A stretch of DNA of 64,000 bases, from assembly GCA_019059635.1 (NCBI GenBank), contig JAGVRJ010000007.1, positions 1,736,001 through 1,800,000 on the forward strand. Direction: 5' to 3'. The translations under genes were made by a program, and so were the position numbers. Source of the DNA: Proales similis. Lineage: Eukaryota; Rotifera; Eurotatoria; Ploima; Proalidae. Shown one piece after another: positions 1 to 64,000 of this stretch (within the stretch, counting starts at the first letter, position 1; every line of letters starts with the position of its first letter). The notes under the pieces were generated by a model. The model searched no databases and was not told the origin of the DNA. It saw only the letters and a program-made list of their open reading frames with translations.

Positions 1-1035
1 GCTTCAGTCTGGGCCTATTAGTCAGCAGACCGCCCAGAACGGACAGAGGCACGGGCCCAAAAACCTCGTTGTTATTTACATCAGCGACCCTGAATTTTTC
101 ATCCTGATTGCTATTCTCTTGCTGGTTGTGATTCTCGACTCGTGACGACTTGTTTAAAGCCAAATGCATTTTCAAATGACACAGAGACTCGAATCTTTTA
201 TCGTACAAGTCGAGATTGGTCCGAGAGTTGAGAAAGTCTAAATCGACCTTTTCTTTGACCGGCTTCGAGCTTTGAATAAACGCGGCCAACTTGTTCAACT
301 TGCTCTGTTTGCGTTTGGCAAGTTTCTGCAGGCACATGAGCTCGTTTAGACACACCAGAGTCTGCTGGGCCTGATCGTTTTTTACAAACAATTTAACAGT
401 GTTGACCTGTGACGAGTCACTGTAGTCGTCTGTCGCTGCCTCTTGATCGAATTTTAAATATACTTTCGAGTTTGCTTAAATACAGGCAAACATGATCGAG
501 CGGTTTCATCTCAGCTTTGACAAGAAAAGCATTTACCGTCTAGACACATGTCAACAAAGAACTGGATGACGGATGGAGTCCATTCGGATTGACTTTGAGA
601 ATTTTTGTGAAATTCAATCAGGAGCAACGTGAGCTAGAGCGTCTACCTTGAGCCGATCCAAGTCAGTGGCTCGATGTCGCTGAGCGAACAGCGCTTGGCA
701 AGAGGCGGCAGCTCGAGTAAGTTGGCGTTTCGAATGTTTCTCAGATCGGCCTGTTTGTATGTTCTCACTTCGCCTGTGTCTATTAGAAAACAGTTCACGT
801 AGTTCTCGGGCTGAATTTCGCCGCCCAAGTCAACTACTTTAACCCGCAGCCATTTGGATCGAATCGGATCAAAAATTGCGTGAAAAGTGTCCTCGAACGC
901 GATCTCTTGCTCAAACGACAAATCGACGCTCTTTCGCAAGTGTTCGTCGATCAACGCCAGAAATGAGTCGGGCTGCTTCTCGGCTATCCAGAAATCGCTC
1001 GGACTCGACGCCCTTATCACTTGCACGCGCTCCAT
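1..1035 (-). CDS. Tudor-domain protein, partial (C-terminus beyond window start)
   Basis: The exon at about 642-1035 encodes a Tudor fold. It has the typical core: a hydrophobic strand ending VNCFLIDTGEV, then the linker YKQADLRNI, then the family signature LLELPPLAKRCSLSDIEP. Tudor domains bind methylated arginine, usually on Piwi proteins in germ granules. I chose the ATG at 1035 (MERVQVIRAS) because the domain begins there; a longer upstream reading is lysine-rich and low complexity. The exon ends at a GT donor near 642. A second open stretch runs from about 478 down to base 1, is rich in charged residues and has no obvious domain. The phase between the two does not close directly, so a small exon or another acceptor is missing from my model. 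TDRD1/RNF17-like multi-Tudor proteins are the likely group. Confidence 0.7.
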
Positions 1036-2540
1036 ACGAATTTCTTCTTTGTATATTCTAATCGACGAGAAAAGAACGAGAATACAGAATTTGAGCTTCT
1101 TTTTATTCGGCCTTTCCTTCTTTTTTTTTTCTCGCTTGCTCACTCAAATCACATCATGAGTCACATTTCAGAATTTACTTGCTCCTTCGACTTCCTCCTC
1201 CTCCTCTTGCAGCTGCATTCGCACTGCTTTTACAATGTGACACGATTTTGTTCAAATATTTGCATTTTTAACGAATTTCAACGTCCACTGGTCTGAGCGT
1301 GTTTATATTTATCGACGAGGGCGGTGTTTGCTTTTTCAAATTGGCTTGTTCTTGTTTGGACCAAATGGCTAATATATGAATAGGCCATTCGAACAGAAAA
1401 TTGGGCTAATTTGATGGGGAATGTGAGATAAAAATAGCTGCGCTCTCTTGATAATTCAATTGAGCGTTCGGTAACCAAACGACGAAGAAAATAAAATTAA
1501 AGCAGCAGCTGTATAGCAGCTGTGAGGTCATAAATGTCACAGTTCGCCCCCTCTCCCCCCGTCCGTCCGTTCGGAACTAAGAGAATTCGTTTGAAAGCTA
1601 AATCCAAGTCAATGTTTGCATTCAATTACAAACAACATTCATGTGGGCCGCGAGCACAGTTGTTGTTAATTGAGCAGCATTAACCAATCGATTGCTATTT
1701 ACTGTACCGAGAGGCAAACAATTCGGTCGACCAAACGAGCTAGCAAGCCAACGAAGGAAAGAAATAGGCAGAGGAGGATAGAGCGGCCTACACGTCGAGG
1801 GGCGAGAAATGCGTCGAGCGATAAATGTCACTTTGGCAGACCCACTTTGACATCGATACGTTGTATCAATGAGAGAAGAAGAGCGCTTATGCGCCGCATA
1901 TGGATGGAGGCATTCATGTTGCCTCATTACTTGATTGAGCTTAAGTTTGTAAATCATTTGGCCTAGCGGCCTAGCGATAAGGCTTGTCGTCATCAAGAAG
2001 AAGAAAGGAAGAAGCGGGGAGTGTATGCGTGGGCTCCGAGGAAGATTATAAGAAAGTCGCTGTATGCGGGAAATTCCCGTTTGGGTCATGGCTTATCAGA
2101 AGATTAGCTAGTTAGACATGGCTTCTGCCCTATCCATATATCTCTGGCGTACAGCTCAGTGCGCATGATTGCAATAGGTTGCTTTACGTCGCTTTTAACA
2201 TGCGCACTCAAACTTGCGTCCATTTCAATTTCTCACTCGACAGCAGCAGCAGCAGCGGCAAACACTGCATGACGGAAGTGTGACGTACTGACGACAGTTC
2301 GCTTTCCCCAGCTCTGCAATGCTCTGCGGCGAATAATTTATTTATTTGTTTAGTAAATTAATTATCAGTCTGGTCGTCACAGCACTTGACGGTCAGTCAC
2401 TCAGATGAGCCTCTGCTTATCGATTTTTGCCTAATGAAACAGAGCGTTTCATGCATTTTCAGTCTCACTTGTCAGCTGGACCGAGCTTATTGCCCAAAAT
2501 TGTCTGACCATATTTGAATAGATTAAATGAGCAGCTCAAT
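1036..2540. other. Intergenic, no gene seen
   Basis: About 1.5 kb between the Tudor gene (-) and the myosin gene (+), which are head to head, so it probably holds both promoters. Open frames here are short and lack family resemblance. A short CAG run lies near 2241-2258. Confidence 0.6.
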
Positions 2541-5500
2541 ATGAATTTGAGCACCCATGACCTGGCCACTCTGCCCGACCTCACCGAACACTCTCTGCTG
2601 GCCCATTTGAAGTATCGATATCAGAACGATTTGATTTACGTGAGTGCGCTGCTCTTCAATGTGCTTATCGTTGTTTTCAATCAAATTTTCTCAAGACTTA
2701 TATCGGAGACATTCTTCTGGCAATTAATCCGTTCAAAGAACTCGGCATTTATGGACGTTCGGTATGATTCTGTGTTCTCTCTCTTTCTCTCTGATTACAT
2801 GATTCGATCAAAACTCACGCGGGCTGGCAGTCGCACGAGCGCTATAGGAACATAAGTCGCGATGCGCGGCCGCCGCACATATTCGCCTTGGCCGATTCAG
2901 CCTATCAAGGCATGAGGAATGGCACCTATCGCTCTCAGTGTTGTGTAATCAGGTCAGTTTGCGTGCTCGAGCGATCAAGTCTTTCTGCTGTTGGCAAGAG
3001 TCTTTTTTCGGTTATAGCGGTGAATCCGGAGCGGGCAAGACCGAGTCCACTAAGCATTTCATCAAGCATCTGATCTACCTCTGCTTGGGCAATACTCGTC
3101 TCGAGCTTCAAATACTTCAAGTGAATCCGCTTCTCGAAGCGTTTGGCAATGCCACTACACTGATGAACGACAACTCGAGCCGATTCGGCAAATACATCGA
3201 GCTCTCGTTCGCCGCTAATCGAGGCAAGTGAACCCATGAGCCCAAATGAATCTCTCTCTCTCTCTCTAACCGCTGTTTGTGTGCGTTTTTGCAGTTATTG
3301 GCGGCAAAATATCCGAGTACCTGTTGGAAAAGTCCAGAGTCGTGTTTCAGAACGACGGCGAGCAAAATTTTCACATTTTCTACTATTTACTGGCCGGTCT
3401 CGAAGAACAGGCCGACTGCTTCTTTCTGAAAGATCAGTCAGGCAATGCGGTCGAATTCAACTACTTGAAAGCCAAATGGCATCATACCACGGCGAGCCGA
3501 GCTGAGCTGCTGCGCAAATACGACGAGCTGACGAATGCGATGAACTACGTCGCATTCATGGAGTCGGTAGGCGAATCTTTCCTTCACTCTGACCAACTCA
3601 AGTAGACGAAAAAAATAAATCAGGAACAGGACGAGCTGTTTTCGGCGTTGATCGGCATCTTGCACATTGGCAATCTTCAGTTTGCTTCAAATGACGACGG
3701 CTATGCCTGTTTCAAGCATACAGCCGATTCGGATTTAACGCTCAAAGCCATTTCGAAGCTGTGCGGCATAAACACGAAGGCTCTCATTCAGGCGTTGACT
3801 GCCTCGGTGCCGATGGCCGGGGGCCGAGATGAGTTTGTGCGCAACTACACGCTCGAGGCCGCGCTGGACGCGAGGGACGCATTGGCCAAACACGTCTACG
3901 CCAAGCTGTTTGGCTGGATTGTGAAAAAGGTCAATCAGACTTTGTCATTCAACTCGTCCGAGGCCGACGTCAGTCAAATCGGCATCTTGGACATTTACGG
4001 TTTTGAGCATTTCGAAAAGAACGGCTTCGAGCAGTTGTGCATTAATCTGGCCAACGAGCAAATTCAATACTTTTTCAACAAAGTAAGCTGCATATTGGAC
4101 ACAGTTCAAACACGAGTCATTTGAAACGCTTCATTCACAGCACATCTTCACTCTTGAGCGAGAAGAGTACAGACGCGAGGGCATCGACTGCTTGTCAATC
4201 ACATTTAACGACAATCAGCCGCTGCTGGTAACTTGCCGTTTCGAAATTTCAAGTTGCTCGCCACTCACACGAGGGCCCATTTAAAGGACCTGTTCATGGG
4301 CAGCTTCGGCATTCTCAAAAAACTGGACGATTTGTGCAAACTGCCGCGCACCACGGACGAGAGTTTGATTGAGAATTTTAATCAGCAGTTCTCGAGCGAC
4401 CAGAACTATTACGCGAGCAAGCGCAATGATCTGTCGTTCACAATAAGCCATTACGCAGGTCGGGTCACCTACACCGGCGAGAAGTTTATCGAAAAGAATC
4501 GCGACTCACTGCCCGTCCGGGTGTCAGAGTTGCTTCGGTTGAGCTCAAACGAGCTGCTCAGCGAATTGTTCAGCGGTACGCTTCACTCGGCCACTGTTTG
4601 TCTGATTGTGCTCACTCAAATTTGCCATTTGATAGACGAAAACTGCATGAAAGAGAGTCCCTACTATGGAACCTATTCGACGGCAAGCTGCTTTGCTTTA
4701 AAAGAAAATGCGCCTCAAAGCGCCTTGAACCACATTGATTTGTTTAGAATTCATGGCGTACCGCAGAAAAGTCCGCACACAGAGTGAGCGTGAGCGCACA
4801 ATATCGAGTAAGCCTCAATCAGCTTAATCGTTCTGTTTGCGTGAATGCATTTGGAAAACGAAAAGAACTCGCTCGAAGAGCTCATGAAACGCATGTCCGA
4901 GTCGAAGCCGATATTTCTCCGATGCATAAAGCCTAATTCTCAAAAGCAGCCCGACGACCTGCACGAGAAGTACGTGCTGCTCCAGGTAAGTGCTGGACTA
5001 GTCCGAGAGCATCGCCCAATTTGAATTGAGCCGTTTTTGAAAGCTGCGATATTGTGGCATATTGGAGACAACCAGAATTCGGCGAGAAGGCTACTCGCTT
5101 CGACTTTCGTTCGACGACTTTGTCGAAAGGTAAACAGCCATCGAACGGTGCACTTGCTAAGCTGGAAAGCTTTCAATCGGCCTTAAAGATACAAGTACCT
5201 GTGTCCTCACAGTCACATTCGGCCTGACGCGTCCACTTGCGTTCAAATCCTGGAGCATTGTAATCTGAGCAACTGGCGCGTGGGGTAGAATCGGTTTCGC
5301 TTCTTAGTCTGCTCTGAAGAAGAGATTTTCTGATCGCTAAACAAAACAGCAAGAGCCGCGTCTTCCTAAAGTACTTTCACTACGAAGAGCTACGCTCCAT
5401 CTTGGAGGATTACATAAACTACGCGACAGTTGTGCAAAAATGTAAATTCACAATCGACACGAATCCAGCAGAAAGAGAGTCTAATCGAGACGAAAAAACA

Positions 5501-6477
5501 GACGTGAGACGCTGGCTCGCCCAGCGCGAATTCGAAAGGCGCTTTCGCCGTGCTCAAAAGGAGCGCAATAAAGTCGCCGAGTTCTGTGGCTATCTTAGTA
5601 TTCGCTCGAACAACATTCTCAAGACAATCAACAAAACTGGTGATTTTCTTTTTTTTTCGTCCATTTTCGGGCCACATCTCGCAGACTGTTGACTTTCAAA
5701 TGATAGGTCTAATCAGACATCCGGACATTCTGGACAGATCGCCGCCACCGTCTTGTGCTCAAACTGTCGAATATCGCGTTCAAAACGTAATTTCACAAAT
5801 ACTCTTCTTAATTACAAAAACTCTAAAATGTGGGCAAAAACTAAAACAAGGAGCAAGAGAACTTGGTCAAAAACGAGCCCGTTGAACGGTAGGCCAATGG
5901 TCGAAAGTTGAAATTTACTGCTAAAACAGAAATGCGCGTGGAAAATAGAAGAAAGAAAATTTACGACAATCTGAGTCAGCGAAATCGAAGCGCGTTGAGC
6001 AAGAGCAGGAATCAGGCCATAGGGCGCAAGTCAGATGAGCCAAGTTGGCTTTACGGAAAGATAAGCCGAGGGTAGGTTTGATCTGGCCGTCACATGCCCC
6101 ACAGCTCTGATCGATGCCTTTCGATTTCGACTCAAGTCAAGCCGAAGAGTTTCTCAGCAAAAGTGAACTGGGAACGTATTTGATTAGAAAGAGCGACTCT
6201 CGTGACGGCTTCTCCCTCTCGTTCAAGGCTGAGAACCGCTGCCGCCATTACATGATAGAGGCGCTTCCCAACGGCAAGTACATAATCATTGGTGAGCCTC
6301 GAGTTCACAGCACTCTCAAGGACCTGGTCGAATATCATCGAAGGGTAAGTGTTGTTGTTGTTCTCGTTTTATTTTATTTTCAAACGTGAGCTTTTACGTC
6401 ATTTGTTAATTGTCTAGCACAAGCTCTCAAACTGGTCTGGCTACCTCACAAGGCCGTTCGTCGACGAACAAACGTGA
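2541..6477 (+). CDS. Unconventional myosin with C-terminal SH2 domain
   Basis: About 18 exons. The motor starts almost at the N-terminus ([10 protein letters not shown]), followed by [21 protein letters not shown], the P-loop [12 protein letters not shown] (exon from 3017), switch I ([15 protein letters not shown]), switch II ([20 protein letters not shown]), FLRCIKPN and the converter [18 protein letters not shown], ending [11 protein letters not shown]. The wording resembles class III/XVI motors. No clear IQ motif follows, only a basic helix near 5500-5580. Exons 5932-6072, 6137-6344 and 6418-6477 encode [29 protein letters not shown] and [14 protein letters not shown], a complete SH2 with the phosphotyrosine-binding arginine. 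Phases agree across these junctions. There is no N-terminal kinase or ankyrin region; the ATG at 2541 is the first in frame after a stop. The intron at about 3223-3294 needs a GC donor. Exon edges near loop 2 (4636-4860) are unsure. Confidence 0.88.
3251..3267. repeat. (TC)n run in myosin intron
   Basis: A 17-base dinucleotide run forms part of the pyrimidine tract of the intron before exon 3295. Confidence 0.8.
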
Positions 6478-6623
6478 GCTCCAATTGTACAATAGGAAAC
6501 CAACAAATACATTTTATACTCTTTTTTCGACGCTCTTGGCAAACTTGCTTTTGTTTGTTGGCGTGTGTGTGATTTTTTTACAAAAATAAGAAAAGTTAAA
6601 ACTGTGATAACTTTGCTCGGTTA

Positions 6624-7847
6624 CTAATCGTCTGACTCGTAGTCTAGCTTGATTTCTTTGAGGATTCGCTTTTTGTACGCCGAATAGCTTTTGCTCACTA
6701 ACGCGCCGGGTCTGAGTTCGGTCTCACTCTCGTCCGTGTCTTTGTAGTCTTGGTCGCTTATTTCGTCCTCGTAGTACGAATCGTCTATTTCCCACCAGTC
6801 AACATTTGATCAGCTTCAGCGAGACCAAATCAGCCATCTTACCAAGTTTACAAGTGTTTCTCATGTATCCGCTCAGCATTTCATCCGCGTAATCGTCATA
6901 TCCTAAACAAAGCAAGTTTGACTTGCAGTCGCCACTCAAGTTAGCATCCAACTCACCATTGGCATCCTCGTCATAGTACTCTCCGTCGCCTGACTCTTCT
7001 CCTCCTTCTTCCTCGTCGGGATAGTCATTGCGCCAGTTGGACTCGGCGTTCGAATCCTCGTCCTCGTCTTCATAGCCGAATTCTAGCCAAACGCTCAGCC
7101 GGCGTTTATTTTTTTTCAGCTGAAGTGAGAAGTGTTACCGTTCTCGTCAGAAGGGAGTCGGTCATCAATGAGTTCCAGCTGCTCTTTGTAAGACGTGATC
7201 TGAATCGGATAGAGCAAGTCAAGATGAAAATCCTTCGAGTTTGCATAGTAAATGTCATAGACGTATTCCTCTGATTTCACTTTCTCTCTGATCATCTCTC
7301 GACCGTTGCAAGTGATCATGTCCACCGTCTTGGTCGCTGCCTGTTCAGCTTGTCCTACTGATGCTGCTGCTGCTGCGGCTGTCGTCGTTCCTTCTTCACT
7401 AAGGGCAATCACATCGATCACATTCAAACCGTTCAACTCTTGGCTTTCGCTCTCTATTTTGCTCTTCTTGTCGACCATCACATAGCTCCTGCTCGTCTCG
7501 TTCTCTGCTCCATTCTCGCCGTTTTTGTCCAATTTTCGTTTTGCACGTCTCACCGGCTCTTTTTTCGCGCTCTGCCGATGCTGCTGCTGCATCTTGTCCG
7601 ACTCGAGGAGACTGGTTATCTCTTTCTGAGGCCAACAAATCATGATGCGACCTGAACTCAGCAACAAGCAATTGCTCACCTCGCTTTTGGCACTTCCGGC
7701 GTATTTGAAGATTTGCTTAAGTGGCTGCTCCTCTTCGACACCATGGTCCGGCTCTTTCTCAACACTTTTTCTCTTCTTGCATTCGATGAGCAGACTTTCG
7801 ACCGGATCTTCGGTCACTTTACGCTTCACTCGGATCACCGTGCACAT
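6624..7847 (-). CDS. SLC7A6OS: RNA polymerase II nuclear import factor Iwr1/SLC7A6OS
   Basis: Four exons (7139-7847, 6957-7082, 6843-6902, 6624-6784) join in phase to give about 351 residues. The N-terminus has the family signature TVIRVKRKV...ESLLIECKKRK. The second half carries EEYVYDIYYANSKDF, then acidic stretches including NWRNDYPDEEE, then YDDYADEMLSGYMR, ending IKLDYESDD. These are hallmarks of the Iwr1 domain. In other eukaryotes the protein binds RNA polymerase II and escorts it into the nucleus. I chose the ATG at 7847, giving MCTVIRVKRK; upstream codons in frame lack an ATG. A run of six alanines sits mid-protein. The gene is convergent with the myosin gene, whose stop is 146 bases away. 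Confidence 0.9.
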
Positions 7848-8481
7848 TTCGCCTCGTTTCCACTTCTCCACAATAAACCCGATTTATTTGCCCAAATTTT
7901 CTATTTTTTCTTCTTTTTCATTTAAACCCGGTGAGAGACAGAACTTTATTGCCGATCACACTCAGCCCGACTGCTCCTGTCTGCCCGATTGTCCTTTGCA
8001 CTCTTTTCTACTCTAACTTTTAGTCAAAATTTTCAAGGGCGCATTTCACGCGATTATTTCTATCGAAATGAAATCACTCGCCAACGACTATTGTAATTTG
8101 GAGAGAAAAAAAAAGTCGACAGCCACGAGAGACAGCTTGAATTTGTATCAAGTCTGCATGCTCGAATCGGCTCATTTGCAGAGACAAAAAGAGTGGTTCG
8201 TTTAGCTCAAGAGACTGTTGACGGTTTTAGTTAACTTTGCACTTATAACCTCCGATTGGGCCTCAGTCAGCGAACGCACAACACCTTTAAATATTTTGCA
8301 TTCATTAGGCGAACTTATGCAGAGTTTAGACAGCTCAAGCTAACAAAGAGCTTGGCGTTAATTCAGTCCAGAGTTGCAAGTGAAATTTTTTTTATGCGAT
8401 TTGGACTTTTTGGGTCTACATTTGTGGTTGTTGTTCCCGCCAACAGGATTCAGCGGCAGCTGATCGCTCTTCACATCGAAA

Positions 8482-9483
8482 ATGAATCGAGACGATCACC
8501 AGATGCACAGATCCAAGTCGACTCCTGCCTCAGAGCCCTGGATATTTGTCGAGGATTTCTCCACAGGCGAAAGCCAACAGCCAGAAGAGGAGTGTCCGAT
8601 CAGGAAAGCGGCCAAAAGCAAGCCGTTCAAAAAATTGAAAGACAAATTGAACAAATTGTCCTCTCATCTGTCCGAAGACAAAGACAGAGTGAAAAAGCTC
8701 GACGTCAAGCGAATCGCCTCAAGCACCGAGTCATTGTTCTACTCGTCAAGTTTATCACCAAACAGTCCGGCATCAGTTCTTCCAAGCTCGAGCTCAAGTT
8801 CAGGCTCAAACATTCTGAGCCTCTCGCTGGGCAAATCAAAAAGCTTTCAAACACTTCTGACTCCGGAAACAAGGCTCCTACCCGACGAGATTAAAGACTC
8901 GCTCGGCCAGCTTACGGACGAAGGTAACTTAAACTCGTTCGATCAGCTCTGCTCAAATCTGCTCAAGTCTCGATTCACTCAAGAACGGCTCAGTCTTCAG
9001 GTCGAGTCGCTGAAAATGCTCGAAGACGAGATAAGAGAAAAGCGCAATGAACTCAAGCAGATCAAAGACGAGGGTCAGACTTTGAAAACGCGTATCGAAG
9101 TCAAGAACAAAGCGTTCATTTCAAACACGCAAATCACCAATTTGAGAGAAGAAGTGAACCGTTTGAAAATAGACTTGAAGCAGCTAGAGAAGAACGCCAT
9201 GATAAGTAGGTGCTTTCCCACCGACCTTCAGTCGAATTTCTTCAACTCGGACAAATGCTAGATCGGAGCTGGTCGTGTCCGGAATGCGGAATATCCAACT
9301 CGGTACAGGCAATAAACTGTCAAAGTTGTCGCCTTGAACGAATCGGTTAGTGAGCCATTTATTTATAGCGATGAATTTTATATTGATTCAATTTTAGACG
9401 ACGGCTATCAAAATTGTACTCGATGCACAACGAAAAACTCATTGTACAACGAGAAATGTATAGCCTGCGAGTTTTATCTTTAG
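8482..9483 (+). CDS. Coiled-coil protein with two C-terminal RanBP2-type zinc fingers
   Basis: Three exons (8482-9205, 9262-9345, 9398-9483) join in phase to about 297 residues. A serine-rich N-terminal half precedes a coiled coil (QVESLKMLEDEIREKRNEL to LKIDLKQLEKN). Exon 2 encodes WSCPECGISN followed by CQSC, and exon 3 encodes NCTRCTTKN followed by CIAC. Both match the W/x-C-x2-C-x3-N-x6-C-x2-C RanBP2/NZF pattern, though the second lacks the tryptophan. A coiled coil followed by an NZF finger is the plan of TAB2/TAB3, ubiquitin-binding adaptors of TAK1 signalling, but there is no N-terminal CUE domain, so orthology is only a suggestion. The single-exon reading stops at 9261; the spliced form is preferred because it restores both fingers. 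Confidence 0.72.
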
Positions 9484-9896
9484 CCGCCAATAGCCTTAGA
9501 ATGCTCCTTTTTGCCTTCTCTCCTCGACCTTAATTCTTCAATGCAAGGGCCGCTGTTGCTCTTTTTTTTTAGCGAGAATAACTATATTCATTTTTCTATG
9601 CCCCGAGACCGTTAAATTCAAAATTTCTTTTAGCCAGCATTGTAATTATGACTTTTTTTTTTCTCTTTATTTTGAATAAAACAGCTTATCCCGGACTGAA
9701 GCGAAAATGTTGCCGAGAGGCTTGGCGTGCCGATCCAGTCGGCCGGGCATTATATTGAGGGCATTACTGATTATAGAAATTTCTGATCGTCCGCATAAAT
9801 AAGACGGGCAGTGAGCGATGAATTATAATCGCCGCCGTTATTGATCGAGTTTCAGTCAGACAGAAGAGTTGATGCTCATCTTGCAAAGAATCGCGC

Positions 9897-10877
9897 ATGG
9901 ACCACGATTCAGGCCGATTTAAGCCCAGGGTGTTGTGGACGGGCGCCATTGCGATTCAAGTTTTAAGCATCGGCTCCTATTCGATCCTGGTCAATCTTTC
10001 CAAGAAGCACGGCCAGCTCGAGTATGAGCCGAGCGCCATGAATGAGCTCGTGGAGCTCGGCAAGCTGCTCGTCTCTTTGGTCTCATTGTTTGTTTACCGT
10101 TTAAACGTGCAAAAACGCCCTTGGTCGGCCAGGCACAGAAGCGATTTTGAAACTGATGCGAACCTCTCGTCGAATGTGCGCCAGTACATTTTGTTCGCCA
10201 TTCCGGCTCTCTTGTACACTCTCAACAACAACTTGGCCGTTTATATTCAAAACCAAATGGACCCGGCCACGTATCAAATGCTGAGCAACTTGAAGATTCC
10301 GACCACAGGCCTCATGTATTTTATTCTAATGCGCAAGAGAGTGACCGTGGCCAAAGTGGCTGCGCTCAGTCTGCTTTTAGTCAGCAGTGTAGTTTACTCG
10401 TGGTCAAAGCAGGTGCAAGGCGGCCGCCAGCTTGAAGCCAGTTCGACTTTTATTACTTTTACGGGCATGTACATGATCGCCATCTACTCATTCATCTCGG
10501 GCTTTACGGGCGTCTACAACGAATATCTGCTCAAACAGGGCCACCGGGTGCCCATTTACCTTCAGAACACGATTCTCTACTCGTACGGTGTCTTGTTCAA
10601 TTTTCTCATTTTTCTATTCGAGACCAGGTCGATGAGATCGCTCTTTGTCGGATTCAATTCGTTCACGTGGACTCTGATCGCAACTCAGATTCTCAACGGC
10701 CTGATAATGTCATTTGTGATGAAATTCCTCAACAACATCGTGCGTTTGTTTATTATAACCAGTTCGCTACTGGTCACCGCCATCCTCTCGTTTGTTTTGT
10801 TCTCGTTCCAAATTGACGCTCTGTTCGCTCTGCAGTTTTCAGCTGTGATCATCTCACTTGTGGTTTACAATGTTTAA
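9897..10877 (+). CDS. Nucleotide-sugar transporter, SLC35A family (SLC35A4-like)
   Basis: An intronless frame of 326 residues with about ten hydrophobic segments. Recognisable family blocks are MNELVELGKLLVSL, LLYTLNNNLAVYIQNQMDPA, TYQMLSNLKIPTTGLMYF, GFTGVYNEYLLKQ and the last two membrane helices with FVMKFLNNIVRLF. Family members exchange nucleotide sugars for nucleotide monophosphates in Golgi or ER membranes. The order of motifs fits the UDP-galactose/CMP-sialic-acid branch, and SLC35A4 is the best guess because of the short N-terminus. The substrate cannot be inferred from sequence. The stop is followed closely by AATAAA near 10890. Confidence 0.85.
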   Translation: MDHDSGRFKPRVLWTGAIAIQVLSIGSYSILVNLSKKHGQLEYEPSAMNELVELGKLLVSLVSLFVYRLNVQKRPWSARHRSDFETDANLSSNVRQYILFAIPALLYTLNNNLAVYIQNQMDPATYQMLSNLKIPTTGLMYFILMRKRVTVAKVAALSLLLVSSVVYSWSKQVQGGRQLEASSTFITFTGMYMIAIYSFISGFTGVYNEYLLKQGHRVPIYLQNTILYSYGVLFNFLIFLFETRSMRSLFVGFNSFTWTLIATQILNGLIMSFVMKFLNNIVRLFIITSSLLVTAILSFVLFSFQIDALFALQFSAVIISLVVYNV

Positions 10878-11075
10878 TAATTTTTGTGAAAATAAAAACC
10901 TGGCGCTGCACAAATGTCGAGTTGGAAGTGTGTGCCATTCATAGGCTCCATGCATTGGACCAGAGTGCGAGAGAAATGCATTCAGGTCTCCACTAATTGT
11001 GACGTGGGTTGTTCTCTTAATACAAGACAAAGATTTTTTCAATTTGAATTGAGTTCCGATCAGAAATTCAGCAAG

Positions 11076-11826
11076 ATGAGGAGCTACACTCTACTACTTA
11101 CAGCCGGGCTATTTCTGGCCAGTTGCACTCAAGCGATCAGATTTTACTTGCCGCCCAACCAGCGTCGGTGTCTCAAAGAGGAGATTCACAAGGACATTCT
11201 GGTGAAAGGCGAGTTCGAGTTGACTGAAATCGCCGGCCACGTGACCAAACTCGAGGTGGTCGACTCAAAGAACCACATTCTGTACAACAAAGACGAGGCG
11301 GTGAAAGGCAAATTCGCATTCACTACCGACGAGTACGACGTGTTCCAGATCTGCTTGGAGACCGTGCTCACTCCAGACTTGCGGGGTCCAGCCAATCTGA
11401 TGAAGGAAGTCTTCCTCGACATTAAGCACGGCATTGAAGCAAAAGACTTTGAAAACGTAAGTCTCATCTCTGATCTTCTAATCGGGCACCTTCTTGAAAA
11501 CTGATCGAATGCAACTTAGCTGGCCAAAGTAGAAAAGCTGAAGCCACTCGAGGTTGAACTGCGCCGACTAGAGGAGTTGTCTCAAGACATTGTCTCTGAC
11601 TTCAACTACATGAAGCAGCGCGAAGAAGAGATGAGAGACACCAATGGTAAGCGTCCTGATTAAGTCAGTCGATTTGATTTGCTAAACAGTCGCTATTTGG
11701 CTAGAATCGACCAACTCCAAAGTGCTCTATTTCAGCGTGTTCAGCATGTGCTGTTTGCTCGGATTGGCAGTTTGGCAAGTGCTCTACCTGCGCAGATATT
11801 TCAAAGCCAAGCGTCTCATTGACTAA
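11076..11826 (+). CDS. TMED10: p24 cargo receptor TMED10
   Basis: Three exons (11076-11456, 11520-11646, 11705-11826) join in phase to 209 residues. It has a signal peptide ([20 protein letters not shown]), a GOLD domain beginning [17 protein letters not shown], a coiled coil ([21 protein letters not shown]), one membrane helix and a short cytosolic tail [13 protein letters not shown]. The tail keeps the diphenylalanine-type and basic signals of p24-delta, although the usual KKxx dilysine is altered. p24 proteins cycle between ER and Golgi in COPI/COPII vesicles and select cargo. The start follows a possible leader reading in another frame. The length is standard for the family. Confidence 0.93.
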
Positions 11827-12230
11827 TCGCATTCACCTGCTATTTCTTGCTTTTTTCTCCAGACCTCAGCGTCTACTTAATCCGTTTACACATTCTCTCA
11901 TTCGTCGATTGTTTCCACTCTTGGTTTCGAATAAATCGGGAAACAGATAATGCCGTTTGACCACACTGCAGCAAGTCAATGGTAGAGAATTTTGCCGAGA
12001 ATGAAACGCCTTTTACTTGATCGGTGTCAGAATAGAGATCAAAGTCCGCCCTAAACCTCTTCGAAGTAATAAGAAGACTTAATTTCGATGCGCTTAGTTA
12101 GAACAAATCAGAAACGAAATGACTGCGATGAGAAGTTGATTCGAATTATGCAAACAAGTCAAGACCTTGTGCTTTCTTTTCCTTGCTCTTGTTTAATTGA
12201 AAATCGATTCAGATTGCAACTGCTCAAGTC
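11827..12230. other. Intergenic, no gene seen
   Basis: About 400 bases between two genes on the same strand. An AATAAA at about 11931 probably ends the TMED10 transcript. Nothing else recognisable. Confidence 0.6.
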
Positions 12231-15200
12231 ATGAGTAATGAGACCGGCGCGTATTTGAGAGAATCGCTGCGGTTCATCTCAACTCTGCCCGAATCTAAAA
12301 GACACGAGTCGTTGGAGAAATGCGTTCAAGTCTGCCTGAACCGAGAGCCAGCCGAACGAGACAGAGTGAAGCAAGAGCTATTTGTCTATTTGGCGCAAGT
12401 TCATCTAGCCCAGGCCTTAAAGTGGACAGATCTCATTCGAGTGGCCATCAAGCAAAGATATCAACAATGGGCCCAAGTACTCTGATTCTCTTTTGGACTT
12501 TTCGAACGTTGTTGATTGTTTAATCGAATTAGCTTGCAGACGTGTTAGCGTCGGACGAAGAGTTGCACAAGATCGAGCACAAATTCGTTGCTGAATTACT
12601 TGACAGCGGAACGGAGTCGATCGAAATAAAGACCAAATGTGTTGAGCATTGCCTCAACAGCTCAATCATGAGGCTATTCTTGGACCCGAACAGAATTGGC
12701 TGCAGCTCTGCTTATCTTGGCATTTATGAAAAATACAAAAATCAGTATGCGCTCGATTCAGACGCTGTGGTGTCAAGTCTGAACCTGTGCACTTCGCTGC
12801 TTTTGAAAACCAGCTTCGCCTGGCCCTGTTCTAACGAGCTTTTTCTCCGACACGTTCTTGACGAGCCGGCGACAAGCCAGCAGATTCAAAAATGCACAGA
12901 AATGTACGAGTGTCTGAGAGGCGAACTTGAACGTTTGGCTTCTTCTGTAGACGTGGCCCAAATCGGCTTTTACTCGTTCTATTTCAACCTGATGGGAACA
13001 ATTTCAATCTATCGCGAACAGATTGAACAGCTGCTGGGCAGCAGAACTCTACTTGGCCTTGAGACGTTTCTGAACACTTTCAAACTCTTGTTCCAAAGTG
13101 CCCATTCAATTCGTGTTGATAGGAACTTTCTTATTCGGCAACGAATCGCCGCCTATGATTCCATGATCGAGTCTTTTCTCTCTGAACTGCTCCAATCCAA
13201 GCGGCCTTATGTGCTCGACGATGAGCTGGACACGCTCATACAAGTCAAAGACGAGCTCACGACTTCAACTCGAGTGGCCAAAATTGCGCTCATTCTAAAT
13301 AGCTGCGATGAAGAAGGCCTCGACCAGTCGGGTTTCAAACTCTTCTTCTGGGAACTGTTCGAGAGGCTTAGTTTGAGTGAGAAAACGGAGACGATAATTG
13401 AAATTTATTCTTCGCCCACGCTTAGACTCGACACGGAGCTCAAATTAAAACAGCTTTGCTCGAGCTCTTTTTCGAGCGAACTCGTTCAATTGATCAACCA
13501 GATATCGAGCGGCAGCCATTCAAATAAACAAGTGAGCCTTTTGGCAAGCATCTATTTCTATTTGAGTTTGCCTCAGGAAACATTTTCCAGTTTCTAGCTC
13601 GCCTTGCCGGCCTCATGTGCGCATCTCTTCCAAGCGTGGCTCGGCGTCTATTTGACAACTGTCTGCACAGCCAAGTATCGGCTGCAAGTCTGAACCGAGT
13701 GAGTAGCTCGATAAAAGGAAGCAGAAAATAATCTCAAACATTTTTCTAAAACATTTTTCCAAGCTTGTCAGAGAATTGAACTCGTTGTTCATCTGCCCTA
13801 ATCTAAAGCCTTTCAAGCAGAGCATTCTGATCGATTCACTCAGAGAACAGCTCCACGATATTACTTACAGCAAGAACAATTCAAAGTTTGCCAATTTTTT
13901 CACTTTTGCCAAGCTGGTCAGCCAGCCGTTTGAGAACAAGCCAAGTTGTGTAAGCAGCGAGCAGTTGTACAAGCAGCTATTGGAGCCGGTGTTTTCCAAG
14001 CCCGTGCAGACATCTCTCTTTCCATTCGAGGTACCTCTTTTCAATCGAACTGCTCGATCGCTTGGCTGAAAAAAATTTCTCAGCTATTTCTAGGCCTATT
14101 GCCGGATCTGAGGGCAAGCACTGCTCAATTGGCTTATTTTCTTCGTCTAATTGATCTTGTGGAGAGTGAACTCAGGCAAAAGAGAAAGAGATGGCCGATA
14201 GGCCTGCTCAAGCTCAAAGAGATTTGTGTCAATATTGTTGCTGAACTGATCAAAAATCTGAAGAATCACGCTTCAATCGGTAGACTACTCTGAAACAATT
14301 GTTTGGGTTCGAAATTGATTTGTGCTCCTCTTGCCAGACGAGATAAACGCATTGAGGACCGAACTGCGTCAAATGGCTTGGCCCGTGACAGCCCTCGCAG
14401 CTCCATTGACTGGTTCTGTGAGCATTCCAGACTGCTTGAGACCCGTAGTCTCATTCGATTCGGTTCAAATTGAATTTTTCAGTAAGGAACTAGACGAGGT
14501 CGCTGAGAGCAACTTAAGAGACACGATTTTGTTTAGAGTCGCGTTCGGATCCGGTCAATGCTCTGTTGAGTCTGATTTCTCACTGCCCAGCTGCGGTGAC
14601 GAGCGAGCTGACCATGAGCACAGATCTTGATTACAACCAGTTTTTGGCCGCCTTTCTTCAAGTTGGCTTTTCTTTTAATTGTTTGCCCACTGTAGAGACA
14701 GTTGAGCAACTTGTGGCTCTTAAGGTCATTTCGAATGGACGGACTCAGTGCGAGTATGAGAATCTGCTCAGCTTCAGCTTGATCTCAATACGCCAAGGAC
14801 GGCTGAAAAGCCAAGAGGACTACTCGTTTTTGTATTCACAAGCTGGCCACTCGAACAGCCAAGTGGAAGCAGAATTGAATTTTCTCTTCTTTCTCAACGA
14901 ACTTTTGCATCTAATTTACGTGCTCCAGCGCGAAGATTTCCACCACTTTTTCATTGAGATCAACTTGTTTAAAAAGGTGCGTTAGCCTTGGACTCGAAAG
15001 AGTCGTTTGAGCAAGTTAATGCTTCACTTTCTAGAACTGGATTGAGAGTTTGAGTAAAAAGTGGCCGAATGAGACGGTGCAGATCGTGGCCATGCAGACG
15101 ATCGCCGACTGCCAGCTAGCTGCAAGTCTCGAGCATCAAGCGCGTTCAGATGTTTACCATTCGCTTATACAGTCGCAGCTCAGTGCCCGCAAACGCCCGA

Positions 15201-15331
15201 CAAATCGAGCCGACAGCGACTTTGATCTCCTAAACAAGGCCAAGTGCGTCATTCAGCAAATAGACGGCCAGTTCTCCAACTTGAAGTATTTATTAAATAA
15301 GAATGTCGAAGAGTTCATTGATCGGCGCTGA
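12231..15331 (+). CDS. Large alpha-helical protein, unrecognised
   Basis: Eight exons (12231-12476, 12533-13531, 13591-13698, 13764-14030, 14084-14279, 14338-14553, 14591-14976, 15035-15331) splice in perfect phase to about 904 residues. The protein looks helical throughout and leucine-rich, with short paired helices such as MRLFLDPNRIGCSSAYLGIY and LDYNQFLAAFLQVGFSF, consistent with a HEAT or armadillo-like scaffold. There is no signal peptide, membrane segment or catalytic motif. I do not recognise the family; a subunit of a large complex is a reasonable guess. The intron at 14554-14590 is only 37 nt. The neighbour downstream is convergent, so the two transcripts nearly meet. Confidence 0.8.
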
Positions 15332-15332
15332 A

Positions 15333-15338
15333 AATAAA
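15333..15338 (+). terminator. Polyadenylation signal AATAAA
   Basis: A canonical AATAAA begins two bases after the stop codon of the helical-protein gene, and a second lies at about 15350. This means a 3' UTR of only tens of bases. Confidence 0.65.
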
Positions 15339-15476
15339 TAACGGTGAGAAATAAAAAGATCTCTTCTTGTTTTAATGCTTCTGTTGTCGTTTTCTGTCGG
15401 CCGCTTCTTTGCATTCAAATAAAAACTCTTCTGTGCCGTTTCAACTTCAACAACAAATGAATGAAACGCGTGCAAA

Positions 15477-16483
15477 CTAAGCCCGACGAGAGTGGAAAAA
15501 GTAGAGCTGAAAAAGCAACAAGTTTTCAAGACGACTGTTCACATTCGCCAGATACTGGGCCTACTCACCATAAATATGAGGCCGATGATTGCATGAAGAC
15601 CCAGCATAATTGCCGACAGGCCGTAGGCGATCTGGTTCCGATCAAGTTTGTTTAGTGAACGAGTTAAATAGACTTGGACTGGTGTTGATTGAACTTACTT
15701 TCGGGTTGGTTTTTCCGCCCGTGAACGTGAGCATGAGAACAGAGCCAGAGAGTAAGACGGCAATGACCATGAAAAGCCACTGGAAAATCCAAATGTGAAC
15801 AAGCCACAAGACTGAGACCGGAATGAATATGGACAGAGAGTAGCCGTAGACGCAGAGGATTTCAATAAATCGCAAATCGTCGGCCTCGTTTTGCCATCTC
15901 AAATAGGTAAACACAAGCAAGGAGGCGAAGCACCAGTAGCCGAATATAACAAACGCCGAGACCGACACTTGAGATTGAAGGAATTTTAAGCAATAAGGAT
16001 AAGGGAAACGAGAGCGATCGGCTACCTTTGTGAAAGTCAGTCTGCCACTCGTAGTCAGAGCCGAAGTTTTCAAAAAAGCTGTAAATGTTGCCCGATATGG
16101 CAATTGAGAATATCAGGGTCACACAGACCCAGAATGGACCGTACATGTCCGGGTTGGGCCTGATTTTCTCCATCAAGAAATTCTGATTCAGTTTTGGCAC
16201 CATTGAGCCGCTGATGCGATTCAGCACGTCTCTGGTGTTGACGTCGAAATACTTTTGGTAAAATTCTATTTGCAAATACGAATAGTTGGGCTGCTCGAGC
16301 AGCTCGTCGTCCTCGGCCGCATTCTGAGAAGCCAAGTCCTCGTTGTTGTCGAGCAGCTAAAGTTTGCTTTAAATACCTTTAAATGCATTCAGGGTCTAAG
16401 TTTACCACTTGCTCTTCTGGGTCGCTTGTGCTCGGAAAGCTGGTGAACGACAGAGACTGCGGATTCTCTTCTCCTTTGCTCAT
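15477..16483 (-). CDS. Yip1-domain Golgi protein YIPF1/YIPF2
   Basis: Five exons (16406-16483, 16026-16356, 15699-15967, 15569-15631, 15477-15506) join in phase to about 256 residues. An acidic cytosolic N-terminus leads to SYLQIEFYQKYFDVNTRDVL and the Yip1 signature PDMYGPFWVCVTLIFSIAI, followed by four more membrane segments (SAFVIFGYWCF, YGYSLSIFIPVSVLW, WLFMVIAVLLSGS, YGLSAIMLGLHAIIGLIF) and a tail ending LYFFHSRRA. This is the YIPF1/2 subfamily, which sits in Golgi membranes and interacts with Rab GTPases. The final exon is only 30 bases. SLC25A38 lies upstream on the same strand. Confidence 0.9.
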
Positions 16484-16752
16484 CTCTAGATGATTATGTC
16501 TTTTTTTTTATTTCTTTTCAAACTTTTCGTCTCTTTCTCTTAAATGTGTCAACGTGAATAATGATAATTATAATAATTTCAATATGTTTCAATTACTCGA
16601 ATTTATATATGGTCAAATAAGGTGATAGCTATTTTGCATCTGCGATTGCAGATATTTGTTTCTTTTTGCCTCAAACATGCAGCCCGAATGAATGTGCGAT
16701 CAAGCGATTGAGCATAATTTTGAGCTTTTTTTTTTATTTATTATTTATTTTA

Positions 16753-17628
16753 TCATTCTCGTCGCTTTCTGTAAGTGAACTTTTCGAATATTGTCCATCC
16801 CATCACACTGACAATCACACGGCGCACAGCGCGCGGTGTGAACCCGATGAAAAATCCTCTCAGTCCGTCGTGGCTGTAAATGAGCTTCAGTGTTTGCCAG
16901 ATGCTTGTGTACTCGTTGGGCTTCAGTTGCATGCAGGTGCGCACAATGTCCGATGGCTGAGTAATGGCACATGCGACCAGCGAGCTGCCAAGTGCACTCA
17001 CAGCAAAGTGAGCCGTTGTGGGCGGCGTCTGGCCGTCGCTGATTTTCGATTTCGCAAACGTGTAAAGCGAATAGTAGACGCCGCTGTACATGACGTCTCT
17101 CAGCAGAGTGGCGTTGAGACCTTGGTACAAGCCAAGAACGCCCTCGTTCTTTATAATCGATTTAAAGGCGGGTAAGATGCGTTTGTATTTGTACAAGTCA
17201 CTCTCAAATCGAGTCTTGACGACGTTCAATGGAAATACCATGACGTCCGATACAGAGCGGGCCAGGGCACCGGTCAGAAATGATTGCAGAATCTTGTTCT
17301 CTTTCATTATGTCCCAGGTTCGACAGCGTTCGACCATTCCAAAGTAAATGGACGCGACAGGCGCAGCTCGCATCAAAGCGGGACTCAGTCCAGTCCAAAA
17401 GTGGACCAGATTTGAGAGCTTTACGTTGGAGCCTTGGCCTTTGCGGAGAGTCTGCGAGACGACCGATCCGACCGTTTTCTTCAGACGCACTTCAGACCCG
17501 TCCGGCTGGCGATAATAAATCGGCTGCTGGAGTTGAGTTTTTACAAACTCAAATGGCTGGAGTAGAAGAGCGGTGAGCGAACCGCTGATCATCCCCGCCA
17601 CTAGAGAACTACTTAAGCTTGAATCCAT
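16753..17628 (-). CDS. SLC25A38: Mitochondrial glycine transporter SLC25A38
   Basis: An intronless frame of 291 residues with the three-repeat mitochondrial carrier fold. Carrier signatures are LLQPFEFVKTQLQQP, FPLNVVKTRFESDLYKY and ITQPSDIVRTCMQLKP, each a Px[DE]xx[KR] variant. FWTGLSPALMRAAPVASIYF and LYQGLNATLLRDVMYSGVYY are typical of SLC25A38/Hem25, which imports glycine for haem synthesis. The ATG at 17628 starts right at the first carrier helix, and the length matches the family. The lack of introns contrasts with its neighbours. Confidence 0.92.
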   Translation of the reverse strand: MDSSLSSSLVAGMISGSLTALLLQPFEFVKTQLQQPIYYRQPDGSEVRLKKTVGSVVSQTLRKGQGSNVKLSNLVHFWTGLSPALMRAAPVASIYFGMVERCRTWDIMKENKILQSFLTGALARSVSDVMVFPLNVVKTRFESDLYKYKRILPAFKSIIKNEGVLGLYQGLNATLLRDVMYSGVYYSLYTFAKSKISDGQTPPTTAHFAVSALGSSLVACAITQPSDIVRTCMQLKPNEYTSIWQTLKLIYSHDGLRGFFIGFTPRAVRRVIVSVMGWTIFEKFTYRKRRE

Positions 17629-17826
17629 TTTCGAGTACTAGTGGCCTTTTTAAAGGCGTGGTGTTGGAAATGCGAGGCAAACTCGATTTCAAACGAGCCC
17701 CAGACCGCAACAAGAGGAGGAGCTCGTTGTATGCTTTTGTTGTTGATTTATTACACATTCTGACAGGAGTGGTTTTATTAGCGGGTCCAGTTTACAAGGA
17801 GTCTGTTGATTTGAAAAGCAGACCGT

Positions 17827-18087
17827 TCAGGGCTCGTCAGGCTTGAACGGAAGTGGACCGCACGGCTGTACCATGTTCTTGATGTAGTTGAACCGTAGAC
17901 GAGCTTTGCTCTCGTTCTCTGCGATCGACATGAAGTTCATTGTGTCGAAATGGCCGACCAAAGAGGCATATGTGTCCCGATGCTGATTAGTCAGCCATTC
18001 CCATTTAGTGGTCTCCGAGTGCCCTGTGCCGATATACTTTGACTGCAAATGCTCTAGTTGAGTATGAATGTTATAGCGATCGCCCAT
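17827..18087 (-). CDS. SF3B5: Splicing factor 3B subunit 5
   Basis: An intronless 86-residue protein beginning MGDRYNIHTQLEHLQSKYIG and continuing GTGHSETTKWEWLTNQHRD, FMSIAENESKARLRFNYIK and PCGPLPFKPDEP. It is near-identical in plan and length to SF3b10 of other animals, a subunit of the U2 snRNP SF3b complex that helps recognise the branch point. The start at 18087 matches the conserved N-terminus; a longer in-frame reading upstream has no similarity. Confidence 0.97.
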   Translation of the reverse strand: MGDRYNIHTQLEHLQSKYIGTGHSETTKWEWLTNQHRDTYASLVGHFDTMNFMSIAENESKARLRFNYIKNMVQPCGPLPFKPDEP

Positions 18088-18466
18088 TTTCCCTTGCTCG
18101 GTATTAACAACAGTCCGCCGCCAACTCGATGTGGAAAGGTCACAACTACCACAAGCGGTGCCAGTTATCAGATGAAAACGTGTGCGTTCACAAGCATAAA
18201 CCAGATCGGACAAAACTAACACAACAATCGCATGTCAGCTTGTGTTGGACTTCTTCTTTAAAAAAGACAACCTGCTCTGTTCAATTTCTCTTTCTCATGA
18301 GCCACAAGCCAGAAATGTTTAAATAGCGTGTTGCAATCAAGACGCTATTTAAATTAATTAATTAATTGACGATTAATTACCGACAGTAGCCGACAGACTC
18401 GGCTACTTTATTCATATAAATACGCATTTATTCGTTACTAATTTGCCAAAAATAAATTTCTTTTTG

Positions 18467-21400
18467 TTACAAATATCCACTTGACTGAAAATTATCCCAA
18501 ATGAACGTCAAATCCTTGTTCAGCGCCAGTAGCTCTTCAAAAGTTTTGTTCTCGCTCGATGGCTGCTCTTTGCTCGCCACGCACGAGCCTTGAACTGTTT
18601 TATCACCGCGTGGATCAGCTTGTTCTGACGAACAAGAAGATGAGGAAGGACCGGCGTCTGGCGTTTTCTTTAAATCTGAATCGGGCGTTTGTGCGGCCGC
18701 TGGTGTGTACAAATCTGTTTTGGTCGCTTTGGAAGATATTGAGACCGAATGCCAGGATTGCGGCTCTTTGGCGTTTGCCTCATCTCGACTGCTCTGTAAA
18801 GTTTTCTCGCCCACAGATTCGAGCAGAATTTGACTAGTCTGACACGAGCGGTCGTTAGAGAGCACTTGAACGAACGAGGCCTTTCTTGCGTTTTGCTTGC
18901 CACTTGTCGATTTGACCACCACACGAGCCATCTTAGTACTTCCCATCTTGGAGGTTCCTTGGTCATACTTGGTCGTATTGCTCGACCTTGACATTAAAGG
19001 CACTGAGTTGAAGGAATTGAGAAGAAACACAGGTGAAAACACTTGCCTTATATCGGAGTTTCTCGACTGCTCCGAGACACCGAAATGACAGCGAAGCTCA
19101 TTGGAGGTGGCAAACGCGCTTCTCTGATTTTTTTCGGGCTCGAACAGCATTATGTAGACTTTGGGTGCGAAAAGCAGGACGAGAATGACCGTGGCGCTGA
19201 AGCTCATGCTCAAGCAGAGCACCAGTGTCTTAAAGTCGCCGCCGAAATAGAGCGGCACAAACGCAGTCCATATCACACACGTAGTGTACATGCTGAACCC
19301 GATGAATTTGGCTTCGTTGAAATTCTCCGGCAGATTTCTGGTCTTTACTGCATACAAGGTGCAAAGAGCGACCAGAATCATGTTGAAGCCGAGCGGGCAA
19401 ATGACCGAATATGTGTCGTTGTCGCATTCGAGCCGAGCGACATCTCGACGCGGATGTGTAACCACAGTGCCTCCTGGCTTGTGAAAGAAACTGCCCACAA
19501 TTATGGCCAATTCGAATGCGATCAAGCAAAACGTTAGGAATATTTGCGCGCCGAGACTCATGAAGCGCGGCTTCTTGATCAGTATGCGCTTTTTGCTTCG
19601 GGCCAGAATGCGAGCGATTCGATTTGTTTTCACTACGAGCGCGCTGTACATCAGCGACAGACTCAGACCGGGCAGTATTCGAGCCATGTAGCATGTGACT
19701 ATAGACGGCCTCATCAGAAGCGGAAATGTGAGTATGTAGCTCATGTAGACACCGATTAGGACGATCAAGCTCAGCTCTCTGGTGGTCGATTTCACCACAC
19801 ATGTGTTGGCGAATCGAATGAACACAATCAGCACGAAAGTGTTCATCATTATTCCCAATATGCTCACGCACATGGCAAACAACGAGACGGGCTCGGTCCA
19901 GTTCAGAAATGTCAACGGCAGCGGGCCGCAGCCTTGTTCCAAGCGTTTGAAATCAAATCGCAACCAACAAATGTCATTCTTCTTACCAGTGAGGTTCTCG
20001 TTCGGCCAGTAGCCCAGATTGCAGTCCTGGCACGTATACTCGTCGACAATGAACGCATGGCTGGCGCACTTTTTACAATTCCAGCAGCATTTCTCGTTTC
20101 CCTTTCTCACTTGCTGAAACAGAATGCCAAGCAAACAATGCGAGAGAATGCAATCACAAGACGATCCACTTGAATTGAATACAAGTTCAAACTTACTTTT
20201 ATGGAGCCGAACGGACACGGCTCTGAGCAAACGCTTTCGTAGTTGCTCTGGTTGTTCGGAAATACAATGTCGGCATCGTTCAAGTTCAGCTTGTCAAAGT
20301 TGTTCCAGTTGCCGACTTGGCGGTAAACGTAGCTCGAGCTCGCATTCACCTGATTCCGATCTTTTTGTACATTAAGCACCACGTACCTTTACAAGGCGTG
20401 TAAATGCATTGAGGAAGAGGCAACATGTGAGCAAGGGAACTTACCTGCCCGGAGGGTCGCCGTTAGTGTCAAAATAGATCTTCTCGCCGGTGACCCCTTC
20501 GAACATCGAGGTCTTTATAAAGCCGAGCAGCATGGAACCGTTTATGTTTTTCATCGACTCACACAGGCCATAATGGCCAGAGCATAGCTAGAAAAGGAAT
20601 GGTTCAGATTGCAACTGCCATATGAACGGCATAGGAGACCTCAAGTTTACCCTTCGGTGAGCGTTGTTGAGGCCGTGAGCAATGGCGAGCATTGAGTTCA
20701 TAACGTAGCTCATCTTCGGGTCCTGCTGGTAGTTGCGAAGGCTGTCCGGATAGAACTCAACCGGCTGATCAGATCGAGAGGCGAGCGGTGTTTGAAATCG
20801 GCAAATGAACGGCTGCCTATCTTGAGCACCGTTCAAATCGATGCAGTAGGGACCAAATCGCTCGTCCGAGGTCATCAAGAGTGTAATGTTGTTTATATCA
20901 GTTTCGGTGCGACTTATGAAATAAGTGATCGTGTCCGAGGAGGACAGGGCGGCGAAAAAGTGCGGATCATGTTTGTCCTTGATCGCCTCGAGCGGTTGGC
21001 AAAATCGCAGTCTGATGCCCTGCGCGTCGTCGCCAATTGAGTCGAAATCGGACGTGTGGCGAATTTTGTGCTTTTTCAATATCGAGTTGAGCTTCACTTT
21101 GACGTGCAGACGGCTCAAATGCTCTTTGAGTCCTCGCTGCGACAAATAGTTTAGCACAAGGTCAAGAGAATGATCGTCGCCGGCGTCGAGCAGTTCGGCG
21201 TCATGGTACACACTTTTGCACTTGTTCTCTGCCTCTTGCCAACTGAGACTGGTCTCCGAGAGCCAGTAGCAGGCATTGCCAATCGCCATCAGACCAGTCG
21301 GGCAAAGTCCTAGTTGAAAAAGTCCAAATTATCTTGGGTTTGCACAAGAGCTGCTTAAATTTACTGACTTTTGCAAGGTATTCGAAACTTGCCTCTCCTG

Positions 21401-22711
21401 TGCGGCTCAATGTAACACTTGAACATTTCTTCCCAATATTCGTTGAACCAAACGTTGCGCTGGTTGCTGATCGGATTCAGATTGGTGAAGTACGAGTCGA
21501 ATTCGGTGACCTCGGGCGAATAGGCTTTGAATGAAAACGAGCCGACCGCTTGCTCGTACAAGCCGCGTGCGACGTCAATTCGATCAGACCATCCGTCACT
21601 AATTTTACCGAGTCGAGTCAGTTTAAGGCTTGAAAATGAGAAAAAATTTTTTTCGCATTCCGAAGCATACCTGCCAACAATCAAGAAGCGGCCGGTCAGA
21701 TTTAGGCGGTTTATAGCTCCCAGAAGCCCTCGAACGGTCTCGCCGTAGCAAAAGCAGACGATCACATGCGCCTTTTCCACTCCGCTGAGGCGTCTGACCA
21801 CAAGATCGAAATCTGAGTCACTAGCGTATTCGCGAATCTTTTCCAACGATGCTATGCAGACGTTCAACTCGGCTATCTCGTTTTTGAACGAGTCCATGCC
21901 GGCCTGGCCGTAGCTTCCTAAAAAGCGCCCTGAAACCTATTTGTTTCTCGACTGCCAATAAAGCGATTCGCATACCGTCCGTGTAGATGGCGAATATGTA
22001 GGTCCAGTTCATTTTGATCACAACGTCTGTGATTGCTCTGACTTGGAGATAGTCACTCGGCACGACTCGTAAAAAGGTCTGGTACATTTGCTTGTCGCTT
22101 AGATCCTTGCTGGTTGCCGAATAGCCGACTTGAGGTATGTCGAATAGTTGCAGCAGGTTCTGAACATTGATGGCCACCGAGCTGCCGCCTGGTCCGATAA
22201 CGGCCAGAATGCGATTGCGAGTTTGCTTTTCTCTTTCCAGGCTGCTGCATTTATTAGCCTGGTCAGCAGTTAATTCGGCGATTGATGAGCTCTCGTTCAG
22301 TCTCGACATTGAGCTATCTCGCCCTATTAAATTTGTATCGCTGGTGATCGTGTCCTTGATGAAATCGATTGTCTCCTCGAGCGCGATAGACGAGTCCCAG
22401 CATTCGTCGCGGATCTCGAGGCCGATGCGAACGCCTGGCAGGAACGACTCGTCTTTATTTATCTTGTCGAGCATATAGAGCAGCGCCTCGACTCGCTGCA
22501 CTCCGTACTGATCGCGAATGACGCCGCACTCGCGCGGACCGTTCGGCCGTTCACTGTACGATGGCTGTTCGTGCACTGGCAATAGAGCGCCGATCATAAG
22601 ATCGCCAGGCACCACAAGTTTTTTTCTCGCCTTCAGCTCTTGGCCGGTCACAAGGATCAAGTGCAAGCAAGATAGGCAAAGTGAAACTAAAAAAACGTTG
22701 CTCTGCTTCAT
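18467..22711 (-). CDS. Metabotropic glutamate receptor with inserted C-type lectin-like domain
   Basis: Seven exons (21976-22711, 21671-21929, 21369-21598, 20651-21309, 20445-20587, 20197-20386, 18467-20113) join in exact phase to about 1,287 residues. In order: a signal peptide; a Venus-flytrap domain (GPGGSSVAINVQNLLQLFD, IPQVGYSATSKDLSDK, VVPSDYLQVRAITDV, NWTYIFAIYTDG, SDGWSDR); a C-type lectin-like insert (21309 to about 20805); the rest of the flytrap lobe (MSYVMNSMLAIAHGLNNAHR, LCSGHYGLCESM, FDTNGDPPGRYVV); the cysteine-rich domain (CCWNCKKC...CQDCNLGYWPNENLTG); seven membrane helices; and a serine-rich tail of about 230 residues. The serine/threonine cluster that holds the glutamate backbone in mGluRs is retained. 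Receptors of this family couple to G proteins as dimers. The lectin insert is not a standard part of the family. Confidence 0.93.
20805..21309 (-). other. C-type lectin-like domain within the mGluR ectodomain
   Basis: This stretch lies in one exon (20651-21309) that also encodes mGluR sequence at its 3' end. It opens LCPTGLMAIGNACYW, then SWQEAENKCKS and AELLDAGDDHSLDLV, and closes PYC...DRQPFICRF. This is the pattern of a long-form C-type lectin-like fold: an N-terminal C-P-x-G...C-Y pair, S-W-x-x-A-x3-C, and a terminal P-F-I-C. Six cysteines are in the expected order. The WIGL core is not evident, and the EPN/QPD and WND calcium and sugar residues are absent, so sugar binding is doubtful and a protein-binding role more likely. 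Confidence 0.82.
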
Positions 22712-24875
22712 CTCGTCTGATATTCGCCTTGATCCCGTTGATCAATCGATTCAAACGCTTTCAAAACTAACGAAGCTCAGAAACGAACGCAAGTCTCGAA
22801 TTGAAATGCCATTCCACGCTCTCTAAATTCTGCCTATTTAGCGGCAACAAAACAAAAGTCTAAAAAGAATCAAATCAGCCAAAGCTAGTTCATACATGAA
22901 GTATAAATGAGGAAAAAAAAACGAGGCGAACGAAGAACAAATAAGAAAGAGCGAGCTTGGCAAAATGGAGCTGACGCTTATGAAAGTCACGGATAACTTC
23001 TTTTTTCTTCTTGTTTCATATTGGCAATTTAACGCCAACTTTTGACTCGATCGCACGTACCAGCTCAAGTCATTAAGCCCTGAATTAAGACTGCGATTAT
23101 TACGAAATGACTGAAAGCATCCGGTTTTTAGACGCTTAACTCAAAATATGCATGATCGTGTTAGACCAAAATCAATTCTGATGTGTGTTGAGCCTTTTTT
23201 TTCCTCTTTCGTCTTTTTCTCTCTCTCTCTCGCTCGGTCCCTCCATGTGTGTGTGTGTGGGGCTGCCCTCCTCATCTACGCTAATTATCACGCAGTTTTG
23301 AGTGTATGATTAATTAATGGCCAGAATGAATTTGAGAACATTTGGACAGGCCTGAAAAGGCGTCCTTCTTGTAGAATGTCACGAGTCTTGCCAAAACTAG
23401 AAAATGTGAACTCATGCATATTGCTCGGCATTGTTGGTACCGTGCTGCTGGCTCTATGTTGAATGGCTGGCGTGCTGCTGGCCTAAGCCAGATTTATTCG
23501 CTGCCTCTAATGCGGCTGAACAAGACTAATTCTTTTGATCAAGAGAAATTTGAGTCATTGCACAAAAGCGAGCAAAAGCATTGTCATCGCTGCTTGTTAA
23601 CAGTCACACGGGCTTAAGGCTGGCAAAGCGCATCAGATGAGAGCAGATTGCATGAGAAGGTCGAATTACGTGCTTGACTGCGATACGGATTTTCTCAGAT
23701 TTTTTTACAAACAACAAAGCAGAGTTCTGAAGTAAATCACAAGAGCAGAAGAGAGGCTCACGTTTCAATTAGCGACAGAGATGAATAGACCAATATGTAA
23801 CGCGGCATATAGCAGAGGCTTGTAGCCGCAACAGCCAAAACTAATTACCACGATCAGTAAGAATCAGAAGGCATTCTTGCCACTGCAGAAACAGTAAACA
23901 AGACAGCTCTCTCTTTCTGACTCTCTCTTTAACTCTTTCTCTCTCTCTGCCTCTCTGATTCTCTATTACTTGAGCTTAATCAACTTAACTCGACCTCATG
24001 CCCTTGTGCAAAAGATGAAACTGCTACGATGCGAATGGAGGGTTTTTTCTTTGCTCGGCGAAATTATTTACTCAGTTTAAAAATAAATGCTGAATGCAAT
24101 TTCCCGTTCGATTCAATACAAATTTCTTTGCGCATATACGACTGAATAGACACTTGAACAGAATTCAAACAAGAATGCTCTAATGATTGGCTCTATTCTG
24201 ATTGCAAGCGTTCAGTGATGATGACGCCAAGCAAGGGCAAAGACCGTGCAAATTTCAGCTTACGCCTTTTAATCTCTGCCCTCAGTTCATACAGGCGTTA
24301 AAGAGGAAAATAATTTTCTTCTTCTCTCTAAAGCCAGGCGTCTGACATGCTCCTAGACGGCTAATTTATTAATTGAGCGTTTGTTTACTCAATACCAACA
24401 CATTGCATAACTCGCCCGGCTCGTTCATAGCAGTCAATCCTGCAGCTGCTGCTGTGGTGCAGCCGCCGCCGGCACGCGGCCAATTGATCGACAACAGCAT
24501 TTGACTCCACTTGAAGATGATATTTGGACAGAGAATAAGTCTATATATAAAATAATTTAATAATGATTTTGCAATCAACTTGATGGCGCGAATTAATGAG
24601 AGTTTTTTTTCTTTGAAATTGCTCGTTCACCCGCTAATTCATGGCTAATTCGAATATCTTCATTGGCTGCCAATTTTGCTCTGTAATTGTGTTTGAAACG
24701 CGCCAAGCTCGCACCCTTTCCCCTTGTAAACTGGGATAATTTGATCTAAAACCATTCCTGACGCCAGCTAGACCAGGCCTGACGTGTTGTCGTCTAGTGA
24801 GTGTCGTCGTCTAGTACTTTCTTCTATCAGACAGATTGAGATAGATTCGGAAAAGGCAAGAACAATGCAATCGCT
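22712..24875. other. Intergenic, no gene seen
   Basis: About 2.2 kb upstream of the mGluR gene and downstream of the F-box/WD40 gene. It contains pyrimidine-rich tracts (23209-23234, 23910-23965) and a TG run near 23246-23259. Open frames are short and unlike any family. It probably carries the mGluR promoter. Confidence 0.55.
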
Positions 24876-27800
24876 TTATTTTGCTTTAGGATTCGACTTG
24901 CTCAAAGGCTTGAGCATCCAAACAATGACACGATCAGTGCCCGAAGTGACTAGGCAGTTTTCAAATCTTAATAAGCCGGTCACCCGTCCTTGATGAGATT
25001 GCAACTGCCTGAGGCAAGTCAAGGTCTTGAGGTCCCACTCTTTTACAACTCCGTCGTCTGCTGCCGTGTAAAATCGATTCTGGAAGAACGCGACACCGTT
25101 CACAGCTTGCTCGTGACATTTGAGTACCGCCTCGCAGCTAGAAGTGTGCCGGTTCCAAAACATTACTTGACCGCCCCGAGTTGACGCAACTAACAGCGCG
25201 CCCTGGAGCTAAATTGATTTCGGTTAATTGCTCATTTCCAGATGCCTCTGACTGGCATTGAATTTGCTCCTTTACCCTCACGGACGTGATTGGTTCGTTG
25301 AAGTTGGCCAGCGAAAGCTTCTCAATAAGCTGACCTTCAAGACTGCTCAGCACTATGACTCTTGAAACGGTTCATGAGCCAAAAGTATGCAAGAAAAATT
25401 GATTTTAACGAACCCATCTTGACCACAGCTGATGATGGTGTCGATTCCGTCAAATTCAACGCAGCAGATCGACGTTGAATGATGCTTGCTTGTCGAAGTC
25501 AGATTGAGCACTTGATTACGTTCGACTCTGCCTTCTAGTTTGTCCAGATTGGTCCAGAACTCTGGCCGAAAACTCCATACGTAGATGTGCTGGTCGTGAG
25601 AGCCAAAGAGCCTACAGAGAAAGAGAGCAAAACTGAGCGAAATAGAATTCGAGCCGATCAAAGCGGTGTTTAGTACAAATGCTTGTAATCAAAGTAAAGG
25701 CCGCTGACCGAATCCTTGGCGCATTGGACTGTGCACAGCCGCTCAAATAAATACATGTTCCAGATGATGACCGTCATGTCCCACGAGCCTGAACAAAGGC
25801 AGTTGGCGAACAGCTGCAGACATCGAACACCTCCCATATGGCCGGTGAGTGTGCCGAGCCGCTTCCAGCTCTTTTGCTCGTAAATTTGAATCAGACGATC
25901 GAGCCCGCCTGTAACCAGCCGGTGCTTATCAAAGTCCATGCACAGAATGCCGTCCTGGTGGTCCTTAAGTCGATGCATCCTTAGAAGGAAATGCCGAGCG
26001 AATGTATTGCCACTCACCGCTAAATTGACTATTTTTTCAACCGGCTGCAGTTCGAATAGAATTCTTTCCTCAGTGTTCATCGACGACTCGTCTTCGTCTT
26101 TAAGCTTCCATCGCAGTTTGTACTTTGGATGCACTTTGTTCTGTAAATCGTCAGCTTGGATGGTTGGTCCTTTGAAAAGTCGGAGCCAGTAAGCACTTAC
26201 AAGCAAATCCTTGGCTGGCAAGAGCTCGGTCTTTTTCTCCTGGAAACTTTCGCTCACAACTCTGGAACGATTGAGCCTAAATGCACAACAGATGAATTAG
26301 AGAGTGAATTAGTTATTTGGTTTCAAGACTCACTTTCTGCCCGTCAGACTGGGCTTCGTTTTGCCCGTCAGTTCCAGAGACGAAGAGGTCGACTGATGAT
26401 GTCCTGTGATGGGCTCTTTTGACAATCGGACAAATGCTCAAATTTTCCTTGTTCTTCTACCTGCAATCGATTCTGATATGTGGCTTAGAGTTGCACTGCC
26501 TGCTCTGGCCACGGTCTTGACGTCCACATTTGTTCTCTGTCTTGATCCAATCGAATTTCTCGAGTAAAAATTCGAATACGAAGTTTCTAAACAAGTCGAT
26601 TCGAAATTGGAACCAATCTTGGACAGTCAGAGAAGCAGACGTACGATGGCTTTTGATTGAAGTTTCTTGTCTATTCAAGCTGAATGCCTCTGACAATGCG
26701 ATCGAGTTAAAACCTAATTAAGACGTGGAATTAGAACAATCTTGCTCGTCTACGTGTTCATCTCAATGAAAATCTACTCGAGCTGGTCAACTTGTCAAAT
26801 TCAGACTTGTAGATTAAATTCAACTGCTGTACGAACAGTTTCAGTTGGATGTAGGCCATTTTCCAGTCAATGTCTTCGAACTTGAATGTCTCTTGGACCA
26901 GCAGCTGATCGATGCAGCCTAAATGCTCATCTAAGCCAAGCTGGCGGCATTTGAACAGCCAGAACTCGGGAAGCTCGAGCAAGTAGCGCCATCTCTGGCA
27001 GACGGCTCCGGCCGACTCGATCGACTCATCGTCCAGCCGCGTGAATATTGCCAGCAGTAGGTCGTCTGACAGATTTTGAATTGTGCTCGTCGAGTTTGTG
27101 ATTCTTCAAGTTCCAAAATTCCAGCAGTGCGCGTCGAACAAAAAAAAACAAAAAGCAAAAACCTTTTCTCAACTTCGCCCACACACAGCGTTATTGAATC
27201 GGAGTCGAGCTTGAACAGGGCGAGCAGCAGATCCTGGCGCTTTGCCGTTTGCCACGAGCGCATTGTCTCAAAACAAATTGAGGTTGAGTCGGAGCACAAT
27301 TGGAACAAATCGAGAAATGAGAGCCTACTTGCACGATTTGATTTAAATCGGAGAATTCGAGCGTTGCTTTACTGGTCGAGATTTTATTCGCTTTTGGGAA
27401 ATAGTCGAAAAAGGCACAGATTCAATGATCTTGCTCATTCTTACCCGACGCGTTATGCAGTAAATTGTAAGTGTTGTCATACTCGGTTTGACTATATTCG
27501 GCGAGCGGCTTCTTAAAGCCCGAGTTGGGCAGGCTCTGCCACAACTTCAGCTCGTAATAGTTGTTCTTTAGCTTTGTTTGGTAAATGCTTTTTCGATCCT
27601 TGAACGACTGCGAATGCAGCCTGCTCGCTTCGGCTCTAAGTTCGGGCAATTTGACCGAAACTGAACGGCCCAGAGTTGGCCTCTGCTCGTTCGACTGAGT
27701 GGTCGGTCTAGTAATGAGCTCTTGCTGCTGGGCGTCGACTTGACGTTTTCGCCTGAAATAGAGCTTCAGCTTTTCGATCATGATTGCGGTTTGCTGCGCA

Positions 27801-28318
27801 TTAAAAGCATCTCTCGTCTCCCAAACTTGACTCAGACGCCAAGGTCTGTCCAGCATTTCAACGTTTCGACACTTGATCAGGTACTCGGCATCTTCAGCTC
27901 GGATGGGCGCTCGTTGGTCGGTTCTCACTGACATGCGAGAGGATTTGCTGTTTGAATTTGTGTTTTGAACAGACCCAAACGATATTTGACTCGACAACAA
28001 GTCCTCTTTTCGACCCGTGTCTCGGTTGGTGAGTCGAAGTCGCTTTGCCGGATCATGTCGCTTTCTATGAGGCGTTCTTGTCTGCACATTTAGAGCTCGC
28101 TTCAAGGCCTTGAGTGTGGTCAAGTCAAAGCTGGAGAAAATGTTTTCAACCAAAAATTCAACATCAAACAGAAATCACAATCGAGTGAATTACCCGTCGA
28201 GCAGGGAATTGAGGAATTGAACTCGTTCAGACGGCGATGCAGTCTCGAATAGTTTGCCTATCTTTCGTTGCTCTATGGCGTAAAGCAGACGATTGTCGTC
28301 GAGTACGCCAGTCTTCAT
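24876..28318 (-). CDS. F-box and WD40-repeat protein
   Basis: A gene of at least eleven exons. The first exon (28193-28318, MKTGVLDDNRLLYAIEQRK) splices in phase to 27445-28130, a basic linker region. Later exons encode TMRSWQTAKRQDLLLALFKL and then an F-box, NLSDDLLLAIFTRLDDESIE...VCQRWRYLLELPEFWLFKC (about 26920-27110). The C-terminal half (24876-26257) has WD40 blades: HQDGILCMDFDKHRLVTGG, LTGHMGGVRCLQLF, LFGSHDQHIYVWSF, GALLVASTRGGQVMFWNR and HQGRVTGLLRFENCLVTSG. F-box/WD40 proteins are substrate receptors of SCF ubiquitin ligases: the F-box binds SKP1 and the propeller binds the target. The subfamily is not clear (FBXW10-like is possible). The junction near 26400-26460 is unresolved in phase. 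Confidence 0.82.
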
Positions 28319-28757
28319 TTCGCCTTCAAGCTTTAACTAAAATAAAGAGCCACGAGTGAATATATAATCCAATATTTGCTAACACATTTATTCGGGCGCT
28401 TGACTGTTTTCGTTTCATCCCTAATGAGTAGAAAGGTAAACGCGGTGATTGCGTCGCAACAGAAAATCTTCTCGTTTAACATTCGGTTTCAGCCGCGGCG
28501 GGCGCCGTCGCCCTGCGGCAACATTTAACTCAAGAACAATAAAGCTTGTCTTGAACAAATAAACCGCGAGCCGCTGATAGTTTAAACCGGTGCTGTCGAA
28601 TTATAGCGGCTCGTCGGCTGATTTTCAAGTTCCAAAAATGTGCAAGGCGGGAGCAAGAGAGAGAAGAAAGAGAGGCGGCTGGTGGAGAAGACGAAAACAC
28701 ATCATCGGCTTTAAATAGTTTTATTGGTTTTTTTTTAACACAGAAAAGCCGACGCTC

Positions 28758-30610
28758 TCAAATTTGCTTGTGCTGCTTAAGAGCAATCCTCTTCTGCACG
28801 ACGGCATAAGGATTGAGACGGGCGAGCACTCGGTTATTTCTGAGCGGGTTTCGTTTGATCAGGCGTCGACCAGTCGAGCGAACCTTGGGTCGGAGCACTC
28901 CCTGGACCTCATCAGCTCTCAACAGACGACCCAAGTCGGTGTTGGTCATCTTGGCAACTGGCAGGCTAAAAGTGGCAAACATATTTCAGTTTAGTTCGAC
29001 GCCTGAATGATGCGAATGGTCAGAGCGAGCTTCTTTGCGTTCAGATCAGTAAAAACTTGGAATCATGTTTGATTCATTCGAAAGATGGTGAAAAGTTTAA
29101 ATCATCACACTGAACACAAGCGAAGCCAACTATTCGAAGCTAAAACGGCCAAATACCTAAAGTCCTTCTTGGCGAGCGACTTTTGCTTGTAGGTGCCGTA
29201 GATCTCGTCGAGGCGCTTGAAAGCAGACTCGGTCCAGATGCAGAATCGACCGAGATGGCCACCAGGAGCGATCTTGAGCAAGTTGAGTCGCTCAACATTC
29301 AACAAGGTGACACCTAAATTCAAATGAACACGATTTAAAACGGGCGAATTTCTATATCAAGTCAGTAATTAAATGCACTAATGAACGGGTTTGGAATCAG
29401 ATTTCAGAGTGAGCTGAGTAAAAGTCTCGTCATTCGAAATGTACGATCTTATCAAATCATCACCAATCGACTCACAAACACAGCGAGAGTAAAGAGCGTC
29501 AGGCCACTACTTTTATCAGGTTTGATAAGTCTCAGCGGCCCCGAGGGGTCTCAACTCATCATTATGGTCATCATTTGCTCTGTGCAGTCGAGCAAACTCG
29601 TGTATCATTCGATTTGGATTTGAAAAAGAAAATAGCAGAAAAGAAGGAAGCCTGAATTACCAGGGATGTTACGGAAAGCCTGGGTGATGCCGTTGTCTTG
29701 GTTGTAGATTATGAGGGGACCTCGCTTCATGATGCGGCGACGGTTCCTCATTTTACCCTTACCAGCGCGGAATCGCTTGGTAGCGTAGACCTTAGCAAAT
29801 ACTTTAGGATTGATATTTCGCAATCGACTAATTTCAGAAGCGTCGCGCTGGAGAGTGGAGCGTGGCTCTTATTCAGAAAAGTTGTTCTTCTTTCGTTTAG
29901 TCAGAAACACGGACCAACTAATATATCATCATCAAGAGCGCCGTCTCCATTCGCCAAGCAGACGCTCCTTTTTTTCTGTTTTAAAGGTTTGTGGCGCAAA
30001 TTACCTTCTCAATATCGCGCCACGCCTTCAATTTCTTGAGGATTTGCACGGCCTCCTTGGTTCGCTTGACCTCCTCGACCTTGTCGGTGAGGACCAAGGG
30101 AAACTCGGGAGTCTCCTCGATGCGGTGGCCCTTGGCCATCACCAACGACGGAATGCCGGTGGCGGCGATGGCCGAAACAATGGCGTATCGCCTTTGCTTC
30201 ACGTTTACCTTGCGGTGCCATCTTCTCCAGGTGACGGTTGGGTTGAACATGCGACCGCCTCGGCACATGTTGCCGAACGCACCCTGGCCGCTTCGGTGGG
30301 TACCGCCACCGCGCACGCGAGGAATACGGGCGACCGCACGACCGGTACCCCATGACTCGGCCGAGGCCTGCATGCCGGCTTTGCCGCTGACGGCGTATGG
30401 CTGGCGTCTGTTCTTGCTCATCAAGTCATGAACATAGGAGACCACGTCGGGACGGATCGGTGCTCTGAAGATGGATGGGAGCACCACCTTGCTATCGGTG
30501 ACCTCGCTTTTCTCATTATACACATTAATCAATGGTCTTGCTGCGGCCTAAAGTGGAAAATGAATTTGCGGATGCTCTGCGACAAGCGATTAAATAGGAT
30601 TCTTTACCAT
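28758..30610 (-). CDS. RPL4: Large ribosomal subunit protein uL4 (RPL4)
   Basis: Five exons. The first contributes only the ATG at 30608-30610. The second reads [16 protein letters not shown] and contains the uL4 core [20 protein letters not shown] and [20 protein letters not shown]. Later exons encode [40 protein letters not shown] and a last exon ending [18 protein letters not shown]. The usual long alanine/lysine-rich C-terminal extension of animal RPL4 is missing; the protein stops about 18 residues after the conserved NPY. Three introns are about 165 to 320 nt, far longer than the local norm, and each carries a box C/D snoRNA or candidate, as RPL4 does in vertebrates. Confidence 0.95.
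29039..29115 (-). ncRNA. Box C/D snoRNA in an RPL4 intron, LSU rRNA guide (U51-like?)
   Basis: About 77 nt with a perfect six-base terminal stem GTTCAG/CTGAAC, C box GTGATGA (29102-29108) and D box CTGA (29046-29049). It contains TTCACCATCTTTCG, fully complementary to the conserved LSU rRNA sequence CGAAAGATGGTGAA. The segment is followed by ATGA, a plausible degenerate D' box. Sites in this rRNA stretch are guided by U51/snR39-type RNAs in other eukaryotes; the family assignment is an inference. Confidence 0.83.
29400..29468 (-). ncRNA. Candidate box C/D snoRNA in the same RPL4 intron
   Basis: C box GTGATGA (29457-29463) and D box CTGA (29404-29407), bracketed by a short GATT/AATC stem. It lies immediately downstream, in transcript order, of the snoRNA at 29493-29581. 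The possible guide before D is TACTCAGCTCACT. I could not match it to rRNA from memory, so this one is tentative. Confidence 0.45.
29493..29581 (-). ncRNA. Box C/D snoRNA in an RPL4 intron, LSU rRNA guide
   Basis: About 89 nt with terminal stem AGAGC/GCTCT, C box ATGATGA (29568-29574) and D box CTGA (29499-29502). The bases before the D box, GATAAAAGTAGTGG, are complementary to the conserved LSU rRNA element CCACTAC(T/C)(T/C)TTATC found after GTGAAATA. This element is methylated in other eukaryotes (yeast snR76 site, from memory). The family name is an inference. Confidence 0.75.
29865..29939 (-). ncRNA. SNORD18: Box C/D snoRNA U18 (SNORD18) in an RPL4 intron
   Basis: About 75 nt on the RPL4 strand. 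A six-base terminal stem GCTCTT/AAGAGC brackets a C box ATGATGA (29926-29932) and a D box CTGA (29873-29876). An internal CTGA (29901-29904) follows the guide TTGGTCCGTGTTT, complementary to the conserved LSU rRNA sequence AAACACGGACCAA. That guide defines U18, which directs 2'-O-methylation there (human 28S A1313 region). U18 also sits in RPL4 introns in vertebrates, so both sequence and host are conserved. Confidence 0.95.
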
Positions 30611-31560
30611 TTTGGTCGTGTGCTTGGTACTAAAAACTAGCGCGCTGGTTTCAACTCGACTGTATTTATTCTGAAGCAACGAGGCACGTTCGCGCTCTTA
30701 ACATATATAATAGTTTTTTTCTACCCGATCATAATTGCAGATCGACGGCCACATGGTCACGTTCTTTTATTCAGTGTGATGAAAATTTTTAAGTCTCAGT
30801 TGAACGTGGCCCTCACATTTCGCGTACAAAAACGGCCGCCCGAATTGCTCATCTCAATTGGTTCTCAAGCTAGTGCCTGCGGGACTACAGATACAAAATC
30901 CAGACCGAGTAGTCCAGCAATGAGTCGTTTCGGCGTGTCTCTCTTTTTCCGCTATAACTTCCGTTCAAATATCAACTTTGTTTTGAGTTTTTAAGCCGTT
31001 CAATCGCGGTCCCAATTCCATCTATTCCAAAAGCCCAGCCAGGTAGAGTTTGATTTCAACTCCCTCACTGTCAATCTGAAGAATCTTCCCGCCAAGCAAA
31101 TTTGCTCTCGCCGCACAAGTCCCATGCTTGGATTAGATTGGTCCCAATTCTTAATTTTTTTATTATTTAAATAATTTAATTGAAACGGCATTTCATCGAG
31201 TCCTGGACGTTTGGCTTTTGAATTGGCCCCAAAACCAAACAACATATTTAGATCTGTTGTTTGCACGAAAAGCTGCAAGTTGCAAGATGCCAAACGCAGC
31301 TCGTGAAAAGAGAAGGGAGAGGCTGCTGGTTGAACTACAAATCGGATGTGTTTAGTTGCTCTTCTTATCGGGCTACTTGGCGAGGGTGTCGGCTGGAGAC
31401 AAAATTGGGCGCATAATTTGTCTCTAATTCGCGAGCGGGACCACAAATATGAATGCACGCATTCACCAGCTTCGGCCTGCATAAACAGATTCGAGTGAAG
31501 TGAGAAGCATAGGCCAAGTCGAATACATTATTTTGGGGGAAGAATAATTGAGGCTACCAA
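30611..31560. other. Intergenic between RPL4 and TBP; one weak ORF
   Basis: About 950 bases between two divergently transcribed genes, presumably holding both promoters. A minus-strand frame from ATG 31245 to 31000 would give 81 residues (MLFGFGANSKAKRPGLDEM...). I recognise no family and no splice partner, so it is not called as a gene. Confidence 0.5.
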
Positions 31561-32429
31561 ATGGACCCGCAATACTCTCCATTTCACACGCCTCAGAGCC
31601 CGGCAGTGAGCTCACTGCTCATGCCGCCACCTTCACTACCGCCGCCACCTTCTATTCCGCCGCCACTGACCAATGAACGGCCCAACGAGGACGGGTCCAA
31701 ATCACCCAGCCACGGCAAGGCGCCAAGCAGCGTTGCGCTCAGTCTGCCGTCCATACCGTCGCTGGCGCATACTCCGGCCACACCTCTGAATCTGGCGTCA
31801 GTGGCGTCCAGTGAGAATCACCTTCAGCCCACTCTGCAGAACATAGTCAGCACCGTAAACCTGGGATGTCAGCTTGAGCTGAAGAAAATTGCGCTGCACG
31901 CACGAAACGCCGAGTACAATCCGAAACGTTTCGCCGCGGTCATCATGAGAATTCGCTCGCCACGTACAACGGCGCTCATATTCAGCTCGGGCAAGATGGT
32001 GTGCACCGGCGCCAAGAGCGAGGACGATTCTCGTCTCGCCGCTCGCAAATACGCCAGAATTATTCAGAAGCTCGGCTTCCAGGCCAAATTCATGGATTTT
32101 AAAATTCAGAACATTGTGGGCAGCATCGACGTGGGCTTCTGTCTCAGACTCGAGTACTTTCACGCGTGTCACTCTCAGTTCTGCAGTTACGAGCCAGAGC
32201 TGTTTCCCGGTCTCATCTACCGACTGCACGAGCCCAAAGTCGTTCTGTTAATATTCGTCTCCGGCAAAGTAGTGATCACTGGTAAGTCGCTTTTTTTCCT
32301 AGCAGTCGAAAGAGACCGAGATTGATTTTCTAATCGCCGCTGTCTATTTCAGGTGCCAAACTGCGGTCGGAAATAAACGAGGCGTTTGATAAGATCTACC
32401 CGATATTGAAAAACTTCAAGAAAGTTTAG
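31561..32429 (+). CDS. TBP: TATA-box-binding protein
   Basis: Two exons (31561-32281, 32353-32429) join in phase to about 265 residues. A proline/serine-rich N-terminus precedes the saddle core: [73 protein letters not shown] and [19 protein letters not shown] seeds RNA polymerase I, II and III initiation complexes. The first repeat is highly conserved, but the start of the second repeat reads [20 protein letters not shown], clearly drifted from the usual pattern, while the rest of that repeat is normal. A polyadenylation signal lies at about 32640. Confidence 0.96.
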
Positions 32430-32814
32430 AATTCGAGTCCGAGGCAGCCACTGCCGCCGCTGCCTATTCACTAGCTCAGTTTATCTACGCCAGTTAACGA
32501 GTAGACAACGCGAACGGTAAAGGACTCGCGCTTTGCTTTATTGGTCAAAAAGAAAAGCATCACCATACTCTGTTATTCATCGATTTCCAAGTTTCTTTTA
32601 ATTTTATGAAGCATTCAGTTGCATCTTCTAGTTTTTTCGTAATAAAACAAAACTCTTTTCTCTTTTGTTAACTCGTCCTGTCTCCGTTGTTAACAACACA
32701 GAGTCACCGACACAGAAAGACTAAAACGACTACTTGAGTCAAAGAGCGGAACATTTTGTTTTTATTGAAAAATGATTGAATCAAAAATGGCTTCAATTGA
32801 TTGGCGAAAAACAT

Positions 32815-34075
32815 TCATTTTGGCATTTGTGACCGAGCAGAGCGGCCACTGCTTGAGGACGGCACTTGGTCGGCGTTCGTTTCGTCGACTGTAGACGACG
32901 AATTGGCCGCGACCGCCTCTTCGTACGAGGGCAGATACGAGTCAGGCATTCGAGTGTAGGCGAACGCAGATTGGAATAGCGGCAGAGCAGATTGCACTCG
33001 TCGAGGCTCGCCGGCGGTGTCGTTTAATATGAAACGTAGAATATCGCTTTGCCTCAATTCACTATTCAAGCTCGCAGGCAGATCGGACTGGCTCTGCTCG
33101 GCGGCCAACTGTTGTGCACGGCGTATTTTGTATGTGAACATGGTGAGCATTATTGCGGTAATTAACAGAATCGACACAAATATAAACACAGATATGGTTC
33201 GCACAGTCTCAAAGCTCAATTCTAAGCTCTCTGGACTGGACGACGTTGACCTCGGAGCGAGCAGGTTTTTGCACAGCGGCATCTGCTCGACTCTCTGAGA
33301 CGCCCGATCAGACTTGTAGGCCCAAGCGCCGTCTTGTCCGCATTCAAATGTGAACAAGTTGCTCAGAGCTCGAGTCGAGTTCATGTTCAGCTCGGCTGCG
33401 AATCCTTCGTGACACAGCAGCGTTATCTGCTCGCTTGGCAAGTAGATCTCCCTGGAAGGCAGCAGGATAGCATTGATCTGATCGAACGGCAACGATGGAC
33501 ACGTTCGATCGCATTTGAAGTTCCTAATGACTGTTTTTGTTTGCCCGTTTACTCCACTCGCCTTTTGACACGTTTCTATCAAGTAAGAGACGTTCAAGTT
33601 GGGCTCGCTCTGCTCAAAACAGGCGTATCGCAACACTCCTTTGTACAAGAGTCGAACATAGGTGGGAAGCTGAACGATCTTGAGCGAGCTGGCGCTTATC
33701 AGCTCACTATCGGCCTTGTCGACCTTAAGCTCGTGCACGCACGTTTCTAGCGATTAAAACATCAGACCAGCGTTAGAGACGCACTTGAATGGGCTACAGC
33801 TTCTTACTTATACAGATTGGCGAGTCGGGTCTTAGGAAACCGTTCAGAGGCGTCCATTCAATACGATTTCGATAGAGCTGCTGCACAACCAGACTCGAAT
33901 TGCTGTTCAGATGAAAGTCTCGATTGCAGCGCGCGACATATTTGCCGTTCGAATGCTCAATCCATCCGTTTGGAATCAAGTCGATTCGTTCACTGTCAGA
34001 CTTTTCGGCCACTAGCTGCTCGAGTCCGGCCAGAAGCAGCAGCGGCAGCAGTAGCACTTGCGAGCCTCTGCTCAT
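32815..34075 (-). CDS. Single-pass membrane protein with sushi (CCP) domains
   Basis: Two exons (33808-34075, 32815-33746) join in phase to about 399 residues. A signal peptide (MSRGSQVLLLPLLLLAGLEQ) leads into a cysteine-containing ectodomain. The clearest unit is a CCP/sushi-like module running from CDRTCPSLPFDQ through LPSEQITLLCHEGF and FECGQDGAWAYK to PLC. An earlier module near the exon junction (ARCNRDFHL...PICIKTC) is less certain. A membrane helix (TISVFIFVSILLITAIMLTM) follows, then a basic stop-transfer and a cytosolic tail with SYLPSYEEAVAANSSS, a PSYEEA motif that may bind WW domains. I do not recognise a specific orthologue. I placed the start at the ATG at 34075, since upstream in-frame codons include none. 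Confidence 0.75.
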
Positions 34076-34791
34076 TCTTCTATCGCATAGCACTAGAGCA
34101 AGACGAACGCGTACAATGAGACCGAGTGTGCCGGTCGAATATATATAAATTCATACGCACATACGTATATTTAATGAGGTGGACCCGCTGACCCACATAT
34201 ATATATATCGGAAGGCTAATCTGGGCATGGCGTATGAATAAATGAGCTCGATTTATAATAATTGAGCTGCGTCTGGATGACAAGTCAAAGAGCTCTGTGC
34301 TGAAACAAAAAGTTCGCCTCTGCGCAACCTATTTGATCCAAATTTAACCTTTGTCCAGTGCAAGCGTGCCAATCATGGCCTCTCTAATCAAAATAGGCCG
34401 AATTCCGCACAGCCGACTCTAACGAGCTGAGGGTTTAGGGTTTTTTAGGGAGCCAGCAACCTCGCTTTCAATGTTGCTCATCCGCCTAATCGATCGTCGT
34501 TGTGTTCGTGTCCATTTAGCTCAATCGTCTTTATTTCCTTCCAAGTGAACTAGCCTCAAATAGGCCACTACGAGATCAAGGTCGAACGAGCTCTTCGTTC
34601 ACGTCAAGAGCCTTGAAAACCGATTTATCCTAGCGGTCTTAGATAAACAATAACGTTGGCCAAACCGACCGATCGCTCGATTCTGTTCTCAATTAAAATA
34701 GGAGAAGAAGCAGAAGAGGACTTTGTTTTGGTCGCAAATTGTTTCATTTATGGCACACAACACATTCTACAGGCAAGAAATTGACATTGAA

Positions 34792-35783
34792 CTAAAACCG
34801 CCTTTGAAGGGTAAAGTCATTCGACTTGTCCATGACTGCCTCGAGACGTCGACGCTCGATCGGCGTTAGATCTTCGTCGATCTCTTTCTTGGCCTGTTTG
34901 AGTGGGGCCAGGAACGCCTCGAGTCGTACGCCGTCAAGCGCGGTCGGCTGCGATTCGACCAGTACTTCTAGCTCGTCTGCTTTCAAATTCCTGTAGCGAA
35001 GATTCATCACTCGGATTCTGAGTTTAAACTTCAATTTGATTGAATTTTTCGCCACAAGAGTCGTTTCTACTAACCGGTTGTTTGCTTCGGCTGCCTTCAA
35101 CTGTCCGACTAGACGATCGTGTCGGTCTTTTTCGAACCTGATCAGCTCTTCGGTTTGCTCGAGCGTCAGCTTTTTGTTGCGTCGGCTGGCCGACGAAGCG
35201 ATCGATTGATTAGCGCTCATGTAGTTTTTCACCGTTAATTCTCGTTCGAGCAGCTTCTGTCTGTTTAGCTCTTTGATTCGTCTCTGTGCGTTGGCTTGCG
35301 CCTCGCTCACCTTACTCGACGGAGTCTTGCTCTGAAGCAAATTGAAAACAATATGGGTCCGATTGAACTCGAATTGAAAGAAAAAAAAAGTCAACAATTC
35401 TTCACTTACGTATAAGTGTTTGCTCTTTAAAATCACCGGCACACCGATAAGCTCTTGCTCATCGACGTTCTTGGCAATGCGAACTCGCTTGCGATTCTGT
35501 TTACTCTACACAAAACTTGATTAGTTTAATTCTCGAACAATAAAGGCGACGAGTCAGAAACAATGGATAAATAAGGTCTCTCGTCACTTGGCTCGTTAGC
35601 GCATGCAAACAAGAAACACGCGAGCGAGTGAAATAAAAGAAAGCAGCAGCCGTAGCTCGTCGTCCTCACAAGAAGAAGGTAGCAAGTGAATGCCAGAGCC
35701 GCCGCGACGGGCCTTCAATGAAAAGAGTTGAGCAAATAAAAAGTGCAATTTACACTCACCATATCCGTCGAGTCTTTCATCAT
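34792..35783 (-). CDS. Basic coiled-coil protein, unrecognised
   Basis: A spliced gene. The first exon reads MMKDSTDM from the ATG pair at 35781-35783. Next comes SKQNRKRVRIAKNVDEQELI, then an exon with a long charged helix (VSEAQANAQRRIKELNRQKL, TLEQTEELIRFEKDRHDRLV), and a last exon NLKADELEVLVESQPTALDG ending FTLQRRF. There is no membrane segment or enzyme motif. The conserved-looking C-terminus (LTPIERRRLEAVMDKSNDF) suggests a real family, but I cannot name it. Intron edges between 34990 and 35100 are approximate. Confidence 0.6.
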
Positions 35784-36825
35784 CGTTCTCGAGTGTGTGT
35801 TGCTATCGATTAAGCCAAGAGGAATTAATGAACGCTATTTGCCCAGCAGCGATTCTAAACGCAAACTTTGAGTTCAATTTAGTGAAAAAAGGCCCAAGTG
35901 GCGTCGACATCGGCCGGTCGCCACTTGCAAAAGTTTTAATCTCGTTGATTGCTTGCTATTCACTGTTCTTGTTTACTTGCTTGAACACACACACACACAC
36001 GCACAAAGAAGTCAAATTAGCCTTTTCTTTAAATTTGCATGTTGAATGCCGATTAAGGCGTCATTATGAACAATTCACAAACTAGCCGGCTTGAATGACA
36101 TAAACTCCATGGTGATGAGGCGCTTGAACGAGCATTCACGCTCCGTTAAAATGTTGCGCATAAAAACACCATAAATTAACACCCATTGAGTTAGAGTACG
36201 ACGATTGGCATCAAAGTGTCTTTGTTTGCCAAATCGCAGCTCGGCATTATCCAGCAATTAGGACCAGACGAGTATTAGCCGAAGCGAGCCAGTGTCTAAA
36301 TAGATGTCTAACGAGGCGTCAGAAAATGATGAAGCACAAGAAGAAGAAGCGGGATGATTAAATCTTATTAAATATTTAATCGGCTCGCTCTATCTGTATA
36401 TTACATTGATGCATGAATTAAATATTAATTAGATAATTGCATGGGTAAACCGATGACGAGTTCAATAAGCGAGCGAGGAAGTGCGTCGATTGATTTTGAT
36501 TACTCTTTCCTCTTAAAAAAAAAGCGACTAGAGAGGGATAAAGCGACAGAGAGAGAGAGAGAGAGAGAGGGAGAGGCCGACGAAAAGAGATAGATGAGGA
36601 CGCGATTCGACTATGAGCTGACAAAACATTAATTACGAAAGAGGCAAAGATGAAGCGGAAGCAAACGCGCTGCTGTTAGCTCTAGCCCTTGCACTTAATT
36701 TCAAACGCTCCGACACAAAAGTGGAGAGGAAAAATTCACAATATCTGCCATTGACGAGCATCAATCGATGAGTTGATGTGACAATTTGAGGCCATACCGA
36801 GTTGCTCGATATAAATCAAGTCCAA
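35784..36825. other. Intergenic, no gene seen
   Basis: About 1 kb between divergent genes. It holds a short CA run (35987-36001) and a GA run (36548-36569). Nothing else recognised. Confidence 0.55.
36548..36569. repeat. (GA)n microsatellite
   Basis: About 22 bases of GA repeat in the gap before the LRR gene. Confidence 0.85.
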
Positions 36826-38796
36826 ATGCAGACACTGGTGTTTTGCGTATTGATTCTACATTTCACATTGCAATTGAGCGCCACAGTGGACGGAAACTCG
36901 CTCGGCAAAGAGGACTGCATCGCAAAAGACAAGTGTGAATGCCGAGTGGATAGTAGAGCGCGACTTGTCAAGAGCTTGTTGGGCAAAAATCTCAACGAAC
37001 CCAACTATCGAGTGCTAGATCGAATACTTGACTCTGGCCAGAGGTGCGAAAAGATTCAGCCGAATGAGACTTACTTGCTGATCTGCACGAACCTTTCGCT
37101 CACTGCCATTCCGAGCTTTAAAATACTCGGCTATTCAGTTCAAGAGCCGATCGACTGTCTCAACATCAGCCACAATAGAGTGAACATGGTCGACGAGAGC
37201 GAGTTCTACGGCCTCGTCATAAACTGCATAGACCTCAGCTACAACGCGCTTACGGAGGTGTCGCGCACAGCCTTCAACGGCCTGCTCACCACTCTGTCCA
37301 TTCTGAAGCTCGACCACAACCGCTTGAACTCGGCCACTTCGTTTCCGCTCTACTTTGCCTCCAAGCTCTACAAGCTCGAATCGCTCTTCTTGTCATCCAA
37401 TCGCTTCGAGCAAGTGATAAACAACTCGTTTCACGGCGTCTACTCGGCCAATCTCAAGCTGCTCGATTTGAGTCAGAATCAAATAAAATGCATTGAAGAC
37501 GAAGCGTTCAGCCTCTTGTCGTCTGTTGTCTACTTGAATCTATGCCAGAACCAAATCGGCTCCGACAAGGTCAACAGAGTCAAGTGTCCAGTCAGTCTTC
37601 GATTCCTGAAGCATTTGCCATCGCTCGAAAATCTTCAGCTCTGCTCCAATCAGATCGAGAGCATTTTGGATGGCCGCTCCAACTTTGCATCCAACTCTCG
37701 CCTCAAGCTGATAAATTTGAACTCAAATCGACTGAAAAACTTGTTCGGCTTGTTTTGTCCGGTGAGCCAAGAGAAGCAGCAGGCCTATGACAGCTACCTG
37801 GGCGGCTTGCTTGTACTCGAGCTCGGTCACAATTCAATCGAACAGTTGACAAGATTCGATCTGAACTGTCTGAGTAATCTACGCGAACTACACCTGCACA
37901 GCAATCAGCTCTCTTTTGTCGATGCCAATTCGTTCTCGGGCCTCGTCAATCTAAGGCTGCTACGTTTAGATGACAACAAACGCCTCGTGCCCTATCCGGA
38001 CATGTTCTTAGGAGTGGGCGCGTCACTCGAGTACCTGAGCTTCAATTTCGACCAGTCAAACGATCAAAAGTTTAATCTGGAGAACGCAGCCCAGCTGATT
38101 CTGAGCAAGAATAAACTGCTCGCGCTGAAAGTGCTCGATTTAAGCGGCAGCGACTTTAAACACGCAACCATCAACCTGGCCGATTTGATATTCACATCTA
38201 AAGCGACAAAGCTCGAACGAATCGTTTGCCTTGACTGCTCTATAAAGCACCTTGAGCTGAAATACCAGACAAGCCGCATGATCGAACATGAGATATCGAC
38301 CGAGCCACAGCCCGATCGACGAGCAGCAGTCGACGAGCTCATGCAGCTCTATTTGAACACTGGCTGTAAACGCCGCTCCAAAATCCTGATCGACTTGAAC
38401 AAGAATTATGTGGACAGCTGTGGCGAAACGTTCATGCCCAAAGAGACGTTCAACAGCCAATACGAGGCCGAGCAGGATGAAGAGCAGGAATGTGCAAGCT
38501 TGGAGCTCAGCGCTGTCAAGCTGCTGAGTCAATTCATTCAAATTCAAAACTACTTTTGCTATTCGGACGGCGAGTTTTTCAACTGGTTCAACTACACCTC
38601 GAACATTCTGAATGAGACGAGCGCGTGCCGAAGCATCGATGGCCTCAAGTGTCCACCGCAAGTCAAATTTTCAATTCCATTTGTTCACAGTGGCCATGGC
38701 GTTCTTTCTAACCCGAACAGATGCCTGCAACGATCGATTGGCTTTCAACTAATTCTCATATTTATTTTGCTCGTGTTAGTCGACAATTTGCAGTGA
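36826..38796 (+). CDS. Secreted or membrane-anchored leucine-rich-repeat protein
   Basis: An intronless frame of about 656 residues. The ATG at 36826 starts a clean signal peptide (MQTLVFCVLILHFTLQLSA). A cysteine-containing cap is followed by about a dozen LRRs, for example LDLSQNQIKCIEDEAFSLLS, NLRELHLHSNQLSFVDANSF and LVNLRLLRLDDNKRLVPYP. A cysteine-bearing C-terminal region follows. The protein ends in a hydrophobic segment (SIGFQLILIFILLVLVDNLQ) with no cytosolic tail, which fits a GPI-anchor signal better than a membrane helix. Chaoptin/connectin-type cell-surface adhesion proteins have this plan. The stop is 42 bases from the 3' end of the convergent PARG gene. Confidence 0.82.
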   Translation: MQTLVFCVLILHFTLQLSATVDGNSLGKEDCIAKDKCECRVDSRARLVKSLLGKNLNEPNYRVLDRILDSGQRCEKIQPNETYLLICTNLSLTAIPSFKILGYSVQEPIDCLNISHNRVNMVDESEFYGLVINCIDLSYNALTEVSRTAFNGLLTTLSILKLDHNRLNSATSFPLYFASKLYKLESLFLSSNRFEQVINNSFHGVYSANLKLLDLSQNQIKCIEDEAFSLLSSVVYLNLCQNQIGSDKVNRVKCPVSLRFLKHLPSLENLQLCSNQIESILDGRSNFASNSRLKLINLNSNRLKNLFGLFCPVSQEKQQAYDSYLGGLLVLELGHNSIEQLTRFDLNCLSNLRELHLHSNQLSFVDANSFSGLVNLRLLRLDDNKRLVPYPDMFLGVGASLEYLSFNFDQSNDQKFNLENAAQLILSKNKLLALKVLDLSGSDFKHATINLADLIFTSKATKLERIVCLDCSIKHLELKYQTSRMIEHEISTEPQPDRRAAVDELMQLYLNTGCKRRSKILIDLNKNYVDSCGETFMPKETFNSQYEAEQDEEQECASLELSAVKLLSQFIQIQNYFCYSDGEFFNWFNYTSNILNETSACRSIDGLKCPPQVKFSIPFVHSGHGVLSNPNRCLQRSIGFQLILIFILLVLVDNLQ

Positions 38797-38838
38797 CATG
38801 TATGAAAGCGCAGAACAAACGAATAAACAACTTGAAAC

Positions 38839-41130
38839 TCAGCTAAATTTCGTTTTTAAAAACTCGTTCAAATCGAACTGTCGCAAATGTTTCGCACTGA
38901 GGCCTTGGATCTCTTGATTATATTCCACGAGAAGCTTGAAAGCATCTCCGACGCGAAGCGAGTTTGCATTCAGAAGCTGGCAAATCTTCTCCAACGCTTT
39001 GGTGGTGTCTTGGTCGTAAAACGTAAAGTAGACCAAGTCGCGTTCAAGCTCAGACGCGCTCATCAATTGAATGATGACTTGAAGAGTTGAGAGCCAAAAT
39101 CAGTCAACAGTTGAGGCTCTGTGAAGACGGCAACTTACATTTTAGCTGAACGTTGCCATTGAATGCGCCGCATCCCCAGTTGCCCGTCGCAATCGGAGGT
39201 AAGCGAGAAAAGCGAAACTCTTGCGGATTCTTAAATCCGACAAAGCTTTTCACTAGCTCTCGCTCAATCTTCTCTTGTTGGTATTGAACCGTTTTGGCAG
39301 TGAACCTGTACGCATCGATTGCGACCACGTCCGTGAGAAGGCGTCCGCATTTGTCTCTAGATTTACGGTCTTGCATTGAGCACGAAGGGAGTCTGAGCCT
39401 GGCCAAGACACAAACCTGGGCGTCGGATCCTGATAATCAGCAGCCCATTTGAACGTGTCGGCATAGCCTGTGTAAGAACTGAATCGCTCTGCTCCGCGAA
39501 TGTAAACGCTCTCGTTCGGGCCCATCACTTGGGTGAAGAGCATTGAGACCATGAGCTCAGGGCAGATGACAAAACGGATCTCCTCTTGCACACATCCACT
39601 GTTGAGCACTCCGCCGCCCAAGAACTTGTTGGCAAAGTCGATCTGAGCAAGCATTGCACAGGCGAACGATTGAAAGCAAAGAGCTGAGCAGTCGAACCTG
39701 AACGGCGCCGGCACAGTCCTCTATTGTGCCGCTTTGTCTGATCACCACTTGCCGCAACGGTTTTACTGATTTGCGCCAATCAGGCGCACAGCCCGTCGCC
39801 AAGCAGTTGCGGGAAAAAGTCAAAACACCGTCGGGCACTTGGAAAAGCACTTTTAATAAGTTCTGGCCGTTTTAAATGTTGCCCAACTGGAACCGACTTT
39901 TTTCGGTGACGCGTTTGAAATAATGAAGAATGCACTTGATCTTCTCCACTACTCTTCGCTTGGACGCCGAGTAAAGCCTTCAATCTGTTTAAAGAGTCGA
40001 AGAGAAGAGATTCTTCACTTGGCACAGTTTTACCCCGAAAAGTTGATAAACGGCATTTTCGAGTCTGTGTTGCGCGGAGGAAATGTGCAAAAAAACGAGT
40101 TGGCCAGGATGCAGGCGCACTGTTCTTGAGTCAGACTTATCGAATGAGCCTTTCCTTGACGTCCAGATCATTTGACCAGGCGTGCAACTATCACAGCGGA
40201 GGTCAGTGGTGATTTACCCGTTTGCAAGACGGGTATTGCCTTGCGAATTCTGTTCGGAAGCTCTAGCGCCAGTCGAGCTATGTTTGGCACAATTTCGGTC
40301 AGAAAGAACTCTCCTTCTTCGCCGCTTAGCTCCTTTGTTTAAGAGAGAATTTAGGCGAGCAGGCTGAGAGAGTTGTTTGACCAATCGTTTGACCCACCTC
40401 ATCGAGTACGTACAAAAGCGAGCTGACATCATTGCGTATATTGCCTATCTGCCTGATCGCGTTCTACTTCCCGTTGGTTAATGCCAAATCAGCCGCTTTT
40501 ATACAATTAAAATACTTCAATGTGCTCGGATCTGGGATCCTGGGGTAATTTGGTGATCAAAAGATTCAAACATCGACTTATCTCGACCCATTTGGCCTTA
40601 TTGAAGACTTGATAAAGAGCATTGTGCTGCCAGAAGGCCTCTGCCACACTTACATTTCCCTCCTTGTCTATGTTGTGCTTCGAGTGAGGCATCTTGACAA
40701 AGTCTTCGTTCCAGACGTCCTCGACTGGTGTATTGCTATTCACTTGCGCTTTGCCATCACACTTTTGCAGCTCTTTTTAAGCCATCTTGGACAAAACGAT
40801 CTTGCGTCATGATTACCAGCTCGAACAGAATTGTGTGATTTTCTGTTGGCAACAGGTCGTCAGCTGTGCTCTGGTCGTGATCAAAGCTCGAGCAGAGTCC
40901 GTTCTATTCAGTCGAAGGATTAAAACTTTTGAGCCATCTTGTTTTTTTGGCAAAATTGATTCGGCCAACCTCGGTGAGTTTGAACATCTCGAGCGAATCT
41001 TGGCGCTGAATTCAGCAATCAAGTCTTTTTGCGTCTTGTCACGACTTGGCTTACCATTTAAGCGTTTCTCGTCCAATTCGTCTTGCTGATCCATTCTAGC
41101 TCTTTTGGGCGCCCTGGCTGAATTGGACAT
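38839..41130 (-). CDS. PARG: Poly(ADP-ribose) glycohydrolase
   Basis: A gene of about ten exons with very short introns. From the N-terminus: a short basic leader ([20 protein letters not shown]), [18 protein letters not shown], then [40 protein letters not shown] and [19 protein letters not shown]. Next comes the macrodomain-like catalytic core: [30 protein letters not shown] followed by the catalytic EE pair in [26 protein letters not shown] and [18 protein letters not shown]. The C-terminus holds VVAIDAYRF and [24 protein letters not shown] degrades poly(ADP-ribose) chains after DNA damage. The large regulatory N-terminus of vertebrate PARG is reduced to roughly 120 residues. Individual exon edges were read by eye. 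Confidence 0.92.
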
Positions 41131-41362
41131 AATCAGGGCGTTACACGCTTTTTAAAAAATCCGATTTAAAAAAGTCGCAGGGCTTCGAGAGCTGATTATT
41201 TCACATAATGGCCATGATTTAAGCAGCAAAATATTAAAAACATTTTAATAGATTGACAAAGACCGATTTCGTGACTACTTGAGCGCATCACTTGTTACTA
41301 TGACAACTTGAGGCAACTTTTGCTGGACTTGGTCCTTTTTCACGCACACAAAGGGTCTAGAA
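41131..41362. promoter_or_regulatory. Probable bidirectional promoter
   Basis: PARG (-) and the unknown gene (+) start head to head only 232 bases apart, so both promoters must share this stretch. The inference is from spacing; I saw no clear TATA box placed for either gene. Confidence 0.4.
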
Positions 41363-42163
41363 ATGTCGGCCGGCTTTGTTTCACATGTCGACTCAATTGA
41401 GGCCGAAAGTCTTAAAACTGAACTTGAGGCTGACTCGATCAGTGAAAATATAAACTCAACGAGCAATCAAACCCGAGTCGCATCTACTCAACACACAAGC
41501 AGGCATTACGATGAGTCTTTTGTGTCTGATTCGAACTTGTCAAGGCGATCGCGGTCAGTTCGTCGCGCAAAAGAGAGAATCTATTCAACAAGCTTTGCAT
41601 CGCTTGACAGCACTGTGTCTGGACCAAGTCGACAAAATAGACACAAATCGTTGCATTCTACTTGGCGCACAAGCTATGACTCGGATCAAGAGAGCGAAAT
41701 GAAAACAAGTCAGAACTGTCAAGTACCCGAATGTCTCAGAGATAAACGCATCGATCCTCATCGACTTGAGCGGATTGCACAAAAGAAACACGAGAGCCAG
41801 ACAAGCTCAAGTAGACCGGCGCTGACGGCTGATGCTTGTTTTGTAAATCGGCTTCGAGTGGCAAATCAAGTCAGCCAGCTAAAGAGAGAGCAAGAGCGTC
41901 GGATAGAGAAGGAGTTCGGCGAAGACTTTAGACGAGAAGATGCTCAAGAGCTGCGTCAACTCGCCGAGCGAATTTGGATCAAAAAGAAAATTGACCGAGT
42001 GAGGTCGAAAATGGTCGACTATGCGTATGAGCGCCACCGGGCCAAGTACTGTGACTGGATCGTTCTGGTCGGAGAGCTGGCACGTGACTTGCCCAAGCCA
42101 AGCGAGCCGGCCGAGCTCATCTGGAGTAAGCTGCTGCGGCCTTTGCACCAACGGCCTCATTGA
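41363..42163 (+). CDS. Charged protein of unknown function
   Basis: An intronless frame of 266 residues starting at an ATG. The N-terminal half is serine- and arginine-rich and looks disordered (SNLSRRSRSVRRAKERIYST). The C-terminal 110 residues are helical and more ordered (VNRLRVANQVSQLKREQERR, MVDYAYERHRAKYCDWIVLV). There is no signal peptide or catalytic motif. I do not recognise it. A head-to-head arrangement with PARG and a close same-strand TOE1 downstream support it as a real transcription unit, as does codon use like its neighbours. Confidence 0.55.
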   Translation: MSAGFVSHVDSIEAESLKTELEADSISENINSTSNQTRVASTQHTSRHYDESFVSDSNLSRRSRSVRRAKERIYSTSFASLDSTVSGPSRQNRHKSLHSTWRTSYDSDQESEMKTSQNCQVPECLRDKRIDPHRLERIAQKKHESQTSSSRPALTADACFVNRLRVANQVSQLKREQERRIEKEFGEDFRREDAQELRQLAERIWIKKKIDRVRSKMVDYAYERHRAKYCDWIVLVGELARDLPKPSEPAELIWSKLLRPLHQRPH

Positions 42164-42182
42164 AAAGCTTGTTTTGTTTCTG

Positions 42183-42204
42183 CTCTCTCTCTCTCTCTCT
42201 CTCT
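42183..42204. repeat. (CT)n microsatellite
   Basis: About 22 bases of CT repeat between the unknown gene stop (42163) and TOE1 start (42310). Confidence 0.85.
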
Positions 42205-42309
42205 TCCTCTCATTTGCGGTCTGTTTGCTCAACATTCACACGCTCGACGTAAAAAGCAAAGACAGAGAGGGCGAACAAGAAAACAAAAATAAAAGCAATT
42301 GAGCATCGA

Positions 42310-43806
42310 ATGGGTTTGGCGTCGAATTTGCCGGTCGTGACAGTGACGAGCGAAAATTTGAACAAAGAGTGGCCGAATGTACTCAAGGCGTTTGAAACAA
42401 GCAGCTTTGTCTGCATTGATTTGGAAATGAGTGGCTTGGGCAACAGGCGTCTCCTAAGGCACAAGTAAGTCAATAATTTGATAGAATGAGGAAAATTTGC
42501 GAGATCAAAGATCAAAGATCGATTGAAGAGCGTTATGCGAGCATAAGAGATGCCGCGAGCCGTTTTTCTGTTCTCTCGATGGGCATCTCTTTGTTTCAGC
42601 TCAATCAGGTCGACGCCTCAAATTCAATGACATGCCAAACTCAAACCTTCAACTTTCTCACCCGATGCCTCGACCCACACGAAATTGAGCCGCAGACGTG
42701 CCGGTTTCTCGCTCGGCATGGATTCGATTTTAACGCGTGTTTTGCCAAAGGTGTGGCCTACCATAAAGGAAACGACTCGGTAATGCTCTGAAGTGGCGGG
42801 CACTTGTTTGCGAATTGAATTTAAACTCCGCAGACAGTAGATCGAATAGAGCGAGAGCCCATGCGAGAGCTTTTTATCAAAGTAATTGACTCGCGACTGC
42901 CGGTGGTCGTGCACAACGGCCTCATCGATTTGGTGTTCATGTACGAATGCTTCTACGCGCAATCTCCAAAGAGCATGATGCAGTTCATTGCCGACTTGAG
43001 CGAGCTATTCACAGCCGGCCTCTACGACACCAAGTACATTGCCGAGTACCAGCTCGGACTTAATACGTCCTTTCTCGACTATCTCTTCAACGCAGCGTGA
43101 GTAAGCCTACTCGTCAACGGGCGAGTTCATCCAGTTTCTAATGAGCACGCCGTTCAGGCTGATCGAGAACGAGATCGATCGACAAAGAGGCGGAAAACAG
43201 CGTGTCTGGATAGAGATCGAATTTGGCCACGAGAATAAAAGCGAGAAGCTCAATCGGCCAGACGTTTCGTTGGACAAAATTGAGTCGAATCGAAGCATGC
43301 TCGAGCAGTCGATATGCAAACGCTTCGCCTCGTACGGCTATTGCAACCAGGCGGACACGTGCGAAAAAGCGCACGACACTGAGCTGGCGGTGAAGCTCGA
43401 CTTAATTAGGCGCGGAAAACGATCGCGGGGCTCGACCGCAATCGATCCTGTTCACCCGCCGACGGATGAAGAAAGCGAAACCAAATTGGATGAGAAGTTG
43501 GGAGAGACGAGCGTGAGCAGTCACGATTCTGGCCTCGACTCGTTCATGACCGGCTATGTGATGATAAATTTTGTGCGAAAAATATCGCAGATGAAGCTCA
43601 GAGCCGAATTCAAGCAAACAGAGCAGCGCCTAAGCCTTGAACAATTCGAGGGCATCGAACAGTTAAATGCAAACGTTTATTTGGGTGGCAAAGATTATCC
43701 GCTGATGATAAAGAAAAGCTATTTTTCGAAAACGTCAAGTCAACACGAAGAAAAGCGACAACGACGGCAGCGGCTGCGGTTGAGCGAACAATCGAAAAGT
43801 GAATGA
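42310..43806 (+). CDS. TOE1: Target of EGR1 (TOE1), DEDD deadenylase
   Basis: Four exons (42310-42464, 42518-42779, 42834-43096, 43146-43806). The DEDD nuclease core reads SSFVCIDLEMSGLGNRR, SIEERYASIRDAA, RLPVVVHNGLIDLVFMYE and GLYDTKYIAEY, keeping the acidic metal ligands. A CCCH zinc finger follows (SICKRFASYGYCNQ...CEKAHD), then a basic patch and the C-terminal block SGLDSFMTGYVMINF with VYLGGKDYPLMIKKSYFSK. TOE1 trims 3' tails of snRNAs and other small RNAs in Cajal bodies. Order and spacing match the animal protein. The second exon begins after a repeated ATCAAAG, which offers alternative acceptors 7 bases apart. Confidence 0.94.
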
Positions 43807-44284
43807 AACGTCGTGTTTATGTTGCATTGCCTCACAATCAGAATACGAAAATTCTTTCACACATTACTTGGCTCAATTAAATGTCTCTTTCTAAAATTTC
43901 CGACCAGAAACGAGTCGAGTTAGGTTGAATGCATTCGGCTCAAGTGTTGCATGCAGTTCAGTATTGTAAGCAAAGGCATAGATGATTTGATTTCTAATCG
44001 GAGTGTTATTTAGTGTTCAAGTCAGGCAATTGGCTTTGAATGTGAAAAGATGTCGATTAAACACGAAAAACAAAGAAATGAGAAGAAAAGTAGAGGGCGC
44101 GTGCGAATCAGAAATTTGATTGCAGAGAAAGGCCGCTTGAAAGGCGCAAGTTTTCGAGTTTTAGCTTTGCGACGGTTGAAGTGAGTTTTGATCGTCTGTT
44201 TACTGAATGTGTTGAGAATGTTGTGGTATATGTGTAAGCAAGATTGGCTTGTTTTAGTTCGGCCTCTTCATGTTCATGTCAAGT
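43807..44284. other. Intergenic, no gene seen
   Basis: About 480 bases between convergent genes, presumably their 3' UTRs. Confidence 0.5.
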
Positions 44285-45520
44285 CTACTCGGTCTTTTTG
44301 GCCTTCTTCTTGCCGTCCAACTTGGCCTTTTCTTCTTCCTCTTCTTCTTCGACGTCCCGGATGTCGTCCACTTCGTTCAGCTGGCCAGTCGCCACTTTGT
44401 AGAGGAACAGAAGAATAAACTGAAACAATACCAACGCTTAGTTGACGAGCAGAGAGAGAGGGGAGAAGAGATGAACGATTTGCTTACATAAAACCAGTAG
44501 AGGTCAAGGCAGAGGAGAATCCAGAGTAGACTGTTAAAGAAAGCGTAAAGGCCGGCACCTCGATGATAAGCACGATGAGCTGAGACTACTCCTGCCGAGT
44601 AGAGTACTTTGAGTGGGAACCAGTAGAGGCGGAAGAGAAACCAGGCGACGGCGAACGAGGCGAATCCCAGATTGGCGATTAGCTCGTGCACACGATAGAA
44701 TTTGCCGCCGCGTTTCTTCATGTAAACATTGCACTTGGTGAACTCGAGGAATATGTCCGTGACGTCGTGAACAAATATGACTAGGAGACCGATCTTGTGG
44801 TATCTGGTCGCATATGACACAGTGATCAGAGCCAAGGTAAGGAAGTGATGAATGAGCATCACCACAAAGTCTTTTCGGAATGCGTCCATGTACAGAGTGG
44901 CATAGACCGAGTGAAGATAAAAGCCGCATTCAATGAAATAAATAAGTTCGATTTCGGCCGGCACCTTCATTCCCAATGTCCAGTCTATTCAAGTCAGTTA
45001 GGCGAACGCTTTGAATTACGATGCGAAAAAACGAGCTCAATTTACCGTCCCAAATCGTAAAAGGGTCCGTAAAGTAGTTGAACCGACCCGTGAATACGAG
45101 CAGATAAACGCAATAGCTCCAAGTCAGCGAATAGATCAATGTTTTCCACATGCTCTCGGGCAGCTTTTTCTGCGCGTCTTTGCTGTCTATTTTCAGAGAG
45201 GCTATGAACGGCTAAATTAAGAGATGATGGTCAGTCAGAGAGTTGAAAAGCAACTACAAAAATGACTCGCAGTCGGCTACCTTGCATAAAAGATACTCGA
45301 ACGCGTAACGGGCCACTGTGAATATGATTGCAATGTAGAAAATAGGCAGCATTTCGTGCGCCGGAAAGAAATAGTATTTTCTGAAATCGGAGAAGAAACT
45401 CGCCGGGAAGCTGTAGTCGCCCCAGTTCTCCGGCCGGTAGTACCAGGACATGGCGTTGTACATGCCTTGCACCAGGTCCAGGTAGCCTGGGTTGTTTGTG
45501 TAACCGTATAGCTGCACCAT
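44285..45520 (-). CDS. Ceramide synthase (TLC domain)
   Basis: Four or more exons. The ATG at 45520 begins MVQLYGYTNNPGYLDLVQGM; upstream codons in frame lack an ATG. The TLC domain carries the Lag1p signature HHFLTLALITVSYATRYHKI followed by GLLVIFVHDVTDIFLEFTKC, with the paired histidines and aspartates needed for activity. Several membrane helices follow, and the protein ends in an acidic-basic tail (DVEEEEEEEKAKLDGKKKAK). Ceramide synthases acylate sphingoid bases in the ER. No homeobox-like insert is present between the first two membrane segments, unlike many animal paralogues (CERS2-6), so a CERS1-like or nematode-like form is more likely. Confidence 0.9.
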
Positions 45521-45652
45521 TCTATCTATTTGAAAGGAAACCAATGAGAGAATGAAATATAATTTTCTGTACTAAGTGGTTGGTGAATGAATTTGGGGCG
45601 TAGTAGGGCAGCTCTCGTACAGATAAGTTACGCTTCTGATTCAGATATCAAA

Positions 45653-45672
45653 CGATGATGATGATGATGATG
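45653..45672. repeat. (GAT)n trinucleotide repeat
   Basis: About six to seven tandem GAT units upstream of ceramide synthase. Confidence 0.85.
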
Positions 45673-46044
45673 TTGAAAGCATATCTTAAACAGATTACTG
45701 ACTCGCACTAAGCGGCTATCGCTTCATAATAGGTGCGGCCCGGGGAGAAAGAAACGAGGTAGAAAGGATGAGGCACATAGCTCATCTATTATCCAGAACT
45801 ATCATTACATTAATAAATTATTTCGACAAAGAAAAAAGAAATAAAAAGAAAGAAGTTTAAAAAAGGCATGAAAGACGGTGGCTCATGAGGCCAATAGGTT
45901 AAAAGCTTCCAGCTCATGCTTTCAATTTATGCATGCGTCTTCCGATCCCGATCTAATTCGAAAGCCGCGAAAGAGCTCGATCAAGACGAAACTAAATTCT
46001 CTAAACTGCCGCGGCTTATTCATCGAAGCGACAAATCCATAAAT

Positions 46045-46065
46045 CACACCACCACCACCACCACC
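46045..46065. repeat. (CAC)n trinucleotide repeat
   Basis: About seven CAC units in the gene-poor block. Confidence 0.85.
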
Positions 46066-48451
46066 GCAATCACTTGAATCGAAGCTTCAACCATCTTCGT
46101 CACCTGCGCATTTGAATTTAAGTTGCCTCTTTGAAGTAATTAAACAATAAATCACTGAGCGATTTGAAAGCTTGTTGTTTGCGTCATTTGTACGAATTCG
46201 TTCGGTGGTCGAAAGAGTTGTTTTTGCTCAACGCTCAACAACATTCGATCGTCCGATAAAATGAGAACGGTTGGCTGAATACTGGCGCCTGATGATGAAT
46301 GAGGACGAGGACGACGACCACTGCCACCACCACGACCTCGTCTGAAGCTAACTGACGATTTAAAATCGTACGATCACCTCTAAAACCGCTCGAGTCTGAC
46401 CGGTCTCAAACAATCGCGTAGCGAATGAACTTTCAAAAAAATAAAAAAGAAAGCGATGAAGGAGGCATGCATGAATGAGAAAAGCAGGTCGACCCACATG
46501 TGAATAGTGCAAAGGCTTGATAGACCTCATTCAAATTTATTAAGCAAATAGAAATGTTATAGCTGGCAAAATGTTGCCGATTCGTGTCTGTTCAGTTCAT
46601 TCAAGTTGGATTTTTTTGCAAACCAAATAATCAATATAGAACGCCCATTTGAATATGAGGATTATGATTGAGAATCGGATTGCAGTCGGCGATGAGACGT
46701 GCGTGCACCCATGAGTCGTGAATTTTGCTTTCTAATTATTTCATTATCCGAAAATGCAAATAGCCGAACAGAGGAGACAAATTATTAACATTTGCTTGCC
46801 AAATTTTGACGCGATTAAGATTGATCGAGGCGGCGCACGCGTGCAGCACACCTGGCCAAGCAGGCGAATATGCTAAGTATTTCATTAAGTAACTTGTGCA
46901 CGCGTCACCGTCTATTGATCAAATTTATTCATAAGAACAACGCCAATCGGCCAGAATAGCAACGCCTTCTGATATTTGAGCTTGACGCTTTTCATTTGAC
47001 TTTCTAATAAAGACCGAGAAGATTTGGATTTCAAACTGCAATTTCGACTTGATTTGTTGCCTCGTTTATTTCTTTGACACTTAAACTATTGAAATCTGTC
47101 AAAGTTGCTGCACCGCTATTTTCAGCAGCCAGATCGGGCAGCGGAAAGAAAATCTCTTTCAAAGTGACAAGCTTTTAACTCGATTGGGTTGAGGTTTCTG
47201 CGGTTTATTTCTGACGACTATCGATTATATTTTGGCATAATAATTGAAGAAAAGGGAAAAAAGTCAAACTTCATAAATTGGAGCAAGAGCGTGGCAGCTT
47301 AAGCGTGGTCTAAGCGTAGCACTGAAATGACGCAATTGATTCGCCAATATATATTGCTCTCTAGCCTCAATTATGATGTTTGTTGTGTTCAAACACTTGA
47401 AAAACGATTGAAAAGGCACGTTAGCCAGCTTTGGCCCATGCTCCTATCGCATAGTCCTGTCCTCCAGATTTCGATTATGCAATTGAATGTTTTCTTTATA
47501 CAACACCTTGTCCAGCGGCTCAAGTGTCCCGGCTCTAATTATAAATTCATATTTTGACTCAAACGGCAATCTAGTCGTCATTTATTTAAGACTTATTAAA
47601 GCAGCAGCAGCAGTAGCAGTACAAGCCAGAAGGGTCTAAACGAGCAAGCGAGCAGGTTGCCCAAAACACAAACACATACAGTAGTCGCTCGTGTTTATAA
47701 ACATTCATTTGTTTTGAATGCACTTGAGAGTGTGTTCGAGTGCCGCCGCTATTCAACAGGAATTTTAAGTCCATTAGAGCACGATTGACTTGGGAGGGAC
47801 TTATGAATAGTCAATGAGAGAGACTGAATAGGACACTGGCAATCCGTTCTGCATCTTATTAGCTGCGCAGAGCAGCCGAGTCGCGCAGGTTGTCAGCGCT
47901 GTTGACTCTTCTGTCCGTCGCCTGTCTGTCCAATCGTCAGCGGTCATTCGCATTTTGGGCGTTCGCGATTATCCCACAATTGCTCAAGTTCCAGGCGAAC
48001 GATCTACGCAAACATTATTGTTGAAGCTTGCCGACATGGAATTGTTCTGCGCGACGAAATCTCTTGGCCACAGTTTATTTCATTTTGTAACTCGAACGAA
48101 TCGAAAACAGAGGAGAAACGATCAACAAAACAAAAAAAAAAAAAAGAAATAAAACGAGAATAAGAAAAGGTGCCTACAAAAATAGAGACTTTTGATTACA
48201 TGCGTCGATGATCAAGGACGAGGAGAGAGAGAGGCGAGGAAAACATGAAGACGATGAGATGGATTTTAATATAATAATAATTATTATTATTAAATAACAG
48301 AGGAGAGGAACGAAATGAACAAAAGACGAATAGCTAGAGATGTGTGATGGCAACGTCCCATCAAAGCAAATAGTATCTATCCAACATATAAATAAAGCGA
48401 TAACAGTCAGATATATACACAGACACACGCACGCACGCAGACAGACGACGT

Positions 48452-50467
48452 TTATGAATAATACCAAGAGGTGGGTTCTCCAACCAGACCGCCGCAGGCC
48501 GGGTAATGAAAGCCGGCGCCAAGAGCCGGAGCTGCAGCCTGCTCTGTTGCGGCATGCTCGTCGAAGATTTTTGAGTGCAGCTTGGCACTTGTGCTGTTCT
48601 CGGCGCCGTTTGAATTGCTCGTGTATGAGAACGAATCGGCTCGGTGCGGGTCGAAGACGTAGGCGCCTACGTTCATTTGGGTGGGGCCCTTGAAATCGCC
48701 AGCGTTCGGTCCGTTAATAGAGACCATCGCTTCCTGATAAAGGTTATAGCCGGCCGCTTTTTCGAAACTTTCACCGTCGCATCTGCCGCTGTCTGTTGAT
48801 CAAAACGCTTGTTAGAAGTTCAGGGGCGAATAGAGAGAGCTGTTCTGCTGCTTACTTTGATCATAGCCGAACTCGGACTGATAGGTGCCGTTCGTGTTGG
48901 CGCCATAAAACAAATGAGAGTTGTAGTAGACTGGTCGATCGTGGTAGAACTGCTGCGGCATTGGGCCTTTGGGCACGTAGCCGTAATTGAGAGTGCCAAA
49001 GTTGGGCGCCAGATAGGATGGATTGGTCGATGCAACAGAGTAATACGCGTCCGCAGCTGGTAGACCGGGCGAGTTCACTTCGTGTCGAAGAGCGTTCTCT
49101 GTTTTGACCCGATCGGCCAATGATAAACGGTTGTTGACGGATGCCATCGAAAACGAGTCCTTGCTCTCATTTGCCATCTTGTCGCCGATGACAAATGCGC
49201 CGCTCTCTTGAGTCGGATATTCGGGACTGCCGCTGCTGCTGCTGTTGCTGTGAGTGCTCAATTTAGAAGACGATCCCTGCGAGTTTTTGTCTTGCTTGGC
49301 CTTTTTCATTTTGTATCGATGATTCTGGAACCAGATCTTGACCTGAGTCGCGCTCAGGCCCAGCGAGCGCGCCATGTTCTCTCGCTCGGGCGCGCTCAGA
49401 TACTTTTGTTGACGAAATCGCCTCTCCAGCTCACAAGTCTGCTGCTTGGTGAACAGAATGCGCCTCTTTCTTTTCTTGTTCGACATGTGAATCGGGCCCT
49501 CGCCCTCGCTTTTCCCAATCGCACTGTTCGTGTGTGAGGCTGACGCTCGATAGAACGAGTTGTAGCTGCCGTCTGTTGTGTACGACAATGCTCTGTTGGC
49601 AAAGTTGCTACCAGCCGAGCTGTATGAGCCGTTCAGGGCGCTTAGGTCTCCTGTCGGACCCTTTGAGTTCTCGGGCTCCATGCTTCCTGAGTCTTCGTCG
49701 AAACTCTCGTAGTCGTACTCCTCGAGCATCTCGTCCGCATCGAAAGCAGCGGCCGCCGCGTCCACACTCTTTTGTGAGTTAAGGGCCGCGTTTGAGGCGC
49801 CAGTGCAGCCAAACTCATCCGAATTGCCTGCTTTCTCCATTATCCCGCTCAGTTCGTTCGACTGCATATTGCCTCCTCTTGCTTGCTCGTTCTCTTCATT
49901 GATTTTCACTGCGCCATTTACTGCCGCGTTCATATCGGCATTTTTGCCCGGCCCTAGTTGCTGAAGTGCTCTTTCAGGAGGCGAGAACTGATTCTTGTTC
50001 TCAATCGATTGGCCGTCGGACATGTAGCACTCTGCTGGTTCGTTACCGTACATTCTATATTGAGGAAATATTCTCTCGTCTATTATTGGATTTTCGCTCG
50101 TCATATTCAAACAAGTGGCGCGGTTGCCCATTGAGACTGAATTCTGATATGAATTGGATATTGAACTTGACTGATGCATGCCTGCTGCGCCAACGTGATA
50201 CGAGTGCTGGTAAGAAGGCAATGAGGCGACAGAGCCAGCCGCATTGTTAGAGGCCACTGCGGCTGCATTGAGGAGATTGTCGACCGAAAAGAGACTATTG
50301 GCCGCATTCGGAGCCAAACTGCTTATTTGGTTGCTGAGGTTCGACGAGTTGGACATCGGAGACGAGGAAGCAGGCGACGTCGGTGACATTGAGGCGCCTC
50401 CGTTTATGGTCTGAAAATGGAATCTGGCACTGGCTGGTGGATACGATTCCATCGATGGTGTTATCAT
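48452..50467 (-). CDS. NK2-class homeobox transcription factor
   Basis: Two coding exons (48856-50467 and 48452-48792) join in phase to about 650 residues. An N-terminal [13 protein letters not shown] matches the TN (tinman) repressor motif. Long serine/asparagine/alanine-rich and acidic stretches precede the homeodomain: [60 protein letters not shown]. Tyrosine after the NHR triplet marks the NK2 class (NKX2-1/2-2/2-5 type), which prefers CAAGTG-like sites. No NK2-specific domain was clearly found. The 3' intron has a CTAAC branch-point-like element and a CAACAG acceptor. If it is not spliced, the frame ends 14 residues later (SPLNF stop). Gene-poor flanks on both sides fit a developmental regulator. 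Confidence 0.93.
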
Positions 50468-53400
50468 ATTTCATGTAATCGCTGCTGCCGTCTAAAGCGC
50501 GCACAAGAAAAGCAAACAAATGAAAGTCGAGTTCAAGTTGAAAGGATTTAGAAGGCGCGCGAGGTTAATGAAGAAGCCAGAAAAACAGGCACAGGAAGGA
50601 AAGAGCGCATGAGCCGCAATTTCCCCGAACAATGAATTGATGATTTGAAAAAGAGTCCAACCGAGAAAGCTCGCTCGATACGCTCCACAACCAGCTCTAT
50701 AATTAGGCCGGTCAATAAAAAAAAAAGGCAAAGAATTGGCTCAGTGAAAGAGGCGAATTTCAAACAAAAAGAAAGTAATCGCTGCGAATGGAAATGGGAT
50801 TTAGACGCCGCCGCCGCCGCTGCCTGAATGAGAACGAGGCTGTGAGAAGTTGTAGAGTGATTGTAGGCACAGGCACCACTCTTCTAAAGGCGATGAAGCT
50901 GAATTCATTAAAATTCGCATTTCGTATTCTTTAGTCTGTTTCACTCGCTGCTGTTGTTTACCTGAGATTAATTTCAATTAATTTGAATATATACGGCAAT
51001 AATCGAAAGTGCCCGTTAGATGAAGAGCAATACTGCCAGGCCACAATATATAAATCCTCTCAATTAATTTCGGTTGTGAGAAAGAGCCGACGCGGCAGCC
51101 ATCGTCACCGAAACTACTAGAACTGCATCGACGACTACATTAATTAATTTAACAGGATGCCGCTTCAGAGGCTGCTTGCCACTTGGACTACCCTCGAAAC
51201 TACTTGTAATAATGTTGGTCTGTTTGTGGCACACTCGTTCTTGGTCGACCGCGGTTGCCAGACGTAGGCGGAAATGCAGCAATCGGCCTAATTGAGCAAT
51301 CAAAGTAGCCCCAGTTGCAACAACTTTTTATCTGAACCCGTTTGCCAGGCACTTGAGGCCAACTCTGATAAACAAGTTGCTTGGACCGATCGCGCTAATG
51401 CGTCAAGATGGTGATGACGCTCGTTCGATTCACACGGCGTGCAGAATGAGGCAGATCTATTCGGCGAAGCAAAATGCTCTTGAGGTGAACGAAAAATCCG
51501 AAACGAATGAGTAGTGAAGTGTGGACCAATCAAAATAATTTGCGTCTGTGGCACATGTTCTAAGGCGGAGTGAGTGTAGCAACCGTTTCCGGAATCAATG
51601 CGAATTGTGATTGGCCGCGACCGCGCATTCGCTCTGCTCTGATTGGCCGTCTCTGAATATGGCAACTGGCAGGCGAATAAACGATCGACTGGAAGCTGTC
51701 CTAACTTCATAGAGCGCTGGTTAGTCAGCGTTCGAAGGCACCCTATTTTCGGATAGTTGAAAACGAGCGTAGAAAGTCGCCTCGCTTTCAAATTCACTTA
51801 TCAAGACGGGCCACTTGAAGCGCTTGTCTAGCTAGGGCTGTGACCGACTCTCCCGAACGAACCATATTATCTCAATGTCGCACACACACACGCGCCCACA
51901 AACACGCTAGTTCGACCTTCTTGGTTCTAACTGGCCGTGCTAGAATGAAGCACTTGAACTCTGTATTTTTTCTTTATCTTTCTATTTGATCTCTCTTTCT
52001 TTGGGCTCTGGCGTCCGTGCGCTATGGGCGAGAAAAAAAAATGATATATGAGAGAATAGGCAAGGCAATGGGATGAGATAAAAACCTGGACAGGTAGAGA
52101 GAGAGAGAGAAACGATGAACGATTGGGTTCGGCTTAGCAGAGTCGGTTAGATCGTAAAATGTCTGAGCGAGTTCGATTAGCGGCTCCCATTCGTTACAAG
52201 CGATGCAACGATAAGCGATCTGGATGGGCAACCGTTTGAAGAGCAGCACGAGAGCACAGCAGCTACTACTGGCTCATGCTACACGCTCGTGCCTATCTTA
52301 TCTAAACTCGTTTACTAATTGACAGTTGTTCGCGAATAGGTAAATAGACGAGCGAGTCGTCTTTGGCCGAGCTGAAGATAAACTGCACCGAACGTAATCT
52401 TGATTAATACTGAAGAAAATTAAATATTTCGAACGGACTAGTTTATCGCTCGGCTCACGGGCATCACGAGCCACGTCAGGGCCAAGTCGATCGGTCGCCA
52501 AATTTAATTAATGAACAAAATGAACACAATCTCTACAACCGTGTCGAGCAGTAGCCGAGTGAGCATGAACGAACCGAAACGTGAACAATAGATTCGCCCG
52601 AGTCTGAGCGCGCATTGTTGACACGGCTGGCCAGAGCAACTTGAATATATATGTATGAGATAGGCGCAATTAGTGATAAAAACGCGCTGACCAGCGGCCA
52701 TACGTAATAGCATCAGCAATATCGACGGGCACGTTCGTCGATTATCTCAGAAAACTGTCCCCGGTCGCAGCGTTAAATTGCAAATGTTTTCCTCATTTTC
52801 TCAGTTGTGGCCAATTTGGTGACGTGCACACGCAGATAGGCCAGCTCGAAAACGAAAACTATTATACAATCGAATGGTGGCACATTGGGCCTCACGCCCA
52901 ACAGATTCGTTCGAGGCGCCAATAGGAGCCAATGTGCATTGTCATTAAAATAATATGATAATTGGCGTCTAGTAATTTCAGCGAGCAGCACGTAGTTGTT
53001 TGTAGTTTGAAAGCCCTCTGGTCGCTGCTGTCGTCAAATAACAAAAAGAAGCGAGGAAGTAGGAGCGCACGGACGCACCTGTCTTGATGGCGTTTTTAAA
53101 AGTCAAATGACTGTCGACTGGAAGTCGCAACTGCTGCCGCCAGCGGGCATTTTATTTGCACAGAATTCAAACCGGAGAGGCAGAAGGGCGACCACCCGTC
53201 CAGTCGCACTGAGCAGCAGTCAGCAACAGTTCATTAATGCCGGCCGAGTAAATCCTTGTCCACTTGAAAATATAGGCCCAGGACAGGGCAGGTCGGACAA
53301 GAAGCGATTAGGGACCAATTGAGCGACTTAGCTCACGGTTTCGTAATCATTGAAGTTGAATGTGCAATTAGACGTTCGTTCCTTAATTATCTTTGCCAAC

Positions 53401-54095
53401 AACTACTAGCCGAAGGATTAGATGGGCGAAAATTACGAGCACAGATCGGGTCGGACGCTGCTTAGCGGCGTGTTCCATGATGAACTCGAAGAAGACCGAA
53501 AGTTGCGCAACCAAGAGCGGCAAAGTGGCCTCAATGTAGGCTCAAACCGCGCTGCCTGATTACTCGGCCGCGTAGAGAAATTGAATAATTATCGTGTTTG
53601 ACCAAACTCTGAGCACTTGAGTACGAGCGTCCGAAATCATTGTCTCTTTCCATCAAAGCTATTGCATACTCGCCTGGCCACGCTTTGATGAAACGTCCTC
53701 AAGTGTTCAATAAACAATCGATTAACTGGCGCACCTGTCAGTTTCACCCCTCTCTTTTCTGACAGCATCATGTTGTCTGCCTGGGCCCATTTTAGCTTAC
53801 TCCAATTAACTGCAGCAAGACATCGAGGGCTTGTTTTCTCCAACATACAGAATTCTGCTTTCGGCAGGAAAAAGGCCTTCCAGTCTCGATATAGAATCAA
53901 TGGAAAAATAAAAGCCAAATTGGCATGCATCAAGTCGATTTACTTCATCACGTGTGCCATCGTGGCAGGCCATACATACCACTCCTGTCTCCTTATTGAA
54001 TAAATTTATGCTCGCAAAAGGCATTGGGTTGTGACGTTCCACATTGACGACGACGACGACGACTGGAGGCTTGGTATGGATTTTTGAAAAGAACA
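50468..54095. other. Gene-poor block upstream of the NK2 gene
   Basis: About 3.6 kb without a supportable gene, the longest gap in the window. It includes a GCC run (50807-50821), CA (51880-51892) and GA (52096-52111) repeats, GAC repeats (54045-54063) and many TAATTA/TTAATTAA motifs (for example near 50978, 51141 and 52503). It is the probable enhancer region of the homeobox gene. Confidence 0.5.
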
Positions 54096-55993
54096 ATGAA
54101 GCAAGTCTGGCTGATTGTGGTGATCGTCTTTCTCACTCAGCTAGCTCGATTGCGGGCGGTTCATTTGCGGGGCACTTTCGACACCAGGCACTTTTTCAAG
54201 TTTCTCACCAGATTCGGCTCGCAGAAGACCGACCTGCACAACCGGGCATCCACGCGCAGCTACATTTACGGCAATGTGACCCTGCTGGCTGTGAACGAAA
54301 AGGCGTCGAGAAGGCAAATCGATCACGATCATTCAATTATGCTCGTGGTCACTGACTTGAACTATTTCCGCGAGTTCTACTCCCAGCGCAGAGTGAGTCC
54401 ACGCTCGACTGCCTGCTCTCTCATGTTCAAAACTATCGAATCGGTCGCGTTCTATTTCAACTGCAACGAGAACGGCGCTCAAGACTTTATTCGACGTGTT
54501 CCGTGCCCAGTCGGCTCTATCTGCATTGATGAAGACTACCAGGAAAATGTGATCAAGGGCCATCAGTTTACGTTTAAAATCGACGATCCCAACCAGGCTC
54601 GCTTCTGGTACGTGAGTCTGGTCGCTTGTTCGAGAGACACTAAAACTTGCCGCTGGAATTACTTGCCCGATTTGAACGTCTCAAACGCTTCGACCCCAAT
54701 CGACTCTTACATTATCGGCTACGACATTTGGCTCGTAAACGGAAATCCGGACGAGAACCACCTCAACCCGTTCGAGCATCAGTTCTCGTACGAGATGCAT
54801 GACATAATCGAAATCTATTTGCTCTCGTTTGTTTCTTATCTTTTAATACTGCCAACGATTATCCTGCGTACCTGGCGCCGATTTCATTGGCTCTACTTTC
54901 AGCTCAGTGCGTTTGTCACAATCGAATTGGCGTCTCGTCTCGTTTCGCTCATTCACTGGCTGGTGTTTGCCTTCAATGGCTCGGGTCTGACAGCTTGCTA
55001 TCTACTTGGCCAACTCTTCTCAGCCTGCGCCGACTGCGTTCTCATGCTCAATTTAGTCTCGATCGCTAACGGCTGGACAGTGCGAAGTCATCGTCTTCGC
55101 TTCAGTCAGAGAAGCCGATGCTTAGCTGCTGCGCTCTTCACAATCTACACTGCTAGCCACCTCATCTCTCTGGTAACTTGTCTCCTCTCCCAAATTTGAA
55201 CGAAATTGTGGCATATTCGCTCAAGTTTATGATTCATCCGGTGTTCAACTTGAACTCGTACGAGAACCCGGGCGGCTATGTCGAGCTAACAACGCGGCTT
55301 GCGGTCATGTGCTGGTTTCTGGCCGAACTCAAGAACACGTCTAAACACCTCGAATCGGCGGCAGTACGTCACGCGCGCAGTAAACCATTTCCCTCTGTCG
55401 TACGGCGTTCTCATTCACTGATATCTGCGAACCCAAGGACCATCGTCTCCGATCGAGAACGCAGAAGAGCTCGAGGAGCGTCTGTACTACAGCAGCAGTC
55501 AAGACGACGACCTTGAACCTCTGGCGGCCGACAGTGTTCTAAATGCCGCCGATGAAGCTGCAGCCAATCGAGTAAACACTTCGTCCGGTGAATACAGAAC
55601 ACGAGTGACAAAGCTGCGCTCGTTCGAACGCTTTTACCTTCATTTCGGCGCCTGCTCGCTCGTCTGGTTCATCTACTTTCCGATCTTAATCGCCATCAGC
55701 ATATTTCTGTCAGACTTGTATCGCCTGCGGCTCATAATAAGTAAGTCGGTGCGCAATTAGTCATCCAGACAGACAGCACTCAATCTTGTTTCATCTAAGG
55801 CATCAAGTTTCTGGTCAATTTCATGTCTGCGCTTGTGCTCATGTATGTGGCCATGTCGCCCGTCACTCCGCTCGTTTTGCCCGGTAAGAAGAACGGCGCT
55901 AGGATCGAGCCGATCGCTCTGCTCGAAATGGAGTCTCACGATGATGAGGAAATTGTTTATTCGTCGTCTCAAAATAATTTAATCGAAAATTGA
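54096..55993 (+). CDS. GPR180/TMEM145-family seven-helix receptor
   Basis: Four exons or more. It has a signal peptide (MKQVWLIVVIVFLTQLARLR), then a GOLD-like luminal domain (HLRGTFDTRHFFKFLTRFG, CNENGAQDFIRRVPCP, FWYVSLVACSRDTKTCRWNY) and a membrane domain beginning EIYLLSFVSYLLILPTIILR. Conserved family blocks include MLNLVSIANGWTV, FNLNSYENPGGYVEL, FYLHFGACSLVWFIYFPILI and, in the last exon, SALVLMYVAMSPVTPLVLPG. Members are orphan GOST-type membrane proteins with roles in trafficking or signalling. The tail is short and acidic. The stop is at 55991-55993, convergent with the Taspase gene. Confidence 0.85.
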
Positions 55994-56086
55994 CCACAAT
56001 CGCCTGCCCATTGCTTCAAACTACTTCTATTTCTGTTGATTCTGAGCATCCGGCCGTGCAGTTGCTTCCGCTCTTCTCGCTTAGTC

Positions 56087-56230
56087 TCAATCGTGTCGCA
56101 TTCTTTTTGACTTGACGCCGTAAGCCGAGTCGGCCAGTGGCACTGTTTTCTCATTCAAATCGTCCAGTCGGACCACAATGTGATTCAGCATCGCTTTCTG
56201 CTGCACTAAATTCTCAGGCATTCGTGACAT
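56087..56230 (-). CDS. Possible 47-residue small protein
   Basis: An ATG frame at 56230 reads MSRMPENLVQQKAMLNHIVV and ends VKSKRMRHD. It has a helical, heptad-like pattern and ordinary codon use, and it lies just downstream of the Taspase-1 stop. It could be an independent small gene, a 3' exon of an alternative transcript, or chance. I do not recognise it. Confidence 0.3.
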   Translation of the reverse strand: MSRMPENLVQQKAMLNHIVVRLDDLNEKTVPLADSAYGVKSKRMRHD

Positions 56231-56282
56231 GATCGTCTTTGTTCGTTGAATAAAAAATTAACTGCCAGCATCGATTGCACGT

Positions 56283-57620
56283 TCAGCTTGCCTCACTTTT
56301 GAGTTGGTCATTGCGCTCGAGCACCAGCCAAAGCACATTGACGGTGTGGTATGTGCTGCGATCAAATCGACTTGAAGCCGTTTGCGAATTAAAAACAATG
56401 TCCAAGTGGATTTGTTTGAATCGAATACTTGTCGACGGGTTTGAGAGGTCGTGGCGGCAAATCAGGGCGCCGAGCATTTTGTCGTTGCAATTTTTCAAAT
56501 AGGCCGAATCTTTGAGAATATTGATTTAGTCACGAGAGTCTCACAGGCGAAAGCAAAAACGAATGAAAATTGCCCAACTCAGAAATTTCTGCTCAATAAG
56601 ATCGGCGATCGCCAGGTTCGGATGAGTCCAGTTTTGTATCGAGTGCTGCGCGCATTCCTTGGCAAACAGGGTCCTGATTATGTACTCGCCAGAGCCTGTG
56701 GTACACAGCGCTATTCCGCCCGCCTTCTTTTCTCCGCAATTTTCAATTTCTATTCCCTGCTCGGTCCAGCATCCACAGCCGTAATGAGCCGCTTGGCCCA
56801 CTCGGCCAGGATGCTTGAGCAGAATTCCGCCCGATGATACGGCACTGGCCAGATTTCCGCTCTGGTCGAGCACTAGTGCGCCGACTGTATCCAGTCTTAT
56901 TGAAGCGTCGGACTTGGGCTCGTTTGGAGCCGCCTCAAGCTCCTTCAGCTTACTCATGTACAATCGATGGGTTTTGACCATTTGCTCTTGATATTGCAAA
57001 CGAATGCTGCCAAAACCAGCTCGACTGAGATCAAGACGTAAAAACGAGTACAAACCGGTTTTTAAATAATCGTCGTCAATCATTTCAACTTGGTGTTCTC
57101 TTGCCCATTTGGCCGCTCCTTCGCCCACCAGCAGACTTGATGTCGCAGATTAAAATTATTGAGTCTCCTGATCAAGAGCGAGCATTCGATACCAGGGCGG
57201 AATCCTTCCCATGCTCAAGGAGCCGCTCTGCTGGGCATCGGCAATACTCAGCGCCAGCATGATTGGATTTTTAACGTTGCTGACTGCTGCGCAAGCACCA
57301 AAGCATTCCGAGTCCATTAGACTTGCATCACACTCGATCTTTTCGTCCAGGGTCAAATTGGAGCCGAGGCCTGCATTGGTCAACTCGCTGTTCTTGTCGT
57401 TTAAAACCCATTTTTCGCTATTAATCTTCGCAATCGAAAAGTTTGCAATTACCTCTAAGAGACAGACAGCCTTTGCAACGGCCTTGCGAGCAGTGCACCC
57501 GCTTTTCAAGAGGATTATCACCTGATTGCAAACTTGCTCGCACAACATTCTGTACAGCGGCGTTTTGGCTTTCGAGTGAAATCCAGCACCTTGAAGAGCG
57601 TCAGACACGATTAAATAACG
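56283..57620 (-). CDS. TASP1: Threonine aspartase 1 (Taspase-1)
   Basis: Several exons. The N-terminal part reads DALQGAGFHSKAKTPLYR and, after removal of a 60-nt intron near 57395-57454, LLENSELTNAGLGSNLTLDE with IECDASLMDSECFGACAAVS and NPIMLA. The central part carries LDTVGALVLDQSGNLASAVS followed by SGGILLKHPGRVGQAAHYGC, containing the autoprocessing Asp-Thr site whose threonine becomes the catalytic nucleophile. The C-terminal exon (56283-56498) holds LGALICRHDL. Taspase-1 cleaves MLL/trithorax and TFIIA in other animals. The first exon and initiator ATG were not found; the frame is open to an acceptor at 57620. Confidence 0.87.
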
Positions 57621-57900
57621 CTTATTTGTTTGTTATATTATGCTCTCAGTGCCTATGTGAACCGAAACGAAGCATGGCCTAAAAGAATCCATCGGACGAT
57701 CACGAGGCGATCAGCACGCAGCTGTGGTCTGTTCTAATTAGTCGCGTTCAAGAAGCACTTTTATTAGCCCAAGAGCTTTCATGCCCCTCTTTTGAGTAGA
57801 GAATTTAAATTGTTTATTTTCCATCTCCTCGAATGAGTTCAAATGTTTAATCGTAACAAAGACTACAAGGCGTGCGGGCATTGTTCTGGCTCATTATTAA

Positions 57901-59692
57901 CTAAATGGTGAATTTTCGACTGCACAATTCATCGTAAACGTCTCTTTCAACGCTGTTCTTTGCCACAATTGCCAAAAATTTATCCAATGGACACTTGCCA
58001 TCGACGGTTGGGCAAGTCGGTAACGCCAATCGCTTTACAAACACAAAGTGAAAGATCTCTTACTGGAATAAGTCGCAATTTGAAACGGTAATTACCTCGC
58101 CACAATAAAACAGCTGCACAAAATATTGAGGCTTGTCCACTGAATCGGCGGGCACATGGCGCCACAGCTCGATAATAAGATCGGCAGCGAACGGCGGCCA
58201 TTTGTGATTATCATGAGTAATTGTGTCGAATGCGACCAACATTGCATTTAATGTGGTGTCATGCGCCGAAAAGTATTTAAATTTGTGAACAAGCTGCCTA
58301 AAATTTGAATCTTCACCAAATCTGATCGAACTGAACAAGAATAAAAATGCAGTGACTTTTCTGGCTTGAGACTTGGCTCGGCAGCTTCAGTCAGAGCTTT
58401 TCGGATCATTTCGAGAAGGAGACCGCAGGAAATTTTCACGTCGTGGCTATTGCCTGAGTTTTAAAAACGAGCAGATCTAGAGCTTGCTTCAAATGTTTTA
58501 CTTATTTGTGGCCGTCATCTCCATATTGGCGTATCGTTCGGCTTTTTCAATCAAAGGATACAGCTCTTGAGGAATTGGTTTGTCATGTGCCTTATTTAGC
58601 CAAGTGCATGCGACAGCTTTTTTTTTTGTTTCTATTCAACTCTTTTCTAGTCGAGAAAACTCACCAGTCGGGCAAGTACGTCATCTCGAAAGCCAGTGAA
58701 TATGTATTTTTTCTTTTCTTCGGCGTTCAAGTTGAGAATTTTGTTCAGCGCATGCAGATTCTCAACGTATTCAACGTGCTGCAAGAGTGTGAGGCTGTCC
58801 AGGAATTTGTGTAGTTGCGCAAAATATTCACAATTCAAATGATTGGGAAACAGGAAATCATCTTCCAGCTCATGGACATGAATAATGAAAGGCTCTTTGA
58901 TTAGGCTTTCAAATAGCATCACGAGGCAATTGGTCAGCTAAGCGGTCATCTACCATTGGTTTTCACGTTAGGTGACTCTGTATAGATTCCAGCGAGCAGA
59001 CTCTTGGCCGAGAAGATCGTTCGTCTGTAGTGCGTTGAACGGCAGCTAAACACAGTCAAAAATTAGCGAGCTCTAGATTGGCTCTCGAGGCTGAAAAAGC
59101 TTACTAGAGCTCTTCAGCATTGTAAGTTGGCGACAAAAAGCCAAGCTGATTAACATATCGCTCTCGGATTCGACGTCCTAAATCGTACAGCTGCTTCTCG
59201 CCTACTTTGGTTAGTTGGCCTCGTCCAACACCGCCCTAAATTGAGTTGATTTGCAAAGTGTATTGAAATTGAAAGCCAAAGCACGCCAGAGACAACCTTT
59301 AAAAGGTTGGACATGTTCAATCGGTCAAAGTAGGAGAGACGCTCGTGAAAATCGGTGCCATCAATGCGTCTAAGTCTGTAATTGGCCAGTACAAATGGTT
59401 CGAGCAGTTCGGGCTCATACTCGGCCTTGATGCGGCGATTGAAAGAACACGGAAGACTGCAAATCTTGCCAAACCTTACCTCTTCGAGCGCGGACACACA
59501 ATGAAGAGGAGTGCGGGCACCGTGTCTGGTGAACAGTAGCACGCTGACTAGCTCGTCGGAAGACTTGGATTTCGCCTGCAACTGTCCACCATGCAGCGGA
59601 GCGTATGAGCTCTTGACCAGAATCAGGCCGGCAGTGCCCAGTCCAATAAGCTTTGCAGCTCTTTTCGCATGCAGCCAACTTGCATTGAACAT
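57901..59692 (-). CDS. ACP6: Histidine acid phosphatase, ACP6-like (lysophosphatidic acid phosphatase)
   Basis: A multi-exon gene. The N-terminus (MFNASWLHAKRAAKLIGLGT) is basic and then hydrophobic, fitting a mitochondrial signal. The catalytic RHGxRxP block is VLLFTRHGARTPLHCVSA. Later come GGVGRGQLTKVGEKQLYDLG, LGFLSPTYNAEE, the second catalytic block YFSAHDTTLNAMLVAFDTI with HDNHKWPPFAADLIIELW, and a final exon GKCPLDKFLAIV ending SRKFTI. The motif order and the HKWPPFA phrase match ACP6, which removes phosphate from lysophosphatidic acid in mitochondria. The last intron uses the GAG/GTAATT donor near 58100, keeping the frame. The middle exons (58250-59080) were not all edge-mapped. Confidence 0.86.
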
Positions 59693-59813
59693 GTTTCGCC
59701 AAGAAGTTTATTAATGAATGAAAGTATCTCATTGAGCGCGACGGCTTATGAATGAGTCGTATGCTAAATTGAGCTAGAAAGCAAAACATAGCTTCACCAA
59801 TGCTAGCCGAGAG

Positions 59814-60233
59814 TTAGTCTAGTATTTTCTTTATGTCGGCGTGTAGCGCCTCTACTTGAACCGAAATCTTCCTTATCTCCTCCTCGAGCTGTTTGGTCCG
59901 TTCTAGACTCTCCTTGACCGCATTGAACTTTTGTTTGATTTGTTTTGAGTAGGAGGCCTTCATACGGTTGAACAGTTCGACGACTTGTTGGCACAACTCT
60001 TCGTTCCAATTGGATAGACTGATTTGAAGCTGTTCGTTGAGTTTTTCGTCTCTTTCTCGCTTGGCGTTCAGCCTTCTAAATATCTCGTTGCCGTGTAGAG
60101 TGATGGCGCTTATGTTGAAATCGCCCATTTGCTTTGGCTCGAATCTATCCTCCAACTTGCTATTGTCTTCAAGCTGCTCTTTTCTCTCAGCATCGCTTTC
60201 TGCCTCATTTGCCGAATTCACGAGCGCAGCCAT
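59814..60233 (-). CDS. Small coiled-coil protein, SYCE2-like
   Basis: An intronless frame of 139 residues. An acidic N-terminus is followed by one long helix (IFRRLNAKRERDEKLNEQLQ to LEEEIRKISVQVEALHADIK). The layout, with a charged R-K/R-x-D-x-x-L start and a closing LE-E-I/L-K-x-V-x-x-L-x-D pattern, resembles synaptonemal complex central element protein 2, a meiotic protein that bundles chromosome axes. Coiled-coil similarity is weak evidence, so treat the name as a hypothesis. Confidence 0.5.
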   Translation of the reverse strand: MAALVNSANEAESDAERKEQLEDNSKLEDRFEPKQMGDFNISAITLHGNEIFRRLNAKRERDEKLNEQLQISLSNWNEELCQQVVELFNRMKASYSKQIKQKFNAVKESLERTKQLEEEIRKISVQVEALHADIKKILD

Positions 60234-60488
60234 TTGAACGAGAAAAAATTTAAAATGAAAAATTTGAAACGTTTTTATTGGTTTCTAAATAAGCGCCGGT
60301 TTAGAGTGAGAGAGAGAGAGAGAATTTAAAAATAGAAACTGAAAGCGTCTGTCGGAGTTGGGAATCGTGAAAATTGTTATCAAGTTCATTGATTTGTTGT
60401 TGCGGTTGTTACTTGATGAAGAGACTCGCGCTTTTCATTTGCTCGTCAAAGTATCGAGTAATGTGCTTCAGAGTTGACGACGCCATTT

Positions 60489-61690
60489 TTAAGCGGCAAA
60501 ACAAAAGCTTTCATCTGTATTTACCCGTCTGTCCATTGAAACGGCCATGTCGTACAAGTTCTTGCCGTAGTCGTTTGTGCAGTTCAGATTTGCTCCGTGT
60601 TCGACCAGCAGTTTGACAAGAGGCAAGTTGCCGTTTATGGTCGCGATCATCAGCGGTGTCTTCTTCTCATTGTCCACCTCGTCGACGTTGGCCTTGAACT
60701 TGATCAGCAACTTGGCCAGCTCGACTTTTCCATTGATGGCCGCGATTCGGGTCAATGGCGTCCATCCATTTCCGTCCCGAACGTTGGGATCAGCGCCGTC
60801 CAGTAGGAACCACTCCAGAGTGTTAAAATGGCCTCCGTCGGCGGCGTAGTGAATCGGATACATTCCTGCTTTGTCCCTCATGTCATAGCGCGCTCCGTAC
60901 TTTCGCAGCGACTTGACAAAGTTCGATCTGCCGTAGAACGCTGCCATCATGAGCGGCGTTTTCAAATTTTCGTTCTGCGCGTTCACGTCGCAGTCGAACT
61001 CGAGCATCAGCTCAAACATCCTTCAAAGTAAACGCGATATAAGCAGAGAAGGCGAGTAGGCGGAAATTGAGAGCCATTTTACTCAAAGTTGTCTTTGATG
61101 ATTGTGACCACCAGCGGCAGATTGCCAAACTTGTCCGGAATTTCTAGGAACCGATTGCCAGTCTGCGACTGCAGCATTGCTTCCACCTCGCTTTTGCGAT
61201 CAAGCAGAATGGCCCGGTGGAAAGTCTCTCCATTCAGCGGCTCCTCTAAAATGTGCGCGTTTCGTCACTTGTACTCGTTCTGCATGGCTCAGTTGAGCTC
61301 AGCTCTATTCTTACTCGTCGTTTTGACTCTGCACCCAGCGCTGTACTCGGTGCGATCGCTCTCAGGCCCGTAAACACACAGCCTGTAGGTGTATTCGGTG
61401 GATGGAACTAGGCCGTCGATTGTGGTTGAACTTGCGTAACCACTTTGAAGAGCGATTTGAAACCAAGTGGCGCTAATGAAACTGAAAAAAAAGAGCCTCT
61501 TACGTGTAAACGGTGCCCCACTCTTTCTGATTGGTGTTGCTCAGCTCTTGAATGGAGAAAATGTTTCGATTTGCGCTCTTGAACTTGTCTCTCACATGGT
61601 CCCAAACGAGCTCGATTGAACAGTGGGTGACCTTGCCGACCACGGGCGGATCTGGTTTGCCTTCTCTCACTTGAGAAACTCGATTAGCAT
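60489..61690 (-). CDS. FANK1: Fibronectin type III and ankyrin repeat protein FANK1
   Basis: Multiple exons. The 5' exons encode an FN3 domain (PDPPVVGKVTHCSIELVWDH, YASSTTIDGLVPSTEYTYRL). A linker follows with EPLNGETFHRAILLDRKSEV. The exon 60489-61019 encodes ankyrin repeats: NLKTPLMMAAFYGRSNFVKS, AGMYPIHYAADGGHFNTLEW, NGWTPLTRIAAINGKVELAK and KKTPLMIATINGNLPLVKLL. FN3 followed by ankyrin repeats is the FANK1 arrangement, a testis-enriched protein of male germ cells and cilia in other animals. The N-terminal start exon was not located with confidence. The C-terminus may differ if another 3' exon (near 60413-60485, SSTLKHITRYFDEQMKS) is used. Confidence 0.85.
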
Positions 61691-62308
61691 TCGTCGAATC
61701 TAGGCCAATCTAGTTGGCTTACTCAGCTTGCGGCGTGCCGAACTACTTTACTTCTCCGATTGAAATTCAAAATTCATATGAATGATCTAAACAACCGAGC
61801 AAAGCCTGATTTTTATAGGTGTTTGTATAGGGCGCGCATTTCTGCCAAGCTTAGACCTTGACAGCGGAAGCGATTAGGAGTCGATCGCGCAGATTTGAAT
61901 GAATGCAAATATTTGATTAACGCAATGCAAATGAAATTTCTTAAAGCACTTGAAACAACAATTGGAGCAAACAATGGCACCGGTTTGATCGATGCCGATT
62001 CAATTTAGGCGATGAGTTGGCGTCAGACACCAACTGTTGCTTTTGCGTCGATGTGAACGCGCGCTTTTTAGGATAAACAATAGATTGTGCTCACTCGGAT
62101 AGAGAAAATAAAAATTGATCGATCGTAAGAGAGAAGAAAACTTGGTGCCAAGAGAAGGTGTGCACTTGCTCTCAGCAGAGCTGCTTAAGGATCTGCTAAA
62201 TGGAGCCGAGTCGAGCGTACTGAGACGCCGCTTCTACTTGTTCGTTTGTTTTCTGCTTTTTCAATTGTATTTCGAAAATCAAACACCTTTGCCGAATGCC
62301 TAGCACGC

Positions 62309-62333
62309 CCACACACACACACACACACACACA
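62309..62333. repeat. (CA)n microsatellite
   Basis: About 25 bases of CA repeat, the longest dinucleotide run in the window. Confidence 0.88.
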
Positions 62334-62512
62334 AACGAGGCTCTTTGGACTTTTCTCGACTCAAATTAGCCAGCAACCGGCAAACAAACAGCGTTCTTTG
62401 TGTGACTGGGTGACTATAAGCAATGGGTGACTATTAGACGCGATGCTGGTTGTATGTGACTGGTGGTCGAATTTGACAAGCAAGAACGATTGTGTTCTAT
62501 TCACGCGCTTTC

Positions 62513-62537
62513 TTTCTCTCTCTCTCTCTCTCTCTCT
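62513..62537. repeat. (TC)n microsatellite
   Basis: About 25 bases of TC repeat within 200 bases of the CA run. Confidence 0.88.
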
Positions 62538-63685
62538 GTGACCGAAAATACAATTAGTAAATGCATGAGCCTCATCAGCTTGACAACTGGCCGTATACAG
62601 AGAAATTCCAATCAAGCCGCGAAAATAATTTATTCCCGCTTAAAAAAGAAAAGAAAGAAAACGAGTGCAAGAGAGAGAGAGAGAAGGACAGAAAGGCGAG
62701 AGAAAGAACGAACGGGAGAAGAACAACCATGTAGGGCTTAGGAAAAGGATTGTCGATCAAGTCGCTCGTTTAGTCAAATTTATTTCTTAATGCTTATCAC
62801 GCTATTAAACTGCGTAATCAGTTTTCCTATGCCGGCACTTGAATAAACTGGCTCGGCTATTTTCTTGATTTAAGTCACAAAGCTTTTACAACTGCCACTT
62901 TATTGGCTTGCTTGGTCGACAACTGCCGGTCGCTTCGAGTTGACACGATTTTGTTGAAAGTGAATTTCCATTTCTTGAGCCCAGACCTTTGCTTCTGCGC
63001 GAAAATTTCGACACTCCAACACCGACGAGAGGAAAGAAGAATGAGCGATTCAATCGCCTACACACTTGAAGAAAATGCCGCTGAATGGAAGCAAGGCGAA
63101 CATGACTAATCGAAAGTAAATAAATGATTAATCGACTGCTGGTCGGCGGCCAGGTGTTTAGCTTAGTTTTGTGTCGTCGAAAAATCGAAACGAAGACTTT
63201 TGTAACGAATGAACGCATGTCGATCTAATATGATTCATATGCGAATTATGCCTTTTGATTATTATTCGGCATTTGAATGTGATTGTCGCTAGTTGGGGCG
63301 CTCACCTCAGAAAGAGGCCGGCTTTCAGACAACTCACCATGGGCACCTAAATGCAGGGCCTTTCTCTCGGCGATGGATGAAACGGCGACGGTGATAAAGT
63401 TGAGCCCACGTGACTGAACCAAGTAGATAGATGGCAGACAAAAGAGGAGATGCTGTCCTTATCTCCCCTTCTATTGCCTCCACTCCTCTCTGTGTTCTAA
63501 TTTCTACGATGCGCGCTGCAAGCATCTGATAAACAAAAGACATCTGACCGTTCTGACGCGCGCTCTGTTTAATCGTTACTTTTCTTTGTTGTTGTCTATT
63601 TTCCTAGACATTAACCATTTCGGAGCGAAACAAATTCGAGCGTCGAGTAGACCGTGGCCTAAAAAAGCAGGAAAAGCAAAGTCAA

Positions 63686-64000
63686 GATGATGACCGTAAG
63701 TTACTCGCTTCTGAATCGACGCCTTTATATTTGGATTTAAACCCGATTGCGAACAGGACGAGTTGGATAGAGAAGTGAGCCTGAAAGACGATCGCGCCGA
63801 ATCGGTCGATTTGAGTTCCAATTCTGATCCCAATTCGGATGGATTTCTCAAAATTGAGATCTCGGACGCGCTGAACGAGAAAGACAAAGTCAAGTTCACG
63901 GTGAAGACCAAGGCAAGTGAGCTCAGTCGAGATTTTGGATTCGAAACTTTTAACCGTCATTTCGGTGCACAGACCAATTTGAAAGACTTTAACCAGAGCG
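63686..64000 (+). CDS. Sorting nexin SNX5/SNX6 type, partial (5' end)
   Basis: Exon 1 (63686-63694) gives MMT. Exon 2 (63757-63912) gives DELDREVSLKDDRAESVDLS and then LKIEISDALNEKDKVKFTVK. Exon 3 begins at 63973 with TNLKDFNQS and runs off the window. The phrase SDAL/VxE+DKVKFTVxTK starts the PX domain of SNX5/6/32, which pair with SNX1/2 in ESCPE-1 endosomal recycling coats. Exon 2 ends AAG followed by GCAAGT: only this GC donor keeps the frame with exon 3, so it is a GC-AG intron. Confidence 0.85.

Follow-up and report, generated by a model that had tools for sequence, protein, structure and literature searches.

Group I metabotropic glutamate receptors (mGluR1 and mGluR5) are built from flytrap, nine-cysteine and seven-helix domains, and these domains, together with the residues of the glutamate site, are also found in the rotifer receptor described here. 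Among other receptors with which it may be compared, the calcium-sensing receptor (CaSR) has a disordered loop lying between two cysteines, the lipopolysaccharide receptor of Dictyostelium belongs to the class C type, and Latrophilin-1 falls into another receptor class than the mGluRs. For CaSR, residues about 361-391 were not modelled (excerpt of PMC4977154). Latrophilin-1 is likewise a seven-transmembrane receptor with a lectin-like extracellular domain, but that domain is of the rhamnose-binding-lectin type, has an unrelated fold and lies outside any flytrap (excerpt of PMC2430599). The proteins ELFN1 and ELFN2 contact group III mGluRs from outside, which provides a precedent for extracellular anchoring (excerpt of PMC12333015). 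Secreted rotifer lectins have been surveyed, and since the proteins had to lack transmembrane regions, that survey could not have found the gene reported here (PMC8878817). No report of a lectin domain in an mGluR was found in the open-licence PubMed Central literature, in agreement with a preliminary description of this locus which had taken the fusion to be new; the word 'lectin' does not occur in the main text of PMC6307864, and no dedicated mGluR study of the rotifer nervous system was found in the open-licence PubMed Central literature. Each part of the receptor is known, and it is the combination and the insertion site that were not found in the open-access literature.

The receptor gene spans 18467-22711 on the minus strand of the window (the whole stretch of 64,000 nucleotides that was analysed) from the rotifer Proales similis (Rotifera, Monogononta, Ploima, Proalidae), whose genome, an assembly of 15 contigs with 32.7 Mb in total, was searched. 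The deposited P. similis protein of 1238 aa (P0001) maps letter for letter onto nine exons of the window, and its nr entry, 'G protein-coupled receptor [Proales similis]', was 100% identical across the query region 360-720 in the protein search; the annotations deposited for the insert-bearing proteins read GPCR, mGluR1 or unnamed product. According to the exact map of P0001 and the Pfam matches, and all on the minus strand, exon 1 (21976-22711) encodes a signal-peptide-like start and the first flytrap part with an ANF_receptor match, exon 2 (21671-21917) continues the flytrap, exon 3 (21369-21598) carries it up to the FKC...IPC loop with a phase-1 end, exon 4 (20651-21309) holds the C-type-lectin-derived insert, a linker and the flytrap segment with the K409 equivalent, exon 5 (20445-20587) encodes the end part of the flytrap, exon 6 (20197-20386) the flytrap end and the start of the nine-cysteine domain, exon 7 (19987-20113) the nine-cysteine domain (NCD3G), exon 8 (19068-19932) the seven-helix domain (7tm_3) and the start of the tail, and exon 9 (18467-18986) the intracellular tail with the end QSSGYL and the stop. 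The junction of exons 8 and 9 has unusual splice sites in this map (donor GTCGAG). The boundaries of the key exon had been given exactly in the preliminary description, and the strand, which it had left ungiven, is minus, the plus-strand reading having stops. Its chain of seven exons is also open from ATG to stop on the minus strand (1297 aa) but was not matched in number by the nine exons of the deposited protein: the two models use different acceptors for exons 2 and 3, the last exon of the chain holds two further introns, and exon 4 is identical in both. Two other open frames on the minus strand of the window were recognised by eye, a neighbouring one at 17827-18234 which is SF3B5-like (splicing factor) and one at 16753-17637 which resembles a mitochondrial carrier protein.

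In P0001 the flytrap, nine-cysteine and 7tm_3 domains occur in one chain, all above the Pfam cut-off, and all relatives among the matches listed show the same three receptor domains. The PDB search with P0001 gave 855 bits for mGluR1, 842 for mGluR5 and 590 for mGluR2, with the other mGluRs (2/3/4/6/7/8) at 590 bits or less among the best 60 of 80 matches, a ranking by score and not by tree. Of 12 positions which we take, in mGluR1 numbering, to form the glutamate site, 11 carry the same residue in P. similis as in lizard mGluR5, and the sole differing position, E292, is tyrosine in Proales, whereas B. calyciflorus keeps E; the earlier expectation that the glutamate site is spared was thus borne out at the positions checked. 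All three rotifer proteins examined (P0001 to P0003) share the tail end QSSGYL, which is similar to the QSSSSL of lizard mGluR5. The Homer-binding motif PPxxF is present in the lizard protein and is absent from P0001-P0003 and from the annelid, scorpion and tardigrade relatives, and because of this absence the receptor is filed as group-I-like. Taken from domain content and residues, these comparisons show the predicted gene product to be a genuine metabotropic glutamate receptor of a monogonont rotifer, closest to mGluR1/mGluR5. The tails of all three rotifer receptors also have a DRSCQTS stretch in common (within 18467-18986 on the minus strand in P. similis).

Exon 4 reads on the minus strand through LCPTGLMAIGNACYW, SWQEAENKCKS and PFICRF and then into MSYVMNSMLAIAHGLNNAHR without a stop, and one exon, used identically in the deposited P0001, holds the lectin-like stretch and then mGluR sequence in frame, as had been described. 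In the phmmer alignment the flanks of the insert are 7 residues apart in mGluR1 (7dge; chain 364/372) and 188 residues apart in P0001 (query 407/596), with the mGluR1 loop cysteine paired with P0001 C407, at which the cysteines of the lectin-like frame begin. We would prefer C403 (of IPC) as the counterpart of the loop cysteine, since the long-form scheme already provides a partner for C407, and the distance then becomes 192; under either pairing the insert comes after the FKC...C loop, with QDPK following a short way beyond its end. The insert abuts the glutamate-contact segment and ends some ten residues before the QDPK lysine (codon at 20714-20716 on the minus strand, placed by alignment and counted from the exon map), which we take to be the equivalent of mGluR1 K409, a glutamate contact and lobe-1 residue. 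Since the insert precedes this lysine, it would be part of lobe 1, next to the disulfide loop FxC...C, and not of lobe 2 as had been proposed. We also take E382/R383 of T1R2 to align with the K409 position, and a placement of these residues in LB1 is consistent with lobe 1. Such a placement in LB1 is given in an excerpt of PMC3335050.

The insert itself corresponds to P0001 residues 405-576 (20795-21309 on the minus strand, from profile matches and the cysteine alignment). In the P0001 map intron 3, of phase 1, lies at its 5' edge, and the 3' edge is without an intron, the insert and its right flank with the K409 segment sharing exon 4. Exon 4 has 659 nt, so that its skipping breaks the frame, and since the insert and the K409 segment are on one exon, a normally spliced receptor carries the domain; we thus infer that normal splicing keeps the insert in the product. 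Use of the one internal acceptor, at 20820, could take out most of the insert. Overall, the alignments show about 170 predicted residues with C-type-lectin-like sequence sitting inserted in a flytrap loop of a real mGluR.

Out of 2044 candidates, 11 proteins were found, and three of these cover the insert, namely those of P. similis, B. calyciflorus and B. plicatilis, so that the same fusion, which it had been suggested to look for in relatives, is present in both Brachionus species and is not an artefact of one assembly. The B. calyciflorus protein (P0002) is 39% identical across 99% of query region 360-720, with both flanks present, and the B. plicatilis protein (P0003) has 40% over 83% of that region with the downstream flank, its model being without the N-terminal part; the remaining 8 proteins cover 29-30% of the region. 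The B. plicatilis model starts with MIFFKQ-GKCP, which reads like an intron end at the same place as intron 3 of P. similis. In a set of 129 proteins, mostly vertebrate and chosen by similarity, both anchors were found in 128, and more than 60 residues lie between them only in P0001 and P0002; the second mGluR-like gene of the P. similis genome (C15) has an ordinary short loop. The identity of P0001 and P0002 is 60.2% and 59.1% in the flytrap, 60.3% in the nine-cysteine domain and 61.0% in the helices, in comparison to 24.6% (31/126 aligned) in the insert, for which the values are 32.5% (52/160) between P0001 and P0003 and 27.7% (33/119) between P0002 and P0003. The same insert in the same place in three species is more than chance. 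A separate feature was seen in the Aedes albopictus mGluR1 entry (P0012), in which a large flytrap segment is tandemly repeated, probably through an assembly or gene-model duplication.

The preliminary description had called for a profile search of the insert, and the outcome was divided, the three-species profile and hhalign giving C-type-lectin-like matches and the Pfam lectin family PF00059 being below cut-off or absent. With the Proales insert alone, 55 PDB matches were obtained at E<=10 (best E 0.0037), all but one of them C-type-lectin-like, a label given by name or known family here and below, the single other match being a cytochrome P450. The B. plicatilis insert gave a best E of 1.7e-5 with 58 C-type-lectin-like chains among the best 60 of 84 matches, and the three-species profile gave 129 matches at E<=1 (best 6.3e-6), of which the best 60 were all C-type-lectin-like. 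By hhalign, the three-species insert matched six lectin domains encoded in the P. similis genome at 96.45% (score 60.8, 53 columns), in comparison to at most 1.8% and a score of 18.8 for 60 column shuffles, and the three inserts taken singly reached 90.1, 89.7 and 92.6%. PF00059 did not match the insert of Proales or B. calyciflorus; given alone, the B. plicatilis insert scored 19.9 bits (E 0.0013) against a cut-off of 22.6, a HAMP model reached a similar E of 0.0022 on it, and PF00059 was absent from the whole-protein Pfam scan of B. plicatilis. At the level of profiles, Proales alone gives a weak lectin-like match, and the profile of all three species a clearer one. The P. similis genome also has a cluster of C-type lectin domain exons (G000:C1:321611-330076), with 12 of the 19 PF00059 places of the genome within about 8.5 kb, and a 466-aa open frame (G000:C7:992300-993700) which consists of a C-type lectin domain, cysteine-rich parts and a hydrophobic stretch that is membrane-span-like by eye.

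Long-form C-type-lectin-like domains follow a cysteine scheme with the pairs C0-C0', C1-C4 and C2-C3. The first three cysteines of the insert are at 407/418/435 in P0001, 396/407/424 in P0002 and 9/20/37 in P0003, with a spacing of +11 and +17 throughout, and the last cysteine follows the YC cysteine at a distance of 14 in all three species. All six positions of the scheme are occupied in both Brachionus, and C2 and C3 are both replaced in Proales, where one disulfide of the lectin-like domain may have been lost as a unit. The motifs EPN, QPD, WND and WNE, which we take to be the calcium/sugar motifs of C-type lectins, are found neither in P0001 nor in the Brachionus inserts, the one EPN of P0002 sitting in its tail at position 1198; the earlier remark that calcium and sugar residues are missing therefore holds. 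As the inserts lack EPN, QPD and WND, we call the insert a C-type-lectin-derived domain and not a lectin.

Several other explanations of the insert need to be weighed. It is highly improbable, in our estimate, that the insert does not have a lectin-like fold, with only its first 55 residues resembling one and a different fold, known or new, in the rest. Most of the lectin-like signal comes from the N-terminal third and most PDB matches end near residue 57, the C-terminal half matched no Pfam family when given alone and is weak in hhalign (score 19.6, probability 8%), and the AlphaFold models are poor (pLDDT 46.7 and 52.5), with no lectin-like chain among the matches listed when the poor exon-4 model of pLDDT 46.7, the only one searched, was used in fold searches. 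Nevertheless, that same C-terminal half aligned in register with the C3-C4 end and its last cysteines at a score which none of 200 shuffles reached (maximum 14.3), PF00059 spans model positions 2-106/107 in the B. plicatilis insert, and the C3-C4 spacing is 8 in both Brachionus. It is very unlikely that the domain is a passenger of little function, left by an old exon insertion into a loop that tolerates it, although such a stretch could remain open since a frameshift would destroy the receptor. The insert identity of 25-33% versus about 60% for the P0001-P0002 flanks, the length varying from 136 to 174 residues across the three rotifers, and the loss of C2 and C3 in Proales would all suit a passenger, as would the disordered residues of CaSR (excerpt of PMC4977154) by what we take to be the same loop; however, the three species, which belong to two families, have all retained the spacing of the cysteines along with W, A and C of the lectin-like frame, and free drift would hardly be expected to leave these intact. 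A sensor of carbohydrates or microbes, in which the domain binds glycans of food cells, microbes or mates and is coupled to the receptor, is quite unlikely as well. The lectin-like profile matches would agree with it, a receptor of Dictyostelium is reported to recognise bacterial lipopolysaccharide (excerpt of PMC5969738), and in Brachionus manjavacas mates are recognised through a pheromone that is a membrane-bound C-type lectin (excerpt of PMC8878817), but EPN, QPD and WND are absent from all three inserts, and the best PDB matches include sugar binders but also domains of LOX-1 and of the NK-receptor type, so that the PDB ranking does not decide on sugar binding.

The reading we consider most likely, to which we give about an even chance, is that the insert is a constitutive protein-binding module which would anchor or tune the glutamate receptor. 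Under this reading the insert would be a calcium-independent, protein-binding C-type-lectin-like module, a protein ligand being the likelier target because the calcium motifs are absent; it would leave glutamate binding intact, project from each protomer of the dimer and link the receptor to a partner in the matrix or on another cell. Such tethering, a role like that of the outside partners which keep some vertebrate mGluRs at contact sites, would set where, and perhaps how strongly, glutamate signals. The loop before VIGP holds cysteines in P0001 and P0002, and we take this loop to make the inter-subunit disulfide in mGluR1; because its cysteines are kept, the receptor probably forms a dimer that carries two lectin-like arms. 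Alternatively, a bulky domain by the K409 segment of lobe 1 may shift flytrap closure, dimer packing or surface delivery with no outside ligand, which is unlikely: the direct joining of the insert to the glutamate-contact segment some ten residues before the K409 equivalent, and the kept cysteine-bearing loop before VIGP in both rotifers checked, would fit such an effect, but a simple spacer needs no lectin-like frame with conserved cysteines. A contact-gated receptor, in which partner binding at the insert changes glutamate affinity or dimer activation, is a tentative proposal which might apply, as the insert adjoins the glutamate-contact lysine in lobe 1 and partner binding could thus alter the glutamate response. 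If so, glutamate would be reported only, or differently, where contact exists, and monogonont rotifers would have evolved a class C GPCR that has its own adhesion input.

In general, the earlier observation of a lectin-like exon in an mGluR gene is confirmed, with corrections, and the earlier interpretation as a whole is partly supported. Since related rotifers share the lectin-like domain in the flytrap, the receptor may also have a second binding partner outside the cell. A foreign domain kept in the flytrap of one animal lineage is a natural experiment which shows which flytrap loop tolerates some 170 extra residues, and it offers a built-in way of testing whether extracellular contacts steer glutamate signalling as well as a concrete question on the rotifer nervous system.

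In comparison with the described systems, the long-form C-type-lectin-like domains of LOX-1, CLEC2D, CLEC10A and CLEC4A, which are the best PDB matches, have the CPxxxxxxGNxCYW...WxxAxxxC frame and the PFICR end in common with the rotifer insert, which differs from them in being nested in another domain, in its long middle and extra cysteines, in having no calcium motif and in the missing C2/C3 of Proales. CaSR is also of class C and has a variable disordered stretch in what we take to be the corresponding region, the disordered loop being between two cysteines in CaSR and the rotifer domain coming after the second cysteine. In mGluR1 the loop cysteine is followed by the K409 segment after 7 residues, in comparison to about 190 in the rotifer receptor. 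ELFN1/ELFN2 position group III mGluRs by a protein contact outside the cell (excerpt of PMC12333015), a role comparable to that proposed for the insert, except that ELFN1 and ELFN2 are separate partner proteins, whereas the contact module of the rotifer receptor would be built in.
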